The translations under genes were made by a program, and so were the position numbers. A stretch of DNA of 64,000 nucleotides, from positions 1,622,001-1,686,000 of the forward strand of contig NZ_ACJX03000001.1 in NCBI RefSeq assembly GCF_000160455.2, read 5' to 3'. This document shows, piece by piece, positions 1 through 64,000 of this stretch. Numbering within the stretch: the first letter of the stretch is position 1; each line of letters begins with the position of its first letter. The notes beneath the pieces are model-generated. The model ran no database searches and was not told where the DNA came from. It saw only the letters and a program-made list of their open reading frames with translations. This DNA is from Acetomicrobium hydrogeniformans ATCC BAA-1850. Its GTDB lineage: Bacteria > Synergistota > Synergistia > Synergistales > Acetomicrobiaceae.

Positions 1-1
1 G

Positions 2-556
2 CTCTGCGACAAATTAAAACGAAGACACCCCCATGTATTCGGAGATCTCAAGGTTCGAGATAGCGAAGAGGTGAGACGGAATTGGGATATGATAAAATTG
101 CAGGAGCGGGAGTCCAAAAAAGAGGAGCCCTCTCGACTTACGGGTATCCCCAGATCAATGCCGGCGCTTCTAAGGGCATATGCCATTCAAGAGCGAGCTG
201 CGAAGACGGGCTTTGACTGGGAGAAGGGTAATTTGGATCCCATTTGGTCTAAAATAGACGAAGAGATTCGTGAGCTTCGCAAAGCTTTAGATGAGGGCAA
301 TGCTGGAGAGGTTAAGGAAGAGATTGGAGATTTGCTCTTTGCCGTGGTTAATTTATCAAGACACATTGGAGTGAATCCCGAAGAGGCCCTTCAAGGGGCA
401 AATGAAAAATTTTCCGCCAGGTTTAGGTTTATCGAGGAATCTGTGGAGGGAAAGGGAAGAAGTTTTGATGAATATTCGCTAGACGAACTGGAAACGCTTT
501 GGCAATCTGCGAAAAAAGCACAAAGGACCAAGGGGAGGCCAATTTTAGATGGATAA
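2..556 (+). CDS. mazG: MazG-type nucleoside triphosphate pyrophosphohydrolase (3' part, cut by window edge)
   Basis: MazG hydrolyses (d)NTPs to monophosphates plus pyrophosphate and helps clean the nucleotide pool. The frame is open from base 2, and the residues ahead of the first in-window start (GTG at 71) read KLKRRHPHVFGD...NWDMIK, the usual linker between the two MazG halves, so the true start lies upstream of the window. The C-terminal MazG domain shows the metal-binding helices DEEIRELRKAL and EEIGDLLFAVVNLSRH. The last 8 bases overlap the next gene, which suggests coupled translation. Assignment rests on visible motifs and is firm; only the 5' end is unknown. Confidence 0.9.
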   Translation, partial: LCDKLKRRHPHVFGDLKVRDSEEVRRNWDMIKLQERESKKEEPSRLTGIPRSMPALLRAYAIQERAAKTGFDWEKGNLDPIWSKIDEEIRELRKALDEGNAGEVKEEIGDLLFAVVNLSRHIGVNPEEALQGANEKFSARFRFIEESVEGKGRSFDEYSLDELETLWQSAKKAQRTKGRPILDG

Positions 557-2012
557 TAATGATATTAACCTGAGCGGCATTGACATATTTGGGGAGTCCA
601 TAAAGGGACAAAAGGGCGAAAAAAAGAAGGTATTAGTTACCGAGACCGTTTTAAGGGATGCCCATCAGTCCTTAATGGCAACCAGGATGCGGACAGAAGA
701 TATGCTGTCCGTGGCTGCCAAGATGGATGAGATTGGATATTACTCCTTCGAAATGTGGGGAGGGGCCACTTTTGATGCGGCCATGCGTTTCTTGAACGAA
801 GACCCCTGGGAGCGCTTGAGGGCGCTCAGACGGGTAGTTAAAAAAACTAAACTTCAAATGTTGCTGCGTGGCCAAAATATAGTGGGATATAAACACTATC
901 CTGACGATGTGGTGCGAGAATTTGTGAAGAGGGCTGTCGGTAACGGGCTGGATATCATAAGAGTTTTCGATGCCTTGAACGACCTTAGAAACATGGAAGT
1001 TGCAGCAGATCAAGTGAAGAAAGAGGGCGCTCATTTGCAGCTTTCCATTTGCTATACCATTTCGCCGGTCCATACATTGGAGTCCTTTGCACAGCTTGCA
1101 CTAGAAATGAAAGAGATGGGTGCGGATTCCATATGTATAAAGGACATGGCCGGGCTGTTGTCGCCAGTTGCTGCCTATCGCCTGGTAAAAGCCATAAAAG
1201 AAAAGTGCGATCTGCCTGTGCAAGTCCATACTCATTACACCAGCGGAATGGGATCCATGGCGTATCTTGCTGCGATTTTGGCAGGGGCTGACGTAGTCGA
1301 TTGTGCTATTTCGCCTTTTTCCATGGGCACAAGCCAGCCTCCGACCGAATCCCTTGTGGCTTCTTTGAAGGATTCCATATACGATACCGGAATAGAACTT
1401 CAGGATCTGGTGCCTATAGCCAATCACTTCAAAGAGGTAAGAAAGAAAAACGAAGACCTAATCGTAGGCTTGACCGGAGTGGACATCAATGTCCTCATCT
1501 ACCAAATTCCCGGGGGCATGTATTCGAATCTGGTAAGCCAGCTTAAGGAACAGAATGCTTTGGATAAACTCGATTCAGTTCTGAAGGAAGTTCCTAAGGT
1601 TCGTCAGGAGATGGGATATCCTCCTCTGGTTACCCCTACAAGCCAGATCGTCGGAACTCAAGCCACGCTGAACGTATTGGTAGGAAAAAGGTGGCATATG
1701 GTTCCAAATGAAGTTAAAATGTACTTCCTGGGCTACTATGGCAAGCCCCCTGCGCCGGTTGACCCTGAAGTGGCGAAGAAGGTCATTGGCGAAGAAAAGC
1801 CCATAACATGCAGACCTGGAGAGATTTTGCCGCCCGGTTTGGAGGAAGCCCGCAAGGCCGTAGAACCATGGATATTGCAACCGGAAGACGTTTTGAGCTA
1901 TGCTTTATTTCCAAACGTGGCCAAGGATTTTCTGATGAGAAAATTCGCCAGGACCTTAAAAAGGGATGTAGGGTTTGAGGATGTTATCGAAGGAGTAGCC
2001 TACCCTGTATAG
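549..2012 (+). CDS. Biotin-dependent carboxyltransferase subunit (oxaloacetate decarboxylase alpha / pyruvate carboxylase B type) without biotinyl domain
   Basis: The 487-residue protein is a DRE-TIM carboxyltransferase. Visible signatures are TVLRDAHQS (33-41, metal Asp37), CIKDMAG (Lys198, the lysine that is carboxylated in this family) and QVHTHYTSG (226-233, metal histidines). The PYC/OADA domain fills the C-terminal part. There is no C-terminal MKM biotin-attachment motif, so the protein must act with a separate carrier, as in the 5S subunit of transcarboxylase. Substrate could be oxaloacetate, pyruvate or methylmalonyl-CoA; the sequence alone does not decide. No membrane decarboxylase subunit or carrier lies nearby. 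Start ATG at 549 has AAGGGGAGG upstream. Confidence 0.85.
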   Translation: MDNNDINLSGIDIFGESIKGQKGEKKKVLVTETVLRDAHQSLMATRMRTEDMLSVAAKMDEIGYYSFEMWGGATFDAAMRFLNEDPWERLRALRRVVKKTKLQMLLRGQNIVGYKHYPDDVVREFVKRAVGNGLDIIRVFDALNDLRNMEVAADQVKKEGAHLQLSICYTISPVHTLESFAQLALEMKEMGADSICIKDMAGLLSPVAAYRLVKAIKEKCDLPVQVHTHYTSGMGSMAYLAAILAGADVVDCAISPFSMGTSQPPTESLVASLKDSIYDTGIELQDLVPIANHFKEVRKKNEDLIVGLTGVDINVLIYQIPGGMYSNLVSQLKEQNALDKLDSVLKEVPKVRQEMGYPPLVTPTSQIVGTQATLNVLVGKRWHMVPNEVKMYFLGYYGKPPAPVDPEVAKKVIGEEKPITCRPGEILPPGLEEARKAVEPWILQPEDVLSYALFPNVAKDFLMRKFARTLKRDVGFEDVIEGVAYPV

Positions 2013-2050
2013 GGTTATATTTGATGCGTAAGAAGGAGGAAATATCGATC

Positions 2051-2293
2051 ATGACTCAAGTGCAAAAGGACATAACTGATGTTATAGAGAAAGATATAAG
2101 GCCGGCTCTGGTGTCTCACGGAGGAGACATAGAATTCGTAGGCTACGATGAAGCCGAAAAGAAGGTTATGGTGCGGCTCACGGGGGCTTGTGGAGGATGC
2201 CCCTTTGCCAGGGAAACTTTGAGATTTCAAGTTGAGAACGTCTTGAAAGATCGCCTTCCGGACATCGTGGCGTCCGTGGAAAGCGTTCAATAA
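2051..2293 (+). CDS. NifU-like C-terminal domain protein (Fe-S scaffold/carrier)
   Basis: An 80-residue protein matching the stand-alone NifU C-terminal domain, which binds a labile Fe-S cluster between two subunits and passes it to apoproteins. The diagnostic CxxC is ACGGCPF (Cys47, Cys50), preceded by the usual SHGGDIEFV stretch. Start ATG 2051 is chosen over upstream in-frame codons because AAGGAGGA at 2033-2040 sits 10 bases before it. It follows the carboxyltransferase closely and precedes phoH. No other Fe-S assembly gene is in the window. Confidence 0.88.
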   Translation: MTQVQKDITDVIEKDIRPALVSHGGDIEFVGYDEAEKKVMVRLTGACGGCPFARETLRFQVENVLKDRLPDIVASVESVQ

Positions 2294-2322
2294 GATAAGG
2301 GGAGGGAATTCATTCATCGTTG

Positions 2323-3348
2323 ATGAGTTCTTCGAGTTCTAAAGGTGAGGCTACCAGTCGCGAAGAATCCAGGCCCGAAATCCTCGTGGTGGCGGACGAA
2401 AGGGTTCTGGAGAAAATATTGGGCCAAAGGGACGAGAACATCAGGGCCGTGGAGGAGAGGTTTCCTGTTCGCATAACGGTGAGGGGAGACGAAATTCAAG
2501 TTCACGGTCCGGATATTGAAGTCGTCAAGCAGGTCGTAAAGTTCCTCGAACAGCTGGTGGAGGTTGCCGAAAAAGGTTACAGGCTTACTCCTGCCGAGGT
2601 CAAGTATGGAATGAACGTCATGACCGAAGGAGGTAAGGTCGACCTCCTTTCCATTTACGAGGAGATAATATATTTAACTTCACGGGGAAAACCGGTGAGA
2701 CCCCGGACAGCCGGGCAAAAAAAATACATAGAAGCGATCAAGCGTAATGATGTGGTGTTCGTCATAGGTCCCGCTGGTACTGGCAAAACATATCTTGCGG
2801 TGGCTATGGCGGTAGCTGCCCTTAAAGCCTCTGCCATAAGCAGGATAGTCTTGGTGCGGCCTGTGGTGGAAGCGGGAGAAAGGCTGGGTTTTTTGCCTGG
2901 AGACGTAAAAGAAAAGGTCGAGCCCTATTTGCGTCCGCTTTACGATGCCTTTTTCGACTTGCTCTCTCCGGAGCGATTTATGAAATATCTGGAAAAAAAT
3001 GTGATAGAATTGGCGCCATTGGCGTACATGCGCGGTAGAACTCTAAATGACAGCTTCATAATTTTGGATGAAGCGCAAAATACTACACCGGAGCAGATGA
3101 AAATGTTTCTCACGAGAATGGGCTTTGGCTCGAAGGTCGTAGTAACTGGAGATATAACGCAAATCGACTTACCTCCCGGGAAAGAGTCGGGTCTCAAGGT
3201 GGTGCAAAATGTCTTGGAGGGAGTTGCCGGGATAGAGTTCGTTTGGCTTACAAATTACGATGTCGTACGTCACGATATGGTGCAAAGGATAGTTGAGGCA
3301 TATGAAGTTTACGAGAAGAAAAGGGGGAACGATCAACAGTTATCCTAA
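2323..3348 (+). CDS. phoH: PhoH family ATPase
   Basis: PhoH-like cytoplasmic P-loop ATPase of 341 residues. It has an N-terminal KH-like region (about 20-90) and a PhoH ATPase domain with Walker A GPAGTGKT, the family block VRPVVEAGERLGFLPGD and Walker B-type ILDEAQNTTPEQMKMFLTRMG. The gene is classically linked to ybeY and pgpH and is thought to act in RNA metabolism, although its exact reaction is not settled. Start ATG 2323 follows GGGGAGGG; a TTG directly before it is also possible. The 3' end overlaps pgpH by 47 bases. Confidence 0.92.
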   Translation: MSSSSSKGEATSREESRPEILVVADERVLEKILGQRDENIRAVEERFPVRITVRGDEIQVHGPDIEVVKQVVKFLEQLVEVAEKGYRLTPAEVKYGMNVMTEGGKVDLLSIYEEIIYLTSRGKPVRPRTAGQKKYIEAIKRNDVVFVIGPAGTGKTYLAVAMAVAALKASAISRIVLVRPVVEAGERLGFLPGDVKEKVEPYLRPLYDAFFDLLSPERFMKYLEKNVIELAPLAYMRGRTLNDSFIILDEAQNTTPEQMKMFLTRMGFGSKVVVTGDITQIDLPPGKESGLKVVQNVLEGVAGIEFVWLTNYDVVRHDMVQRIVEAYEVYEKKRGNDQQLS

Positions 3349-5335
3349 AAAGGTAGCTGTTGCGTTAACTCGAGATTCGTTACGTTTAGAATGGTTTTTA
3401 CGCCTAATTGTAATTACTGTTGCGGGGATATTGCTCTTTTGGGGATGGAAGCTGGATGTGGCCAGCAAGGGCTTCAAGGTAGGCTCTCCATCCCCAAGGG
3501 ATTATTATGTCCTCTCCGATGTCGCTTATGTGGACGAGGCGGTCACCGAGCAATTAAGGGAAAGCCAGGCTTCAAGGGTTCTGGGGGTGGTCGTCCATGA
3601 CGTTTCTCTTCTTCCCATTGTAAAGACCGTACTTGAAGAGATAGATAAGTCCTCTACGTGGCTTTATTTTCCGCAGGGGCTGGCAGATATATTGAACACC
3701 ATGCCTGCTCAGAAACGAGAAGTGGTCTTGGGCGTTACCCGCGATCTGGGGCTTCGGCTCATGGTCTTTAACGGAGACATCTTTGACGGTAATGATCTCA
3801 AGCTGGATCTTTGGAGGTATTTATCGGATACCGATTTATCCATAGCAGATCAGAACATAGTCTATCAAATACTTAGCTATCTCCTTGATTTGGCGGTAAA
3901 GGTTGACGCAGAGGCGACTTCTCTGGTTCGGGAGTTTTATCGGTCAGGCATCGATCCGATAGAGAGGTTGCTTCAACCCGGAACGTTGTTAGTCAAAAAA
4001 GGAGATGTCATAACTCCGGAGATTGCCGAGATCCTAAAATCTCAAGGGTATTTGGAGGAGCGTTTTCCCTGGATGCAGCTTCTCCTGTCGCTTTTTATCG
4101 TCTTTCTTTGGACTTTCTTGCACAGGTATACGGAGCTTCGGGAATGGAGGGAAACCTCGGCCAGAAAGATGACTTATTTCGTCACCCTCCTGCTCCTGGC
4201 TTGGATATTGCAGTTTGGTATGGCAAGAGTAAATCACTTTTGCATCGGGCTTGGCATTTTGCCTATCGTGGGGTTAAGCTACATGACAATGCCCTTTATA
4301 AGTGCGATGTATCTGGGTTTAAGCGGTGGATTACTGGGCGTAATGGTGAGTTCCTCTAACAGTTTTACTTACTTATATGCCATGTTACCCGTAGTGCTGA
4401 TCACCGTGTTAGCCCATGCCTTGTTCAAAGATAAGCCGACAACGCGGGGGAAGGCCCTTTTAAGGATTCTTACTGTTGGCCTTGGAGCCATGGCCTTATG
4501 GTTTGTGTTCATAGGAGTCTTCTACAATGTCCCCACGGCCAAAGAAACCTTGATTATACTGATAGCGATTTTTATTTTGAGCGGAGCCTTCGTATTGTTG
4601 TTGCCCCTTTTCGAAGGCATATTTGATGTCGTATCTCCAATTAGGTTGATGGAATTGACCCATCCCAGCAATCCCTTGCTCAAAAGGTTGCAAATTGAGG
4701 CTCCGGGTACGTATCATCATGTCATGACGGTGAGTACATTGGCCGAAGCGGCAGCAGAGAGGATAGGGGCAAACGCCCTCTTGGTCAGAGGCGGGGCATA
4801 CTATCACGATATAGGGAAGCTTAAAAGGCCTCATTATTTCATAGAAAATCAAATAGAGGGAGAAAATGTCCACGACACCTTGTCTCCTTCTATTTCAGCC
4901 TTGGTGATACTCTCTCATGTTCAAGATGGGGTTAATCTGGCCAAGGAGTATGGGTTGCCCAGCGCAATGATAGACTTTATCACCGAACATCACGGCACGA
5001 CCTGTTTGTCCTATTTTTATAATAGGGCAAAGGAAAGAGAGGAACATGTTGAGAGAGATCAGTACTGTTATCCCGGCCCCAAGCCACGCTCGAAGGAAAC
5101 TGCCTTGCTTATGCTGGCAGACTCGACTGAAGCGGCAGTCCGTGCTTTGGGTTCCTCGGTTCTTAACGTTCCTGCTTTGAACGATGCCATACGACAGGTA
5201 ATAGAGGTCAAAAAAAAGGAAGGACAGCTTGACGAGGTGGACTTGACGATGAGAGATCTTAACGACATACAGCAGGCCTTTGTCAAGACGTTGATGTCAA
5301 TGTATCATACTAGACAAATTAAAGAAAGAAAATAG
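3302..5335 (+). CDS. pgpH: 7TMR-HDED membrane HD-domain phosphohydrolase (PgpH/YqfF family, c-di-AMP phosphodiesterase)
   Basis: A 677-residue membrane protein with one N-terminal transmembrane helix (about 31-50), a large extracytoplasmic 7TMR-HDED region (to about 250), a cluster of hydrophobic helices, and a cytoplasmic HD domain (about 465-640) with the metal motif YHDIGKL and a downstream FITEHHGT. Characterised relatives degrade c-di-AMP to pApA. ATG 3302 lies inside phoH, giving a translationally coupled phoH-pgpH-ybeY arrangement that is conserved in many Gram-positive and related bacteria. A TTG three codons upstream is less likely. Confidence 0.88.
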   Translation: MKFTRRKGGTINSYPKKVAVALTRDSLRLEWFLRLIVITVAGILLFWGWKLDVASKGFKVGSPSPRDYYVLSDVAYVDEAVTEQLRESQASRVLGVVVHDVSLLPIVKTVLEEIDKSSTWLYFPQGLADILNTMPAQKREVVLGVTRDLGLRLMVFNGDIFDGNDLKLDLWRYLSDTDLSIADQNIVYQILSYLLDLAVKVDAEATSLVREFYRSGIDPIERLLQPGTLLVKKGDVITPEIAEILKSQGYLEERFPWMQLLLSLFIVFLWTFLHRYTELREWRETSARKMTYFVTLLLLAWILQFGMARVNHFCIGLGILPIVGLSYMTMPFISAMYLGLSGGLLGVMVSSSNSFTYLYAMLPVVLITVLAHALFKDKPTTRGKALLRILTVGLGAMALWFVFIGVFYNVPTAKETLIILIAIFILSGAFVLLLPLFEGIFDVVSPIRLMELTHPSNPLLKRLQIEAPGTYHHVMTVSTLAEAAAERIGANALLVRGGAYYHDIGKLKRPHYFIENQIEGENVHDTLSPSISALVILSHVQDGVNLAKEYGLPSAMIDFITEHHGTTCLSYFYNRAKEREEHVERDQYCYPGPKPRSKETALLMLADSTEAAVRALGSSVLNVPALNDAIRQVIEVKKKEGQLDEVDLTMRDLNDIQQAFVKTLMSMYHTRQIKERK

Positions 5336-5351
5336 TGGAGGAGGGGCAGGG

Positions 5352-5852
5352 TTGAACATCAATTTAGACGTCAACGATGAAGAATTGCGCGACTTTGAAA
5401 TTACCGATAAAATGCTAGAAGAATTCAAGGGACTGTCTGATAAAATTATAAGCCAAGAACTGAGGACCTCACGCCTTGACCCTCATGTATCAATAGAGAT
5501 ATCTTTGACTCTTCTTGGGCCGGAAAGGATGCAGGAATTGAACAAAAGGCATCGAGGTATAGACGAACCGACGGATGTCCTGTCCTTTCCTTTGTGGGAA
5601 GAAGAGGGAACCTTTTGCATGCCGGAAGAAATTGCAGGCGAGGTGTCCTTGGGAGATATCGTAATATGTCCCTATGTAGTTGCGGAAAATGCCCGTGTTT
5701 TGGGGAAAAACCCCGAGGAAGAACTTAAGTTGATCTATGTGCACGGGTTGCTGCATCTGTTGGGGTATGATCATGCTACGCTGGAAGAAGAGGCTATAAT
5801 GTGGAAAAAACAAGAGGAATATTTAATAACAAATAGGGAGGGCGATATTTAA
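5352..5852 (+). CDS. ybeY: Endoribonuclease YbeY (16S rRNA maturation)
   Basis: Single-strand endoribonuclease of 166 residues involved in 16S rRNA 3'-end processing and ribosome quality control. The metal signature HGLLHLLGYDH supplies His131, His135 and His141, and the conserved EPTDVLSFP block (72-80) is present. The N-terminus is slightly longer than typical. TTG start at 5352 is preceded by a strong GGAGGAGGGG. It sits between pgpH and a CorC-like gene with almost no gap, as expected for this conserved cluster. Confidence 0.92.
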   Translation: MNINLDVNDEELRDFEITDKMLEEFKGLSDKIISQELRTSRLDPHVSIEISLTLLGPERMQELNKRHRGIDEPTDVLSFPLWEEEGTFCMPEEIAGEVSLGDIVICPYVVAENARVLGKNPEEELKLIYVHGLLHLLGYDHATLEEEAIMWKKQEEYLITNREGDI

Positions 5853-5853
5853 G

Positions 5854-7161
5854 GTGGATACCGACCTGCCTAGTAGTATCTATTTGTTGGTCTTTTGTTT
5901 AGTGCTATCGGCAATTTTTTCGGCTTCGGAGACGTCGATTACCGCGACAGGCAGAGGTAAGCTGCTTGCCATAAGGGAAAAGAGGCCTGCCGGAAGAGCC
6001 AAGGCAATATCTTGGTTAATCGAAGATATTCATCGCGCTCTAACGGTTACGCTGATAGGCAACAATTTGGTGAATATTGCGGCTAGTGCTGTTGCCACCT
6101 CGGTCGCCGTATATTTTTTCGGCGATAAGGGCTTGCCCATCGCTATTCTTCTAATGACCTTCATTATTCTGATATTCGGCGAAATATTGCCGAAGACTCT
6201 AGCCATTACCCATGCGGAAAAGGCTGTCGTTTTTTTCTTGCCCTTTTTGAGGTTTGTTTGGTTGATACTTTCCCCCTTAGTCTGGCTCGTAACACTTATA
6301 ACGAAAATTCTTGGGAAGATGATTCATCTCGATCTCTCTTTACAACGAGCGTTCATAACCAGAGAAGACATTGAAGAAATGCTCAAGATAGGCGAGGAAT
6401 CGGGGGCTATTGAGGACGATGAAAGGAGAATGATAAAGGGCATCATCTCCTTTGAGGATACGAGGGCATATCAAGTCATGGTCCCTAGGATGGACATGGT
6501 TGCCATACCCGATATGACTACGGTAGGAGGGTCTATCGAGACCTTTCGCCAGTACGGACATTCCCGAGTCCCCGTATACGAAGGAGATATCGATCATATA
6601 AAGGGCATACTGTATGTAAAGGATATCATCATGCCCTTATATAACGGAAACTACGACGATGCCGTGATCAATTATATTCGAGAAGCTCTTTTTGTTCCCG
6701 AGAGCATCAAGATTAGCGATCTCTTCGACATCATGAGGAGCAAGAGAGTTCATATGGCCATACTGGTCGACGAGTACGGCGGCACTGCCGGGCTGATAAC
6801 CATGGAGGACTTGTTGGAAGAAATCGTAGGTGAGATACAGGACGAATATGATACAGAGGTTCCTCCCATTTATAAAGAATCCGAGGGCATATATATTGTG
6901 GATGGGTTGGTGAATTTGGAGGACCTGAGCGAATATCTGGACTACCCCTTCGAATGCGAAGACGCCGACAGCGTGGCCGGTTTTGTGTTAAGTCACTTCG
7001 GAAGGTTTCCTGTCCCAAGGGAGTCCTTTATTTACGGAGAATGGAACATCGAGGTTATGGAGGTCGACCAACATAGGGTTAAAAGACTCAGGTTCAGTAA
7101 AGTTCATATCCCCTCCAATGAGTCGGAGAGGGATGAATACCAAGAAGATAGAGATGCTTAA
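5854..7161 (+). CDS. CNNM/CorC family membrane protein (DUF21 + CBS pair + CorC_HlyC domain)
   Basis: A 435-residue protein with four hydrophobic segments in a DUF21 domain (about 1-185), a tandem CBS pair (about 200-335, including HSRVPVYEGDIDHIKGILYVKD) and a C-terminal CorC_HlyC domain (about 345-425). Relatives are linked to Mg2+/Co2+ transport or homeostasis; older annotation as hemolysin is not supported by anything here. GTG start at 5854 lies one base after the ybeY stop, with GGGAGGG upstream. Substrate is unproven. Confidence 0.85.
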   Translation: MDTDLPSSIYLLVFCLVLSAIFSASETSITATGRGKLLAIREKRPAGRAKAISWLIEDIHRALTVTLIGNNLVNIAASAVATSVAVYFFGDKGLPIAILLMTFIILIFGEILPKTLAITHAEKAVVFFLPFLRFVWLILSPLVWLVTLITKILGKMIHLDLSLQRAFITREDIEEMLKIGEESGAIEDDERRMIKGIISFEDTRAYQVMVPRMDMVAIPDMTTVGGSIETFRQYGHSRVPVYEGDIDHIKGILYVKDIIMPLYNGNYDDAVINYIREALFVPESIKISDLFDIMRSKRVHMAILVDEYGGTAGLITMEDLLEEIVGEIQDEYDTEVPPIYKESEGIYIVDGLVNLEDLSEYLDYPFECEDADSVAGFVLSHFGRFPVPRESFIYGEWNIEVMEVDQHRVKRLRFSKVHIPSNESERDEYQEDRDA

Positions 7162-7186
7162 ATTTTATCGAGTGGGCATCGTTTGA

Positions 7187-7900
7187 TTGGCAATCATGAG
7201 ACAGGGTTTCTATAAGTTGACGGGGGTCGTCCTGAAAAGACATGAGACGAGCGAGGGCGATATTAGGCTATATAACCTTTTTAGAGATTTTGGTCCCCAG
7301 TGGATCTTAGCTCCCGGAGCTGCCCGGGGCAGGAGGCGTTTTGGTGGAGCTACAGAACCTTTAATTTGGGGTCATTTCAGCTGTTACAAAAGCCCTAAGC
7401 AGCTTTATTTGCGGGACATAGAGGTCAAGGAAGATCATTGGAACATCAGGTCAAATCCCGACAAGCTGGAGAGGGCCATGATTTGGGCCAATCTTCTGAC
7501 AAAGTACTTGCTGCCGCTACAACCTTGCAACGAAGTAATGGCTGTTTTTTACGATTCTCTATGTCTCTTGGAAGGGGATATAGACGAGAGTATGATAGAA
7601 TGGCGTTTCCTTTACAGATGGATGAAAAAATGGGGATTGGCACCGGAGCTCATCAGGTGCGCTTCTTGTGGGAAAGAAGTCACGACCGCCTATTGGGACG
7701 GAGATGTCGTTTTCTGCGAGGAATGTCGCTCTAATAAAGACGAGTTGATCATTCCCAAAGAGGAGTTGCGTGAAATGGTTTTTGCCTTCGCCCTTCCCCG
7801 CGAAAGTCTGGTCCGATGGATTCAACGGGTAGAGCTAAGGGCCAATTACGTGGTTTATAATAGAAAGCTCAGGGATATATTGAGGTTGAGTTTGGCATAA
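7187..7900 (+). CDS. recO: DNA repair protein RecO
   Basis: RecO (237 residues) mediates RecA loading on SSB-coated DNA in the RecFOR pathway. The N-terminal OB fold (YKLTGVVLKRHETSEGDIRLY) is followed by a helical domain carrying a zinc finger, Cys158-x2-Cys161 and Cys177-x2-Cys180 (CASCG...CEECR). The start is uncertain: TTG 7187 has a weak GTGGG 10 bases upstream, while ATG 7196 has no clear ribosome site. Position between corC and glyQ is the common recO-glyQ-glyS order. Confidence 0.88.
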   Translation: MAIMRQGFYKLTGVVLKRHETSEGDIRLYNLFRDFGPQWILAPGAARGRRRFGGATEPLIWGHFSCYKSPKQLYLRDIEVKEDHWNIRSNPDKLERAMIWANLLTKYLLPLQPCNEVMAVFYDSLCLLEGDIDESMIEWRFLYRWMKKWGLAPELIRCASCGKEVTTAYWDGDVVFCEECRSNKDELIIPKEELREMVFAFALPRESLVRWIQRVELRANYVVYNRKLRDILRLSLA

Positions 7901-7949
7901 GGTTATCTTCAGAACTTTCAATTTTTAATAGGGATGGGAGGAATCTGAT

Positions 7950-8837
7950 GTGAACCTCCAAGAGGTCATCTTTAGATTGGAGCGATTTTGGGCTTCACAA
8001 GGTTGCGTTATTCAGCAACCCTACGATATTGAAGTTGGGGCTGGCACGATGAACCCCGCAACTACTTTGAGAGTTTTGGGTCCTGAGCCCTGGAGGGTTG
8101 CCTACGTGGAACCCTGCAGAAGGCCTACTGATGGTCGTTATGGCGAAAACCCCAACAGGTTGCAGCACTATTACCAGTATCAAGTAATAATTCAACCTGC
8201 CCCTGAAGACATACAGGAGATATATCTCCAGAGCTTGGAGGCGCTTGGTATCGACCCCGCGGAACACGATATTAGATTTGTCGAGGATGACTGGGAATCC
8301 CCCACCATTGGAGCATGGGGATTGGGTTGGGAAGTTTGGCTCGATGGCATGGAGATCACGCAATTTACATATTTTCAGCAAGTTGGCGGAATAGATATGG
8401 ACATCGTTCCCGCTGAGATCACTTACGGAATTGAGCGTATAGCCATGTTCGTTCAAAAAGTCGACAGCTTGTTCGATTTACGCTGGGTTGACGAAATTAC
8501 CTATGGAGACATACATCATAGAGGGGAAGTCGAGCATTCAATATACAACTTTGACGAAGCCGATGTAGATATGCTTTTTAAGTTGTTCAATATGTATGAA
8601 GCCGAAGCGAAACGTCTAATAGAAAAAGGATTGGTACTTCCGGCTTACGACTACGTTTTAAAATGCTCTCATACATTTAATCTGTTGGATGCAAGAAATG
8701 CAATAAGCATCACTCAGAGGACCGGCTTTATCAGCAGAGTAAGGGCTATCGCTTCTTTATGTTGCCAGGGGTATCTCGAACAACGCAGAGCTGCAGGTTA
8801 TCCGCTTATGAAGAAGTTTGCGCGAGTTAATCCTTAA
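7950..8837 (+). CDS. glyQ: Glycyl-tRNA synthetase alpha subunit
   Basis: Catalytic subunit (295 residues, normal length) of the heterotetrameric alpha2beta2 bacterial glycyl-tRNA synthetase. Strongly conserved blocks are [36 protein letters not shown] and [19 protein letters not shown], with the class II core continuing through [16 protein letters not shown] start at 7950 follows GGGAGG. glyS follows after 20 bases, so the two subunits are co-expressed. The window also holds one of the enzyme's substrates, tRNA-Gly(CCC), at 46847. Confidence 0.96.
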
Positions 8838-8857
8838 TTAGTCGGGAGGATCGGGAG

Positions 8858-10933
8858 ATGAATGCGAGAAATTTACTCTTTGAGATTGGCACAGAAGAAA
8901 TTCCGGCCCGATTTATGCCCTGGGCACTAGAGGAGATCAAGAAAATAGCTGACGATGAGTTTCAAAAGGAGCGTCTGAGCTATGATGTTATGGAAAGCTT
9001 CGGAACTCCGCGTAGGATTGCGTTACTCTTAAGAGGACTTGCGGAGAAGCAGGAAGATCTGATCGAAGAAATCAAAGGTCCTCTGTGGAGTCAAGCCTTT
9101 GATGATTACAGCAACCCCACAAGGGCAGCTATAGGTTTTGCCAAAAGCAGAGGGGTACCCGTTGAATCTCTAAAAAGGCAAGAGATTAACGGCCAGTTTT
9201 ATGCTTTTGCAGTTATAAGACAGGAAGGCAGGGAAACCCTTTCGATCTTACCTTCGCTGCTTGAAAGATTGGTCAGGAGGTTGGTATTTCCCAAAAACAT
9301 GTATTGGATGGATCCGGGGTTCAAATTTGTAAGGCCCATCCGCTGGCTTTTGTGTCTTTACGGAGATGAGGTAGTTCCTGTGAAATTGGGCAATCTAGTC
9401 GGCAAAAATATCAGCCGTGGTCACAGGTTTTTAGGCTCCAGCAACGTCGAGATAAACTCCGCGGACGAGTATCTTGAGAAGCTTTACGATAATTACGTAA
9501 TCGTAGATCATGCTAAGAGGAAGGAGAAGATCCTCTCCGGAATAAGAGCCATAGAAAGGGAAAACCATGTCAAGGCTATGCTCCCTCCCGATTTGGTAGA
9601 TGAGAACGTATTCCTCGTTGAGTATCCTTTCCCCTTCATGGGAACATTTGAAGAAAGATTTTTGTCCCTTCCCGAGGAAGTCCTTATTACTGTTATGATT
9701 CATCACCAAAAATATTTTCCCCTAAAAGACGACTCGGGGAAATTGCAACCCGCCTTCATCGGAGTGAGCAATAATATGGCTACCGATATGGACGTTGTAA
9801 AGGAAGGAAACGAAAGGGTTCTCAGGGCAAGGCTTTCCGATGCTGTCTTCTTCTATAACGAGGACCTGAAAAAACCGTTAGCAGCAAGGGTTAACGAACT
9901 GCAAAACATAGTTTACCAGGAATCTCTCGGTACATTGTTGGATAAGGTCGTTAGGGTTAAGGATATAGCCCTTCATTTATGCAAGGAGTTAGGCTATGGT
10001 AAGGAAGTGGCCGATCTGGTGGAGAGAGCCGCTTTTCTTTCTAAGGCGGATTTGGTGACAAATATGGTCTACGAATTCCCCGAACTTAGGGGTGTGATCG
10101 GTAGGGAGTATGCAAAAGCAAACGGTGAACACGAAAGAGTGGCCCGTGCCCTGCACGAACAATACCTCCCTGCCTTCGTGGGAGATGTCTTGCCAAAGGA
10201 TGTAATTGGAGCGATCATCGGTGTAGCTGACAGGATCGACAACATTGTATCTTGCGGCAAAATGGACTTGCTTCCAACAGGATCTCAAGATCCATACGCC
10301 TTGAGAAGGACCGCAAGGTGTTTAAACGAATTGATAATTGGCCTAGAAATGGACGTAGACTTAGGAAGCCTTGTCGAGAAAGCTGCCGTTATACTGAAAT
10401 GTGAGGAGAACATTGGGCAAAAGGTTATGGATTTTTTAAAGCAAAGGCTATATGTGCAGTTGAGGGAAAAGGGTTTTTCCCACGACGTGGCAACGCTTTC
10501 CCTTGCCGTAATAGGGCAGAGACCCTTGCAGGCCTTGAAGCTTGCCGAAAAGCTGGAATCGGTAAGAAATGAGGAGTGGTTCCAACGTCTGGCTACCGCT
10601 GCCGTTAGAGTAAGAAATATTTTGGCAAAGGCCTCCGCTCTTGACACTGGCAAGGGCAAGGTTGATGAAAGTTATTTTCAAAGCGAGGTCGAGAAGGAGT
10701 TATATCATAAAATCAGCGTGATAGCTCCGGTTTTGCGGGATGCTTTGAAAAGCTTTGACTGGGATAGGATCATTAACTCGCTCTTGGAATTAGAACCTAT
10801 TATATCAAGGTTTTTCGAGGAAGTGCTGGTGATGGCCGATGACCCCCTTCTCAGAATGAACAGGCTTGCTTTGCTTGCGGAATGCGACGCTTTATTCCGC
10901 TTGATCGGCGATCTCGGGACTATAAGAGAATAA
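8858..10933 (+). CDS. glyS: Glycyl-tRNA synthetase beta subunit
   Basis: The 691-residue beta subunit recognises tRNA-Gly and carries an HD-like and a C-terminal anticodon-binding region. The N-terminal ARNLLFEIGTEEIPARFMP and the block VFYNEDLKKPLA are typical. ATG start at 8858 follows GGGAGGATCGGGAG. It is one transcription unit with glyQ and is followed 16 bases later by the PPDK regulator gene, a neighbour seen in several anaerobes. Confidence 0.95.
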   Translation: MNARNLLFEIGTEEIPARFMPWALEEIKKIADDEFQKERLSYDVMESFGTPRRIALLLRGLAEKQEDLIEEIKGPLWSQAFDDYSNPTRAAIGFAKSRGVPVESLKRQEINGQFYAFAVIRQEGRETLSILPSLLERLVRRLVFPKNMYWMDPGFKFVRPIRWLLCLYGDEVVPVKLGNLVGKNISRGHRFLGSSNVEINSADEYLEKLYDNYVIVDHAKRKEKILSGIRAIERENHVKAMLPPDLVDENVFLVEYPFPFMGTFEERFLSLPEEVLITVMIHHQKYFPLKDDSGKLQPAFIGVSNNMATDMDVVKEGNERVLRARLSDAVFFYNEDLKKPLAARVNELQNIVYQESLGTLLDKVVRVKDIALHLCKELGYGKEVADLVERAAFLSKADLVTNMVYEFPELRGVIGREYAKANGEHERVARALHEQYLPAFVGDVLPKDVIGAIIGVADRIDNIVSCGKMDLLPTGSQDPYALRRTARCLNELIIGLEMDVDLGSLVEKAAVILKCEENIGQKVMDFLKQRLYVQLREKGFSHDVATLSLAVIGQRPLQALKLAEKLESVRNEEWFQRLATAAVRVRNILAKASALDTGKGKVDESYFQSEVEKELYHKISVIAPVLRDALKSFDWDRIINSLLELEPIISRFFEEVLVMADDPLLRMNRLALLAECDALFRLIGDLGTIRE

Positions 10934-10949
10934 ATCGGGTGAGACTGAT

Positions 10950-11750
10950 ATGGGTGTAAAAATTTTCATAGTGTCTGATTTTACCGGCGAGACGGCTGAG
11001 CATGTGGCTAAGGCGGCAACGAGTCAGTTCAACGGAAAAGATAGCGAGATGGTGCGTTTCAGATATGTGAACAATCAGGATCGCCTTATGGAAATAATAA
11101 GAAGGGCTCAAGGGGAGAATGCCCTGATCATAGCCACATTAGTCGATCATCAGTTGCGAAATCTGCTGGCAAAGGAGGCGAAAATCCACCATATAGATTT
11201 TATAGACGTCCTTGGCCCCATTCTTGGGACATTGGAAAAGAAAATAGGGACGCCGCCAAGGGAAACTCCCGGTCTAATGAGGAGGATGGACGAAGAATAT
11301 TTCAGAAGAGTGAAGGCCATCGAGTTTGCCATTAAATGCGACGATGGCAAAAGCCCCGAGCTCCTTAAGGATGCAGATATAGTCCTTGTCGGGGTTTCAA
11401 GAAGCGGGAAAACGCCCTTGGCAATGTATTTGGCCCATAAGGGCTTAATGGTCGCCAACATGCCATTGGTTCCCGAAAGCCCTCCCCCCGGCGAGCTCTA
11501 CGAGGTTGAAGGGGAGAGAATAATAGGGTTGACCATTGATCCTGCAAAGTTAAGGAGAATTAGAGAAGAGAGGTTGAGAGTTCTCGGGTTGGATCCCGGC
11601 GTGTCTATGTATGCCAGACAGGAACGAATAGAAGAAGAGCTCGGTTACGCAAAGAAAATAATGGAAGAGCTAAAGGCGAAGATCTTCGATGTAACCAACA
11701 AGGCTGTCGAGGAAACGGCTCAAGAAATTATGGATTATCTAAATCTATGA
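10950..11750 (+). CDS. Pyruvate,phosphate dikinase regulatory protein (DUF299 bifunctional kinase/phosphorylase)
   Basis: A 266-residue DUF299-family protein. Characterised members inactivate pyruvate,phosphate dikinase by ADP-dependent phosphorylation of a threonine and reactivate it by Pi-dependent dephosphorylation; related proteins regulate PEP synthase. The P-loop GVSRSGKTPLAMYLA lies near residue 150, and the N-terminus IFIVSDFTGETAEHVA is the family signature. No dikinase gene is in the window, so the target must be elsewhere. It is co-directional with glyQS. Confidence 0.88.
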   Translation: MGVKIFIVSDFTGETAEHVAKAATSQFNGKDSEMVRFRYVNNQDRLMEIIRRAQGENALIIATLVDHQLRNLLAKEAKIHHIDFIDVLGPILGTLEKKIGTPPRETPGLMRRMDEEYFRRVKAIEFAIKCDDGKSPELLKDADIVLVGVSRSGKTPLAMYLAHKGLMVANMPLVPESPPPGELYEVEGERIIGLTIDPAKLRRIREERLRVLGLDPGVSMYARQERIEEELGYAKKIMEELKAKIFDVTNKAVEETAQEIMDYLNL

Positions 11751-11762
11751 GGTGTTAGAGAG

Positions 11763-12827
11763 TTGACTTCAAGAGAAGTTTGGGAAGCGACGGAAAGACA
11801 GATATTAGCCCCTTACGCTTCCAAAAGCGCCGAATCCAGAGGAAGAAGTGTTCCAGAATCGCCCTGTCCAATAAGGACGTGCTATCAAAGGGACAGAGAT
11901 CGAATCATCCATTGTAAGGCCTTCAGGAGGTTGAAATATAAAACGCAAGTCCTGCTGCTTCCCGAAGGTGATCATTACAGGACTCGATTGACCCATACCC
12001 TGGAGGTTGCTCAGATCGCTAGGACGATTTCCAGGGCTTTGCGATTAAATGAGGACTTGACGGAAGCAATAGCTCTGGGTCATGACCTCGGGCATACGCC
12101 ATTTGGTCATATGGGAGAAGAGGCGTTGGACGTGTTGGTGCGGGAAAATGGGTTAAAGGGATTTCACCATGCCAGGCAAAGCCTAAGGATTGTCGAAATT
12201 TTGGAGAGAGATGGCAGGGGGCTAAACCTCACTTGGGAAGTCAGGGAAGGGATATTGCAGCATAGCAAGGGGCAAATAGATGTACATAAGGGTTTGGAGT
12301 TGTCAACCCCGTCGACTTTGGAAGCTTGGGTTGTGAGGGTGAGCGATTCTATCGCTTATTTGAATCACGATCTGGATGATGCTCTAAGGGCTCGCTTGGT
12401 TGCCCTGGAAGAAGTTCCAAGGGACGTGATCTGTATATTGGGCGATAGGCATAGCCAACGGATTGGAACCTTGGTCACCGACGTAATTCAAAATAGCGGC
12501 GAAAGTGGCGTTTATTTTAGCGACACTGCTCTGGAAGCAATGGAATTGCTCAGGACGTTTCTCTTCAATCGGGTATATTCCGGGCCTCAGGCCGAGAAGG
12601 AAAGGCCCAAGGTAAGGTACGTTTTAAGCGCTATATTCAATTATATTATGTCGAACATTCAAATTTTGGATTCCATGGAGTTCACCGACGCGGAGGCAAA
12701 CAAAACAACACGTGTCATAGATTTTATTTCAGGCATGACCGATAGATATGCCCTGGCTTTCTTTGAAGCCATAGCGGTGCCCACTCCTTGGCCTCTCGAT
12801 ATTAATCTACCAACCCATACTCCTTGA
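11763..12827 (+). CDS. dGTPase-like HD-domain triphosphohydrolase
   Basis: A 354-residue dGTPase-family protein that would split dNTPs into deoxynucleoside and triphosphate. The HD metal site is visible as LTHTLEV (His78), GHDLGHTPFGH (His107, Asp108, His111) and a later conserved Asp in RVSDSIAYLNHDLDD. The N-terminal block YQRDRDRIIHCKAFRRLKYKTQV (spanning 41-63) is diagnostic. TTG start at 11763 has GAGGTG 8 bases upstream. Its last 26 bases overlap the convergent penicillin-binding protein gene, leaving no room for a terminator. Confidence 0.88.
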   Translation: MTSREVWEATERQILAPYASKSAESRGRSVPESPCPIRTCYQRDRDRIIHCKAFRRLKYKTQVLLLPEGDHYRTRLTHTLEVAQIARTISRALRLNEDLTEAIALGHDLGHTPFGHMGEEALDVLVRENGLKGFHHARQSLRIVEILERDGRGLNLTWEVREGILQHSKGQIDVHKGLELSTPSTLEAWVVRVSDSIAYLNHDLDDALRARLVALEEVPRDVICILGDRHSQRIGTLVTDVIQNSGESGVYFSDTALEAMELLRTFLFNRVYSGPQAEKERPKVRYVLSAIFNYIMSNIQILDSMEFTDAEANKTTRVIDFISGMTDRYALAFFEAIAVPTPWPLDINLPTHTP

Positions 12828-15072
12828 GCAATTCCTGATATCGTTTTTCGATATCTTCCGGAGTAGGTTCGTGGGGTACCTTCTTGATTTCCTCAGAGGG
12901 CGGTTCGCCCTTGGGTTCAACTATTTGAGGCTTGGGAATCTCTGAAGGTGACGGGAAGGACTCCCTTTTCGAAGCGGGCTCATCGGTTCTTGGGAAAGAT
13001 GCGTAGAAAGGCGATTTCATCCCGTATTCCGCAAGTAACAGGTCATCTCCGGATATGAGATAAAGCTTTGGTTCGTTAGGATCGTAGGCTTCTAGAAACA
13101 TACTGCTATAATCTCCGTGATAAGGACAGTTTCTTGTAGGTATTTGATCGACGGGAAGCAAAATCGTTGCCCCCTTTGGGCAGCCCGGACTTGCAGGATA
13201 TCCAGTTTCACGACATATTTCCACCTGCAAAACCTTTTCGCCTATTATCCCCGCAAGGGAGAAATGTCTTTGCAGATCGGCAATCTTTACGGCTTGGGAC
13301 ATAAAATCCTTCCATACGGGAGCAGCTACGCGACCTCCGGTATTACCGTGACCAAGAGTTTTATGGTCGTCATGTCCGGCATATACGACGCAGACCAGAC
13401 CGGGGACTCCTCCTGCAAACCATGCGTCATGCCACTCATTAGTAGTTCCCGTCTTTCCGAAAACTTCGTAATCGGGAATTTTGGCCGATCTCCCAGTTCC
13501 GTTGTTTACCACGTCCATCAAAAGGGATCGAAGGGATACAGCTATCGAGGGGTCTATGGCACTCACCAGGTTTGGGCCCTTTGACTCCAGGGTTTTTCCC
13601 CTGAAATCGACCACTCTTTTGATCGAGAAGGGTTCTATTCTATATCCGCCGTTAGCGAAAACACTGTATGCCGTTGCCAGTTCCATTGGCGTCACGCTGG
13701 CTGACCCAAGAGCTATCGACAGGTCGTAAGGCAGATAGGGGCTTTCTATGCCCATCTTTCTTGCCGTTTCGATAATTTCGTTTATACCTATCAGTTGGGC
13801 AACGCGAACGGCTACCGTGTTGTAAGAATAGGTCAGCGCGTCAAGCAAGGTACATTCTCCGCTATATTTGTTTCCATAATTAGTTGGTTGCCAACCATTT
13901 GAAAAGGACAAAGGAGCGTCAAGAGCTCGGTCTACAGGTCGGATTCCATTGCTGAGGGCAGCCGTATATACGATGGGTTTAAACGCTGACCCCGGTTCTC
14001 TGTAAGCTTGGACGGCCCTGTTGAATTTGCTTTTGTCGAAGTCCTTGCCTCCAACCATAGCGAGAATCTCGCCGGTATTTGGATCAATTGCCACGAGGGC
14101 CCCTTCGCTTTTGAGTTTAGATACGGCGCTTTGAGCAGCCTTTTGCAGCTCCAGGTCGAGTGTCGTGTAAATTTTCAAACCGCCTTGATATACAACTTCC
14201 GGTCCATATTTTGGGAGCAGATGATTGAATAGTATATAAGAAACGAAATATGGAGCCGGATTTTCGTTTAACGTAGGTTGCCTTTTTTGGGTGAAAGACA
14301 GTTCCGTTTCAAGAGCCCTGTCGACATCCTCCGAGGCAATTAATCCCAGTTCTTCCATTCTCCTAAGTACGTAAGACTGTCTTGCTTTTGCCCTGTCGGG
14401 GTGCCTTAAAGGGGTGTAGTATTCCGGTCCCGGAAGCAAACCGGCTAACATGGCTGCCTCGGGTAACGTCAAAGTCAAAGGGTCCTTTCCTAAGTAGTTA
14501 TAGGAAGCGGCGTATATGCCGTAAGTTCCGTGTCCCCAATATACAGTATTGAGGTACATCTCAAGGATCTGGTCCTTAGAGTAAAGCCTTTCCATTCTGT
14601 AGGCCAATATGACTTCCTTCATCTTTCGCTCCAATGTCTTCTCTCTGGAAAGAAATAAATTCCTTGCAAGTTGTTGGGTGATGGTACTGCCCCCCTGAAA
14701 TGTCCCCTTTTTTGTCAAATTTACCCACGCAGCCCTGATAATTCCTTTTATATCTATTCCTCTGTGATTGTAGAAATTATCATCTTCTGCAGCTAAAACA
14801 GCCTTTATCAGCCAGGGAGATATCTTCTCCAACGACACCCAGGTCCTGTTTTCCTTAAATAACCTGGCAATCTCCTTTCCGTTTCTGTCATATATCACTG
14901 TGGACAGGCTCGGATCGAAGGCGATAAGCTCCTCTGATGAAGGTAAATCGAAGGACAGCTTCAAAGCCCACCCGGCGCCGACAATAAAGAGGATGGAAAA
15001 CAGAAATAGCAGACCGTATATTACGATGAGGGCAAATCGACCCTTTCTCGCATCCTTGTCGGTTTTTTTCAT
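12802..15072 (-). CDS. Class A penicillin-binding protein (PBP1A family, transglycosylase-transpeptidase)
   Basis: A bifunctional 756-residue peptidoglycan synthase anchored by one N-terminal transmembrane helix (about 13-38). The GT51 domain has catalytic Glu96 in AAEDDNFYNHRGID and the GGSTITQQLARNLFL block. The transpeptidase domain has SxxK in PGSAFKP, SYN in YSYNTVA and KTG in FGKTGTTNEWHDAWF. The C-terminus (about 700-756) is rich in Pro, Glu and Lys and probably disordered. ATG start with TAGGAGG upstream on the minus strand. It is divergent from the polyamine operon and convergent with the dGTPase gene. Confidence 0.94.
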   Translation of the reverse strand: MKKTDKDARKGRFALIVIYGLLFLFSILFIVGAGWALKLSFDLPSSEELIAFDPSLSTVIYDRNGKEIARLFKENRTWVSLEKISPWLIKAVLAAEDDNFYNHRGIDIKGIIRAAWVNLTKKGTFQGGSTITQQLARNLFLSREKTLERKMKEVILAYRMERLYSKDQILEMYLNTVYWGHGTYGIYAASYNYLGKDPLTLTLPEAAMLAGLLPGPEYYTPLRHPDRAKARQSYVLRRMEELGLIASEDVDRALETELSFTQKRQPTLNENPAPYFVSYILFNHLLPKYGPEVVYQGGLKIYTTLDLELQKAAQSAVSKLKSEGALVAIDPNTGEILAMVGGKDFDKSKFNRAVQAYREPGSAFKPIVYTAALSNGIRPVDRALDAPLSFSNGWQPTNYGNKYSGECTLLDALTYSYNTVAVRVAQLIGINEIIETARKMGIESPYLPYDLSIALGSASVTPMELATAYSVFANGGYRIEPFSIKRVVDFRGKTLESKGPNLVSAIDPSIAVSLRSLLMDVVNNGTGRSAKIPDYEVFGKTGTTNEWHDAWFAGGVPGLVCVVYAGHDDHKTLGHGNTGGRVAAPVWKDFMSQAVKIADLQRHFSLAGIIGEKVLQVEICRETGYPASPGCPKGATILLPVDQIPTRNCPYHGDYSSMFLEAYDPNEPKLYLISGDDLLLAEYGMKSPFYASFPRTDEPASKRESFPSPSEIPKPQIVEPKGEPPSEEIKKVPHEPTPEDIEKRYQELLKEYGLVD

Positions 15073-15114
15073 TTAATCAAACCTCCTAAACACCTCTTCC
15101 TCATAACAGAAGTG

Positions 15115-15144
15115 ATTATAACATGTTTGATATTATGGGGTTAA
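15115..15144 (-). promoter_or_regulatory. Possible promoter of the PBP gene
   Basis: On the minus strand TATAAT (15120-15115) is preceded by a weak TTAACC (15144-15139) with an 18-base spacer, 43 bases before the PBP start. The -10 is consensus and the -35 is poor, so this is tentative. Confidence 0.35.
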
Positions 15145-15219
15145 CAGAAAGGCCTGCGAGGCATATTTGACGGGAATAAAGCTGAATGTATTTTTTGTAA
15201 AAAAATGCTATATTTCCGA

Positions 15220-15247
15220 TTGACACACCCCCCTTGGGGGTTATAAT
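15220..15247 (+). promoter_or_regulatory. Consensus sigma-70 promoter of the polyamine operon, with inverted repeat in the spacer
   Basis: TTGACA (15220-15225) and TATAAT (15242-15247) are both perfect and 16 bases apart. The spacer holds CCCCC-TT-GGGGG (15229-15240), an inverted repeat that could be a repressor site or an extruded hairpin. Transcription would start near 15254, about 50 bases before the arginine decarboxylase start. Confidence 0.75.
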
Positions 15248-15306
15248 GTAATCCGCTCTTAATTAAAGGAAGGAAACTAAAAATTCAAGCAAGGAGGGTA
15301 TGCCCA

Positions 15307-15792
15307 ATGCTACCAATTCCAACGAAATTTACCCTGGTGGTTGGCCATGGAGAAGGTGATAAGAAGTTGACCGCCTTCGACGCCGCTCTTCTGGATGCTG
15401 GCATAGGAAATATGAACCTACTTCGGGTTAGCAGTGTACTGCCTCCGAAATGTGCCTTTGAAAATGTTTTCAAACTACCTGCCGGCTCGTTGCTTCCTAT
15501 AGCATATGGATCTTTGACGAGCGATGTTCCCGGTGAAATCATCTCGGCGGCAATTGGCGTTGGGATTCCGGAAGATCCCTCTTCTTTTGGAATGATCATG
15601 GAATTTTCCGGCTTTTGCACTAAGGATGAAGCGGCGCTTAAGGTGGAGGAAATGGTCCGTGAAGCATTTGCAATGCGCAGTTTGGCCTTGAAAGAGGTAA
15701 AGGTCAAGTCAATAGAGCATAAAGTAGAACGATGCGGTTCTGTAATCGCGGCATGCCCTCTCTTTTATGAAACTACAGGTGGAGGATATTAA
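15307..15792 (+). CDS. pdaD: Pyruvoyl-dependent arginine decarboxylase proenzyme
   Basis: PvlArgDC (161 residues) converts arginine to agmatine plus CO2, the first step of the agmatine route to polyamines. The self-cleavage site is in LRVSSVLPPKC, between Ser42 and Ser43, where Ser43 becomes the pyruvoyl group; the flanking GIGNMNLLRVSSVLPP and the later GIPEDPSSFGMIMEF match archaeal-type enzymes. ATG 15307 is preceded by AAGGAGGG. It heads a four-gene operon with speE, speB and speD, so a role in polyamine synthesis rather than acid resistance is likely. Confidence 0.93.
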   Translation: MLPIPTKFTLVVGHGEGDKKLTAFDAALLDAGIGNMNLLRVSSVLPPKCAFENVFKLPAGSLLPIAYGSLTSDVPGEIISAAIGVGIPEDPSSFGMIMEFSGFCTKDEAALKVEEMVREAFAMRSLALKEVKVKSIEHKVERCGSVIAACPLFYETTGGGY

Positions 15793-15795
15793 ACG

Positions 15796-16671
15796 ATGGG
15801 CGCGATGGAACGCAGGGTAGCAGATCTGTGGTTTACGGAATATCAAACGCCGAATCTAAGGCTTGGCCTGAGGATCAGGGATGTGCTTTTGAATAAACAA
15901 TCGCCCTATCAGCACATATTGGTAGTTGATACGGATCAATACGGCAAGGTCTTGGTTTTGGACGGAGCGATTCAGCTCACCGAAAACGATGAATTCTGCT
16001 ACCACGAAATGATGGCTCACTTGGTGCTATGCGCACACCCCTGTCCTGAGCGGGTATTGGTCATCGGAGGTGGGGACGGAGGAGTTGTGCGCGAGGCAAT
16101 AAAGCATGAGGCCGTGAAAAAAGTTACTTTAGTGGACATTGACGAAGACGTCATTAATACATCGAGGACCTTTTTTCCAAATGTTTCTTGCGCTTTAGAG
16201 GACGAGAGAGTCGAAATCAAGCCCATGGATGCCCTTCTATACGTAAAAGAGCGTTTCAACGAGTTCGATATCGTAATAATCGACAGCACCGATCCCGTAG
16301 ATTTTGCCAGCGGTCTTTTCGAACCCGAATTTTATAGGGATGTTCACAAGGCGTTAAAGGACAATGGGTTAATGATAGCTCAGACGGAATCCCCCTTTGC
16401 TGAGCCCAAGTTGCTCAGCGAGGCCGTTAAGGGTTTAAGGAGCGTCTTCGAAAACGTTTATTTGGCTTGGGGTGTTGTACCAACCTATCCCACCGGTTTT
16501 TGGACCTATTCAGTGGGAAGCAAAAATATAGATCCCAGAATTCAAAGAAGATCGGCACCAAAAGGTACAAAATATTATAGTGATGATATGCATTCCTTAG
16601 CCTTTAAGTTGCCTCCCTTTGTTTGGGAAATTATAGATGGGGACAACTTGAAGGAGGCAAAAGCGGATTGA
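15796..16671 (+). CDS. speE: Spermidine synthase family aminopropyltransferase
   Basis: Transfers an aminopropyl group from decarboxylated S-adenosylmethionine to a diamine. The 291-residue protein has the Rossmann-type GGGDGGVVRE (91-100), the acidic LVDID (112-116) and the catalytic DSTDP (163-167). It starts 4 bases after the decarboxylase stop. In Thermus the equivalent enzyme acts on agmatine before the ureohydrolase step; here the order decarboxylase-speE-speB leaves both putrescine and agmatine possible as acceptors. Confidence 0.92.
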   Translation: MGAMERRVADLWFTEYQTPNLRLGLRIRDVLLNKQSPYQHILVVDTDQYGKVLVLDGAIQLTENDEFCYHEMMAHLVLCAHPCPERVLVIGGGDGGVVREAIKHEAVKKVTLVDIDEDVINTSRTFFPNVSCALEDERVEIKPMDALLYVKERFNEFDIVIIDSTDPVDFASGLFEPEFYRDVHKALKDNGLMIAQTESPFAEPKLLSEAVKGLRSVFENVYLAWGVVPTYPTGFWTYSVGSKNIDPRIQRRSAPKGTKYYSDDMHSLAFKLPPFVWEIIDGDNLKEAKAD

Positions 16672-17525
16672 CTCGATTTTTGGAGAGCGGGTCTGGTTTC
16701 GCTAGTGCCGAATGGGTTATGTTTGGCGCTCCCTCCGATGCGACGGTGTCGAGAAGAGGGGGAGCTCAATATGCTCCTGATGTCATCAGATGTGAATCCC
16801 ATCACATCGAAAGCTATTCTCCGTCCCTCGATGGAGATCTTAAGGATGTATCCTTTGTTGATCTGGGAAATGTCTTTCTATCGCCCGGCGATGTGCAAAG
16901 CTATTTGACGAAAGTCGAAAAGGTGGTCACTTCCTTTGCAGGCAAAGGAAAAAGGATTTTGATGATCGGAGGAGATCATCTGGTAAGTCTTGCCGGGGTT
17001 AGAGGCGTGATTTCAAAGTATTCCGATCTGCACGTCCTTCATTTCGATGCCCATGCCGATCTGCGCGATTTTTATTTAGGAAGCAGATACAGCCATGCTA
17101 CCGTCATGCGAAGGGTAGCCGAATGTTTGACCAAGACAAAAATGTTGCACCAATTTGCGATACGTTCTGGTTCTATGGAGGAAATCGAATGGGGGAAAAG
17201 AAACACCGATCTTTATTTGATGCAACTGTCTGAGCCTTTGAGGAAGGTGAAAGACGAAATTGGCGATAGCCCAGTATATGTAAGCCTGGACATAGACGTA
17301 CTGGACCCTTCTGTAGCTCCCGGAACCGGCACTCCTGAACCGAACGGCATAGGCGTTTCAGATCTTTTCGACGTACTTAGGGATATCAAGGGATTGAACG
17401 TAGTAGGCTTTGACCTGGTAGAGATTTCTCCCCCAAATGACGTGAATAATATAACGTCTTTATTGGGGGCAAAAATTGTACGCGAGGTTTTAATCACGTT
17501 GGGAGGTGACAGCGTTGACCAATAA
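16668..17525 (+). CDS. speB: Agmatinase / aminopropylagmatine ureohydrolase (arginase superfamily)
   Basis: A 285-residue Mn-dependent ureohydrolase with the metal motifs GGDH (101-104), DAHADLRD (127-134) and [14 protein letters not shown] (206-219). It should remove urea from agmatine, or from N1-aminopropylagmatine if speE acts first. The start is TTG 16668, not an upstream in-frame codon: it overlaps the speE stop as TTGA and has AAGGAGG at 16651-16657, 10 bases before. The 3' end overlaps speD by 11 bases. Confidence 0.9.
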
Positions 17526-17934
17526 TCAAGCGCTTGGAAGACATATTTTGATGGAAGCTTACGATTGCGAGTACGATGTGCTCGACGATATGAGGGGAAT
17601 TCAAAATGCCATGATCGAAGCAGCAGAACGTACCGGTGCCACTGTAGTGGATGTGGCATTCAGGAAATTCGAACCTTACGGTGTTAGCGGTGTTGTGGTG
17701 ATTTCGGAATCGCACCTGGCCATTCATACCTGGCCGGAATTTGGTTACGCTGCTATTGACCTCTTCACTTGCGGTGATAAAGCGGATCCCTGGAGAGCAT
17801 TCGAATATTTGTCCAGTCATTTTAAACCGAAGAAGATCACGACAATGGAGATAAAGAGGGGTAATCTCATAGCCTCTGATAATAAAAATTGCGTATCGAT
17901 TGATTCAGCAAAAGAGGCCGTCAGCGGCGAATGA
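17515..17934 (+). CDS. speD: S-adenosylmethionine decarboxylase proenzyme
   Basis: Supplies decarboxylated SAM, the aminopropyl donor for SpeE. The 139-residue proenzyme is the short bacterial/archaeal class 1B type. The self-processing site lies in [12 protein letters not shown], between Glu65 and Ser66, with His71 and the proton-donor Cys86 (FTCGD) in place. TTG 17515 is preferred because GGGAGG at 17501-17506 is 8 bases before it; GTG 17506 is also in frame. It ends the polyamine operon, and no terminator hairpin is evident before the arginine deiminase gene. Confidence 0.92.
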
Positions 17935-18043
17935 AATAACAGTCCGGATAAGAAGGACATCGACGGTGAGGGTTTTGTACTATTGATTTAGTGGAAGCGC
18001 CCTTTTAAGCTCTGAATAAATATGATAAACTTTTGAGGTAAGT

Positions 18044-19312
18044 TTGTTTATTATATTTCATCCGACGGTGGTGAGAGAAGTGGATGACAGCGGCAGAAAA
18101 TTGTATGTAGGCTCGGAAATTGGAAAGCTTAGAAGGGTGCTTCTTCACAGGCCCGGTTTAGAGTTGTCCCGTTTGACCATCGATAACAAGGACGAATTGC
18201 TTTTTGACGATATCCTTTGGGTGGAAGAAGCCCAAAAGGAGCACGATGCCTTCGCTGATCTGCTACGGGATAACGGCATTGAGGTAGTTTATTTTCGTAA
18301 TTGCTTAGCTCATATATTGAAGGAAGACGAAACTCGTAAGTGTCTGCTCGATGAGGTGCTAGCTTTGGAGGCGCTGGATCATCATTTGAAGGAATCCCTT
18401 ACCAAGGCTTTGTTTGAGATGCCTCCAGCCGATCTTTCCGAAGTACTCATTGCTGGCTTGACCGTTTCCGAAGCCAAGGATCTCGTAGGAAACGTAAAAA
18501 GCCTCTGCTTATTGACGGCCGAAGAGACTGATTTTCTGATCAAACCCCTTCCGAATGTCCTTTTCCAGCGCGACCCCTTCTCTTTCATAAAGGACGGAGT
18601 CGTTATAAGCGTCATGCGTTTCGAAGCTAGAAGGAAAGAGCCTTTATATGCAAAGTACATATTCAATCACCATCCCTATTTTTCGGGTTTGAAGATAATT
18701 TATGGGGAGGAAACGACCAATGTACACCCCTATTTCATAGAAGGCGGAGACATATTGGTTTTATCTGACGAGGTCATAGCCATTGGGATAAGCCAGAGAA
18801 CAACCCCCGGGGCAATACAGGTAGTGGGGCGTAAGCTTGCAAAGGAGTTGGGCATAAAGAAAGTCTTGGCTGTTGACATTCCCAAGGTTCGAGTCTATAT
18901 GCATTTGGATACAGTGTTCACAATGGTAGATAGAAACTGTTTTGTGATATATCCGGGCATTAGGGACAGCGTTCGAGTCTGGGAAATATCCTATGACGAA
19001 AATGGAAAGGTAGTAGATTTGACTGAATCTGAAGATCTTTTAGAGACCATGAAACGCAACCTGCAACTGGATACGATCAACTTCGTTCAAACCGGTGGCG
19101 GTGATCCCATTGCTGCCGCAAGAGAACAATGGAACGATGGCACAAACACCTTTGCTATAGCGCCGGGAGTGGTAGTGACATACAGGCGAAATACGGTCAC
19201 AAACCAAGAGCTTAGAGCCAATGGGATAAAGGTGTATGAGATTAAAGGGGCAGAGCTTGGGCGCGGGCGAGGCGGACCTAGATGCATGTCCATGCCTTTG
19301 CTTAGAGATTAA
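18044..19312 (+). CDS. arcA: Arginine deiminase
   Basis: Hydrolyses arginine to citrulline and ammonia, the first step of the ADI energy pathway. Visible signatures are LLHRPGLEL, the FQRDPF block, [27 protein letters not shown] and the C-terminal catalytic Cys in [12 protein letters not shown]. The start is uncertain: TTG 18044 has GAGG 5 bases upstream, whereas GTG 18080 would give the usual short lead-in to YVGSEIG. The OTCase gene follows after 22 bases. No carbamate kinase is nearby, so ATP recovery would need an unlinked arcC. Confidence 0.92.
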
Positions 19313-19334
19313 TTTGAGAAGGGGGTTTTGAACC

Positions 19335-20279
19335 ATGCCTGTTAACTTGCGTGGACGCCATTTGCTGTGGTTGAAAGATTATCAGCCTGAGGAGATAAGG
19401 TTTCTTTTGGATTTAGCCGTTTCGCTGAAGGAAAAGAAAAGGGCAGGTGTCAAGGGCAATTTGTTAGCCGGAAAAAACGTGGCATTGATCTTCGAAAAGC
19501 CCTCGACGAGGACCAGATGCGCCTTTACCGTGGCCTGCCTCGACGAAGGAGGTCATGCCGAATATCTGGGCAAGAATGACATCCAACTTGGCCACAAGGA
19601 GGATGTCAGAGACACTGCCAGGGTATTGGGCAGGATGTTTGACGGAATACAGTTTAGAGGTTTTAAGCAGTCTACAGTGGAAGAGCTGGCCAGATTTGCC
19701 GGTGTTCCCGTCTGGAACGGGCTTACCGATAGTTACCATCCGACGCAGGCTTTGGCCGATGTGATGACAATCCAGGAAAATTTCGGTGACGTAAAGGGAT
19801 TGAAACTTGTCTACGTTGGAGACGGAAGGAACAACGTCGCCAATTCTTTGATGATAATTTCCTCCAAGTTGGGGATGCATTTCGTTATAGCTGCCCCCAA
19901 AGAGCTCTATCCTGACGAAGCGCTGCTTAAAGAGTGCAGGTCGGAAGGAGAAAAGCACGGTGCGGTTATAGAAGTCTTTGAAGATCCTCGTGAAGCCGTA
20001 AAGGGGGCTCATGCGGTCTATACTGACGTTTGGGCATCCATGGGAGAGGAGGAAAAACTTGCCGAACGCATCAAGTTGCTGAGGCCCTATCAAGTAAATA
20101 GCGATTTAATGAGTCTTGCTGACAAAGACGCCATATTTTTGCACTGCCTGCCGGCGGTCAAGGGCAATGAGGTTACTGAAGAAGTTTTTGAATCTGCGCA
20201 ATCGAAGGTATTCGACGAAGCCGAAAACAGGCTTCATACTATAAAGGCTGTAATTGTGGCAACAATAGGCAATCTATAA
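19335..20279 (+). CDS. Ornithine carbamoyltransferase
   Basis: A 314-residue OTCase with the carbamoyl-phosphate motif STRTR (57-61), HPTQALAD, the ornithine-side DxxxSMG-like segment DVWASMG and HCLPAVKG. In this context it most likely runs in the catabolic direction, phosphorolysing the citrulline made by the upstream deiminase (arcB), although a biosynthetic argF role cannot be excluded by sequence. A strong terminator follows directly, so arcA-OTCase is a two-gene unit. Confidence 0.92.
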   Translation: MPVNLRGRHLLWLKDYQPEEIRFLLDLAVSLKEKKRAGVKGNLLAGKNVALIFEKPSTRTRCAFTVACLDEGGHAEYLGKNDIQLGHKEDVRDTARVLGRMFDGIQFRGFKQSTVEELARFAGVPVWNGLTDSYHPTQALADVMTIQENFGDVKGLKLVYVGDGRNNVANSLMIISSKLGMHFVIAAPKELYPDEALLKECRSEGEKHGAVIEVFEDPREAVKGAHAVYTDVWASMGEEEKLAERIKLLRPYQVNSDLMSLADKDAIFLHCLPAVKGNEVTEEVFESAQSKVFDEAENRLHTIKAVIVATIGNL

Positions 20280-20293
20280 ACAATAAAGGGCAT

Positions 20294-20327
20294 AAAAACG
20301 CGAGCAGGATACCTGCTCGCGTTTTTT
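20294..20327 (+). terminator. Rho-independent terminator after the OTCase gene
   Basis: A 15-base-pair perfect stem (left arm 20294-20308, loop ATA, right arm 20312-20326) with a GC-rich core and a run of Ts. The A-rich left flank makes it usable in both directions, and it also lies downstream of the convergent nikR gene. Confidence 0.93.
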
Positions 20328-20349
20328 CAAAGGGTTGCACTTGAGGTGC

Positions 20350-20754
20350 TTATATATTTACCATTGAAGTTCTTATTTCCTTTATCCCCTTTAATGAATT
20401 TAAGTCGATCAGGAATCTTTTGATCTCGTCGATTTCTCCTAATAATATGATTGCCTCAAGACAGTTGGAATGATCTATATGAACGTGGGTAGTGCAAACT
20501 ATTATATGACCGTATTTGTGTTGAATGGATGTAATTTCGGAAACGGCGTCGTGTCTGTGATGGTCGTATATTACCGTTACAGTACCGCTCCCTATTCCCT
20601 CCTGGAACTCCCATTTAGATTGGGTTATGAAAGATCGCATCATCTGTCTCAGGGCCTCGGAACGGTTGACCATGCCATGGTCATGAAGCCATCTCTCAAA
20701 TTCGTCCAACAATGATTTTGGTATGGATATGCTAAACCTAACGAGCTCTTCCAT
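20350..20754 (-). CDS. nikR: Nickel-responsive regulator NikR
   Basis: Ribbon-helix-helix repressor (134 residues) with a C-terminal ACT-like nickel domain. The N-terminal RFSISIPKSLLDEFE is the DNA-binding strand and helix. The Ni ligands match E. coli NikR with a +3 offset: His79, His90, His92 and Cys98 (THVHIDHSNC). ATG 20754 is chosen over upstream codons because GGGAGG precedes it and the extra N-terminal residues are not NikR-like. No nickel transporter or nickel enzyme is in the window, so its targets are elsewhere. It is divergent from the next gene, with 38 bases between. Confidence 0.92.
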   Translation of the reverse strand: MEELVRFSISIPKSLLDEFERWLHDHGMVNRSEALRQMMRSFITQSKWEFQEGIGSGTVTVIYDHHRHDAVSEITSIQHKYGHIIVCTTHVHIDHSNCLEAIILLGEIDEIKRFLIDLNSLKGIKEIRTSMVNI

Positions 20755-20792
20755 GTAGGTTTGCCTCCCTCGAAAAAAGGTGATCTGGAAAG

Positions 20793-21335
20793 ATGAGAAA
20801 CAATTTAAGTGTAGCATTAACCGCTTTATCTGTCGAAGAACTCGCCAAAGAAGATTTAAGCAGTACAAATTTGGTTTTTATATGCCCGCTAAGCGTCGAA
20901 GGGGAGGAGCGGAACATATCCAACCTTGCCTCAAAAAAGATATGCTGGATTGCCGGTTCTACCGTCGGTCAAGACGGGCTATTGAGGCAATTTCTATATA
21001 ATGATGCCGGCATTTTGGAAAAAGACAGCTTCGACGTTTATCCATTTTTTTTGTTTGGCAACAAAGTCCTGCTCCTTTCCTACGATGCATTGCAAATCCC
21101 ATCGAGGTGGAAGATATATAATATGGCCCCTGACTTGTTACTTCTTTCAAGCGTTACGATCGCTGAAGAAATTGCGGAATTGAGGCTTAAGCTTAAAGCT
21201 CTGGCGGGAGATTGGAAAGTTAATATCGCCTGCGCTTTTTCCCTTTCGAAGGGAGAGCGACGATTTGGGGCCTTTTCAGCCGAGGGAGAGGAAGTTTGTT
21301 TTCAAGATTCCGCACTTGCAGTCTGGAGAGTTTGA
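20793..21335 (+). CDS. Uncharacterised protein, possibly a cysteine-less nitrilase-fold protein
   Basis: I do not firmly recognise this 180-residue protein. Its order of segments resembles a short carbon-nitrogen hydrolase: an early Glu-like position, a NDAGILEKDSFDVYPFF stretch resembling the KxxLxPF lysine region, and KVLLLSYDALQIPSRW where active nitrilases have the ICYDxRFPE cysteine. Here that position is Ser. If the alignment is right, the protein is catalytically dead or altered. It lies alone between nikR and a convergent radical SAM gene, with a plausible ribosome site (AAAGGTG). Confidence 0.5.
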   Translation: MRNNLSVALTALSVEELAKEDLSSTNLVFICPLSVEGEERNISNLASKKICWIAGSTVGQDGLLRQFLYNDAGILEKDSFDVYPFFLFGNKVLLLSYDALQIPSRWKIYNMAPDLLLLSSVTIAEEIAELRLKLKALAGDWKVNIACAFSLSKGERRFGAFSAEGEEVCFQDSALAVWRV

Positions 21336-21357
21336 ATTTCGGTTGTAAAATCGACTT

Positions 21358-23040
21358 CTATAAAGCTGTAAATATTTTCAAACCTTCAGCAACCTCTTCG
21401 TCGTCAATTGCTTCCTTAAGCTTTTCAAAGGAGGCAAAAGGCCTTTCGCTTATTATGCGAGATGCTCGGGCTCTTCCTATTCCGGGTATGGCGGTGAGGG
21501 AGCCGGGCGGGCAGTTGTTTACATCCAGCGGGAAGGGGACGGCCGTAAGGGAACGTCTTCCGTAGTCTGTGACAGCTGCGTCAATTACGGTCCCCAGAGG
21601 CAAGGTATCATCGACAACTCCAACCAAAAGCGGATATGTAGCAAGTTGCCTGCCGAAGGAAAGATTACCTACCTTTTCCTCGATCCGCAGATTCTTTATT
21701 ATACAGCCCAATGGAGCCAGGCGCTTTAAAAGGGGTTGGTCGATTTGGCTTCTTACCCATTCTTTCCATTTTTTGTAAGGGTTTTCTTTTATTTTGCTGG
21801 GATATTTGTCGATAAGGACTTTAAGAGGGGTGTTTTCAAATAGCATTGGTTTTCTGATGTTTATCCTTCGTAACATTAGTCCTTCTTCAAGGATGCGGGC
21901 CAAAAATTCGGCGTGCAGCTCGAGTGATTCGTTGCTGTCTCCTGCAAGCCCTACCAGGAAGTTCAGCCCCGGTAAAAGTTTGGGCAGGCTTCTTGGGGTA
22001 GGTCTCCATCCTCCGATTTCGTTCACCACTTTTACGGCAAAGAGGGCCTCATCGAAGTTTACCTTTAAATTGTTGATATTCCTTACGAAGGGGTGTAAAT
22101 TTTCGATGCCAAAGGAAAGCACATCGCCCTCGGTGTTGTATTTTGATATTATCTCAATAGCTTCTGCTGCCGCATCGGGAAAATCGACTATCGTTCTAGG
22201 GTTTGCGTTGTCGGTATGAAGCGTCATCAGTTGGGGGCACGTTTCTCGTGCCTGACTGTAAAGATCTCTCAAGGCATCGGCATTTGGTTTTCTTTTGTTA
22301 TCATGAGTTGTGCCTTGATATGTCAGTATATTTGAACATCTGCCAAATCTGAAGGCTCTGATGCCAAAATTGTAAAGTGCCCTCATCTCGTCCAAGACAT
22401 CTGAGATAGGCCTTTCCTCAATTTTCATCGAAGTTCCTTCGGTACAGAAGCTGCAAGGGGTACCACCTTTGTCGCATCCCCTGGATAACTCAAGTTCCGC
22501 CATCACCCATGGGTACCAGGGGTGCAGTTTAACAACTTCACTTCCAAAGACGCTCCAAAGCCTAATCTTTTCGTACGTCCTCCTGGCGCGAAGGTCTATA
22601 TCATTTTTTGTTAAAAATTGATATAGTACTTCTTCAGGGTCGCCTGTTACGACAAAATCGATGTTGTCGGCGGAAATGGCCATGGCTTCTTTCCCGCCCC
22701 GCAAAGCATACCCGGAAGTTATCGGGCCTCCCAGAAAAAGAAAGCCCCGCCTCTTCAAGGAGGAAATTTTTTGAAGTTCACTTAAGAGCAAAGGTGTGCC
22801 GCCTCTGTAGCGGCCGGGCACGGAAAGTCCGGCTGCGATTACAATTACGTCTGCCCTTCTCAATATCTCTTCCACAGGCTTCGAATCTTCTCTCCATTGA
22901 TCGCAGGTGTAATAGGCTATTTCGTAACCAAAAAGTTTTAAAACGCCGGCGGAATAGCGGACGTAAGGCGATATATAAGGAGGCACTCCAAAGCAAGCCG
23001 GTTCGTCTACGTATCCGTCAAATATCAATCCTAGGGGCAT
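21358..23040 (-). CDS. Radical SAM protein with CX6CX2C cluster motif and C-terminal helix-hairpin-helix
   Basis: A 560-residue protein. The N-terminal part (1-150) looks like a B12-binding-like Rossmann region (IFDGYVDEP...VIVIAAGLSVPGRYRGG). The SAM-cluster cysteines are Cys189, Cys196 and Cys199 in SRGCDKGGTPCSFCTEG, wider than the canonical CX3CX2C. The C-terminus ends with a helix-hairpin-helix-like stretch TAIPGIGRARASRIISERPF. The pattern resembles archaeal radical SAM proteins with an expanded cluster loop and HhH tail, whose reaction is unknown. It is transcribed divergently from nadE. Confidence 0.75.
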   Translation of the reverse strand: MPLGLIFDGYVDEPACFGVPPYISPYVRYSAGVLKLFGYEIAYYTCDQWREDSKPVEEILRRADVIVIAAGLSVPGRYRGGTPLLLSELQKISSLKRRGFLFLGGPITSGYALRGGKEAMAISADNIDFVVTGDPEEVLYQFLTKNDIDLRARRTYEKIRLWSVFGSEVVKLHPWYPWVMAELELSRGCDKGGTPCSFCTEGTSMKIEERPISDVLDEMRALYNFGIRAFRFGRCSNILTYQGTTHDNKRKPNADALRDLYSQARETCPQLMTLHTDNANPRTIVDFPDAAAEAIEIISKYNTEGDVLSFGIENLHPFVRNINNLKVNFDEALFAVKVVNEIGGWRPTPRSLPKLLPGLNFLVGLAGDSNESLELHAEFLARILEEGLMLRRINIRKPMLFENTPLKVLIDKYPSKIKENPYKKWKEWVRSQIDQPLLKRLAPLGCIIKNLRIEEKVGNLSFGRQLATYPLLVGVVDDTLPLGTVIDAAVTDYGRRSLTAVPFPLDVNNCPPGSLTAIPGIGRARASRIISERPFASFEKLKEAIDDEEVAEGLKIFTAL

Positions 23041-23163
23041 GCAAACACCTCAGTTCTTCTGCTTTGTTTGCCCATTATCAGGCGATTTTTCCATATTATG
23101 CTAAAATTTATATCAACATCGCAGATAAAATTAAGTATAGTAAAATTTTCGGGGGGTGCCAAC

Positions 23164-23904
23164 GTGAAGAATATCTATAGAGACCCTCAATTTTTGAGGG
23201 GAAGAATAACGACCTGGATAAGGGATAAAGTTGAAGAAGCAGGAGTCAGGGGAATAGTCTTTGGGTTGAGCGGCGGCCTGGATTCCTCCGTTCTTGCCTT
23301 GCTGGCGAAGGATGCCTTAGGGTATGATAATATCTTGGGAATAGTAATGCCATGCGAGAGCCAACCGGAGGATGAGGAGAATGCTCTTTTATTGGCCGAA
23401 CGTTGCGGAGTACCCGTTCAAAAGGTCGACTTGACTGCGACGTTCAATTCGTTTATTGGCATCCTCCCCTTTGAGAAAGAGATGATGAAGCCTTTGGCCA
23501 TAGCAAACGTCAAGCCGAGGCTCAGAATGACAACTCTTTATTTTTTCGCCCAAAATTGCGGCTTTCTCGTGTGTGGCGCGAGCAATAGGGACGAGTTGGA
23601 GTTGGGCTATTTCACCAAATACGGCGACAGCGGTGTAGATCTGCTTCCCATGGGCGATCTACTGAAGGGTGAAGTCAGACTCCTTGCGGATCATCTCGGA
23701 GTACCTGCTCCTATTATTGATAGAGCTCCCTCTGCAGGCTTGTGGCCTGGGCAAAGGGATGAAGATGAAATAGGAGCATCTTACGATGCAATAGACAGAT
23801 ATTTGGCTACTGGGGAGGGGGATGAGAGAGTCAGAGATATCGTCGAACGAGCAAGAAGGAGCAGTGAACACAAGCGGAGAATGCCTCCTATTTGTAAAAT
23901 TTGA
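23164..23904 (+). CDS. nadE: NAD+ synthetase (ammonia-dependent type)
   Basis: ATP-dependent amidation of nicotinate adenine dinucleotide to NAD+. The 246-residue protein lacks an N-terminal glutaminase domain and has the PP-loop SGGLDSS, the block CGASNRDELELGYFTKYGD and the late PSAGLWPGQRDEDEIG. GTG 23164 is preferred over an upstream in-frame start because GGGGGGTG lies 6 bases before it and the extra 32 residues are not family-like. Ammonia-using NadE fits an organism that makes ammonia by amino acid fermentation. Confidence 0.93.
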   Translation: MKNIYRDPQFLRGRITTWIRDKVEEAGVRGIVFGLSGGLDSSVLALLAKDALGYDNILGIVMPCESQPEDEENALLLAERCGVPVQKVDLTATFNSFIGILPFEKEMMKPLAIANVKPRLRMTTLYFFAQNCGFLVCGASNRDELELGYFTKYGDSGVDLLPMGDLLKGEVRLLADHLGVPAPIIDRAPSAGLWPGQRDEDEIGASYDAIDRYLATGEGDERVRDIVERARRSSEHKRRMPPICKI

Positions 23905-23955
23905 ATTTCCTTGAGGACTCGTAAAACGAGTTACATTGACTAGGGGTGATAGTAA

Positions 23956-24708
23956 ATGTCCGGTCATTCTAAATGGGCAAATATAAAGTACAGAAAGGCT
24001 GCGCAGGATTCAAAGCGCGGTAAATTGTTTCAAAAATTGGTGAGGGCCATCATTACTGCCGCTAGAGAGGGCGGAGGAGATCCCTCTGCTAACGTTGCCC
24101 TTAAAAATGCCATTGAAAAGGCAAAAGAGGCCAACGTTCCCATGGAAAACATACAAAAGGCCATAAAACGGGGTACTGGCGAGTTAGAGGGAGCTTCCTA
24201 CGAATATGTTATGTACGAGGGATACGGTCCAGGCGGAGTGGCCATTCTAGTCGAGGCTACTACCGACAACAGAAACCGCACAGCATCGGAGATGCGTTTT
24301 ATCTTTACCCGTCATGGAGGTTCCTTGGGAGAGGCGGGTTGCGTCTCCTGGATCTTCGAAAAGAGAGGGGCTATTTATATTCCCTCTCAGGTTAACGAAG
24401 ACGAACTGCTTCTGACTGCAGCAGAGGCAGGTGCCATGGACGTTGTCAAGGAAGACTCGTCTTTCATTGTATATACAGAGCCGTCGGCTCTGAATGAAGT
24501 CAGCGAATTTCTCGCCAAACAAGGATATCCAATAGATCGCTGCGAAATGGCTATGATACCTAAAACTACGGTTCAGGTGTCCGATACGGGGGAGGCATCA
24601 AAGCTCCTGAAGCTTTTGGACGCCTTGGAGGATCACGACGACGTTCAAAATGTCTATGCCAATTTTGATATTCCGGACGAGATCTTCGAACAACTAGAGA
24701 GCGCTTAG
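23956..24708 (+). CDS. yebC: YebC/PmpR family protein (TACO1-like)
   Basis: A 250-residue YebC family protein. It begins with the hallmark SGHSKWANIKYRK and contains ERxAKEANVPMENIQKAIKRGTGE-like and YEGYGPGGVAILVEA blocks. Members were described as transcription regulators, and some are now reported to help translation of proline-rich stretches. It starts the common yebC-ruvC-ruvA-ruvB order. Confidence 0.94.
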   Translation: MSGHSKWANIKYRKAAQDSKRGKLFQKLVRAIITAAREGGGDPSANVALKNAIEKAKEANVPMENIQKAIKRGTGELEGASYEYVMYEGYGPGGVAILVEATTDNRNRTASEMRFIFTRHGGSLGEAGCVSWIFEKRGAIYIPSQVNEDELLLTAAEAGAMDVVKEDSSFIVYTEPSALNEVSEFLAKQGYPIDRCEMAMIPKTTVQVSDTGEASKLLKLLDALEDHDDVQNVYANFDIPDEIFEQLESA

Positions 24709-24712
24709 ATTC

Positions 24713-25210
24713 ATGTTGTGCCTGGGCATAGATCCCGGAATTGGTCGAGTGGGTTTTGGGTATGTTAACGAAGAAGGCAGCGCGTTGTCGGGTTTGACAT
24801 TTGGATGCATCGATACCGACCCCGACCTCTCCGTGCAGGACAGGCTCAACATGATATATGACGAAGTTAAAAATCATATCAATACGATTAGGCCCGATGT
24901 TTTGGCAATGGAGAGGCTTTTCTTCGGGCAAAACCTGACCACTGCGGAAAACGTTTGGCAGGCCAGGGGTGTAATCTTGTTGTTAGCTGCCCAAGAAAGG
25001 CTTCCTATCGTTGAGCCCACTCCATCGCAGGTCAAGATGGCAGTATGCGGGTACGGAAAGGCCAGTAAATCCCAGGTGCAAGAGATGGTCAAATGCATCT
25101 TGTCCCTGGAGTCCGTACCAAAACCTGACGATGCTGCCGATGCCCTGGCAATAGCCATTGCGGGATTGTCTCTTTGGAGGATCGAGAGTTTGCGGGAAAT
25201 GTCGAGATGA
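24713..25210 (+). CDS. ruvC: Holliday junction resolvase RuvC
   Basis: Dimeric endonuclease (165 residues) that cuts Holliday junctions moved by RuvAB. The four acidic active-site residues are in register with E. coli RuvC: Asp7 (GIDPGIG), Glu67 (MERLFF), Asp140 and Asp143 (DDAADALAIAI). It starts 4 bases after yebC and is followed by ruvA and ruvB. Confidence 0.95.
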   Translation: MLCLGIDPGIGRVGFGYVNEEGSALSGLTFGCIDTDPDLSVQDRLNMIYDEVKNHINTIRPDVLAMERLFFGQNLTTAENVWQARGVILLLAAQERLPIVEPTPSQVKMAVCGYGKASKSQVQEMVKCILSLESVPKPDDAADALAIAIAGLSLWRIESLREMSR

Positions 25211-25226
25211 AGGATAGTGTGGGGGA

Positions 25227-25817
25227 ATGATAAAGTTCGTCTCCGGAGCGGTCGTAAGCGTCGAGGAAAATATAGTTGTTTTAGATGTATCCGGATTTGG
25301 TATGGAGATCATTTGTTCCAGAGAGGCCCTTTCTTTGTGCAAGCCGAGCAAAAAGGTGACATTGCCCACCTATCTGGCTGTGAGCGAAAGCGGTCCGTCT
25401 CTTTACGGCTTTGGTGACGATTTTGAAAGGGAATTTTTCCTGATGTTGAAAAACGTCAAAGGCATGGGGGCCAGGACGGCAATTTCTATACTGAGGTGGC
25501 TCTCGGCTCGAGAGTTGATAGAGATCATAGCAGAGAAAAACCTGGAAAAGCTCGAAAAGGTACCCGGTGTAGGCCGTAAGACCGCCGAAAGGATCTGTTT
25601 CGAGCTAAAAGATAAGACAAAAAAGCTCTTCACCGGTAAAAAGGGCACATATGAGAGAAGCGATAAACTTATGCTGGTTAGATTGGCTCTGAAGGAGCTC
25701 AATTTCAGCGAAGGGGAAATAGACAGAGCTATCGGGAGCCTGCAAACAAACGCCAAAATCGATGAAGAATCGGAAGAAGTGTTGTTGCAGAAGGCTCTCA
25801 AGGTTTTGAGCGGATAG
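25227..25817 (+). CDS. ruvA: Holliday junction DNA helicase subunit RuvA
   Basis: Junction-binding tetramer subunit (196 residues). It has the N-terminal OB domain with the LSLPTYLAVSE-like strand, two helix-hairpin-helix motifs (LKNVKGMGARTAISIL, EKVPGVGRKTAERICFELKDK) and a small C-terminal domain that contacts RuvB. Confidence 0.95.
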   Translation: MIKFVSGAVVSVEENIVVLDVSGFGMEIICSREALSLCKPSKKVTLPTYLAVSESGPSLYGFGDDFEREFFLMLKNVKGMGARTAISILRWLSARELIEIIAEKNLEKLEKVPGVGRKTAERICFELKDKTKKLFTGKKGTYERSDKLMLVRLALKELNFSEGEIDRAIGSLQTNAKIDEESEEVLLQKALKVLSG

Positions 25818-25836
25818 CAGTTCGGAGTGATGCATC

Positions 25837-26874
25837 ATGAAGAAAAACATGGCCAGGCTGATGAGCGAGCAGCCTCTTGCCCTGGAAGAAGACGTATTTA
25901 TCAGACCAAAGAGATTATGTGAGTTTATTGGCCAGGCCAAAGTCATTGATAAGCTGAGCATGTTCATTAAGGCGGCTAAATCGAGGGATGAACCGCTGGA
26001 TCATACCCTTTTTTGCGGTCCGCCGGGTCTTGGTAAGACCACTTTAGCCGGAGTGGTTGCTCACGAGATGGGGGGAGAGCTTAAGACAACAACGGGGCCA
26101 GCCATCTCGCGCACGGGAGATTTGGCTGCTATATTGTCCTCATTGAAAGCCAAAGACGTGCTCTTCATCGATGAAATACACAGGCTTTCCCCACAGGTCG
26201 AGGAAGTGCTTTATTCCGCAATGGAGGATTTCTTTCTGAACATAATTATAGGAAAGGGCCCCATGGCAAGAAGCATTAAGCTCACCTTGCCCAAATTTAC
26301 GCTAATAGGAGCGACGACGAAGCCGACCTTGCTTTCTGCACCCCTCAGGGGGCGTTTCGGCATCATAGAGCAATTGGAGTATTATTCGACAGATGAGCTA
26401 GCCGAGATACTCGTAAGGGGAGCATCAGTGTTGGAAGTGAACCTCGACGAAGAGGCAGCTATGGAGATAGCCAAAAGGTCGAGGGGCACCCCTCGGATAG
26501 CTCTTCGTTTGTTAAAGAGAGTGCGTGATATTGCAGAGGCAAAAAAAGAGAGTAAGGTGACGGTAGCTATTGCCAAAAAGGCCTTGGATTTGCTCGGAAT
26601 AGACGACGACGGTATCGATGACCAGGAGAGAAAGCTGTTGGACGTGATTGTAAATCTTTTCGACGGAGGACCCGTGGGGCTATCGACATTGGCGGCCGCC
26701 ATGAGCGAGGAAGAAAGGACAGTAGAGGAGATTTATGAGCCTTATTTGTTGAGAAATGGCTTGATCGAAAGGACAAGAGGGGGAAGAATGGCCACCAGGA
26801 AGGCCTACGAAAGGTTGGGGATACCCTATCTAAGAGACGGATCGTTGGATGGGGATAATTTAACCCTCTTTTAA
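25837..26874 (+). CDS. ruvB: Holliday junction DNA helicase motor RuvB
   Basis: AAA+ branch-migration motor of 345 residues. Walker A is GPPGLGKTTLA (61-71), Walker B is DVLFIDEIHRL, sensor 1 is IGATTKP and the arginine-finger region is LSAPLRGRFG. The C-terminal winged helix (VGLSTLAAAMSEEERTVEEIYEPYL, two overlapping blocks) is complete. ATG at 25837 is used; a second ATG at 25852 (MARLMS) could also serve. Confidence 0.95.
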   Translation: MKKNMARLMSEQPLALEEDVFIRPKRLCEFIGQAKVIDKLSMFIKAAKSRDEPLDHTLFCGPPGLGKTTLAGVVAHEMGGELKTTTGPAISRTGDLAAILSSLKAKDVLFIDEIHRLSPQVEEVLYSAMEDFFLNIIIGKGPMARSIKLTLPKFTLIGATTKPTLLSAPLRGRFGIIEQLEYYSTDELAEILVRGASVLEVNLDEEAAMEIAKRSRGTPRIALRLLKRVRDIAEAKKESKVTVAIAKKALDLLGIDDDGIDDQERKLLDVIVNLFDGGPVGLSTLAAAMSEEERTVEEIYEPYLLRNGLIERTRGGRMATRKAYERLGIPYLRDGSLDGDNLTLF

Positions 26875-26900
26875 CCAATTCGAGCGGTGGTGATGTTGGC

Positions 26901-27125
26901 GTGCAGGATGTGGGGAAATTATTGATCTTTTCGGGTCTAATAATGCTCGTCATCGGTATAGTGCTCTATTTCGTTGGAAAGGAGGGGCTTCCCCTTGGGC
27001 ATATGCCCGGAGACATAGTCATACGCAAGAAAAACATGGTGTTCTTTTTTCCCATAGTCAGCATGTTAATTTTGAGCGTAATACTGACCGTCGTTCTTAA
27101 TTTATTGGGCAGATGGTTCAGATAA
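26901..27125 (+). CDS. DUF2905 small membrane protein
   Basis: A 74-residue protein with two hydrophobic segments flanking the DUF2905 core GKEGLPLGHMPGDIVIRKKN. The family has no established function but often sits beside ruvB, queA or spoIID genes, as here. GTG 26901 follows a poor GGTGGTG ribosome site, so the start is somewhat uncertain. Confidence 0.8.
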   Translation: MQDVGKLLIFSGLIMLVIGIVLYFVGKEGLPLGHMPGDIVIRKKNMVFFFPIVSMLILSVILTVVLNLLGRWFR

Positions 27126-27146
27126 GATAGGAAGGGAGAATCGATT

Positions 27147-28550
27147 ATGAAATCTTTTTTTAGAATGTTCGTCCTATCGGCCTTGTTGGTGTTTGTTATG
27201 TGGGGAGCTGGATATGCGGCCGAACCTCAAATATCCGTGGCATTGGCCCAAAATATTTCTTCGTGCACCATTAAGGCAAGCAGCTTGACCTTTTACGATG
27301 CATCGGGAAAGCAAGTAAACGCAAAGGGCACTATAACGGTAAAATCGGGCGGCGGATCAAAGGTCATCGTTGGAGGAAAGACGTTGTCCTTACCCGTAAC
27401 AGTTAAATCTAACAAGGGGTTGCTCTATTTCGATGACAGGCCTTACAGGGGAATTTTAATGTTGATACATAGCAACAATTCGTTTACTGCGGTCAACAAA
27501 TTATCTATTGATGATTATGTTAAGGGAATATTGAAGATGGAAGTCAATCCAAATTGGCCGACAGAAGTCTTGAGAGCGCAGGCTATTACAGCAAGGACCT
27601 ATGCTTTGGCCGAAAGAGGAAGACATGGCAATGCCGGCTTTGACCTCTGTAATACCGATCATTGTATCCCCTACAGAGGAGTTAATGCAGAGGATCCCAT
27701 ATTGACGAAGGCGGTGGAAAGCACAAAAGGAATGGTGCTTTATTATCAGGGTAAGTTGGCTCTTACCTTTTTTCATTCCGATAGCGGCGGTTATACTTCG
27801 GACGTTCAGTCCGTATGGGGGTCAGATATACCCTATCTCAAGCCCGTCCAAGAGCCTTTCAGTTACCAGTCACCATATACGTCATGGTCTTTCGAGATAA
27901 GCGGCGAAGAAATCGGCAAAAGGCTTTCGAGGGCAGGTATAAACGTGGGGACTGTTTACGAGATAAACACTGTCAAGTTAGGGCCCGGCGACAGGGTTGA
28001 ATTAATAGAAGTAGTAGGTTCCAACGGCAGGAAGACTATAAAATCTCATGATCTCAGGATGGCCTTAGGTGCTAAGGAGCTGAAGAGCACAATATTTACC
28101 GTATCGGCTGACGGGACATCGGCTTTGTCGGCAAGAAATATCGCAGAAAGCCAACCCAAAAATGAAGAATCTGCGGGGTCCACACTTATAGCCTTGACTC
28201 AAGAGGGTGCATTTACCACCGATGAGCTTCTCGACATGCTTCTTCATCCGGAAAAAAAAGAGGAATATCTCCAAAAAGCACTGGCTCGCAAGGGTAAAAG
28301 TGCAGCTTCGCCGAGACCTCAGCAGAAGAAGGATCCGAAGTTGCTATGGCCTCAATGGGATTCTCCGGCGGAAAATAGCGCAAAGCCCGGAGGTGCAAGA
28401 GGCTCTGTCTTCGTCTTTCAGGGAAGAGGTTGGGGACACGGCGTTGGAATGTCTCAATGGGGAGCTAAGGCTATGGCCGAAAAGGGTTGGACTGCGGAGA
28501 AGATAGTTAAGTATTACTATCCCGGAACGGAGTTGCGAAGGATTTATTAA
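27147..28550 (+). CDS. SpoIID/LytB domain protein (probable secreted lytic transglycosylase)
   Basis: A 467-residue exported protein with an N-terminal signal peptide (hydrophobic 8-24, AxA-like end near GYAAEP). The SpoIID core is visible: SIDDYVKGILKMEVNPNWP, LRAQAITARTYALAE, FHSDSGGYTSDVQSVWG and the C-terminal GRGWGHGVGMSQWGAKAMAE. SpoIID proteins cleave denuded glycan strands. A long insertion (about residues 310-415, rich in Lys, Glu and Ser) separates the last motif from the rest. It precedes queA in a ruvB-DUF2905-spoIID-queA order seen in other anaerobes. Confidence 0.88.
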   Translation: MKSFFRMFVLSALLVFVMWGAGYAAEPQISVALAQNISSCTIKASSLTFYDASGKQVNAKGTITVKSGGGSKVIVGGKTLSLPVTVKSNKGLLYFDDRPYRGILMLIHSNNSFTAVNKLSIDDYVKGILKMEVNPNWPTEVLRAQAITARTYALAERGRHGNAGFDLCNTDHCIPYRGVNAEDPILTKAVESTKGMVLYYQGKLALTFFHSDSGGYTSDVQSVWGSDIPYLKPVQEPFSYQSPYTSWSFEISGEEIGKRLSRAGINVGTVYEINTVKLGPGDRVELIEVVGSNGRKTIKSHDLRMALGAKELKSTIFTVSADGTSALSARNIAESQPKNEESAGSTLIALTQEGAFTTDELLDMLLHPEKKEEYLQKALARKGKSAASPRPQQKKDPKLLWPQWDSPAENSAKPGGARGSVFVFQGRGWGHGVGMSQWGAKAMAEKGWTAEKIVKYYYPGTELRRIY

Positions 28551-28589
28551 TATAAATATATATTCGATGGCAAGAGGTGATCTGTCACG

Positions 28590-29624
28590 ATAGAGCTTTA
28601 CGATGTTTCAGCATATGACTACGAGTTACCGCAGGAACTCATCGCCCAAACTCCCGTGAAACCGAGGGATCACTCAAAGCTTATGGTCTTAAATAGGCGC
28701 GAAAGATGCCTGGAGCATGCCTGTTTTTATGAGATAATTAAATATTTAAAAAGAGGGGATGTCTTGGTATTCAACGATACCAAGGTCATCCCCGCCAGGT
28801 TTTTGGGCCAAAAGCCTAGCGGAGCAAAGGTGGAGGTATTGCTCGTAAAACCCAAGGATTCCGCATGGGAGCATTGGGAAGCGATGGTGCGTCCTGGTAA
28901 GCGGTTGAAATCGGGCGACGAAGTGGTAATTGACGATGAGGCTTCTATATTGGTGCTTGACAGGGTTTCTGGGGGCATGCGTTTGGTCAGGATTAAAGGA
29001 AAGGATACCCCCTACAATATAATCGAAAAAAAGGGGAAAGTCCCCCTGCCCCCATATATAAGGGGCAACGGCAGAGCCTCCAAACATTATCAAACGGTGT
29101 ACGCTCGTGTCGACGGTTCTGTTGCTGCGCCCACGGCAGGTTTTCACTTTACCGAAGAGCTGTTGGATAAACTTCGTTCCTGCGGGATTGAATTAGCCTA
29201 TGTAACGTTACACGTCGGTCCGGGAACCTTTCGTCCCGTAAAGGTAGACGACGTTAGAAAACATGAGATGCATTGCGAGGATTACAACATTTCGTCCGAT
29301 ACAGCAGAAAGGATAAACAAAGCAAAAAAGGAAGGCAGGAGAATTATAGCCGTAGGGACTACGGTGGTCAGGTGTTTAGAGTCATCGAGCGATGAGGAGG
29401 GTTTCGTCCTTTTCGGTAAAGGGAGTACCGATCTTTTTATATTCCCAGGCTATAAGTTCAAGGTTGTCGATGGCATGGTCACAAACTTTCATCTTCCCAA
29501 AAGCACTTTATTGATGCTGGTATCTGCCTTTGCTGGATATGATTTTGTAATGGAAGCCTACAAAGTGGCTATAGAAAGAAGATATCGTTTTTATTCCTTT
29601 GGTGATGCTATGTTAATAATTTAA
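28590..29624 (+). CDS. queA: tRNA preQ1(34) S-adenosylmethionine ribosyltransferase-isomerase, apparent ATA start
   Basis: QueA makes epoxyqueuosine from preQ1 in tRNA. The first canonical start in frame (GTG 28656) would drop the conserved N-terminus DYELPQELIAQTPVKPRDHS, whose first part is encoded upstream in the same frame. The frame is closed by TGA at 28578, leaving ATA 28590 as the likely start, 7 bases after AAGAGGTGATC (28572-28582), nearly a full match to the 16S anti-Shine-Dalgarno. This gives 344 residues, normal for QueA. Later blocks VLVFNDTKVIPARF, TAGFHFTEELL and VTNFHLPKSTLLMLVSAF are intact. See findings. Confidence 0.9.
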   Translation: MELYDVSAYDYELPQELIAQTPVKPRDHSKLMVLNRRERCLEHACFYEIIKYLKRGDVLVFNDTKVIPARFLGQKPSGAKVEVLLVKPKDSAWEHWEAMVRPGKRLKSGDEVVIDDEASILVLDRVSGGMRLVRIKGKDTPYNIIEKKGKVPLPPYIRGNGRASKHYQTVYARVDGSVAAPTAGFHFTEELLDKLRSCGIELAYVTLHVGPGTFRPVKVDDVRKHEMHCEDYNISSDTAERINKAKKEGRRIIAVGTTVVRCLESSSDEEGFVLFGKGSTDLFIFPGYKFKVVDGMVTNFHLPKSTLLMLVSAFAGYDFVMEAYKVAIERRYRFYSFGDAMLII

Positions 29625-29642
29625 TCTTTGGAGGGGATCTCT

Positions 29643-30452
29643 ATGTGGAGTTGGGCAGTATTCGTACCCCATCCTCCTATAATAATACCCGAAGTTGGCA
29701 GGGGAGAAGAGAAGGCCGCTGCAAAGACATTGGAAGGAATGCAGAGGATCTGCAGCGAGCTGGAAGACGAAAGGCCGGAATCGTTGGTAGTGCTTACGCC
29801 ACACCATGTCATGGGTAAGGGGTTAAGTATCATCTGTGGGGAAAGCATTGCCGGTGATATGGGGATGTTTCGCGCCAAGGAATGCAAATTGCAGGCTGAA
29901 GGCGACTTCGAACTTGCCACAGAATTAGCGGGACATGTCAAAAAAGAAGGTTTGCCCGTAACGATGTCGACGGGAAAGAGGGTCGAGATGGACCACGCTT
30001 CCTTTGTCCCCCTTTATTATTTGAGTAAAGCTTGGAAGTCGCTGCCAAAGCTTGTTTTGGCAAATCCCTTGGGGTTGAGTTATGAGCAAAGTTACTTTCT
30101 GGGAAGGGTGTTAAGGCGTTTAGAACTAAAGGGTAAAAAGGCGGGCATTGTCTTTAGCGGTGACTTGTCCCACAGGCTCATTCCCGGGGCGCCTGCAGGT
30201 TATCATCCGCGAGCGAAGGAGTTCGATGCATTGGTGGTAAAAGCGTTCGAAACCTCCAGTGCCGATGAACTTCTATCGCTATCGGAAGATCAGATAGAAT
30301 CGGCGGGAGAGTGTGGGTTGCGATCAGCTTTGGCCTTTTTGGGCATTGTTGAAGGAGAGCCCCTTCGCCTGTTTTCCTATGAAGGGCCCTTTGGGGTTGG
30401 ATATTGCACTGCCATTTGGAAGCCTGCCAAAGGAAGGGGTGATATTAATTGA
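29643..30452 (+). CDS. Memo/LigB-like protein of the AmmeMemoRadiSam system (component B)
   Basis: A 269-residue protein of the class III extradiol dioxygenase/Memo fold, recognised from the start WAVFVPHPPIIIPEVGRG, the SGDLSHRLIPGAPAGYHP block and the following two genes. Together with AMMECR1 and a radical SAM enzyme it forms the conserved but functionally undefined AmmeMemoRadiSam trio. ATG 29643 follows GGAGGGG; the upstream TTG 29628 is rejected because the Shine-Dalgarno overlaps it. Its stop overlaps the AMMECR1 start. Confidence 0.8.
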   Translation: MWSWAVFVPHPPIIIPEVGRGEEKAAAKTLEGMQRICSELEDERPESLVVLTPHHVMGKGLSIICGESIAGDMGMFRAKECKLQAEGDFELATELAGHVKKEGLPVTMSTGKRVEMDHASFVPLYYLSKAWKSLPKLVLANPLGLSYEQSYFLGRVLRRLELKGKKAGIVFSGDLSHRLIPGAPAGYHPRAKEFDALVVKAFETSSADELLSLSEDQIESAGECGLRSALAFLGIVEGEPLRLFSYEGPFGVGYCTAIWKPAKGRGDIN

Positions 30453-31006
30453 AAAGTGGCAATTCGCATCCCTACGTGGAACTGGCACGGCGCGCAGTTA
30501 AATATTATTTCCAGACAAAAAAGATATTAAATCCTGGCGAGGCCGTGACTATATGTCCCAACCCGGAAATGTGGAACAAAAGGCGTGGATGCTTCGTTTC
30601 AATTAAAAATTTAGACGGAAGCTTGAGGGGATGTATAGGGACCATTCGTCCTGTGAGAGATGATTTATCTTCAGAGATCGTTTACAATGCCCTTGTAGCT
30701 GCCTTTGAAGATCCAAGATTTATGCCACTAAGGGAAGAGGAACTTGAAAAGGTCAAATTTTCGGTGGATGTCTTAAGCGAGTTGGATATAGTCGATTCGA
30801 CAGAAAAATTGGACCCCAAGATATATGGCGTGGTGGTGGAGAAGGGCTTCAGGAAGGGGGTTTTGCTTCCCAATCTCGATGGCGTGAACACCGTCGCCGA
30901 GCAGTTAGAAATAGCCGCCAGGAAGGCTGGTATACTTTCTTTAGATGGTTGTGTCATATATAAATTTACCGTGGATAGATACGAGGAAGTGATAGAAGAT
31001 AAATGA
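30449..31006 (+). CDS. AMMECR1 domain protein (AmmeMemoRadiSam component A)
   Basis: A 185-residue AMMECR1 protein with the invariant block LRGCIGTIRP and the RGVLLPNL-like KGVLLPNLDGVNTVAEQL. Function is unknown; a possible catalytic role for the conserved Cys in RGCIGT is inference. TTG start overlaps the previous stop (TTGA), and its own stop overlaps the radical SAM start (ATGA), so the three genes are tightly coupled. Confidence 0.9.
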   Translation: MKSGNSHPYVELARRAVKYYFQTKKILNPGEAVTICPNPEMWNKRRGCFVSIKNLDGSLRGCIGTIRPVRDDLSSEIVYNALVAAFEDPRFMPLREEELEKVKFSVDVLSELDIVDSTEKLDPKIYGVVVEKGFRKGVLLPNLDGVNTVAEQLEIAARKAGILSLDGCVIYKFTVDRYEEVIEDK

Positions 31007-31992
31007 AGGCTCTCTATTGGCATTGGGAAGACGGAAATGTAAGATGCGAGCTTTGCCCCCATGCTTGTCTCGTTCCCGAGAGAAAAAAGGGGCTTTGTCT
31101 TGTTCGCGAAAACGTCCCCGGGGAGGGATTAATAGCAAGCACATACGGGCTTTTTTCTAGCATTGCCCTTGATCCCATGGAGAAAAAGCCTCTTTATCAT
31201 TTTCTGCCTGGAAGGGACGTCCTATCCCTGGGTTCTGTCGGTTGCAATATGAGGTGTCCCTTTTGCCAAAACTGGCATATATCCACCTGGAGTCCCCAAA
31301 TTAAACTGTCTAGGATTGATCCCCCGGAGTTGCTATCCCTGGTTAAGAAATATAGCGTAACGGCTGTAGCCTTCACCTATAATGAGCCTTTGATTTCCTA
31401 CGAGTATCTTTTGGAAGTGATACCCCTTTTAAAAAAGGAAAACGTGAAAGTCGTCTTAGTGACAAATGGTCTCATAAACCCCCTTCCTTTGAAAGAAATA
31501 GCGCACCGCATAGATGCGGCCAATGTAGATTTAAAAACTTTCAATGAGGAAACATATAAAAAATTGGGCGGCGATCTTGAGACTGTATTGAAGACGCTTC
31601 AAATTTTAAAGAGCTTCAATGTCCATGTAGAGATAACCCATCTTATGGTTACGGGCATAAACGATGATCTCGGTGAATTCGAGGCCCTCTGTTCCTGGAT
31701 TGCAGGAGAATTGGGAGATAGATTGCCCCTTCATATTTCCAGATATTTTCCTTCGCATAAATGGACGAAACCCCCTACCGACATTTCATTGTTAGAAAGG
31801 GCGCTAGAAATTGCCAAGAGATATTTAGAATTCGCCTATTTAGGAAACGTATCAAAATTTTCTCATACCTTCTGCCCCAGCTGCGGGAAGTTGGTCATTA
31901 AGAGAAGAGGCTATAAACTTCAGCTTTTATCGGTAACTAGCGACGGAAGATGTTCTGCCTGCGGTTTCGATTTGGGTATTGTACTTTTGTAA
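31003..31992 (+). CDS. AmmeMemoRadiSam system radical SAM enzyme
   Basis: A 329-residue radical SAM protein with canonical CNMRCPFC (Cys81, Cys85, Cys88). The N-terminus has a cysteine cluster CELCPHAC...GLCLVR typical of PflA-like activases of this family. A C-terminal zinc-ribbon-like region (FCPSCGK...GRCSACGFD) may bind metal. Coupling to the Memo and AMMECR1 genes places it in the AmmeMemoRadiSam trio, where it presumably activates or modifies a partner; no substrate is known to me. Confidence 0.88.
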   Translation: MKALYWHWEDGNVRCELCPHACLVPERKKGLCLVRENVPGEGLIASTYGLFSSIALDPMEKKPLYHFLPGRDVLSLGSVGCNMRCPFCQNWHISTWSPQIKLSRIDPPELLSLVKKYSVTAVAFTYNEPLISYEYLLEVIPLLKKENVKVVLVTNGLINPLPLKEIAHRIDAANVDLKTFNEETYKKLGGDLETVLKTLQILKSFNVHVEITHLMVTGINDDLGEFEALCSWIAGELGDRLPLHISRYFPSHKWTKPPTDISLLERALEIAKRYLEFAYLGNVSKFSHTFCPSCGKLVIKRRGYKLQLLSVTSDGRCSACGFDLGIVLL

Positions 31993-32050
31993 ATTTATGG
32001 CATACTTTAAATAGCGAATTCAAAACTTTAGACTTCAGGGAGGGGCATGC

Positions 32051-33577
32051 ATGGATACGATTCACCTTAATGGTCATTCTTTGACGTTAGAAGACGTCGT
32101 CAAGGTTGCCCGATGTGGCTGCAAGGTAAACTTGGATCCCGCTGCAAAGGCCTTTGTCAAGCGGGGTGCTGCAATTGTTGGAAAGTGGGTTCAGGAAGAA
32201 AGAGTCGTATATGGGATAACAACAGGCTTCGGAGATCTTGCTTCAGTTACCATTCCCTCAGAACAAAGCGAAATTTTGCAGGAGAATCTGCTCAAGAGCC
32301 ATGCATCGGGAGTTGGGGAACCTCTCCCGGAAGACGTAGTAAGGGCTATTATGTTGCTTCGAATCAACACGTTGATACGGGGTTTTTCGGGAATTAGCCT
32401 TGAGACGCTTTCTCTTTTGGTTGACCTTTTGAACAAAGGAATTCATCCCCTTATACCCTCCCAAGGTTCGGTGGGAGCTAGCGGAGATCTGTGTCCGCTG
32501 TCTCATCTGGCCATCGCCCTTTTGGGATTGGGCGATGTTTTTTATAAGGGCGAAAGAATGCAGGCAACATTGGCTTTGGAAAAAGCAGGGTTGAAGCCCA
32601 TAAAATTAAAGCCCAAAGAGGGGCTTGCTTTAAATAACGGCACCGCAGCGACGACAGGCATTGCTTCGTTGGTCATCTATGATGCTTTAAATTTAGCAAA
32701 AGCAGCCGATATAGCGGGAGCGATGTCACTGGAGGCCCTGCACGGAGTTCCCTATGCCTTTGACTCCAGAACTCACGAACTTAGACCTCACTTCGGACAG
32801 AGGACGGTTGCTTCGAACGTTAGACGATTGATAGAGGGGAGCGAAATAATCGAAGCATTCAAGGCCGCAAGAGTTCAAGATGCCTATTCGCTTAGATGCA
32901 TCCCGCAAGTTCACGGAGCAAGCAGGGATGCGCTGGACTTCGTTCGTCAAAAAATAGACATAGAAATCAACTCCGTCACCGATAATCCCTTGATCTTTCC
33001 CGCCGACGGCGAAGCTTTAAGCGGGGGCAACTTCCACGCCCAACCCATAGCTTTGGCCATGGACTTTTTGGGAATAGCCGTGGCGGAATTTGCAAACATC
33101 TCGGAAAGGCGTGTCGCAAGGCTGGTCGACAGCAAACTTTCCGGCCTGCCGGCCTTTTTGATGAAAAATAGCGGAGTCAACAGCGGCTTCATGATACCTC
33201 AGTACGTCTGCGCCGCACTGGTTTCCGAGAATAAAGTGCTTGCCCATCCATCTTCTGTGGATTCTATACCCACCTCTGCGAATCAGGAAGATCACGTCTC
33301 CATGGGAGCCTATGCCGCCAGAAAGGCTCAAACCATATTGTCCAATGCCCAGAAGGTAATCGCCATAGAGATGTTGGCTGCAGCACAGGCCTTGGAGTTC
33401 AGCGCTCCCCTTAAACCCGGCAAAGGGGTTTACAGGGCATTTCAAGCCATCAGAGAGAGGACTCCCTTTTTGGACGAAGATATCCTTATGGCCCCTTTGA
33501 TCGAAGAGGTGTTGAGCCTCGTCAAAAGCGGCGAAATAGTTAGAGAGGTTGAAGAAGAAGTAGGAGAACTCGATTGA
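32051..33577 (+). CDS. hutH: Histidine ammonia-lyase
   Basis: Deaminates histidine to urocanate. The 508-residue protein has the MIO-forming Ala-Ser-Gly at 143-145 in GSVGASGDLCPLSHLA, the TTGFGDLA and LLKSHASGVGEPL blocks, and the NSVTDNPLIF and SVDSIPTSANQEDHVSMG signatures. ATG follows GGGAGGGG. It heads a cluster with formiminotransferase, imidazolonepropionase and cyclodeaminase, but no urocanase follows. Confidence 0.95.
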   Translation: MDTIHLNGHSLTLEDVVKVARCGCKVNLDPAAKAFVKRGAAIVGKWVQEERVVYGITTGFGDLASVTIPSEQSEILQENLLKSHASGVGEPLPEDVVRAIMLLRINTLIRGFSGISLETLSLLVDLLNKGIHPLIPSQGSVGASGDLCPLSHLAIALLGLGDVFYKGERMQATLALEKAGLKPIKLKPKEGLALNNGTAATTGIASLVIYDALNLAKAADIAGAMSLEALHGVPYAFDSRTHELRPHFGQRTVASNVRRLIEGSEIIEAFKAARVQDAYSLRCIPQVHGASRDALDFVRQKIDIEINSVTDNPLIFPADGEALSGGNFHAQPIALAMDFLGIAVAEFANISERRVARLVDSKLSGLPAFLMKNSGVNSGFMIPQYVCAALVSENKVLAHPSSVDSIPTSANQEDHVSMGAYAARKAQTILSNAQKVIAIEMLAAAQALEFSAPLKPGKGVYRAFQAIRERTPFLDEDILMAPLIEEVLSLVKSGEIVREVEEEVGELD

Positions 33578-33664
33578 CCGAAGCTAAATTGTAAATTGCC
33601 GGTTGACTGTTGAGCATAAATCATTTGGAACTGGATAACGGATAAAGTACTGGAGGTGTAAATT

Positions 33665-34576
33665 GTGGTCAAATTAATCGAATGTGTCCCAAATTACAGC
33701 GAAGGCAGACGAGAAGATGTCATAGAAGCTATAGTAAAACCCTTCAAAGAAACCAAAGGTTGCTATCTATTGGACTATAGGGCAGATAAAGATCACAATC
33801 GCTTGGTGGTAAGCCTCGTCGGAGAACCCGATGCACTGGGAAAGGCGCTGGTAGAGTCGGCAGAGGTTGCCATAAAGAATATAGATCTTAACAAACATGA
33901 AGGTGCTCATCCGAGGATAGGTGCCGTCGACGTCATTCCCTTTGTCCCCTTAAGAAACATCACTATGGAGGAATGCGTGGAATTCTCGAGAAAGTTTGCA
34001 GAAGATTTTCATCGCAGAACTTCCGTGCCTGTATATTTCTACGAAGAATCGGCTTTGAGGCCGGAAAGGCGCAATTTGGAAGTCATAAGGAAGGGCCAAT
34101 TTGAAGTGTTGAAAGAAGAAATCTCCAAGCCGGAGAGATATCCCGATATCGGTTCGCCCGAGATACACCCCACAGCAGGGGCTACCGTTATTGGGGCCAG
34201 AAAGTTTTTAGTCGCCTTCAACGTTAATTTGCATACAAATGATGTCAATATAGCCAAAGCAATCGCCAGGGCCATAAGGTCCTCAAGCGGCGGCTTTTCG
34301 GCCGTAAAGGCCATTGGATTGGAGCTTAAGGAGAAGAACATGGCTCAGGTGAGCATGAACATCGTGGATTACGAAAAGAACGCCCTATATCGCGTCTTGG
34401 AGCTGATAAAATGCGAGGCGAAACGTTGGGGGGTTTCGGTAGCGGAGACCGAAGTCTACGGCATGGTTCCTGCTGAGGCATTGCTTCAAAGCACTTCTTA
34501 CTACATGCAGATCTCCCATTTCGACCCCAACCAGGTAATTGAGCTAAGGCTTCTTGATCTTTTGGGCAGGGATTGA
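33665..34576 (+). CDS. Glutamate formiminotransferase
   Basis: Transfers the formimino group of N-formimino-glutamate to tetrahydrofolate. The 303-residue protein is the stand-alone N-terminal half of the eukaryote-type FTCD: VKLIECVPNYSEGRR, HNRLVVSLVGEP, HEGAHPRIGAVDVIPFVP and GATVIGARKFLVAFNVNL are clear. GTG start follows GGAGGTG. The cyclodeaminase partner is encoded two genes downstream. Confidence 0.94.
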   Translation: MVKLIECVPNYSEGRREDVIEAIVKPFKETKGCYLLDYRADKDHNRLVVSLVGEPDALGKALVESAEVAIKNIDLNKHEGAHPRIGAVDVIPFVPLRNITMEECVEFSRKFAEDFHRRTSVPVYFYEESALRPERRNLEVIRKGQFEVLKEEISKPERYPDIGSPEIHPTAGATVIGARKFLVAFNVNLHTNDVNIAKAIARAIRSSSGGFSAVKAIGLELKEKNMAQVSMNIVDYEKNALYRVLELIKCEAKRWGVSVAETEVYGMVPAEALLQSTSYYMQISHFDPNQVIELRLLDLLGRD

Positions 34577-34578
34577 AG

Positions 34579-35823
34579 ATGACCTTAAAGCTTTTCAGAA
34601 ACGCCAGAATATACACCCCCTTGGATAAGGGAAGGCCCTTGAGGGGGAGCGAAATGAATCAAATTTATTCTGAGGAAAAGGGAGCAATCCTCATAAGGGA
34701 TGGCTATATCGAATCAATTGGTCAAGAATTAGAAGTACTAAAATATGTCACGGAAGATGCCTTGGAGATCGACCTAGGCGGTCGATGCGTTATTCCCGGC
34801 TTCGTAGATCCCCATACTCATGCATGTTTTGTCGGAACTAGGGAGAGGGAATTTATACTGCGTCTCCAAGGAGCTTCCTATCTTGAAATCCTCAAAATGG
34901 GCGGAGGAATTCTTTCCACCGTCGATAAAGTCAGGTCGGCAAGTTACGACGAGCTTTATACAAGCACTGAAGAAGTAGTAAATAGAGCTTTGAAGAATGG
35001 CACCACTTCCATGGAAATAAAAAGCGGGTACGGTCTTTCCTTAGACCACGAAGTCAAAATGTTGGAAGTCATAGATGCGTTAAAGGGCAAACCTGTCGAT
35101 ATAATCGCAACTTTTATGGGTGCCCATGCGGTGCCGCGGGAGTATAAAGAAAACCCGAAAGCCTATGTCGATCTCGTAGTGGAGGAAATGATACCTCACA
35201 TTGCCGCTAAGGGATTGGCCAAATATTGTGACGTATTTTGCGAAGAAAGTGTCTTTTCCGTTGACGATGCCAGGAGGATTTTATTGGCGGCAAGGAAATG
35301 CGGTCTGGGCTTAAAAATTCACGCTGACGAAGTGTATGATTTAGGCGGAGCAAAATTAGCTGCCGAGCTTAAGGTTGATTCTGCTGAACACCTGCTTGCG
35401 GCAAGCGAGGAAGGCTTAAAAGCAATGGCTGAAAGCGGTGTGCTCGCTGTATTGTTGCCGGCGACGGCCTTCAGTCTCAGAAAATCTTATGCCCCCGCAA
35501 GGAAAATGATAGAAATGGGAGTCCCTGTTGCATTGGCAACGGATTGCAATCCCGGTTCCTGCTATTGCGAATCCATGGAGATGGTATTTAGACTTGCTAT
35601 ATTGGGCATGGGCTTGTCGATGGAAGAGTCGCTTGTGGCTTCGACGCTTAACGCTGCCTACGCCATAGGCATGGCAACTCATGTAGGCAGTTTGGAAAGG
35701 GGAAAAAAGGCCGATTTTGTTGTTTTAGAGGGAGAAACACCAGGTATCATGGCCTACCATTTGGGATGGCGAAACATAAAAGAGGTATACAAAATGGGTC
35801 AAAGATTTTCATCGGAGGTGTAG
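34579..35823 (+). CDS. hutI: Imidazolonepropionase
   Basis: Amidohydrolase (414 residues) that opens 4-imidazolone-5-propionate to N-formimino-glutamate. The metal site DPHTHACFVGTRE, the EIKSGYGLSLDHEVKML block, KIHADEVYDLGGAKLA and the late TDCNPGSCYCESM are typical. ATG 34579 is chosen because CAGGGA ends 6 bases before it; a TTG at 34573 overlaps the previous stop and is too close to the ribosome site. Confidence 0.94.
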   Translation: MTLKLFRNARIYTPLDKGRPLRGSEMNQIYSEEKGAILIRDGYIESIGQELEVLKYVTEDALEIDLGGRCVIPGFVDPHTHACFVGTREREFILRLQGASYLEILKMGGGILSTVDKVRSASYDELYTSTEEVVNRALKNGTTSMEIKSGYGLSLDHEVKMLEVIDALKGKPVDIIATFMGAHAVPREYKENPKAYVDLVVEEMIPHIAAKGLAKYCDVFCEESVFSVDDARRILLAARKCGLGLKIHADEVYDLGGAKLAAELKVDSAEHLLAASEEGLKAMAESGVLAVLLPATAFSLRKSYAPARKMIEMGVPVALATDCNPGSCYCESMEMVFRLAILGMGLSMEESLVASTLNAAYAIGMATHVGSLERGKKADFVVLEGETPGIMAYHLGWRNIKEVYKMGQRFSSEV

Positions 35824-35826
35824 AAG

Positions 35827-36453
35827 GTGTCAATGAAGGAAATGTCTCTGAGATCTTTTTTAGTGGAACTTGCTTCGGATTCTCCGGCGCCTGGAGGGGG
35901 GAGCGTAGCCGCTTTTGGCGGTGCCATGGGAGCTTCTTTGGTGTCCATGGTGGCCAGGCTTACTGTTGGCAAAGAAAAGTACAAAGAACATTGGGCAATA
36001 ATGGAAGAACTGATGAACGATTGTGATAAAATGCGGGACGAGTTTTTGGATCTAATGGACAAAGATTCAAATGCATTTAACGATTTTATGAAAGCCATGC
36101 GCCTTCCCAAAAACACTGAGGAAGAAAAAAGGGAAAGGACTTTTGCTATGCAGGAGGCTCTTAAAAAAGCAGCCTTGGTCCCAATGGAAACGCTAAGGAA
36201 ATGTCTTTATCTTGCAAAAAAGGCGGAAATAGCCGTCGAAAGGGGCAATGTCAATGCCGTAACTGATGCAGGGACTGCGTTGCTTCTTGCTTCAAGCTCC
36301 GCAAAAGCCGCCTCCTATAACGTATTAATTAACTTGAAAAGCATTAAAGACGAGGGCTTCGCCAATCAATTAAAATCCGAGGTTGAATCCTTGTTAAAGG
36401 CTATTGACGATACCGTTCTAAGGGGATTAAAGAGCTTGGAAGAGAATTTGTAA
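35827..36453 (+). CDS. Formiminotetrahydrofolate cyclodeaminase
   Basis: Releases ammonia from 5-formimino-THF to give 5,10-methenyl-THF. The 208-residue helical protein shows the family start LRSFLVELASDSPAPGGGSVAAFGGAMGA (two adjoining blocks) and the late GNVNAVTDAGTALLLASSSAKAA. GTG start at 35827 has GGAGGT upstream. It completes the tetrahydrofolate branch of histidine breakdown, feeding one-carbon units to folate. Confidence 0.92.
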   Translation: MSMKEMSLRSFLVELASDSPAPGGGSVAAFGGAMGASLVSMVARLTVGKEKYKEHWAIMEELMNDCDKMRDEFLDLMDKDSNAFNDFMKAMRLPKNTEEEKRERTFAMQEALKKAALVPMETLRKCLYLAKKAEIAVERGNVNAVTDAGTALLLASSSAKAASYNVLINLKSIKDEGFANQLKSEVESLLKAIDDTVLRGLKSLEENL

Positions 36454-36476
36454 CCATGTGAATATCAAACCGAAAT

Positions 36477-36527
36477 GGAGGAGGCTGTTTGTTAGGGATT
36501 AGCAACGCTTACTTTAATGCCTCCTCT
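36477..36527 (+). terminator. Possible terminator after the histidine cluster
   Basis: GAGGAGGC (36478-36485) pairs with GCCTCCTC (36519-36526), followed by TAAAATTT. The loop is long (33 bases) and the U-run is poor, so activity is uncertain. It occupies the first part of the 284-base gap between the cyclodeaminase and AOR genes. Confidence 0.4.
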
Positions 36528-36565
36528 AAAATTTAGCTGGAATACACGTAATGACAAATGGAAAA

Positions 36566-36610
36566 TGCAGGGCGAAGTGACAAAGTATTAATATTGTCTT
36601 TCGCCCTGCA
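36566..36610. repeat. Long inverted repeat upstream of the AOR gene
   Basis: TGCAGGGCGAA (36566-36576) and TTCGCCCTGCA (36600-36610) form an 11-base-pair perfect stem, with GACAA/TTGTC able to extend it inward. No T-run follows, so it is either an operator-like or RNA structural element rather than a clear terminator. A TATAAT at 36689-36694 further down has no good -35. Confidence 0.6.
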
Positions 36611-36737
36611 ATTTCTTGGGGAGCACCTTTGTCAGGTTTCTTAGTGAGCGGGGTAAACCAGGCATAAGATAATATATAAATGTAATAGTATAATAAAAAA
36701 GATCTGTGGTAATTTTTAAAAAGGGGGAGATTGGGGG

Positions 36738-38417
36738 ATGGAGCAAAAATGGTTTCCCGATGCTAAGGTGCTGGAGGTTGATCTCTCAAAAGGGACGATT
36801 AAATCGCAAGTTTTGCCGGGCGAGATCTATAGGCTATATCCGGGTGGTTCTGCTTTAGGAACCTATCTGTTGCTTAGAACAATGAAAAGCAAGGTAGATC
36901 CCTTATCCGAAGATAATGTCATCACCTTTTCTGTGTCGCCTCTGGTTGGTTTGCCGATAAGCGGTGCAAACAGGCTTTCCATTAACACCAAAAGCCCCTT
37001 GACGGGAGGAATAGCGGATAGTCAATCTGGTGGTTTCTTTGCTGCCCATTTAAAAAGCAACGGCTGGGACTCAATAGTTGTGAAGGGGTGTTCGCCAAAG
37101 CCGGTTTATCTTTATGTTGATGGAGATCACGTTGAGTTGAAAGATGCCACTTCATTATGGGGGAAGGTTACGGCTGAGGTTGAGCGGGCAATCAAAGATG
37201 AACTTCGCGATAATCACGTTGAAATAGCCCAAATTGGGCCTGCGGGTGAGAAAAAGGTGCGGTTTGCCTGTGTTATAAACATGGCCAATAGGGCTAATGG
37301 CAGAAACGGAACAGGTGCTGTAATGGGCTCGAAGAATTTAAAAGCCATTGTGGTTAAGCGCAAGGCTTCTCAAAGGCCCTTCGATGGCGATGGTTTTAAG
37401 TCGTTGGTAAAAAGGGTCACCGATGCCTTGCAAGACAGCGAAGCTCATCGATCGCTACATAAATACGGCACAGCCGGTGTACTTGCTAGTTTTAACAATG
37501 CGGGATACCTTCCATCAAAGAATTGGACAAGTGGATACCTTCACGATGGTTTCAATATATCAGGGCAGGCTATGACAAAAACCATACTGAAAAGAGAGGA
37601 CACATGCTTTGGGTGTGTGGTCAAATGCAAAAGAGTAGTGGAAGTCCCGGGCAAGATTGACAGCATATACGGAGGCCCCGAGTATGAGTCATGTGCTGCT
37701 TTGGGATCGTACTGTGGCGTTACTGATCTCGAGGCAGTAGCATACGCTAACCAGTTATGCAATATGTATGGTATGGATACAATAAGCTGTGGCGCAACAA
37801 TAGCCTTTGCCATGGAATGCTTTGAAAGTGGAATCATAGATACCGTTGACACAGATGGCATAGAATTGAACTTCGGAAATGGCAGTGCGCTAGTGAAAAT
37901 GGTAGAAAAAATAGCTAAGAAAGAAGGATTTGGCGGCATACTTGCCGAAGGAAGCGCGAGAGCCGCAAAGGTAATAGGCAGAGGATCGGAAAAGCTTTTG
38001 GTAACGGTGAAGGGACAGGAATTTCCGGCCCATATGCCTCAATGGAAAGCTGCCCTAGGATTGGTTTACGCGATTAATTCTTATAGCGCAGATCACCAAT
38101 CGAGCGAACACGATCATATTCTAGCCGCTGATCCCACATCTAGTGAGCGAAATAGGTTAGCCAAGATTGGCGTTTGGAAGGGGTCTAAAGAATTTAGATC
38201 TCTTGACGAGGAAAAAGTAAGATTTGCTTTCAATACTTTGCCTGAAAAGGTTTTTATCCCCCTCTCAGGCGGACCCAGCGATGGAGTGCATTTAGACAGG
38301 GAGGAATTTAAAAGTGCGCTCGAAATGTTTTACAAAGTAGCTCAATGGGATCCAAGCAATGGCAATCCTATGGAGGGTGCACTAAGGCGTTTGTCTTTAG
38401 GTTGGCTTCTCAGTTAA
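36738..38417 (+). CDS. Aldehyde:ferredoxin oxidoreductase family protein (tungsten/molybdopterin)
   Basis: A 559-residue AOR-family enzyme that would oxidise aldehydes to acids with ferredoxin, using a bis-pterin W (or Mo) cofactor and one [4Fe-4S] cluster. Visible parts are the N-terminal LEVDLSKGTIKSQVLPGE, FSVSPLVGLPISGANRL, NGRNGTGAVMGSKNLKAIVV and cluster cysteines in DTCFGCVVKCKR plus a downstream Cys in MDTISCGATIAF. It is slightly shorter than characterised AORs (about 600). It stands alone, with no MoaD-like or pterin gene beside it. Substrate class (AOR, FOR, GOR-like) cannot be told. Confidence 0.88.
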   Translation: MEQKWFPDAKVLEVDLSKGTIKSQVLPGEIYRLYPGGSALGTYLLLRTMKSKVDPLSEDNVITFSVSPLVGLPISGANRLSINTKSPLTGGIADSQSGGFFAAHLKSNGWDSIVVKGCSPKPVYLYVDGDHVELKDATSLWGKVTAEVERAIKDELRDNHVEIAQIGPAGEKKVRFACVINMANRANGRNGTGAVMGSKNLKAIVVKRKASQRPFDGDGFKSLVKRVTDALQDSEAHRSLHKYGTAGVLASFNNAGYLPSKNWTSGYLHDGFNISGQAMTKTILKREDTCFGCVVKCKRVVEVPGKIDSIYGGPEYESCAALGSYCGVTDLEAVAYANQLCNMYGMDTISCGATIAFAMECFESGIIDTVDTDGIELNFGNGSALVKMVEKIAKKEGFGGILAEGSARAAKVIGRGSEKLLVTVKGQEFPAHMPQWKAALGLVYAINSYSADHQSSEHDHILAADPTSSERNRLAKIGVWKGSKEFRSLDEEKVRFAFNTLPEKVFIPLSGGPSDGVHLDREEFKSALEMFYKVAQWDPSNGNPMEGALRRLSLGWLLS

Positions 38418-38439
38418 GTAAATGATCTTCGCCTTGGCC

Positions 38440-38500
38440 ATGGTGGTAAGAGCCTCCTTATTTTAATTGGTTTGGTTGGTTCTTACCACCATTGTATTTT
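38440..38500 (+). terminator. Hairpin after AOR gene, probable terminator
   Basis: ATGGTGGTAAGA (38440-38451) pairs perfectly with TCTTACCACCAT (38481-38492), loop 29 bases, followed by TGTATTTTC. The T-run is weak. It lies 23 bases after the AOR stop, which supports a terminator role. Confidence 0.5.
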
Positions 38501-38543
38501 CAAAGCTAAATTCCACACTAAAGATTATAGAGCCCAATTTCTG

Positions 38544-38572
38544 TTGACAACAGCCTTTAGGTTTGATAAAGT
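38544..38572 (+). promoter_or_regulatory. Probable promoter of tRNA-Val
   Basis: TTGACA (38544-38549), 17-base spacer, TAAAGT (38567-38572). Transcription would start about 75 bases before the tRNA. Consensus -35, moderate -10. Confidence 0.5.
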
Positions 38573-38653
38573 TTACTGCAGCGAGAGAAGGGAATGCGAT
38601 GTGTGTCTAGCCGTTTTCGATGCGTGTTATACATACATCAAGAAGGTTTTGTT

Positions 38654-38728
38654 GGGTGGTTAGTTCAGAGGGAGAACGCTTCCTTGACGCGGAAGAGGTC
38701 GCAGGTTCGAGTCCTGCACCACCCACCA
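38654..38728 (+). tRNA. tRNA-Val(GAC), CCA encoded
   Basis: Complete cloverleaf: acceptor GGGTGGT/ACCACCC, anticodon stem CTTCC/GGAAG with loop TTGACGC giving anticodon GAC, T-arm GCAGG-TTCGAGT-CCTGC, discriminator A and encoded CCA. A terminator hairpin follows. Confidence 0.95.
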
Positions 38729-38739
38729 AAGGTTTTCGC

Positions 38740-38774
38740 AAGGAGTCTGGTCGAGGTACTGGACTCCTTTTTTT
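38740..38774 (+). terminator. Rho-independent terminator after tRNA-Val
   Basis: AAGGAGTC (38740-38747) pairs with GACTCCTT (38762-38769), with a 14-base loop and a T-run through 38774. It is placed 12 bases after the tRNA. Confidence 0.85.
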
Positions 38775-38842
38775 ATAGCCCTTAATATAGTTATGACGAA
38801 TATATCGAATAAGCAAAGGTGGAAAAGAGGTTTGGTTCTGTC

Positions 38843-39217
38843 TTGATCAAGGGTATCGGGGTAGATGTATGCGATATAGGTAGAATAAAGGAAAGCATAA
38901 AGTCGGGCCATTTTTTAAAAAGGGCTTTTACCGACGTTGAGATAGAGTATGCCCTCTCGAAGGCTCGCCCAGAACAGCATTTGGCTGGCTGTTTCGCCGC
39001 CAAAGAAGCTCTTTCTAAGGCTCTTACCGTGGGCTTATGGGATTTGGGGCTGAAAAATGCTTGGGTAGTTCGCGGAAATGAAGGTGAGCCCAAGTTCGGC
39101 TTTAGCGCATCTTTATCGGAAAAGCTATGTAGAAGCGGGATAGATAAGGTGTGGTTGACAATTAGTCATGAGAAAGAAATGGCAGCGGCTTTTGTTATTT
39201 TGGAGGCATTAATATGA
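38843..39217 (+). CDS. acpS: Holo-[acyl-carrier-protein] synthase
   Basis: Transfers 4'-phosphopantetheine from CoA to acyl carrier protein. The 124-residue form starts at KGIGVDVCDIGRIKESI (metal Asp in GVDVCDI) and has FAAKEALSKAL with the conserved Glu and Lys, plus the C-terminal ISHEKEMAAAFVI. TTG 38843 fits the family start and has GAGG 12 bases upstream; GTG 38819 gives eight more residues and has no ribosome site. Its stop overlaps the nnr start. Confidence 0.9.
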   Translation: MIKGIGVDVCDIGRIKESIKSGHFLKRAFTDVEIEYALSKARPEQHLAGCFAAKEALSKALTVGLWDLGLKNAWVVRGNEGEPKFGFSASLSEKLCRSGIDKVWLTISHEKEMAAAFVILEALI

Positions 39218-40818
39218 TTCCTCTTTATACAGCAGAAATGGCTAAAAAAATAGATAAGACACTCATGGAAGATTTTTCACTTCCGGGTACAGTTTTAATG
39301 GAAAATGCAGGAAGGTCCGTGGCATCGCATGTTTCGGAATTGATGAAAGATAAAAATGGGAAAGTTTTAATATGTGCGGGTCCGGGCAATAATGGAGGAG
39401 ACGGCTTCGTTGCGGGAAGACATCTCCTAAACTATGGTTACGAAGTTAAATTGATCACTTCTTTGCCAATGTTTGAGCTTTATAAAGGAGATGCACTGAT
39501 AAACGCCAATGCCTTTGTAAAGATGGGAGGTAATATCTGCTTTTCCAATGAGTTATCGGATCTGAAACTGGAAAAAATGATAAAGGATGCGGACCTGTGT
39601 ATCGATGCCTTATTAGGTGTGGGCTTTAAGGGAGCTCCCCAAGGGGAAATTGCAAGATTAATCGAGGCTATTAATAAGGCCTCTTTAGTTGTCTCAATAG
39701 ATGTTCCAAGTGGGGTAGATTCTTCGTCGGGGCGAGTTCCCGGAGTTGCGGTTAAGGCAGACGTTACCGTAACGATGCATCTGCATAAAATAGGCCTTTA
39801 TGTGGCCCCTGGCTGCATCTATGCAGGAAAGGTCCTGTTGGCGGATATTGGCGTACCTCCCATGTTGGGAGCTTTGACCTTTAACGCTAACTGTTTTTTG
39901 TGGAACGAAGAATCGTCTATTGATGCACTGCCTTGTAGGCTCCCAGACATGCATAAGGGCGACAGGGGAAGTGTCGCAGTTCTAGGAGGGTCCGATCTTT
40001 ATCGAGGTGCTCCCCTGCTAACATCCCTGGGGGCATTGAGAGCGGGAGCCGGTGTAGTGTATATGATTTTACCCGAGAAGGTTTATGAACAAACAGGTCA
40101 ATTCTTGCCAGAAGCCATTGGCGTTCCAGTGAGATCGGACGAGTATTTTTTGACGACCAAGGCGCTTGACGCAATCAGTGCGATAGAAGACAAGATAGAT
40201 GTATTGATCGTCGGGCCTGGGATGGGCAGAAGGAAAGAAACTGTAGATTTAGCTGTGAAACTTTGGCAGGAATATCCTAAAAACATGATTTACGACGCCG
40301 ACGGACTATATGCCCTTTCTCTCAATTCTGCTGCTTTAGACAGAAGGGATAATGTAATCTTAACCCCACACGAAGGCGAAGCAGGCAGATTGTTGGGTTG
40401 CAATGCTTCGCGGGTGCATGAAAATCGGCTTGAAGCGACAGAAAGGCTCAGTCTTAAATACGGGCCCGTTGTATTGAAGGGTTTTCACAGCATCATCGGC
40501 GATGGTTTGCGTTATCTTGTTTGCAACGCCGGAAGCCCGGCCCTTTCGGTGCCGGGTTCGGGGGACGTATTGAGCGGAGTCATTGGAGCTTTATACGCCT
40601 CCGGGCTTGATCCTGTCGATAGCGCCGGTCTGGCGGTGTGGTTGCACGCTAAAGCGGGAGAAAACCTAAGTTGCCTTGAAGGTGTTGACGGATCTTTGGC
40701 GCGGGAAATTGCCGATCAGGTAAGATTCGTAATGGGGGATATTCGATATGCCAAGGAGAAAAATAGATTGGGAAGAAGAGTTGGAAAAGACGGAAAGGAT
40801 ACGCCGGCGTGGTTTTAG
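39214..40818 (+). CDS. nnr: Bifunctional NAD(P)H-hydrate epimerase / ADP-dependent dehydratase
   Basis: Repairs hydrated NADH/NADPH. The 534-residue protein fuses a YjeF-N epimerase domain (about 1-215; MENAGRSVA, GPGNNGGDGFVAGRHL, SIDVPSGVDSSSG) to a YjeF-C dehydratase domain (about 240-510; AVLGGSDLYRGAPLL, IVGPGMGR, LTPHEGEAGRL, GSGDVLSGVIGAL). It is coupled to acpS (ATGA overlap). The last 71 bases also encode the start of the next small gene in another frame, so the Lys/Arg-rich tail may be little constrained. Confidence 0.93.
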   Translation: MIPLYTAEMAKKIDKTLMEDFSLPGTVLMENAGRSVASHVSELMKDKNGKVLICAGPGNNGGDGFVAGRHLLNYGYEVKLITSLPMFELYKGDALINANAFVKMGGNICFSNELSDLKLEKMIKDADLCIDALLGVGFKGAPQGEIARLIEAINKASLVVSIDVPSGVDSSSGRVPGVAVKADVTVTMHLHKIGLYVAPGCIYAGKVLLADIGVPPMLGALTFNANCFLWNEESSIDALPCRLPDMHKGDRGSVAVLGGSDLYRGAPLLTSLGALRAGAGVVYMILPEKVYEQTGQFLPEAIGVPVRSDEYFLTTKALDAISAIEDKIDVLIVGPGMGRRKETVDLAVKLWQEYPKNMIYDADGLYALSLNSAALDRRDNVILTPHEGEAGRLLGCNASRVHENRLEATERLSLKYGPVVLKGFHSIIGDGLRYLVCNAGSPALSVPGSGDVLSGVIGALYASGLDPVDSAGLAVWLHAKAGENLSCLEGVDGSLAREIADQVRFVMGDIRYAKEKNRLGRRVGKDGKDTPAWF

Positions 40819-40963
40819 AATCACGGCCCTCTCCCTTGCCTTTATAGCCATGTTTTTTATGGGCAATAAATTTCAAAACTATCGACTTGCACCACCCTTT
40901 TATGTAGTTATGGTCTTATTGGGTCTTTTGGGTATTATATTAATATATGGTCGAAGAAAGTGA
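40748..40963 (+). CDS. Small uncharacterised membrane protein overlapping nnr
   Basis: A 71-residue protein with a charged N-terminus (DWEEELEKTERIRRRGFR) and two predicted transmembrane helices (about 26-38 and 50-66), ending GRRK. No family recognised. ATG 40748 has GGGGGAT about 7 bases upstream. It overlaps nnr by 71 bases and ends directly before the tsaE ATG, so it fills the gap exactly, which supports expression. Confidence 0.6.
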   Translation: MPRRKIDWEEELEKTERIRRRGFRITALSLAFIAMFFMGNKFQNYRLAPPFYVVMVLLGLLGIILIYGRRK

Positions 40964-41476
40964 ATGGCGGTGAAATATTTTTTGAGGGATCATTTATATT
41001 CTTATATTATCAGATCGCCAAAAATGATGTTAGATTTGGGAAGCGTTATTGCCTCTCTGGTATTTCCGGGTTTGGTGATTTACCTGGATGGGAAACTGGG
41101 CACGGGCAAGACCACGCTTGTCAGAGGCATCGCTTGGGCATTAGGTTGGCACGAGGTTAGAAGTCCCTCTTTTACTCTTGTCAATGAATATCCCACTGAC
41201 CCGCCAATGGCACACATTGACCTTTATCGTTTGGAAAGAAGCGAATTTGAGGATATCGCCGTCGAGGAATACATCGACAACGGCTTTTTTGTTGCCATTG
41301 AGTGGGGAAAGCCTGATTATTTCCCCTATATAAATCATTGGTGGCATATAATAATTTTATACGATGATGACTTAATCAAAAGAGAAGAAAGAAAAGTTAA
41401 AATAACTGCATTTGGAGATAAAGCTGAAGAAAGATTAAAACACTTAGATAGGGTGGTCTCGTCATGGGCTCTTTAA
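40964..41476 (+). CDS. tsaE: tRNA threonylcarbamoyladenosine biosynthesis ATPase TsaE
   Basis: The 170-residue P-loop protein of the t6A machinery, which cycles TsaB-TsaD. Walker A is LDGKLGTGKTTLVRGIA, and SPSFTLVNEY and HIDLYRLE are the family switch and Walker B-like blocks. The N-terminus is about 10 residues longer than usual. It overlaps tsaB by 13 bases; tsaD is not in the window. Confidence 0.92.
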   Translation: MAVKYFLRDHLYSYIIRSPKMMLDLGSVIASLVFPGLVIYLDGKLGTGKTTLVRGIAWALGWHEVRSPSFTLVNEYPTDPPMAHIDLYRLERSEFEDIAVEEYIDNGFFVAIEWGKPDYFPYINHWWHIIILYDDDLIKREERKVKITAFGDKAEERLKHLDRVVSSWAL

Positions 41477-42144
41477 AATCCAACGATTGTCTAGTACTGG
41501 GGGTAGATTGCTCTACGAAATATACCGCCATTGGATGCGTTAGGTGCGAGAGGGTAATTGGAGAAATTTCCCTCGACCTGGGCAGATACCAATCCTCCCT
41601 TCTTCCGGGTTTGGTAGACGAATTGTTAGGTTTTTGGGGTTTCAAACTGACGAACGTCGATGCCTTGGCCGTAACAATCGGCCCGGGTTATTTTACCGGC
41701 CTTCGCGTCGGGCTGTCTTATGTCACAACCTTAGCCTACGCGTTGGAAGTGCCCGTAATTCCGCTTTCTTCGTTAAAGGTTCTGGCCGGCGATTTTATTG
41801 AAGCTAAAAATGTGATCACAGTGCCCGTAATTTGGGCGAGGGGGACTCAATATTACTCTTGCATTTTTGAAAGTGACGGAGAGGATTTAAAAGAAATAGC
41901 TGCCCCTGATGTCTTGGACGAGCGGGATATCATTGCAAAGGCAAAAGATATGTCTTTAGAGAAAGGGAAAACGGTATTTGTGATTGGCGATGACGTAGCA
42001 CGTTTTCAAGAAAAACCTTCAGGAATTCATTTCCTGGCAGACGGCGTAAGAGGCGGCAATGTAGCCAAGCTCGGTTTTAAGATGAGAAGCTGCGCCAGAT
42101 CACCAATGCAGATTGAAGCTTTGTATTTAAGAAGACCGTACTAA
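41464..42144 (+). CDS. tsaB: tRNA threonylcarbamoyladenosine biosynthesis protein TsaB
   Basis: An ASKHA-fold partner of TsaD (226 residues). The conserved VLGVDCSTKYTAIG and AVTIGPGYFTGLRVGLSY are clear, and the protein lacks the TsaD metal site. Translation is coupled to tsaE. The usual rimI gene does not follow; instead there is an AT-rich gap with a palindromic operator. Confidence 0.9.
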   Translation: MGSLKSNDCLVLGVDCSTKYTAIGCVRCERVIGEISLDLGRYQSSLLPGLVDELLGFWGFKLTNVDALAVTIGPGYFTGLRVGLSYVTTLAYALEVPVIPLSSLKVLAGDFIEAKNVITVPVIWARGTQYYSCIFESDGEDLKEIAAPDVLDERDIIAKAKDMSLEKGKTVFVIGDDVARFQEKPSGIHFLADGVRGGNVAKLGFKMRSCARSPMQIEALYLRRPY

Positions 42145-42190
42145 GTCAAGATTTACTTTATATAGGATACGGGCTGTTATAGCATAATAC

Positions 42191-42208
42191 ATGTGATTAA
42201 AATCACAT
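42191..42208. promoter_or_regulatory. CRP-type palindromic operator upstream of korDABC
   Basis: ATGTGATT-AA-AATCACAT is a perfect palindrome with 8-base arms and contains TGTGA-N6-TCACA, the exact half-site spacing of CRP-family sites. AATAC (42186-42190) and GTATT (42213-42217) add outer symmetry. It is 143 bases before the ferredoxin-subunit start, so a CRP/FNR-superfamily regulator of the kor operon is the likely reading. No such regulator gene is in the window. Confidence 0.65.
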
Positions 42209-42226
42209 TAGTGTATTATAGGCAAT

Positions 42227-42253
42227 TTGTCAGAATTTTTGTAATAGTAAGAT
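42227..42253 (+). promoter_or_regulatory. Possible kor promoter
   Basis: TTGTCA (42227-42232) and TAAGAT (42248-42253) with a short 15-base spacer. If used, transcription would start near 42260 and the palindrome centre would be about 60 bases upstream, close to a class I CRP position. Other AT-rich -10 candidates exist, so this is tentative. Confidence 0.3.
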
Positions 42254-42350
42254 CATGTCTATATTTGCGTGATAATTCTTTTATAGTCATAATTAAATTT
42301 GGAATTATAAAATCACAATAAGACTCATTCCACGGAGGGTGGTGTCTCCC

Positions 42351-42557
42351 TTGGCAAAATTTGTTGTGGACGTAAATGAAAATTGGTGCAAGGGTTGCGG
42401 GCTATGCGTGGCAATATGCCCTAAGAAGGTGTTGGAATTTAACGAGAGAGTGAAATCGGAGCCGGTAAGGATTGACGATTGTATTGGATGTCATCAGTGC
42501 GAAAATATCTGTCCTGATTTCGCTATTACGGTTAAGGAGGCGAAACCAGATGCCTAA
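42351..42557 (+). CDS. korD: 2-oxoacid:ferredoxin oxidoreductase delta subunit (2[4Fe-4S] ferredoxin)
   Basis: A 68-residue ferredoxin with two full clusters: CKGCGLCVAICP and CIGCHQCENICP. It carries electrons from the TPP enzyme to external ferredoxin. TTG 42351 is preferred since GGAGGG at 42334-42339 precedes it; GTG 42339 overlaps that site. It overlaps korA by 8 bases. Gene order D-A-B-C is typical of 2-oxoglutarate-type enzymes. Confidence 0.9.
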   Translation: MAKFVVDVNENWCKGCGLCVAICPKKVLEFNERVKSEPVRIDDCIGCHQCENICPDFAITVKEAKPDA

Positions 42558-43683
42558 AGTTGAATTTTGGCAGGGCAATACGGCTGTTGCAATGGGGGCA
42601 ATAGCTGCAGGATGTCGGTTTTTCGGCGGATATCCGATTACTCCTTCTTCGGAAATCGCCGAGATAATGGCTGCCGAATTGCCCAAGGTTGGCGGAAAGT
42701 TCATTCAGATGGAAGACGAGATTGCAAGCATTGCTTCTGTTATCGGAGCATCTATTGCCGGGCTTAAAGCTATGACTGCCACATCGGGCCCGGGATTTTC
42801 CCTGAAACAGGAAAACATTGGCTTCGCCTACATGACCGAAGTCCCTGTCGTCGTCATTAATGTTATGAGAGGAGGCCCATCAACGGGGTTGCCGACGAAG
42901 GTCTCGCAACAGGATGTCATGCAAGCTCGTTGGGGAACCCATGGGGATCACGAGACAATTGCATTGGCTCCGGCATCCGTACAAGAGTGTTACGAATTGA
43001 CCATTGAGGCCTTTAATTTATCAGAACGGTTTAGACAGCCCGTAATTTTGTTGAGCGACGAAGTTGTGGGCCATATGAGGGAAAAGATAGTGATTCCCGA
43101 AAAAGGGTCTTACCATATAGTAGATCGCAAAAGACCCAAAGAAGATCCCGAAAAATTTGTTCCCTATAAGCCAGATCCGGAAGACGACATCCCTCCCATG
43201 GCATCCTTTGGGGATGGTTACCGATGGCATGTGACGGGCTTGACGCACAATCAATGGGGTTTCCCAACCAACGACCCCGATATATCTGAGGAGAAGGTTC
43301 TGCGGTTGATGCGTAAGGTGAGGCGTTTCAAAGGCGAAATAGTTAAATATGATACATATGAAGTTGAAGATGCTGAAATATTAGTAGTTGCTTACGGCTC
43401 TGTTTCCCGAACGGCCTTGAGCGCTGTGCGGGAGGCAAGGAGCAAGGGAATGAGAGTCGGCTTTTTCAGACCAATAACTCTTTGGCCTTTTCCCGATGAC
43501 GAACTTCGCGGGCTGCTGGGCGGCGTAAAATCCGTGTTAGTGCCCGAGCTTAACTGTGGCCAGATGATTCTCGAAGTGGAAAGGGCTGTGGGGGGTAAGG
43601 CCAGGGTCTTCGGAAAGGGCTTGGTCAACGGAGAGCTTTTCAGGCCCTCCGAGATATTTGATTTTATCAAGGAGGTAGCGTAA
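42550..43683 (+). CDS. korA: 2-oxoacid:ferredoxin oxidoreductase alpha subunit
   Basis: A 377-residue alpha subunit with the pyrimidine-binding PYR domain (EFWQGNTAVAMGAIAAGCRFFGGYPITPSSEI, split in two conserved blocks) and domain II (ILVVAYGSVSRTA). ATG 42550 follows AAGGAGG; longer upstream frames are rejected. The N-terminal gamma-like domain found in some fused enzymes is absent here, since gamma is separate. Likely a 2-oxoglutarate oxidoreductase, though branched-chain 2-oxoacids are possible. Confidence 0.92.
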   Translation: MPKVEFWQGNTAVAMGAIAAGCRFFGGYPITPSSEIAEIMAAELPKVGGKFIQMEDEIASIASVIGASIAGLKAMTATSGPGFSLKQENIGFAYMTEVPVVVINVMRGGPSTGLPTKVSQQDVMQARWGTHGDHETIALAPASVQECYELTIEAFNLSERFRQPVILLSDEVVGHMREKIVIPEKGSYHIVDRKRPKEDPEKFVPYKPDPEDDIPPMASFGDGYRWHVTGLTHNQWGFPTNDPDISEEKVLRLMRKVRRFKGEIVKYDTYEVEDAEILVVAYGSVSRTALSAVREARSKGMRVGFFRPITLWPFPDDELRGLLGGVKSVLVPELNCGQMILEVERAVGGKARVFGKGLVNGELFRPSEIFDFIKEVA

Positions 43684-43685
43684 TA

Positions 43686-44510
43686 ATGCCTAGCCAGGAA
43701 GTTTTAAATTGGTTGCGCACGCGCTTTTTCCCTCACATATGGTGTCCGGGCTGCGGCCACGGGATAATAATGCATGCCTTATTGAGAGCCCTTGTCGACT
43801 TGGGGAAAAAGAAAGAAGAAACCGTAATTGCTTCGGGCATTGGTTGTTCGAGCAGAATGCCGGGGTACATAGATGCCTGTACTTTGCATACCACGCACGG
43901 CAGGTCTTTGGCATTTGCTACGGGTGTCAAGTTAGCCAATCCCGAGCTTACGGTTATCGACGTAATGGGCGATGGAGATTGCACTGCTATAGGCGGAAAT
44001 CATTTTATACATGCCTGTAGGCGCAATATAGATATAACCGCCATCGTAATGAACAACAATATTTACGGGATGACCGGGGGGCAGGCTTCTCCGACGACGC
44101 CGGCCGGTGCATACGCGACTACCGCTCCCTATGGAGTCTTGGACGTTCCCTTCGATATTTGTAAACTTGCTGCAGGAGCGGGAGCTTCTTACGTGGCAAG
44201 AGCCACGGTTGCGCACCCGCTGCTGATCGAGAAGTATGTGAAAAACGCCGTTTCAAAAAAAGGTTTTGCGGTGGTGGAAGTAGTGACTCATTGTCATACG
44301 CAATTTGGCAGGAAAAATAAGAGACCAAGACCGATAGATAACATCAATTTCTTCAAGGACAATAGCGTGATGAACAATAAAGCCTCCAATATGACACCTG
44401 AAGAGCTGCAGGGCAAGATCGTTATTGGGGAATTTGTGAATATTGAGTTGCCTGAATACATAGAACAGTACATGAATTTGATAGAAAAAGTGGGAGGTAA
44501 TCGCGGATGA
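43686..44510 (+). CDS. korB: 2-oxoacid:ferredoxin oxidoreductase beta subunit (TPP-binding)
   Basis: A 274-residue subunit binding TPP and one [4Fe-4S] cluster. The cluster ligand region WCPGCGHG, GIGCSSRMPGY and the TPP/Mg motif GDGDCTAIGGNHFIHACRRN...NNNIYGMTGGQ are all present. It overlaps korC by 4 bases. The product fits oxidation of 2-oxoglutarate from glutamate, which the upstream histidine cluster produces. Confidence 0.94.
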   Translation: MPSQEVLNWLRTRFFPHIWCPGCGHGIIMHALLRALVDLGKKKEETVIASGIGCSSRMPGYIDACTLHTTHGRSLAFATGVKLANPELTVIDVMGDGDCTAIGGNHFIHACRRNIDITAIVMNNNIYGMTGGQASPTTPAGAYATTAPYGVLDVPFDICKLAAGAGASYVARATVAHPLLIEKYVKNAVSKKGFAVVEVVTHCHTQFGRKNKRPRPIDNINFFKDNSVMNNKASNMTPEELQGKIVIGEFVNIELPEYIEQYMNLIEKVGGNRG

Positions 44511-45067
44511 GCGATCAGCGGTATGAAATTCGCATAGCCGGTTCAGGTGGGCAGGGCGTTATTTTGGCAGCCGTGATCGTCGGGGAAGCTCTTGCTTTGT
44601 ACGAAGAAGGTTTGAACGTGGTGCAAACGCAAGCTTACGGTCCTGAGGCAAGGGGTGGAGCATCCAAGGCCGAGGTCATTGTTTCGCGGGAAAAAATAGA
44701 TTATCCTAAGGCTACAAATCCCAATTTACAGGTCATATTGACCCAAAAGGCCTGTGACGAGTACGTTCACGATGCCTCTCCAAACAGCGTTGTCATAGTT
44801 GACGACTTCTTTGTGACTGAGCCTCCTAAGATAAATGCCAACGTTTATTCCCTTCCTATCGTCAGAACAGCCAGAGAGGAGATCGGAAGAGAAATAGTTA
44901 CCAACATGGTTGCCTTGGGTACCCTTGCAAGAATTTTGGAGAGTTGGGACTTGGCCAAACCGGAGTCAATTCGTAAAGCTATATTGGATCGCGTTCCAAA
45001 GGGAACGGAAGAGCTTAACTCAAAAGCTTTTGAACTGGGATACAAGCTCATGAAAGAAAAGTTGTAA
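44507..45067 (+). CDS. korC: 2-oxoacid:ferredoxin oxidoreductase gamma subunit
   Basis: A 186-residue gamma subunit of the EKR/POR_C fold. It starts with RIAGSGGQGVILAAVIVGEA and has QTQAYGPEARGGASKAEVIVS, both standard. It completes the DABC set. The methyltransferase gene follows after 27 bases. Confidence 0.93.
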   Translation: MSDQRYEIRIAGSGGQGVILAAVIVGEALALYEEGLNVVQTQAYGPEARGGASKAEVIVSREKIDYPKATNPNLQVILTQKACDEYVHDASPNSVVIVDDFFVTEPPKINANVYSLPIVRTAREEIGREIVTNMVALGTLARILESWDLAKPESIRKAILDRVPKGTEELNSKAFELGYKLMKEKL

Positions 45068-45094
45068 TTTAGAAAGGTATTGTTAATTTCTGGG

Positions 45095-46456
45095 ATGAAA
45101 CAAAACCTTGGCGACGAAATAATTCTCAATATCGAAAGCGTTGACAGTAAAGCTCGAGGAATTGCAAGGGTCGACGGTTACGTAGTTTTCGTTCCAGGAG
45201 CCTTAATTGGTGAAACTGTCACCGTTAATATCGTCGAGCGGAAAAAACATTACTCTGTAGCTAAGATTAAGTCCCTGCTAAAGGCAAGCCCTTATCGAGT
45301 CCAACCTAGATGCGAAGTTTACGAGGCGTGCGGCGGTTGCAATATGCAGCACGCCTCGTATGATCATCAGGTGAAAGTAAAGAGCTCGCTGATAGAGGAT
45401 GCAATTATCAGAATTGGCAAATGGAAAGAGGCAGATATTGCTCCTGTGATTCCGAGCTTTTTAGTGTGGGGATACCGAAACAAGGCAATAATACAGGCGC
45501 GATACCAAAAGGGTAAACGAAAGCTGGGATATTTCGCTCGAGGAACACATGATGTGGTGAACCTAAAAGCATGCCCAATTCTAGACCCTTTAATAAACCT
45601 CGTTTACGCTAACTTGCGGAATGCCGTGCTTCAAAGTGATCTCTCCTTTTACGACGAAGAAAGAGGGGAAGGCTTGATACGCAATTTTGTCTTAAGATCT
45701 TCCTTTTCCATGAAAAAGATCCTGCTTGCCTGGATTATCAGTCGTGAGCCCGACGACAGGGAGTATAAAATGATCAGTGATATTTCAAACGGCCTATATA
45801 AAGATGTATCACCTTTTCTTGGCGGAGTTCAAATAAACATCAACCCATCTAAGGGAAATTTTATCTGGGGCAGCAAAACGCAGTCGTTGTTTGGTGAAGA
45901 TGTCTTGGTGGAGAGGTTTGAAAATATTAAGCTGAGATTCGGTGTGTCCGATTTCTTTCAGGTCAATGTGTTGCAAGCCTTTAGGATGTTCGAAATTGTT
46001 GCGGAATTAGCAAAGGATAGCAAGCATGTACTTGAGCTTTACAGCGGAGTTGGAAGTATGACGGCCTTTCTGGCGTCGTTTTGCAATGACGTTGTTGCAG
46101 TAGAGGAATGGAGACCTGCTTACGAATCTTTGGTGTCTAATATGACAAACAATGGCATTAATAACGTTACTGCAATTTGTGGAAAGGCCGAAGACGTGGT
46201 CAAGACAAAAGTTAGCGGACACTTCGATATTGTGGTTGTGGATCCGCCCAGAACGGGTTGCCATAAGGACGTGTTGAATTTTATCGGTAGGGTGATAAGT
46301 CCGAAAAGAGTTATATATGTTTCCTGTAATCCTGCTACGCTTGCCAGGGACAGCAAAATATTGAACGAATATGGCTACAATATGGAAAATGCAATGCCAT
46401 TGGATATGTTTCCTCAAACAAGTCACGTGGAAAGCGTCGTTCTGTTGGAAAAATAA
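45095..46456 (+). CDS. 23S rRNA (uracil-5-)-methyltransferase, RumA/TrmA family
   Basis: SAM-dependent m5U methyltransferase. The protein has an N-terminal TRAM domain (ESVDSKARGIARVDGYVVFVPGALIGE, two blocks), a Fe-S cluster with cysteines in RCEVYEACGGCNMQH and KACPI, a SAM site VLELYSGVGSMTAFLA, and the catalytic Cys in VSCNPATLARD. The start is uncertain: ATG 45095 lacks a ribosome site, and TTG 45080 has one that is too close. The exact target uridine (U747 or U1939 type, or tRNA U54) cannot be fixed. Confidence 0.88.
   Translation: MKQNLGDEIILNIESVDSKARGIARVDGYVVFVPGALIGETVTVNIVERKKHYSVAKIKSLLKASPYRVQPRCEVYEACGGCNMQHASYDHQVKVKSSLIEDAIIRIGKWKEADIAPVIPSFLVWGYRNKAIIQARYQKGKRKLGYFARGTHDVVNLKACPILDPLINLVYANLRNAVLQSDLSFYDEERGEGLIRNFVLRSSFSMKKILLAWIISREPDDREYKMISDISNGLYKDVSPFLGGVQININPSKGNFIWGSKTQSLFGEDVLVERFENIKLRFGVSDFFQVNVLQAFRMFEIVAELAKDSKHVLELYSGVGSMTAFLASFCNDVVAVEEWRPAYESLVSNMTNNGINNVTAICGKAEDVVKTKVSGHFDIVVVDPPRTGCHKDVLNFIGRVISPKRVIYVSCNPATLARDSKILNEYGYNMENAMPLDMFPQTSHVESVVLLEK
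45320..45360. repeat. 12-bp perfect inverted repeat inside the methyltransferase gene
   Basis: TACGAGGCGTGC (45320-45331) and GCACGCCTCGTA (45349-45360) are perfect complements around a 17-base loop. The stem spans codons for the Fe-S cluster cysteines, and could form a strong mRNA hairpin within the first 90 codons. Confidence 0.8.
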
Positions 46457-46521
46457 CACACCTTAATCGAGTTAGATCTTTTTTTACAGCAGCAACAAAG
46501 CAGTTTTAGGGGGGTGAAGCG

Positions 46522-46714
46522 ATGGGTGCTTTAGGCTACTTTAGCTATAAGAACATCTATGTTGAAGACAACAAAAGGATATTGGAAGTGAATGTACTTC
46601 CTGAAACCCGACCAAGTTAGCGTTACAACGATCAACGATGAAAAATTCAAGAAAAAACTGGGCGTGACCGACGAAACGCTCGAAAGAATTTCTAAAGAAT
46701 TGTTAAAATTATAG
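46522..46714 (+). pseudogene. Two overlapping small ORFs, probably one short frameshifted gene
   Basis: ATG 46522 with GGGGGGTGAAG upstream opens a 32-codon frame (to 46620) that ends soon after KRILEVN. In the next frame, ATG 46592 opens a 40-codon ORF (to 46714; YFLKPDQVSVTTINDEKF...ISKELLKL). The overlap is 29 bases. Together they would encode a soluble protein of about 63 residues, so a frameshift near 46590, real or programmed, is plausible. No family recognised. Confidence 0.4.
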
Positions 46715-46805
46715 TAACAGAACAGTATAATATAAATTCAATATTATATCGATTTAAGGCAGGCTCCTTTAAGGATGTTTTATATCTTGTTGTTGATTTT
46801 AATCC

Positions 46806-46834
46806 TTGCAAAAACCACGAGCCCCCAATATAAT
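46806..46834 (+). promoter_or_regulatory. Promoter of tRNA-Gly
   Basis: TTGCAA (46806-46811), 17-base spacer, TATAAT (46829-46834). Transcription would start near 46841, six bases before the tRNA, a typical tRNA promoter layout. Confidence 0.75.
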
Positions 46835-46846
46835 TTAAAAGGCAAT

Positions 46847-46922
46847 GCGGACATAGCTCAGCTGGTAGAGCATCGGCTTCCCAAGCCGAGGGTCGCGGGT
46901 TCGAATCCCGTTGTCCGCTCCA
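46847..46922 (+). tRNA. tRNA-Gly(CCC), CCA encoded; carries attachment-site repeat
   Basis: Full cloverleaf: acceptor GCGGACA/TGTCCGC, anticodon loop TTCCCAA (CCC), T-arm GCGGG-TTCGAAT-CCCGT, discriminator T as usual for glycine tRNAs, encoded CCA. Its last 25 bases are repeated exactly at 51157-51181. Confidence 0.96.
46898..46922. repeat. 25-bp direct repeat, left copy (candidate attL core in tRNA-Gly)
   Basis: The 3' end of tRNA-Gly from the T-stem through CCA is identical to 51157-51181. A shared tRNA 3' end flanking integrase remnants is the classic footprint of tyrosine-recombinase integration. Confidence 0.75.
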
Positions 46923-46929
46923 AGTTTAG

Positions 46930-46966
46930 TTCCCGACTGGCTTCGTGCTGTGTCGGGAATTTTTTT
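46930..46966 (+). terminator. Rho-independent terminator after tRNA-Gly
   Basis: TTCCCGAC (46930-46937) pairs with GTCGGGAA (46952-46959), 14-base loop, then seven Ts. Confidence 0.9.
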
Positions 46967-47110
46967 GTGCCTATTTAGGAGCGTCGGCCTGGATTTTATA
47001 AGGCAGTGCTTTAAATGACTCCTAGAAATTCGCATCTTTCCGAAATGTAAGGTTTTCCCTCCCCTCGCTTTGTTTGGTATAGTATATTCCAGTTAGTTTA
47101 TATTCTATTT

Positions 47111-47142
47111 CTCAACGATATTCAAGCTCAACGATATTCAAG
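47111..47142 (+). repeat. Two tandem copies of a 16-bp unit next to the integrase relic
   Basis: CTCAACGATATTCAAG occurs at 47111-47126 and again at 47127-47142 without a gap. Position near the attL side suggests possible integrase arm-type sites, but this is inference. Confidence 0.7.
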
Positions 47143-47159
47143 TCCGGCGTTTATCTTTC

Positions 47160-47545
47160 ATGGGCGGCTTGCGTCTCCGGCAGTTGTGGCCAGTAAACAT
47201 GAAAAGCTGTTGTCCAGACGCCTTAGAAGGCCTCAAAAGAAGAAAAGACGAAGGGAAGCATCGTCTCGATCGAAGACGACGTCTTAAAACGGCTTCTGAA
47301 GCTATCAGGCAAAAGTATGTTCAAAGGCCTTACGACCTGCGACATGCCTTTGCCCTCTCTTACATGCGAAACAGCGGAGATACGCTTTTTGGCAGCGTAT
47401 TATGGGCCATACCGATCTTGCAATGACCAAACGTTATGTTGCCTACACGCTAGGCGACATAAAAGAACAACATGACCATGCCTCGCCTGTCAACAAGCTT
47501 GTGTCGGTGGGGAAGAGAGTGAAGCTGAGAATAAGGCAGGCTTGA
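47160..47545 (+). pseudogene. Tyrosine recombinase relic (C-terminal part, frameshifted)
   Basis: One frame encodes YDLRHAFALSYMRNSGDTLF (box II His/Arg region); after about 47390 the homology moves to another frame, which reads QRIMGHTDLAMTKRYVAYTL (second conserved His and the catalytic Tyr) and ends ASPVNKL... at 47545. An upstream stretch near 47270 also reads better in a different frame. At least one and probably two frameshifts, and no N-terminal half, so the gene is dead. Confidence 0.75.
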
Positions 47546-47947
47546 GCACAGAAACGGCGCAACGAACAGCCCTGGCGAGATAAAAACCTCACATCATAAT
47601 CGTCTAAGTCGTCTCACCTAAATATTGCATGCTCATATATAATAGTGATACATGATATCTTTATTCAGCCTTAACGGAGCAGTTTGAGTGTCAGACGGGC
47701 CAGGGTCATGGAAGGAAGAAGGAAAGCAATGCCGCTGCCAGGTACATCGGTTGGTGGAAGTGAAGTCATAGACGGTGAAAACGACAACATAACACAACAA
47801 GTAAAGGTCTGACCCTGCCTATTCTGCTACTTACTCCGTGTAATTTTTCAAATCGAGCGTGAAAGCATAAGCTTCAACTTCGCACCTTACTAACTGCTTA
47901 TGGTGGAATTCCTTTTGCCCTTGGATTCATACCTTTGTCGTTTACTT
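47546..47947. other. Stretch without recognisable genes
   Basis: No ORF with a ribosome site and family-like composition was seen. A CAGGGTCA near 47706 and a TGACCCTG near 47811 are inverted relative to each other, about 100 bases apart, which may be chance. The region is probably decayed element DNA. Confidence 0.5.
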
Positions 47948-49342
47948 TTAGTCAATGCAACCATCACAACTAAATAAGCGACGCTCAAATTCAAGTGTGT
48001 CCAAATTAATGTCGATAAAGTAACCATCATAACCGAGTAATTTGAGAAACAGTTGGTCTATAAGTCGAATGACTCGAAAATACTCACGTGTTTTGTCAGT
48101 GTTATTGGTCGATTGGAACTCAGCTTTATGTACAAGAGCATTGCGGGTATCTTTTACCTTTGGTAATTCGCCCTCAGGAATATTCAGCTTTAAGTCGCAC
48201 CGCAATCGTTTCAATAAATTCAAAAAAGAACGTCGATTTAGCTCCGATATTTTCGCTAGCATCTCATCAAGTTCGTTCTTTTTGATACCTTGAAATAGCC
48301 TTTGTATGTCCTCTTTAAGGTAGCTACGAAGCCTTTTTTCCTTCTTTTTGAAGTCACTTCTGATTTTGTCTAAGTTACGTTGAGAGGCGTAACGCCCGAT
48401 TAGGAAGTCAAGGAGCGATACAGCTCTTAGGGCTCTTGTTTCAAGATATGCCGTTTCTCGTTTAGCATCGAGATACAGCTCAATAGCAGTGTTAAGATTG
48501 TAGCTATCGCGTAGTTTAAGATATATTGGATAGACTTTTTCGACAAAAAGATTTGTGTCTTGGGGATTATTTGGGTCTATTAATGCAAGATGTGAAAATG
48601 GCCAAGTGACAGCATTTTTAACTATAATTCTACAGGCTTGCTCATCTTCTGTATATTCTTCAGCGCTTATCCAGTTTACTTTGGTGCCCCGAGCTAATGA
48701 TAATAGGCGACATAGTTCATTTATCTTGTTAATAACCTCATTCAGTTCTAAAGCCTCTGATGGTTTTGCAATGAGTTCACATGTAACCGAAATGCTTTTT
48801 TGCGCCCTGACTTTGAGGATCACATTGTCGTAATCAGGTATGGGATTTAGTATAGCTATTCCCCAGGGAGTATTAAGCTCAAGGGGATATCTTTTTACTT
48901 GCTTGCCATCTTGAATAACTATTTTTGGTAGACGATTCCCTTTGAACTCGAAATTAACCACGCTAAACTTATAATGTTGCCCTACTGTATGCTGATTTTC
49001 GTTGCATAGTTCTATTTCCTGAGCCACAAACATCATTGTAGTTAGCACCATTGAAGAAGTGCTATTAAAGTTATCACTTGGACTTAAAACAACAAGTTTC
49101 CCTCTGGTTTTGAAGTTAAGGCCATCGCTTGTTATGCCATAAATATATTCAACGTCTTCTTGATAAGGAGTATCAAAAAGAGCCTGCTCTATATTTATAT
49201 CGAATCTACACTTGATAAGGATTAGTCCTGTTTCTATTTGTTGGATACATGCGCTGCAGGGAAGCTCGTTACCATTAGTCAGTCTGAGTTTTCCATTACC
49301 ATGATATTTTCTTACAATCTTGCCATATTCATTAATATTCAT
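47948..49342 (-). CDS. HEPN-type protein, ApeA-like (possible anti-phage or abortive-infection factor)
   Basis: A 464-residue protein in two parts: a beta-rich N-terminal region (about 1-200) and a helical C-terminal region (about 265-455) that ends with DTRNALVHKAEF. Arg400 and His405 form an RX4H motif, the signature of HEPN ribonucleases. This domain order resembles ApeA-type defence proteins, but family membership is inference. ATG 49342 has no strong ribosome site, and base composition is more AT-rich than core genes, consistent with transfer. It lies inside the tRNA-flanked element. Confidence 0.6.
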   Translation of the reverse strand: MNINEYGKIVRKYHGNGKLRLTNGNELPCSACIQQIETGLILIKCRFDINIEQALFDTPYQEDVEYIYGITSDGLNFKTRGKLVVLSPSDNFNSTSSMVLTTMMFVAQEIELCNENQHTVGQHYKFSVVNFEFKGNRLPKIVIQDGKQVKRYPLELNTPWGIAILNPIPDYDNVILKVRAQKSISVTCELIAKPSEALELNEVINKINELCRLLSLARGTKVNWISAEEYTEDEQACRIIVKNAVTWPFSHLALIDPNNPQDTNLFVEKVYPIYLKLRDSYNLNTAIELYLDAKRETAYLETRALRAVSLLDFLIGRYASQRNLDKIRSDFKKKEKRLRSYLKEDIQRLFQGIKKNELDEMLAKISELNRRSFLNLLKRLRCDLKLNIPEGELPKVKDTRNALVHKAEFQSTNNTDKTREYFRVIRLIDQLFLKLLGYDGYFIDINLDTLEFERRLFSCDGCID

Positions 49343-49344
49343 AT

Positions 49345-49479
49345 TTACACCTTTTCTGCGTTTTCTGGAATTTCCGAAACTGCGGATGCGCCTCCAAACA
49401 CCGTTGATGCAGAAAGAACTGCGACCAAAAGCAACAGGAGCCAGACGCCTCCTGACATTAGCCTGTAAAAACGTTTCAT
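49345..49479 (-). pseudogene. Short signal-peptide ORF, likely truncated exported-protein gene
   Basis: A 44-codon ORF with an excellent AGGAGGT 9 bases upstream. It encodes a classic signal peptide (KRFYRLMSGGVWLLLLLVAV, then an AxA-like GGASA) followed by only a dozen residues. It ends three bases before the HEPN gene start on the same strand. Most likely the 5' stub of a secreted protein whose remainder was lost; a genuine short secreted peptide is possible. Confidence 0.5.
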
Positions 49480-49673
49480 AAAGTATCTACCTCCTGCACT
49501 TGCGATTTATGGAGATAAATTTGATTGACCCTCCAGGATCGAGCATGACATTGCCCCCTTAAATCTAATTATGTATGTGAATTATTGTAACGCATATGGA
49601 ATTAAATGCACGTTGGTAGGGTGGTGCCTAGAGATCCTACAAAAACTTGACGCGGTCCACCTAGAGCAAAAAT

Positions 49674-49701
49674 TTGACTATTATTAAAATTTTGTTATAA
49701 T
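49674..49701 (+). promoter_or_regulatory. Orphan sigma-70-like promoter
   Basis: TTGACT (49674-49679), 16-base spacer, TATAAT (49696-49701). Transcription would start near 49708 and run straight into the hairpin at 49712, with no gene downstream on this strand. Confidence 0.55.
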
Positions 49702-49711
49702 ATTGTCAAGT

Positions 49712-49754
49712 GATCAAGGACTGGAGGCTGCGTAGCGGACTCCAGTCCTTGATC
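49712..49754 (+). ncRNA. 15-bp perfect hairpin directly after the orphan promoter
   Basis: GATCAAGGACTGGAG (49712-49726) and CTCCAGTCCTTGATC (49740-49754) are perfect complements with a 13-base loop. The following TTTAACCTTT is a weak U-tract. It could be a very short RNA, a terminator for the neighbouring minus-strand relic, or a mobile-element end. Identity unknown. Confidence 0.35.
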
Positions 49755-49755
49755 T

Positions 49756-50084
49756 TTAACCTTTCGGCAGTAAAATCAACCCGTAACCTTCTATTTGACC
49801 AGTTTTGCTGTCCTTACGAAATTTAGTTTTTATGATTTTCCAGTCCTCGTGTGCCTTTTTCCTAATTGCCCACCGGCCAATAGGAGTTACGACAAGGTCA
49901 GCTATCTGAAGCCCAGCTTCATTGTCTTTCTTATCCACCAGTTTTAGTTCCCTATCAATACGAGAAAAGATTTGTCTCTTGGGCAGATAATAGGTGCCCT
50001 TTCTGCGAGGACAAAGACCGGATATGCAGGGTCCACGTTGCGTAAATTGGTATCCCCAGATTCATCCAAAAACAAAATTTTCAT
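49756..50084 (-). pseudogene. DUF3800 protein relic with internal deletion
   Basis: On the minus strand, ATG 50084 (GGAAGGA upstream) begins KILFLDESGDTNLRNVDPAY, the DUF3800 N-terminus with its DESGD motif, but this frame stops early. A second frame (from about 49938) carries the C-terminal DUF3800 motif NEAGLQIADLVVTPIGRWA. The central part is missing, so the gene is broken. Confidence 0.7.
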
Positions 50085-50597
50085 ATAACAGCATCCTTCC
50101 AGCGAAGACAAGATCGACGACATGAAAAGATGAACCTGTCCTGTCCCTTCCTTCGCCCGAATAGATGAAAAAGGCGCTTGAAGAGCTCACAGAACACCTG
50201 TTTTGTCGCTGTCATGGTAGAAGATTAACTTTTTTAAGTTTATCAAAGAGCCCATCAAACCATAAAGGCGTATTTTAGTACGCTTTTATGGTGCGTTGTC
50301 TCAAATGACAGATTCTTGCAGCTTAACAAGACCTAGGTTCCAAAGGGCATCTTTTAGGTTTTGACCTTGTCCGTTCCAAAAACCTTGACCAAACGACCCA
50401 TAGCTTCCGAGCTCTTCTGGTATGGCTTTAAGTATATCGTTAGGCTAAGTTCGCCCAGATAGGCAGAACGTGCCATCCTATAAGCTTTTTCTAGGTTAGA
50501 TTGACAGCAATGACTAGACAAACGATAGTCTGCAACCTTGTGCTTTGATGTGCGTTGCATTGCTGATTTGCCGTTGCTTTCTGCCTGTTGTCCATCC
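50085..50597. other. Gene-poor stretch with one hairpin and one doubtful ORF
   Basis: A 14-base-pair stem (50261-50274 with 50281-50294, loop TTTTAG, one G-T pair) stands out and may be a terminator. A minus-strand 68-codon frame at 50354-50560 (SNLEKAYRMARSAYLGELSL...) has no recognisable family. Nothing else is supported. Confidence 0.5.
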
Positions 50598-50969
50598 TCA
50601 CCTCACCCTCTTATTTTTCCCTATCAATCTTTTTACCGGTGATGCCTTTTCCTGCGCCTCGCGGATGTCGGCTTCGACCAGCGCTATGTAGTGCTTCGTT
50701 GTCTCTAAGTTTGAGTGTCCCATGATGGCCTGCAGTGCAAAGGGGTTCATGCCGTTTCTAAGGAAATACAGCGCCGCGTCGTGGCGCAGGTCGTAGGGAG
50801 AAAGGCGCTTAAGTCCGAGCTTGGGTGCGTAGTTTTTCTGCAATCTCTGCCTCCAGCCGGAAACAGTTAACCTGTTTCCCTCGTAGTGGGCAAAAATTAG
50901 CTTCGTGTCCCACTCCCTCGGCCTTCCTGAAGAGGGTAAACGCCTCGAGTGCCTACTCCAATGAGGCAA
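50598..50969 (-). pseudogene. Tyrosine recombinase relic (C-terminal catalytic part only)
   Basis: This frame holds LSPYDLRHDAALYFLRNGMN (box II RHxxR-like) and AIMGHSNLETTKHYIALVEA (His and catalytic Tyr), then EKASPVKRLIGK. The box I arginine and the whole N-terminal half are missing, and the first residues of the frame are not integrase-like. It is related to the relic at 47160 (both end ASPV-K/N-L) but lies on the other strand. Confidence 0.75.
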
Positions 50970-51104
50970 ATTTCTCCTGGAATAAAACCACGTGGCCTGT
51001 TTTGTTCACAACTTCGCCTTGCGGTGTCAGGAAAAGCGCAAATTTAGGAGCTTCGGCCTCGGTCAATATTTTGCTAAAATTGAGCTGAATTTGTCAGTAT
51101 TTAT

Positions 51105-51181
51105 GTGGATATAACTCAGCTGGATAGAGCGACGGCCTCCTAAGCCGTAGGTCGCCGGTTCGAATCCCGTTGTCCGCTCCA
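51105..51181 (+). tRNA. tRNA-Arg(CCT)-like gene with a tRNA-Gly 3' end, probably chimeric
   Basis: Anticodon stem ACGGC/GCCGT with loop CTCCTAA gives CCT (Arg). However the final 25 bases equal those of tRNA-Gly, including the glycine-type discriminator T. As a result the T-stem has a C-C mismatch, the D-stem an A-C mismatch, and the acceptor (GTGGATA with TGTCCGC) two G-T pairs. It is probably a recombinant, perhaps non-functional, tRNA created by integration. Confidence 0.75.
51157..51181. repeat. 25-bp direct repeat, right copy (candidate attR core)
   Basis: Identical to 46898-46922. It forms the 3' part of the tRNA-Arg-like gene and marks the right end of the putative integrative element. 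Confidence 0.75.
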
Positions 51182-51208
51182 TTGTTTATTTAGGTTTATT
51201 AAAATTTA

Positions 51209-51249
51209 AAAAGCACCCTTCGCGAAAGAATTTTGGCGAGGGTGCTTTT
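51209..51249. terminator. Bidirectional terminator between tRNA-Arg and the DUF3798 relic
   Basis: AAAAGCACCCTTCGC (51209-51223) pairs with GCGAGGGTGCTTTT (51236-51249) with one bulge. A and T tracts on both sides let it serve the + strand tRNA and the minus-strand relic. Confidence 0.85.
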
Positions 51250-51279
51250 GGTTATGTTTAGTATCAGAATAATTTGTGC

Positions 51280-52054
51280 CTAACGTATATTCAAATACTT
51301 ATCCGGGACTTGCACGTTCGTTAATCCCAAAAATCCCTTTCCAAATACGTAAGTGTCTTGATAGAGAAGGACATGGCGTCTATTTTCAATGCCTGTATTT
51401 ATATCAATATAATAACTGCCATTCCACCTGGCTCCAGGTGTATATTTTTTAAAAGCCGCCGTCAAACTTTCCAGGTCTAACTGAGCTTCGCCATCTATGA
51501 CGCGTCTGGCAAGTTCTACCAACCCGGCCGAATTCGTATATCCATAAGAGTATGCCCAAGTGCCCAAACGCCCAGAGGCCCCCTTTTGTATTATGGCTTC
51601 TTCGATCTTTTTTACTATGGCCTGAAAATCGCCCTTCTCGGCAGAGAGGTCAATTCCCAATGCTCCGGGGTATCCCATCAGAGGCGAAGGCAGATCGGCT
51701 TCTACGAAGTATCCGCCGTGAGCGACTATTTGCCTGAGCAAAGGTTCGGTGTGGGCGTCGTTGGTGCAGAAAAAGGCAGTATTGGGTCCGTATTTTTCAA
51801 GCCATGCCGGGACTTTTTCGAGTATGAACTGCTGTGCTCCCGCTACTCCCACATCGCTTACGGGATCCGGAGCCGTCTCGAAGTGGAATTTAAGGCCTAT
51901 GTCGTTACATGCTGCTTCCATTATGTTGCGCCTTCTCGATAGCAGTTCGTAGCTCATATGGCGAGGGAAGGATATGTGGACGAAATCGGTAGCTCCTATC
52001 TTCTTGGCGGCAAGAGGAATTAGGTAACCTCTGTAGATGTTATTGACATTTTTG
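51280..52054 (-). pseudogene. DUF3798 protein gene, 5' end lost at an IS200/IS605 insertion
   Basis: The frame reads through the nominal ATG at 51957 up to the IS right end: VKNVNNIYRGYLIPLAAKKIG and DFVHISFPRHMSYELLSRRR precede it. The rest (IGLKFHFETAPDPVSDVGVAG, NTAFFCTNDAHTEPLLRQI, GRLGTWAYSYGYTNSAGLVE) matches DUF3798, a periplasmic-binding-like family of unknown ligand. The N-terminal portion with the signal peptide is missing. A stub at about 53745-53695 on the same strand, RVIILTINRR, could be the leftover start, but this is weak. Confidence 0.75.
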
Positions 52055-52200
52055 ACATACTCCCACGAATAAATTTGTGGGATTCTGGTTCATCGAAGGA
52101 TGCCCGCCGAAGCAGGTTTTACTCCTTCTCCCCCAAGGGTTGATGCCCCAACCCTGAGAATGTTTATGGCCGCATTGACATCCCGATCATGCACTGCACC
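52040..52200 (-). ncRNA. Candidate omegaRNA (reRNA) region of the tnpB element
   Basis: In IS200/IS605 elements the TnpB guide RNA covers the 3' end of tnpB and the right end, with the guide reading into flanking DNA. This interval is in that position and holds the right-end hairpin. Assigned by position only; the guide would match the DUF3798 relic sequence below about 52055. Confidence 0.3.
52062..52081. repeat. Right-end subterminal hairpin of the IS
   Basis: CCCAC and GTGGG pair around a 10-base AT-rich loop. Its 3'-arm sequence recurs at the left end, as expected for the hairpins bound by the Y1 transposase. Confidence 0.6.
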
Positions 52201-53223
52201 GCATATAGGACAGGCCCAACTTCTTACATCGAGAGGCAATTCTTCCAGCACATACCCACACTTCGAACATGTCTTGCTGGAAGGATAAAACCGCGGAATT
52301 TCTATTGCCATTGTCCCAACCTTAGTACACTGGTGCTTTAAGATGTTTACAAACTGGCCGTGTCCGAGATCGGATATCTTTCTTCCCCATATCTTCTGCA
52401 TCGCCTTAATATTTAAGTCTTCAATGCAGATTATGGCATATTCTTCAGCCAGTTCTTTAGCCAACTTGAAGTGATAGTCCATGCGACGGTTTGCTATCTT
52501 CTTGTAGGCCTTTGCAAGAATTATTAATGCTCTTTTGCGATTGTTAGATCCTTTCTTTTTGCGGGAAAGGATTCTGTGCAGTTTCCGTATTTCTTTTATA
52601 CTTTGTTTGAAGAATAAGGGAGATTCGATAATTTTTCCATCTGACGTTGTGAGAAACTGTTTCAGGCCGAAGTCCAACCCGACGCTTTTACCCGATCTTG
52701 GTTCGACAGCGGTCTCTTCAGTTTCACACGTCAGATGAATGTATATATCTCCCAGAAAGTCGCGTTTAACTGTCAAGGTCTTAATTTTTCCTTCAATATT
52801 GCGGGACTTGGAGTATTTGTATACGTGGCCTATAATTATAATCTTATTCCCTTCAAGCAGTTTGTATCCGGTCTGCTTCAAAGTGAAAGATTTGTACTTC
52901 TTGATCTTCTTGAAGGAAGGCGGCGCTGTTTTGATACCGCGCTTTTGGTTTTTGAAAAAAAGCTTGTAGTTCCTTTCAATCCGCTGGGCAATATCCTGGA
53001 TCGCCTGGGAACCTAACTGATTCCAGAAAACAAACATTCGGCGTTTCTTTAATTTCGTCATATGTTGCATCAGTTTGTTGACGTTCAAATGTTTTCCGTA
53101 CAGGCGGTAGTATCTCTTATGCAGGGCTATAAGGTGGTTATATATACGCCCAGCAACGTCTATCAATCTATGAAGTTTTTTGTTCTTCTTTGAGCGGTAG
53201 AGCTTGAAACGGTAGGTTTTCAT
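52090..53223 (-). CDS. tnpB: TnpB, RNA-guided nuclease of IS200/IS605
   Basis: A 377-residue TnpB. The RuvC-like active site is complete: Asp184 (VGLDFGLKQF), Glu268 (ICIEDLNIKAM) and Asp348 (HDRDVNAAINI). The zinc finger has CSKCG (319, 322) and CPICG (338, 341). TnpB proteins cut DNA next to a target-adjacent motif under omegaRNA guidance and help retain the IS. ATG overlaps the tnpA stop (ATGA). No truncation seen, so it may be active. Confidence 0.93.
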   Translation of the reverse strand: MKTYRFKLYRSKKNKKLHRLIDVAGRIYNHLIALHKRYYRLYGKHLNVNKLMQHMTKLKKRRMFVFWNQLGSQAIQDIAQRIERNYKLFFKNQKRGIKTAPPSFKKIKKYKSFTLKQTGYKLLEGNKIIIIGHVYKYSKSRNIEGKIKTLTVKRDFLGDIYIHLTCETEETAVEPRSGKSVGLDFGLKQFLTTSDGKIIESPLFFKQSIKEIRKLHRILSRKKKGSNNRKRALIILAKAYKKIANRRMDYHFKLAKELAEEYAIICIEDLNIKAMQKIWGRKISDLGHGQFVNILKHQCTKVGTMAIEIPRFYPSSKTCSKCGYVLEELPLDVRSWACPICGAVHDRDVNAAINILRVGASTLGGEGVKPASAGILR

Positions 53224-53621
53224 TTGTTCTTCTGCTTCTCGATATACTTGCGGATAGTTTCTTCGGATATATGGCCAACCGATTCACAGTAGTACGATCT
53301 GGTCCACATAGACGGTAGCCTACTTTTCAGCGATGGGAACTCTTGTCTCAATATACGAGAAGTATAACCTTTCAACTGCTGTACGATAAAATGGGGGCTA
53401 TTGGTAGGCGTTGTTTTCACGAACAGATGCACATGATCTGGCATGATCTCCATTTGGACAATCTCTAGTTCAATCTCATGAGCCTTTTCTAGCAGCAGTT
53501 CTTCTAGCCGTTTTGCCACATCATCCACCAGTACTTTACGGCGGTATTTAGGACACCAGATAAGATGATAGCTAATATTGTATACGGTTGTTGTTGATCG
53601 TTTCCATCTTTTCCCGTTCAT
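53220..53621 (-). CDS. tnpA: TnpA, Y1 HUH transposase of IS200/IS605
   Basis: A 133-residue single-strand transposase. The HUH motif is PDHVHLFVKT (His63, His65) and the nucleophile is Tyr126 in ETIRKYIEKQ. The start YNISYHLIWCPKYRRKVL is typical. It would excise the IS as a single-stranded circle during replication. TATAAT-like sequence lies just upstream on the minus strand. Confidence 0.94.
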   Translation of the reverse strand: MNGKRWKRSTTTVYNISYHLIWCPKYRRKVLVDDVAKRLEELLLEKAHEIELEIVQMEIMPDHVHLFVKTTPTNSPHFIVQQLKGYTSRILRQEFPSLKSRLPSMWTRSYYCESVGHISEETIRKYIEKQKNK

Positions 53622-53687
53622 AATTGAATTATAATATAGTTATTAGATATTTGCAATACATCTAATAAAAATAATATCGCCTTTCAT

Positions 53688-53707
53688 CCCACTTTTAAAA
53701 AAGGGGG
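53688..53707. repeat. Left-end subterminal hairpin of the IS
   Basis: CCCAC (53688-53692) and GGGGG (53703-53707) can pair with one mismatch around an AT-rich loop, resembling the right-end hairpin. The IS left boundary is expected just beyond. Confidence 0.5.
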
Positions 53708-54002
53708 CTTTCCCGGCGGTTGATCGTAAGTATAATAACCCTTTTCATGTCCTTCCCCCCAAAAATCAGAATATAGTGCAACGATAAGCCATTAAATTAT
53801 CTCGTATTAAAAAACTTTGTCAATATGGCTGCCAATAAGTAGTGCCGGTAAAATTTCCCACCCGCAGAGGGACATCTCCTCCTCCTTATTCCATTTAGTG
53901 GCAATTGTAACATAAGCTTAACCAATTTTAAGCAAATCTGTAACCCTTCCCGGATAGAATGACAATGTCGATGGAAATTTCCTTTGGAAGGGAGGATGTT
54001 TT

Positions 54003-54077
54003 ATGTCTTTGCGGAAGATACAACCTCAAGTTTGCCAATTTTGCAATAGCATCAGTAAAGACAAGAAAAAACTTTAA
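54003..54077 (+). CDS. Very short ORF (24 codons) before the alkaline phosphatase gene, possible leader peptide
   Basis: ATG 54003 is preceded by GGGAGG and encodes a basic peptide with a CxxC motif (QVCQFCNSISKDKKKL), ending 17 bases before the phosphatase ATG. Strong ribosome site and close coupling suggest a leader peptide or a stub. No family recognised. Confidence 0.4.
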   Translation: MSLRKIQPQVCQFCNSISKDKKKL

Positions 54078-54094
54078 AGGGGGAGGTTGTCAAA

Positions 54095-55510
54095 ATGAAG
54101 ATGCGTATTTTTGCTAGGTGGGCAACTGTTTTCATACTACTAGTTACTCTGCTTACCGGAGGAGCCATGGCCCAAGAATCAATGCCTAAAAATATTATCT
54201 TGATGATCGGCGACGGAATGGGCTTCGCTCAACTTACATTAGGAAAGCTGGCCAAGGGAAGTCTCGCAATAGAAGAGTGCCCTGTTGGAGGTGCCATGAC
54301 GACGGATCCTCTGCCGTCAAGCGGCGTCATCACAGACTCAGCTGCAGCAGGCACGGCTTTAGCTACAGGATACAAGACCGATAACGGGATCATATCTCAA
54401 ACACCGGAGGGCAAGGCCCTCTACACCGTTTTGGAAAACGCCCGCGACAAGGGGAAGGCTACCGGGCTTGTGACCACAACTCGAATAACCCATGCGACAC
54501 CTGCTGTATTTGCCACCCACATAGACGACAGGGACAACGAAAACGCCATTGCGGAACAGATTGTTAACTCTGACGTAAACGTCCTTTTAGGTGGCGGACT
54601 GCGCCACTTTGTCTCGAAGGGCCAAGATGGAAGCAAAAGAAGTGATGATAGGGATTTGGTGAAGGAAATGAAGGCAAAGGGATACACCTTTGTAAAGGAT
54701 CGTCAAGGGCTCCTGGATGTCACTAACAAGGGCGAAGGCAAGATTTTAGGTCTCTTTAAAGGAAGTCATATGAGCTACGAGCTTGACAGAGACGCAAATA
54801 AAGAGCCGAGCATAGCTGAAATGACGAAAGCTGCCTTAGATATCTTGAGCAAAGATCAAGATGGGTTTTTCCTCATGGTTGAAGGAGGAAGGATCGATCA
54901 TGCATCCCATGCTAATGACGCTCCAACGACGATGGCTGACATGATAGCCTTTGACGAGGCCGTCAAAACAGCTCTTGATTTCGCTAAAATGGATGGCAAT
55001 ACACTCGTCATCGTTACGGCAGACCATGCCAACGGAGGGTTATCCATAGGCATGGGCGAAAAGCAGTGGGCTAAGCCCGAAATTCTTTTTGCAGTGAAAG
55101 GTTCTGTTGAAGAAAAGATCGCCCCCATGTTAAAAAAAGATTCGTCTATTGAGAACATTAAAAAGATCGCAGCCGAGTATATGGGCGTAACGGACCTTAC
55201 GGATGAGGAAGTATCTGCTATTCAACAAGGACTTAAGATCGAGGGCAAATGGACGGCTACAGATCCTATCGTAAAAGTTATAAACGAGCGGGCCCATATC
55301 GGTTGGACGACTCATCAACACGACGGCAGCGTTGTTCCTCTATTCGCCTTCGGGCCGGGATCTGCGCTATTTTCAGGCATCAAAGATAATACCTATGTGG
55401 GTAAATCAATCTTCCAATTGCAGGGAGGAGTTGCTCAAAAAGTCGCCTTTGCTGTCTTAGGCGATCTTTACGTGGTGCCAAAGGAACCAGTCTTAGCAGA
55501 GTCAAAGTGA
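54095..55510 (+). CDS. Alkaline phosphatase (PhoA family, exported)
   Basis: A 471-residue phosphomonoesterase with an N-terminal signal peptide (hydrophobic 10-22, cleavage near GAMAQE). The metal and nucleophile residues are Asp40 (MIGDGMG) and Ser82 (ITDSAAAGTALATGYKT); MVEGGRIDHASHANDAP, VTADHANGG and GWTTHQHDGSVVPLFAFGP supply further ligands. ATG follows GGGGGAGG. Periplasmic phosphate scavenging is the likely role; no pho box or two-component genes are visible. It overlaps the next small gene. Confidence 0.9.
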   Translation: MKMRIFARWATVFILLVTLLTGGAMAQESMPKNIILMIGDGMGFAQLTLGKLAKGSLAIEECPVGGAMTTDPLPSSGVITDSAAAGTALATGYKTDNGIISQTPEGKALYTVLENARDKGKATGLVTTTRITHATPAVFATHIDDRDNENAIAEQIVNSDVNVLLGGGLRHFVSKGQDGSKRSDDRDLVKEMKAKGYTFVKDRQGLLDVTNKGEGKILGLFKGSHMSYELDRDANKEPSIAEMTKAALDILSKDQDGFFLMVEGGRIDHASHANDAPTTMADMIAFDEAVKTALDFAKMDGNTLVIVTADHANGGLSIGMGEKQWAKPEILFAVKGSVEEKIAPMLKKDSSIENIKKIAAEYMGVTDLTDEEVSAIQQGLKIEGKWTATDPIVKVINERAHIGWTTHQHDGSVVPLFAFGPGSALFSGIKDNTYVGKSIFQLQGGVAQKVAFAVLGDLYVVPKEPVLAESK

Positions 55511-55704
55511 GCTATGTAAACGTTCAAGTCGATGCCACTGCAGGTGTCATGGTTCGTACAGGTGCCAACCTAAAGGAAGGCGACCCAATAGGAATGAAGC
55601 CAAATTCGCGAGAAATTGTTCGCTCACCCGTCTCTGGCGTTATAGAGTTCATCACCTTCGATTCCGATACGCACACTCTCATTGTAACTATAAAGGAAAA
55701 TTAA
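55507..55704 (+). CDS. Small barrel-sandwich (lipoyl/RnfC-like) domain protein
   Basis: A 65-residue protein that reads as a single barrel-sandwich hybrid: GANLKEGDPIG, RSPVSGVIEFITFD and HTLIVTIKEN resemble RnfC N-terminal or biotinyl-like hammerheads, but no modified lysine motif is present. GTG overlaps the phosphatase stop (GTGA). Function unknown; coupling to a secreted phosphatase is odd for a protein without a signal peptide. Confidence 0.6.
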   Translation: MSYVNVQVDATAGVMVRTGANLKEGDPIGMKPNSREIVRSPVSGVIEFITFDSDTHTLIVTIKEN

Positions 55705-55709
55705 AAGAC

Positions 55710-55750
55710 AGCGGCGACATGACAGAAAAATCAATTGCTATGTCGCCGCT
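55710..55750. terminator. Strong hairpin after the phosphatase unit
   Basis: AGCGGCGACAT (55710-55720) and ATGTCGCCGCT (55740-55750) form an 11-base-pair perfect stem with a 19-base loop. There is no T-run, so it may be a Rho-assisted or RNA-stability element. The next 269 bases show no convincing gene. Confidence 0.45.
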
Positions 55751-56019
55751 CAATTGGGATATCATGGCCTTATCCTTTATCCGTTATGTGTTGCTTTACC
55801 CTCTCCGTTTTATCAATATGAATGTTTATATCTGCTATCATGGGAAAATAGTCAACTACGCTTCTTTTTGGAAAGGGCTTTTGTCCCATCTTTGGGCTTG
55901 GTTTTTTGGCAAACCTCGGTTGTGTAAGGCACACATTTATGTTATCTTTTATTGTTAGGTAATACTAATATATTATAGTTACATTGACACCATTTTAACG
56001 CAAAAAAGGGGTTGAATGA

Positions 56020-56577
56020 ATGAAAGCCATAGGAATCGTCTGTAGCCCAAGGAAAAACGGGAATTCTGATGTACTAGTGCGAGAGATTTTAAAATCTAGC
56101 GGGATTAAGGAGAATGAGATATTTTATCCCAACGAGATGAATATAAAGGGATGCCAGGCATGCTACTCTTGTAAAGAGCGAGGCAGATGTGCCGTAGAGG
56201 ATGACATGGGGAAAATATACGATGCCATTGAAAAGGCCGACATCGTGGTCTTCGGGGCCCCTATATATATGTCAGGCGTGACAGCTCAGTTTAAGACGGT
56301 GCTCGATCGGTTATTTGCCTTTTTGGGGCCGGCTCCTGAGTTCGTCAGTCGCCTGCCGAAGGGGAAGAGGGCAGCATTTGTAGTGTCCCAGGGGTACGAA
56401 GACGCAAAGGAATATGAAGCGCATATCAATCAAATGAAAAATGCCATAGCTTCTATAGGGTTTGAGGGCGTAAGGGTTCTTGTGGCGCCTGGACTCAACG
56501 GCCTTGGAGAAGCAATAGGGAAGCCGGATATGGTTAAGGAGGCCCGAATAATTGGAGAATCTTTGGTCCGAGCGTAA
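56020..56577 (+). CDS. Flavodoxin-like NADPH-dependent FMN reductase / iron-sulfur flavoprotein
   Basis: A 185-residue flavoprotein. The FMN phosphate loop is GIVCSPRKNGNSDVLV, and the cysteine motif CQACYSCKERGRC...D is that of Isf-type proteins that bind an Fe-S cluster, followed by FGAPIYMSGVTAQFKTVLDR. It probably moves electrons between ferredoxin and small acceptors. ATG follows AAAAAGGGG. It stands alone before the tRNA pair. Confidence 0.85.
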   Translation: MKAIGIVCSPRKNGNSDVLVREILKSSGIKENEIFYPNEMNIKGCQACYSCKERGRCAVEDDMGKIYDAIEKADIVVFGAPIYMSGVTAQFKTVLDRLFAFLGPAPEFVSRLPKGKRAAFVVSQGYEDAKEYEAHINQMKNAIASIGFEGVRVLVAPGLNGLGEAIGKPDMVKEARIIGESLVRA

Positions 56578-56646
56578 GCTCCATGCGGAATTGATTGCGT
56601 AAATTTGCCTTAAAATCTTTATTTGCCTTTCTGCGATAAAAAGTCC

Positions 56647-56676
56647 TTGCTAAAGATCTACAAGTTATGTTATATT
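56647..56676 (+). promoter_or_regulatory. Promoter of the tRNA-Ile/tRNA-Ala pair
   Basis: TTGCTA (56647-56652), 18-base spacer, TATATT (56671-56676). Start would be near 56683, four bases before tRNA-Ile. Confidence 0.6.
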
Positions 56677-56686
56677 CTTTCCCGAT

Positions 56687-56763
56687 GGGCCGGTAGCTCA
56701 GTTGGTTAGAGCACACGCCTGATAAGCGTGAGGTCGGTGGTTCGAATCCACTCCGGCCCACCA
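56687..56763 (+). tRNA. tRNA-Ile(GAT), CCA encoded
   Basis: Acceptor GGGCCGG/CCGGCCC, anticodon loop CTGATAA (GAT), normal D- and T-arms, discriminator A, encoded CCA. Ile-Ala pairs usually sit in rRNA spacers; here no rRNA flanks them. Confidence 0.96.
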
Positions 56764-56769
56764 TGTTTT

Positions 56770-56844
56770 GGGGATGTAGCTCAGAGGGAGAGCGCCTGCC
56801 TTGCAAGCAGGAGGTCGGCGGTTCGAATCCGCTCATCTCCACCA
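56770..56844 (+). tRNA. tRNA-Ala(TGC), CCA encoded
   Basis: Acceptor GGGGATG/CATCTCC, anticodon stem CCTGC/GCAGG with loop CTTGCAA (TGC), discriminator A, encoded CCA. It is six bases after tRNA-Ile and followed by a terminator. Confidence 0.96.
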
Positions 56845-56854
56845 TAGAACAAGC

Positions 56855-56892
56855 AAGTGGTCCCTGAAGATACAGTCAGGGATCACTTTTTA
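56855..56892 (+). terminator. Terminator after tRNA-Ala
   Basis: AAGTGGTCCCTGA (56855-56867) pairs with TCAGGGATCACTT (56876-56888), with one G-T pair and an 8-base loop, followed by Ts. Confidence 0.85.
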
Positions 56893-57059
56893 TATCCCTT
56901 CGCATTGGTAAATTCCACCTTGGTTTCCGGCTTGGTACAAAAAGGTGGTACAAAAATGTCTGCAGGCCTTGGTAAGTCCGCAAGTGACCTCCTCCGTGGT
57001 ACAAAATTCTATTATAGGAAAGCGTTACCCCTGATTTGTATGGTAATATTGGTATCAAA

Positions 57060-57471
57060 GAGATTAAAATAAGCTTGGGAATGTCAAAGATAAAAGAAGC
57101 CTGGTTGCTGGCAGCTTTCCTTGAAGTCAATACTGCCCAGTTCCTGAAGCTCTTGAGGGGGGTTATCAGGTGCAGGATTTTTCCGAAGAGCAGATCATGG
57201 AAATTGTTGCCCACTGGATCCGCAATAAAAAGAAAGAAAAGAGTGGACAAAAATCAATGCTGCAGCTGAAGAAAAAGAAGATGAAGAAACTCGTATTCAA
57301 CGAAATAACATGGGTAAATTGAGAAAAAGGCTGAGAACACCTGAATCATCGTATGTCCTTCCTATACTCCAAGCACTTGACCAAATGGGGCTCGGGCAAA
57401 GTTTCAGAGGTACTCGACGTGGTATTTGGGAAATATCAGAAAAGGGTAGGGCCTTTCTAAAAGAACAGTGA
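57060..57471 (+). pseudogene. Broken Mrr-N-like winged-helix gene
   Basis: Coding potential moves across frames: EIKISLGMSKIKEAWLLAAF, then DFSEEQIMEIVAHWIRNKKK, then TKINAAAEEKEDEETRIQRN and MGKLRKRLRTPESSYVLPIL with RRGIWEISEKGRAFLKEQ at the end. The last part resembles the Mrr N-terminal winged helix, but its middle (GSGKVSEVLDVV) lies in another frame. Frameshifts in A-rich runs and a deletion are likely. A 53-codon fragment from ATG 57310 remains open. Confidence 0.5.
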
Positions 57472-57557
57472 CGAATAAGTATGATTAGTGCAATCTGAGG
57501 AAGTCCACAGGGCTACTAATAAAACCGTTCACGATGAATGAAAAAAGGGGTTCCAGA

Positions 57558-58478
57558 ATGGATGAAGTAGAATGGGTAAAAACTATAGTTGCTCCTTCCA
57601 TTGAAAAACGTCTCTGGAATGCTTTTGTAAAATATGCAGGCGAGCATGGCCGTTCGAGTGATATAACAAAACAGAAAGCTTCCGGACGCACATATTATCA
57701 TGTTCATATCGGCGCGAATGGATACCATCTGTTCTTTTCTATTCCCTATGGCAAGCGGATTAAGATGGGAATCTACACCTATAACGTAGATACTTATAAT
57801 CGTCTGAAGGAATCAAAAGACCAGATTGAAGCTGAATTTGGCGAGAGTTTGAATTGGGAATATTCGAAGCCTACAGGAACGACAAGGTCAATTGTTGTCG
57901 AAGAAAAGGCAGATGACTTCAATCCTGCAGAGCAGCCGAAGATATTTGATTGGATCATCGATCACTTTGATAGAATCACATTAGCACTTTCTATGGCAGG
58001 AGAGCATCTCAGTTTAAGCGGAGAGTCATCAGGGACTCGGTTTGAAATCAGAAAACGGTACTGGACATATGCCTTAGTACAAATACATGAGGCGCACGAT
58101 AATCTCGGCTCATTCAGTAATGTTAATCCGAGCACAGACAATTGGATAAATGGCTTCATTGGAATAGGCGGTTTTTACCTCTGCTGTGTTGCAAATTTTG
58201 ATTCTGCTCGTACTGAAGTGGTGTTTGGTAGAGCTGAGAAATCAGAGAATAAGGCTGCTTTCGATGCGCTGTATCAGCATAAGGATGAGATTGAAACAAA
58301 ACTCGGAACTGAGCTTCAGTGGAACCGTGGAGACGATATTAAGTCATCAAAGGTATTTATACAGATTGATATCGTGGGCATTGAAAATGAAAGAAACTGG
58401 CCTCAGATGGCGAAATTTCATGCTGATTGGTCAAAGAAATTCTATGATGTGATCGTACCGTATATAGCAGCAGCTTGA
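57558..58478 (+). CDS. Tandem DUF4268 protein
   Basis: A 306-residue soluble protein that looks like two related halves. Each has a beta-rich stretch, a helix with KDQIEAEFGESLNWE (about 85-100) or KDEIETKLGTELQWN (about 240-255), and a following strand. This is the DUF4268 pattern, often found near restriction or nuclease genes. ATG 57558 has AAGGGG 7 bases upstream; ATG 57534 does not. It is followed 29 bases later by a PD-(D/E)XK nuclease. Function unknown; a defence role is inference. Confidence 0.65.
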   Translation: MDEVEWVKTIVAPSIEKRLWNAFVKYAGEHGRSSDITKQKASGRTYYHVHIGANGYHLFFSIPYGKRIKMGIYTYNVDTYNRLKESKDQIEAEFGESLNWEYSKPTGTTRSIVVEEKADDFNPAEQPKIFDWIIDHFDRITLALSMAGEHLSLSGESSGTRFEIRKRYWTYALVQIHEAHDNLGSFSNVNPSTDNWINGFIGIGGFYLCCVANFDSARTEVVFGRAEKSENKAAFDALYQHKDEIETKLGTELQWNRGDDIKSSKVFIQIDIVGIENERNWPQMAKFHADWSKKFYDVIVPYIAAA

Positions 58479-58507
58479 TAATAGGCTGTACAGGACGAGG
58501 TGCACAG

Positions 58508-58951
58508 ATGGCAAACGCTAATTCAGAGAATCGACGTGTAGGGCGCAAGTTTCAAGAACTCGTGCAAATGATTCTCAAAGAAAAATATAATACATATTTT
58601 GAGCAGGAAGCAGCAATTCCTATCGGCAGGCCGCCAAAGGATCATAAGTTTGATCTTGCCAATACTGACCGATCTATTGTAGCCGAATGCAAGTGCTATA
58701 AATGGACTGAGTCTGAGAATGTCCCAAGTGCAAAACTGATGGGACTGAATGAGGCAGTGTTCTATTTTGGCTTTCTGCCTGATGGAACAAAGAAAATTCT
58801 TTGTATGAAAAAAGCCGTGTCCCCTGGTAAATCAGAAACGCTTGCGGAGTATTACGTTCGAGTATACGGACATTTGCTCAGAGATATTTCTGTTTTTGAG
58901 ATTTCGGATGAAGGAACTATTAAGGTGATTAGGAGCGGAGCAGCTGAGTAA
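58508..58951 (+). CDS. PD-(D/E)XK nuclease-like protein
   Basis: A 147-residue protein with a compact restriction-like core: KFQELVQMILKEKY helix, then KFDLANTDRSIVAECKCYKW, giving Asp49, Glu60 and Lys62 as the D-x10-ExK active site. ATG 58508 follows GACGAGG; the longer upstream frame is rejected. It may cut DNA together with the DUF4268 partner. No methyltransferase gene is nearby, so it is not a simple type II system. Confidence 0.7.
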   Translation: MANANSENRRVGRKFQELVQMILKEKYNTYFEQEAAIPIGRPPKDHKFDLANTDRSIVAECKCYKWTESENVPSAKLMGLNEAVFYFGFLPDGTKKILCMKKAVSPGKSETLAEYYVRVYGHLLRDISVFEISDEGTIKVIRSGAAE

Positions 58952-59266
58952 ACTTTTTAGGGAAGCCTATACCTTTTAATGTTTCTGTTTAGGGGTTTCG
59001 GAAAGGAGGCGCAGCCGGAATGAGCACAGCGACAAGAGCAGCATATCAGCATAGATTCACAGGCTGGATTGCGCCTGCCGGAAGCCGCAGAATGGCTGAA
59101 AATAAGGCTTTTTGTGGGCGTCAGAGCACACTTCACGGAAAAGGACATTCCTTACTTCCGCATATTTAATGCCTAAACCCTTGCAAACACAGGATCTTTG
59201 AAAAAATATAGGATAGTCCCGGTGGAAAAAAATCAAGTGTCTCCGCTCATCACCACCAGGATAATA
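58952..59266. other. Remnant DNA after the nuclease gene
   Basis: ATG 59020 behind AAAGGAGG opens a 49-codon frame without family features. Another frame reads LRLPEAAEWLKIRLFVGV, which resembles a helix-turn-helix (excisionase-like) fragment, ending at about 59171. Probably a decayed gene; nothing intact is supported. Confidence 0.4.
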
Positions 59267-59297
59267 AAAAAGACGGGCCTGATGGTTCGTCTTTTTC
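59267..59297. terminator. Bidirectional terminator between the defence-like cluster and rsmA
   Basis: AAAAAGACG (59267-59275) pairs with CGTCTTTTT (59288-59296), extendable inward by GGCC/GGTT. A and T tracts flank both sides, matching the convergent gene orientation. Confidence 0.85.
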
Positions 59298-59311
59298 TAT
59301 TTTTGATGTTT

Positions 59312-60139
59312 TTAGTCTATCTTTGATATAAACTCATACAAATGGTGCCAGTCGTCGACGGTTAATTCTTCAGCGCGAACGGTGGTGGGCAATTTCAAGT
59401 CATCCAGGAGCTTTGATGTTTTATCTTTGTCTTTAAAGAAATCGTAAACGCAAGACAGGTTATTTGCTAACGTCTTCCTCCTTCGAGCGAAGGCAACGCG
59501 CAATAATCTCCTCCACGTGTGATCGGAGGCTAATTTCAGATCTTTGTCTATGATGATATGTACAATTGCGGACTCCACCTTTGGAGTTGGCCAGAAGACG
59601 TTGGGTGGCACCTTTTTGACTATTTGAGCTTTGCCCATCTTTTCTATGGTTATACCAATAGGCGAACGGTCTTTAGTCTTTGGCTTGGCACACAACCTTT
59701 GAGCTAGTTCGAGCTGAAGCATTAAAAGAAGTTCTCTTGTGCCCAATGGCACCAGATGCTCGAGAATCTGCCATATTAGAGGAGTTGTGATGTTATAGGG
59801 TATATTGGCCAAGACTTTGGTTGGCGGTGGAGAGAGTTCCTTTAAATTTATCGTCAACACGTCTCCCCAAATTACGGACATTCTGTTTTTGGATGTTTTA
59901 ACTATGGGTTCGAGAAAAGGGGCAAGTGTTTTATCAATTTCAATGACGTGCAAAAAGCGACATTGGCTGGTTAGAATCTCCTTCGTAAGCATGCCTTTTC
60001 CGGGACCTACTTCCAAGACGACGTCATCTTCATTTAAAGCTGCATTTTCCACCATCCAGCGAGCTATATTGGGATCTACAAGGAAGTTTTGTCCGAGAGA
60101 TTTTTTCGCTTTATGTCCCTTTTGTGTATTTCTTGTCAT
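59312..60139 (-). CDS. rsmA: 16S rRNA (adenine1518/1519-N6)-dimethyltransferase RsmA/KsgA
   Basis: Dimethylates the two adenines in the 3' hairpin of 16S rRNA. Motifs: KSLGQNFLVDPNIA, SAM loop VLEVGPGKGMLTKEIL, acidic HVIEIDKTL and catalytic LANIPYNITTPL (NIPY). ATG 60139 gives ten residues before KKSLGQNFL, the same spacing as E. coli KsgA; ATG 60148 and GTG 60166 are upstream alternatives without better ribosome sites. Length 275 is normal. Confidence 0.93.
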   Translation of the reverse strand: MTRNTQKGHKAKKSLGQNFLVDPNIARWMVENAALNEDDVVLEVGPGKGMLTKEILTSQCRFLHVIEIDKTLAPFLEPIVKTSKNRMSVIWGDVLTINLKELSPPPTKVLANIPYNITTPLIWQILEHLVPLGTRELLLMLQLELAQRLCAKPKTKDRSPIGITIEKMGKAQIVKKVPPNVFWPTPKVESAIVHIIIDKDLKLASDHTWRRLLRVAFARRRKTLANNLSCVYDFFKDKDKTSKLLDDLKLPTTVRAEELTVDDWHHLYEFISKID

Positions 60140-60205
60140 ATTTCTCATAATCGGCTTGAATTTCACCTTCTTGTTTCAAATAATAAGTTAAATATTAAAT
60201 AATGA

Positions 60206-60234
60206 TGAAAAAAGGCGGGGCCTAACCCCGCCTT
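60206..60234 (-). terminator. Terminator of tRNA-Pro
   Basis: Stem AAGGCGGGG/CCCCGCCTT (60212-60220 with 60226-60234), 5-base loop, with an A-run on the + strand that is a T-run on the transcribed minus strand. Confidence 0.9.
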
Positions 60235-60243
60235 AACTCGCTA

Positions 60244-60321
60244 TGGTCGGGACGAGAGGACTTGAACCTCCGACCCCCTGCGCCCCATGCAGGTGCGCTA
60301 GCCATGCTGCGCTACGTCCCG
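60244..60321 (-). tRNA. tRNA-Pro(GGG), CCA encoded
   Basis: Minus-strand cloverleaf: acceptor CGGGACG/CGTCCCG, D-arm TAGCGCAGC...GCTAGCGC, anticodon stem CCTGC/GCAGG with loop ATGGGGC (GGG), T-arm GGAGG-TTCAAGT-CCTCT, discriminator A and encoded CCA. Confidence 0.95.
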
Positions 60322-60332
60322 ATGCATGACAT

Positions 60333-60361
60333 ATTTTAACCTGCATGGAGGATAGGGTCAA
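60333..60361 (-). promoter_or_regulatory. Promoter of tRNA-Pro
   Basis: On the minus strand TTGACC (60361-60356), 17-base spacer, TAAAAT (60338-60333), about 12 bases before the tRNA. Confidence 0.65.
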
Positions 60362-60507
60362 GCAAATTGTGATATTATCTTTACCGACACGTTTTTATGC
60401 AGGAGTTTGTTGGCTTTTCATATCAAGAAGCAAGGCGTATACTTAAAAAGCGAACAAGCTATGATATAATTTTAAATAATGTCAAATAAGATAGGGAGGG
60501 AATATAG

Positions 60508-62382
60508 GTGTCTGTAAATGAATATCCAAAGAAAGCCTCGGAAATTATCAAGGAACGAGGAATAGACGGCAAAGTGATTGCCGTAAAGATAGATGGAAAG
60601 TTATGCGATCTTGACACGACAGTGGAAGAAAATGCCAATATAGAGCCGGTAGAAATTGACAGCCCCGAAGGCATTGAGATACTCAGACATTCCACCTCGC
60701 ATTTAATGGCGCAGGCTGTATATAGACTTTATCACGGAACTAAATATGGTGTTGGTCCGGCCATTGAGAACGGTTTTTATTACGATATGGACGTTCCTAC
60801 TACCATAACAGAAGACGATCTCCCGAAAATAGAAGAAGAGATGAAGAAAATTGCAGCTGAGGCTATTCCCTTTGAAAGGTTGATAGTAAGCAAAGACGAA
60901 GCTATAGGCATATTCAAGGAGCGTGGCGATACTTATAAACTGGAACTTATAGATGGAATAGAAGATGATACCCTATCCCTTTACAAGGTAGGCGAGTTTA
61001 TAGATTTGTGTAGAGGTCCCCATGTGCCGAACACATCATATCTCAAGCATTTTAAGCTTCTGTCTGTTGCCGGTGCTTATTGGAGAGGGGACGAGAGGAA
61101 TCCCATGCTTACGCGCATATACGGCACCGCTTTCCCTACGGAAGAGGATCTTTTGGCTTATCTTGCCAAGGTTGAGGAGGCAAAACGCCGAGATCACAGG
61201 AGGCTTGGGAAAGAACTGGATATATTTAGCATGCAAAGCGAAGCTCCGGGGTTTCCCTTCTTTCATCCCAAGGGAGTTGTAGTTTTAAATGTCTTGGTTG
61301 ATTTTTGGAGAAAGGTTCACGTCCAAAGGGGCTATCAGGAGATAAAAACTCCTTTAATATTGGATCAGGATTTGTGGATCAGATCGGGGCATTGGGATCA
61401 CTATAGGGAAAATATGTATTTTACGGAAATAGATGGCAAACCCTTTGCCATAAAACCCATGAACTGTCCCGGTGGAATTTTGGTATATAAATCCCAGCTC
61501 AGAAGTTATCGCGATTTTCCGTTGAAGTTGGCCGAGCTTGGGGTGGTTCATAGACACGAAAGGTCCGGTGTTCTGCATGGTCTCATGCGCGTTAGATGCT
61601 TCACCCAAGATGATGCGCATATTTTTACCACCGAGGATCACATCAAAGAAGAGATAATCGACATAATGAATATTGTCAAATATATTTACGGTGTCTTCGG
61701 ATTTCCTTATCACGTGGAGTTATCGACCAGGCCTGAAAATGCAATGGGAGAAAAGGCCCTTTGGGACAGGGCTGAACAAGCTCTCCAGGAGGCGCTCGAC
61801 GATCAAGGGGTGGAATACAAGCTGAATCCGGGCGATGGCGCTTTTTACGGACCCAAGATTGATTTTCACCTAGAAGACTGCATTGGCAGAACATGGCAAT
61901 GCGGCACGATCCAATTGGATTTCCAGATGCCGGAGAAATTCGATATCACCTATATAGGTCCGGATGGAGAGCCCCATAGGCCGGTTATGATACACAGGAC
62001 GGTTCTTGGGAGCCTGGAGAGGTTCCTCGGTATATTGATAGAGCAGTACGCAGGAGCTTTTCCGTACTGGCTCGCCCCCGTTCAGGTCAAAATATTGCCT
62101 GTATCGGATGAACATTTGACATATGCCAAAAACGTGGCCTCTCTTTTGCAAAAACAGGACGTTAGAGTCGAGGTGGATCGCAAGGAGGGGACTTTGGGCA
62201 AAAAAATAAGGGATGCCCAGATGCAAAAAACTCCTTATATGATAATCATCGGCAATCGTGAAGTCGAAAATGAGGTGGTTTCAGTTAGGGATCGGAGCAA
62301 GGGAGATCTGGGTAGTATGAGCTTGGAAGCTCTGAAAGAACTTTTGAGCAACGAATATTACCCGTTGAAAGACGATTTTTAA
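60508..62382 (+). CDS. thrS: Threonyl-tRNA synthetase
   Basis: A 624-residue class II synthetase with N-terminal TGS domain (about 1-62), editing domain with the HSTSHLMAQAV motif, catalytic core (NCPGGILVYKSQLRSYRDFP, VVHRHERSGVLHGLMRVRCF, GRTWQCGTIQLDF, HRTVLGSLERF) and a C-terminal anticodon-binding domain. GTG start follows GGGAGGG. The 186-base upstream gap has TATAAT at 60465-60470 but no visible T-box, so regulation is probably not by that mechanism. It precedes infC. Confidence 0.96.
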   Translation: MSVNEYPKKASEIIKERGIDGKVIAVKIDGKLCDLDTTVEENANIEPVEIDSPEGIEILRHSTSHLMAQAVYRLYHGTKYGVGPAIENGFYYDMDVPTTITEDDLPKIEEEMKKIAAEAIPFERLIVSKDEAIGIFKERGDTYKLELIDGIEDDTLSLYKVGEFIDLCRGPHVPNTSYLKHFKLLSVAGAYWRGDERNPMLTRIYGTAFPTEEDLLAYLAKVEEAKRRDHRRLGKELDIFSMQSEAPGFPFFHPKGVVVLNVLVDFWRKVHVQRGYQEIKTPLILDQDLWIRSGHWDHYRENMYFTEIDGKPFAIKPMNCPGGILVYKSQLRSYRDFPLKLAELGVVHRHERSGVLHGLMRVRCFTQDDAHIFTTEDHIKEEIIDIMNIVKYIYGVFGFPYHVELSTRPENAMGEKALWDRAEQALQEALDDQGVEYKLNPGDGAFYGPKIDFHLEDCIGRTWQCGTIQLDFQMPEKFDITYIGPDGEPHRPVMIHRTVLGSLERFLGILIEQYAGAFPYWLAPVQVKILPVSDEHLTYAKNVASLLQKQDVRVEVDRKEGTLGKKIRDAQMQKTPYMIIIGNREVENEVVSVRDRSKGDLGSMSLEALKELLSNEYYPLKDDF

Positions 62383-62397
62383 ATAGACTGCTTGCTT

Positions 62398-62596
62398 TCG
62401 AACAATTTTCGTGATATATTGCAAAAACGTTTCGTATTGCGATAAGCAGAGGGCCCGCCCTCTCACCTGGTGGCGCGAAAGTTGCCTTTCGGGTTAAGTC
62501 TGAAAGTTAGTAGCTAGTGGTGTTTGACTGCTACAGAGACTGTGAGGGACTGGGCGTTGTTTGCCAGTCCCTATTTTATTGTGGAGGTGACCAGTT
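62398..62596 (+). promoter_or_regulatory. infC-rpmI-rplT 5' leader with hairpins
   Basis: The 214 bases between thrS and infC hold several stems (for example around GAGGGCCCGCCCTC at 62449-62462) and end in a terminator-like hairpin. In other bacteria this operon is controlled in its leader by ribosomal protein L20 or by attenuation. An equivalent role is inferred from position and structure only. Confidence 0.45.
62545..62580 (+). terminator. Attenuator-like hairpin before infC
   Basis: AGGGACTGG (62545-62553) pairs with CCAGTCCCT (62564-62572), 10-base loop, followed by ATTTTATT. It lies 25 bases before the infC start, so it is a candidate premature terminator. Confidence 0.7.
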
Positions 62597-63157
62597 ATAG
62601 CGAAAGTAAACGAACCAAGGGTAAATGAGGAGATAAGGGTTTCTGAGGTCTTGCTGATCGATGCCGATGGATCCAAGGTAGGGGTAGTTCCCATCCAACA
62701 GGCTCTGGAGATGGCCGAGACGAGAGGATTGGACTTGGTGGAAGTTGCTCCTCAGGCGAATCCTCCCGTATGTAGGATCATGGATTACGGCAAATACAGA
62801 TATCAACAACAAAAAAGAGACAAAGAGGCTCGCAAAAAACAGAAAGTTCAGACGGTCAAGGAAATAAAAATGCGTCCGAAGATCGATGAGCACGATTATA
62901 ATTTCAAAGTTAAGGCCATCAAGGATTTTTTGGGTAGTGGCCATAGGGTAAAGGTGTCCATATTTTTCCGCGGCAGAGAGATGGCCTTCTTGGATAAGGG
63001 CAGAGAGGTGCTCGAAAGGGTGAAGAAGGACTGTGAAGGCTTGGGAAAAGCTGATTCGGACCCGAAGATGGAAGGCCGTTATATGCGCATGATGCTGGCA
63101 CCTATTCAGCAAAAGTCAGAGAGCAAGGCAGCGAAAGATACGCAGTCTCAAAGCTGA
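62597..63157 (+). CDS. infC: Translation initiation factor IF-3, apparent ATA start
   Basis: IF-3 checks start-codon pairing on the 30S subunit. The usual N-terminus (AKVNEPRVNEEIRVSEVLLI) is encoded upstream of the first canonical start, and the frame is closed by TGA at 62588, so translation most likely begins at ATA 62597, six bases after GGAGGTGA. Rare start codons are a known feature of infC and allow IF-3 to repress its own synthesis. The 186-residue product has both domains: EMAETRGLDLVEVAPQANPP, MDYGKYRYQQ, then KEIKMRPKIDEHDYNFK. Confidence 0.93.
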   Translation: MAKVNEPRVNEEIRVSEVLLIDADGSKVGVVPIQQALEMAETRGLDLVEVAPQANPPVCRIMDYGKYRYQQQKRDKEARKKQKVQTVKEIKMRPKIDEHDYNFKVKAIKDFLGSGHRVKVSIFFRGREMAFLDKGREVLERVKKDCEGLGKADSDPKMEGRYMRMMLAPIQQKSESKAAKDTQSQS

Positions 63158-63193
63158 TTTCTACATTCATGAAACCAAAAGGGAGGAATGGCA

Positions 63194-63394
63194 ATGCCAA
63201 AAATCAAAACTCACAGCGGAGCTAAGAAAAGATTTAAAATAACAGCCACCGGAAAAGTGGCCTACAAAAAAGTTAACCGGGGGCACTTGCTTCGAAAGAA
63301 GAATCAAAAACGCATTAGAGCATTAAAACAAAAGGGCTACCTCGATGAGGCATTTGCCAGAAAAATTAAACAGTTAATGCCCTATTCCAATTAA
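63194..63394 (+). CDS. rpmI: 50S ribosomal protein L35
   Basis: A 66-residue basic protein starting [20 protein letters not shown], standard for L35. ATG 63194 is chosen over 63188 because GGGAGGA ends at 63187, and the start then matches the family. Member of infC-rpmI-rplT. Confidence 0.96.
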
Positions 63395-63424
63395 TTGCAA
63401 GATTTAAATAAGGAGTGAAAGATA

Positions 63425-63784
63425 ATGCCCAGAGTAAAAGGTGGAACTGCCACTAAAAATAAAAGGGCCAAGCTATTTAAGCTGACCAAAGGATATTACG
63501 GCCGCAGAAAGAATGTATTTAAAAGAGCAAGAGAAGCAATGCTCAGGTCCTTGAGCTATGCTTACAGGGATAGGCGCAACAGAAAACGCGATTTCAGGAA
63601 ACTTTGGATCATGCGAATAAACGCTGGAGCTCACGTGTATGGTATGAACTACAGCACCTTTATAAGCGGGTTGCGCAAATCCGGCATCGAGATCAATCGC
63701 AAAATGCTAGCAGAACTTGCTGTATCGGATATCGAAGCCTTTGGACAGCTGGTTGAAAAAGCAAAGGAGGCGCTGGTCCGATAG
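63425..63784 (+). CDS. rplT: 50S ribosomal protein L20
   Basis: A 119-residue L20: [40 protein letters not shown] and the C-terminal [19 protein letters not shown]20 binds 23S rRNA early in assembly and represses its own operon in several bacteria. Its stop overlaps the next gene's apparent ATA start (ATAG). Confidence 0.96.
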
Positions 63785-64000
63785 ATATCAAAACCTATAG
63801 TTCTCTCAAGGTTGAAAAAACTATAGTGTTCGGGTTCCTATCGCTCATAGCGGTGGGGACCCTTTTGATATGGCTTTTTAATTTATCCCAAAAGCCCATT
63901 TCTTTGATAAATGCGCTTTTTACCGCAACATCTGCCGTTTGCGTTACGGGCCTGATCGTTGTCGATACCGGTAGCGATTTGACGCTTATGTCCCAAGTTG
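63781..64000 (+). CDS. TrkH/KtrB-type potassium transporter subunit (5' part, cut by window edge), apparent ATA start
   Basis: The frame encodes [20 protein letters not shown], a transmembrane helix, then [20 protein letters not shown], the first pore-loop region of TrkH/KtrB with the selectivity-filter-adjacent VTGL. It runs off the window. No ATG, GTG or TTG lies in frame ahead of the first helix; GTG 63826 would cut into it. ATA 63781, 10 bases after AAAGGAGG and overlapping the rplT stop, is the best start. Start confidence is lower than for the gene itself. Confidence 0.8.

Follow-up and report, generated by a model that had tools for sequence, protein, structure and literature searches.

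A probable decayed satellite-like element in Acetomicrobium between an intact tRNA-Gly(CCC) and a mosaic tRNA copy with an arginine core

The 64,000-nucleotide stretch of Acetomicrobium DNA analysed here (the window) quite probably holds the decayed remains of a satellite-like element with a tyrosine integrase, which would have left a rebuilt tRNA-Gly(CCC) at its left end and a displaced scar with a tRNA-Arg core at its right end. We propose that the element belongs to a phage-satellite-like family present in Acetomicrobium and other Synergistales, the attP of which would hold a long stretch of tRNA sequence. At insertion, the crossover made by the integrase would fall inside the host tRNA; with much of the tRNA repeated in attP, one complete tRNA would be rebuilt at one end, and the other end would keep a displaced, slowly degrading copy. 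The left tRNA-Gly(CCC) would then be the rebuilt gene and would owe its 3' end and terminator to the element, and the right copy would retain the 3' end of the host tRNA-Gly. The Arg(CCT) core would most likely be a relic of an earlier residence of the element or its donor at tRNA-Arg(CCT), a plausible history given that members of the family sit at tRNA-Arg(CCT) in sister genomes.

The host genome (G000; Synergistales, 2.12 Mb, 99.88% complete) carries the two tRNAs called by ARAGORN 4.2 kb apart, with two broken integrases, an ORF of HEPN type and other relics in the interval (Table 1). The left tRNA has the same sequence as Gly(CCC) in G005 and G014, where no element lies behind it, and a promoter-like TTGCAA-17-TATAAT lies upstream of it (46806-46834). 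Sequence like the element terminus behind this gene is found in relatives behind Lys, Arg, Trp, Phe and Gly(TCC) tRNAs, and was not found behind the Gly(CCC) of G005 and G014. Together with the position of the right copy, which is that of the displaced copies in relatives, these observations uphold the integration at tRNA-Gly proposed in a preliminary description of the locus. A 17-bp motif marks both ends of the element, 51 bp past the left tRNA and 45 bp ahead of the right one, with two copies found in the window against 0.05 expected. A sequence of about 37 bp at 49621-49658, possibly a small dispersed repeat, has copies of about 88-92% identity at several other positions in G000 and in G002-G004. 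Just outside the right flank lies an intact-looking IS200/IS605-type TnpB-like ORF (52090-53223, read by eye).

Table 1. Features of the element remnant and its flanking tRNAs (window coordinates)
Feature	Position	Strand	Evidence
tRNA-Gly(CCC), complete, probably functional, left end (attL side)	46847..46922	+	ARAGORN; Rfam 74.1 bits
Element left terminus: spacer and terminator hairpin TTCCCGAC...GTCGGGAATTTTTTT	46923..46966	+	sequence
Left end motif TTTAGGAGCGTCGGCCT, candidate integrase accessory or arm site	46974..46990	+	motif search; tRNA-adjacent in relatives
Left integrase relic, C-terminal pieces only, frameshifted	47328..47524	+	tblastn with family integrases
464-aa open ORF, cargo	47948..49342	-	weak ApeA N-terminal and HEPN matches
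Split DUF3800-like pseudogene, two ORFs	49756..50123	-	Pfam on C-terminal ORF; N-terminal ORF by eye
Right integrase, internally deleted	50601..51066	-	tblastn, blastn
Right end motif TTTAGGAGCTTCGGCCT	51043..51059	+	motif search of window
Mosaic tRNA copy, attR side, probable pseudo-tRNA	51105..51181	+	ARAGORN, Rfam, position-wise comparison

Both integrases noted earlier are indeed broken. The stretch of the left relic is also present in the left end of the Lys-site elements. The right integrase retains about 50 N-terminal amino acids (50914-51066) and 110 C-terminal amino acids (50601-50930) in different frames, with the middle deleted; the fragment matches Pfam Phage_integrase (E 2.1e-12), is 78% identical over the C-terminus to the intact integrase of G005 and shares 88% nucleotide identity with the integrase of the Lys-type element of G004. 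The HEPN protein reported before corresponds to the 464-aa ORF, with ApeA N-terminal and HEPN matches (E 2.6e-4 and 2.6e-3) that both lie under the Pfam gathering cut-offs and a PADLOC match to Cas13-ApeA (E 1e-3); it is possibly a defence gene. The ORF is still open while the genes around it are broken, and it could still work in defence. In the DUF3800-like pseudogene the C-terminal ORF matches Pfam at E 0.0075, under the cut-off, and the N-terminal ORF reads MKILFLDESGDTN. Beyond the integrase relics, no satellite genes were found in the window remnant.

The longest run common to the two flanking tRNAs is, as first described, their exact 25-bp 3' end, GGTTCGAATCCCGTTGTCCGCTCCA. An intact tRNA-Arg(CCT), which had been proposed as a check, is present elsewhere in the genome (G000:C1:1851231-1851307), and within this 25-nt stretch its agreement with Gly(CCC) is limited to GGTTCGA, CCA and a few short runs, so that the identity between the flanking tRNAs exceeds the tRNA background. 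Against this intact Arg(CCT), nt 18-58 of the right copy match at 41 of 41 positions, and nt 52-76 match Gly(CCC) at 25 of 25. The first 17 nucleotides are closest to Gly(CCC) as well (14/17, the three differences all transitions), with Arg differing at 7 sites. The description of this tRNA as an arginine 5' half joined to a glycine 3' half thus stands for the core and the 3' end and fails for nt 1-17. Gly(TCC), the next best source of the core, was rejected for its four mismatches in nt 18-58 against none for Arg(CCT).

The discriminator of the right copy is T, as in Gly, where real Arg has G. Two non-standard pairs, one in the D stem (A10-C25) and one in the T stem (C-C), bear out the stem mismatches that had been noted. 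Positions 2 and 6 of the acceptor form T-G wobbles, and the anticodon stem pairs perfectly. In the T stem, the C of Arg stands opposite the C of Gly and so marks a joining inside GGTTCGA. The Rfam score of the copy is 49.5 bits, compared with the 74.1 bits of the left tRNA and 74 of normal copies, and no promoter-like site was found upstream on the + strand. Owing to the absent promoter-like site, the stem mismatches and the low score, we read the right copy as probably a non-functional scar, or pseudo-tRNA. That it should instead be a functional Arg(CCT) cargo reading AGG for the element seems improbable: it retains A20, C35 and U36, identity elements for arginyl-synthetase, along with the perfect anticodon stem, but the discriminator and the same defects count against it, and the host already has intact Arg(CCT) and Arg(TCT).

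Could the mosaic be a product of assembly, a false join between Gly and Arg tRNA reads at a collapsed repeat? The same place is an N gap in the draft genome G002. However, the chimera has bases found in neither tRNA (T2, A10), a scan allowing up to three mismatches found its nt 2-25 nowhere else in the 61 genomes, and it sits within a 2.1-Mb contig, which makes such an artefact very unlikely indeed. The chimera was found neither in 60 relatives nor in IMG/VR. The same tRNA-Arg in an element-free relative, which would have pointed to an ancestral 3' identity, was accordingly not encountered.

The end motif ties the window element to a wider family. Among 61 genomes of the order, the motif scan returned 17 copies, in genus g1 and its sister genus g2, and 15 of them adjoin a tRNA or a tRNA remnant, with Gly(CCC), Gly(TCC), Arg(CCT), Trp, Lys(TTT) and Phe represented. 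A further left end lies behind Arg(ACG), and a family integrase adjoins a His tRNA. By these sequence associations, at least eight tRNA species serve the family as insertion targets, and an insertion leaves a sound tRNA paired with a degraded copy, in a layout that runs from the tRNA through terminator, motif, element, inward-reading integrase, motif and arm to the tRNA copy. Integrase relatives occur in 18 of the 61 genomes. For integrases at least 38% identical to the query, the tRNA on the N-terminal side faces with its 5' end 13 times and with its 3' end once; for those at most 35% identical, the counts are zero and five. G001 shows (L037 920-1216) a Gly(CCC), terminator, single motif, right arm and second Gly(CCC) copy in succession, a remnant in which everything between the two motifs has been lost. 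In a relative in G035, the 3' end of a protein gene apparently takes the place of the tRNA, with a 111-bp direct repeat of 99% identity (L128 3179-3289 and 19307-19417, oriented).

An intact member in G005 occupies 9.1 kb between two Gly(TCC) copies, and the corresponding site in G014 is empty. Its cargo (L085 8517-11763) includes a complete His-Xaa-Ser radical-SAM peptide system, HxsA, B, C and D. Another relative, L096, encodes an integrase, a primase-polymerase, a D5-type helicase, small-terminase-like proteins and a regulator, and no capsid or large terminase was recognised among the ORFs searched; G002:C9 has ORFs similar to this set. Integrase, primase-polymerase, helicase and small terminase form the gene set of phage satellites. 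The family therefore appears phage-satellite-like, and for the window element the term satellite would follow from its relatives. The 17-mer occurs in 21 IMG/VR contigs, about the number that we estimate for chance; L096, known from its integrase, was the only one examined. The ends of L096 overlap by 81 bp and the contig may be a circle, but we dropped the overlap as proof of excision because the same picture would arise from an integrated copy that has long repeats. The other left ends of G005 and the Trp left end of G000 show neither integrase nor right end in the stretch examined, except for a weak integrase match in C127, and are treated as fossils. No description of the family was found in the literature consulted, mostly papers open without subscription, and it is apparently undescribed so far.

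Within this family, the left 600 bp of the window element are 86% identical to a tRNA-Lys(TTT) element of G002 and 83% identical to a G004 element that adjoins a decayed Lys tRNA; in G000 itself, no element end is present at Lys(TTT). Since the window element lies at Gly(CCC) and its closest relatives at tRNA-Lys(TTT), the same subfamily sits at different tRNAs and, as far as these identities indicate, has changed target. A change from Arg to Gly is made concrete by the members resident at Arg(CCT) in G002, G001, G014 and G005 and on one IMG/VR contig. The preliminary description had placed attP in or near a tRNA-Arg gene. The Arg(CCT) ancestry of the core and the sister elements at Arg(CCT) agree with it, but a single crossover between an Arg attP and Gly fails, since it predicts a left copy that ends in Arg sequence and a right copy that is Arg over nt 1-17. 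Neither is seen, and the left tRNA is Gly throughout, its last base included. Sites with and without an element can be compared at Gly(TCC) (G014 and G005) and at Arg(CCT) (G000 and G002). Gly(CCC) without an element is seen in G005 and G014, but ahead of a different flank from that of the window, and the same Gly(CCC) locus, empty and in the same downstream context, was not found among relatives. In G002, a genome of the same genus with flanks 96-97% identical (right flank 96%), another remnant sits at Gly(CCC).

Where in the tRNA does the integrase act? Intact and degraded copies pair at Rfam scores of 76.1/62.4, 72.8/58.2, 63.8/55.8, 70.5/36.7 and 74.1/36.3 bits in relatives and 74.1/49.5 in the window. 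At G005 Gly(TCC), G004 Trp, G051 Ser and in the window, it is the right copy that is degraded, next to a sound left tRNA. In G042, G010 and at Arg(CCT) in G002 the reverse holds: the left copy is truncated at nt 48-53 and the sound tRNA lies on the right, with the promoter and 5' part repeated over 133, 123 and about 105 bp, respectively. If one position holds for all members, the crossover would be bracketed between nt 21 and 48, in the anticodon arm, which does not coincide with the 3' switch of the mosaic at nt 52-58. The junctions obtained from the two comparisons of empty and filled sites fall in the tRNA or its promoter. A crossover at the 17-bp motif was ruled out, the empty Gly(TCC) site of G014 and Arg(CCT) site of G000 being without it.

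Two readings of how the Arg sequence entered the mosaic are both nested within the main explanation and bear on this origin alone. In the first, which we hold at somewhat under an even chance, the element was serially retargeted: its incoming attP would already have been mosaic, with a 5' arm and Arg core acquired during a stay at Arg(CCT) and a Gly 3' end from a stay at Gly(CCC), and it would have inserted by a crossover within the common 25 bp. The presence of one subfamily at both Lys(TTT) and Gly(CCC) fits such a history, as do the elements with a complete Arg(CCT) and left end in G014 and G005. The right end of G000 is unlike that of G002 at the same site, which argues that it came as a unit, and the right copies at Trp and Ser are likewise diverged in nt 1-17/20 and then follow the exact tRNA body. 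Against this stand the requirement for an attP made up of pieces from two tRNAs, of which the 60-61 genomes and IMG/VR yielded no example, and a direct repeat of only 25 bp, compared with 71-84 bp in G005, Trp and Ser. The second reading, a serious contender that we nonetheless doubt, starts from a plain Gly displaced copy, nt 18-58 of which were later replaced from Arg(CCT) by gene conversion or template switching. Displaced copies at Gly(CCC) are Gly-like in G002 and G001, the Gly affinity of both ends of the right copy is in keeping with it, and the C-C mismatch is the scar expected of an overwrite. Yet on inspection Gly(CCC) and Arg(CCT) have common runs of just about 6-8 bp, poor substrates for homologous recombination, and overwriting sits badly with the unlikeness of the window right arm to that of G002. 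We slightly favour an attP that was already mosaic over later overwriting.

A broader conjecture, and a rather unlikely one, is that these Synergistales satellites swap the tRNA body in their attachment site when they move, with conserved tRNA segments as crossover points, the window being a fossil of one such event. If so, one integrase clade could hop between tRNA genes of different identity, the promoters and terminators of elements would be passed to host tRNA genes, and hybrid tRNAs would sometimes be made. 

In G004, where no element was seen at Arg(CCT), the promoter region of this gene (L181/L086) closely matches the right arm of L096; by this match, an element promoter seems to have stayed behind in the host, suggesting a lasting change to host tRNA transcription. 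Tyrosine integrases usually stay with one target gene, and a close-knit family at Gly, Arg, Lys, Trp, Phe and His tRNAs, with both polarities of restoration, offers natural steps for studying the change of target. The family matters more than the single scar in the window. The Arg(CCT) call also carries a warning for annotation: a near-complete second tRNA can be a displaced attachment site and not a tRNA gene.

How does the family compare with known systems? A search of the literature on hybrid or chimeric tRNA genes at islands and on elements of Synergistetes or Acetomicrobium yielded nothing relevant. The window interval has the marks of a tRNA-targeting island: as in Islander islands (PMC4383910), an integrase, here of the tyrosine type, lies between an intact tRNA at one end and a co-oriented displaced copy at the other, but the displaced copies of the family are nearly full-length and that of the window is mosaic. 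Islander lists 3760 islands with 3' fragments and 159 with 5' fragments (3919 in total) and discards fragments inside a called full-length tRNA (PMC4383910), so that tRNA pairs like that of the window could be missed. Archaeal pTN3-like integrases restore the 5' half of the tRNA (PMC8371274), and the relatives at Arg(CCT) in G002, Gly(TCC) in G042 and Val in G010 resemble them in rebuilding the right tRNA with promoter and 5' part repeated; the window element, in contrast, is 3'-restoring. Both kinds of member have integrases 75-78% identical to one query, and we found no mention in PMC8371274 or PMC4383910 of both kinds among integrases so close. L096 resembles phage-inducible chromosomal islands in its gene content; the family has no known helper, and the window remnant has none of these genes beyond its integrase relics. 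Tycheposons, as summarised in PMC10872708, are similar by description in their tyrosine recombinase, several tRNA targets and varied cargo. A parallel to the mosaic is the insertion of SSVK1 into a tRNA-Glu, from which a tRNA-Asp gene resulted (Wiedenheft 2004, as cited in PMC8371274): there too, by that account, a mismatch between attP and target at integration turned one tRNA into another, although SSVK1 is an archaeal virus and the product in the window is a mosaic with mismatched stems.
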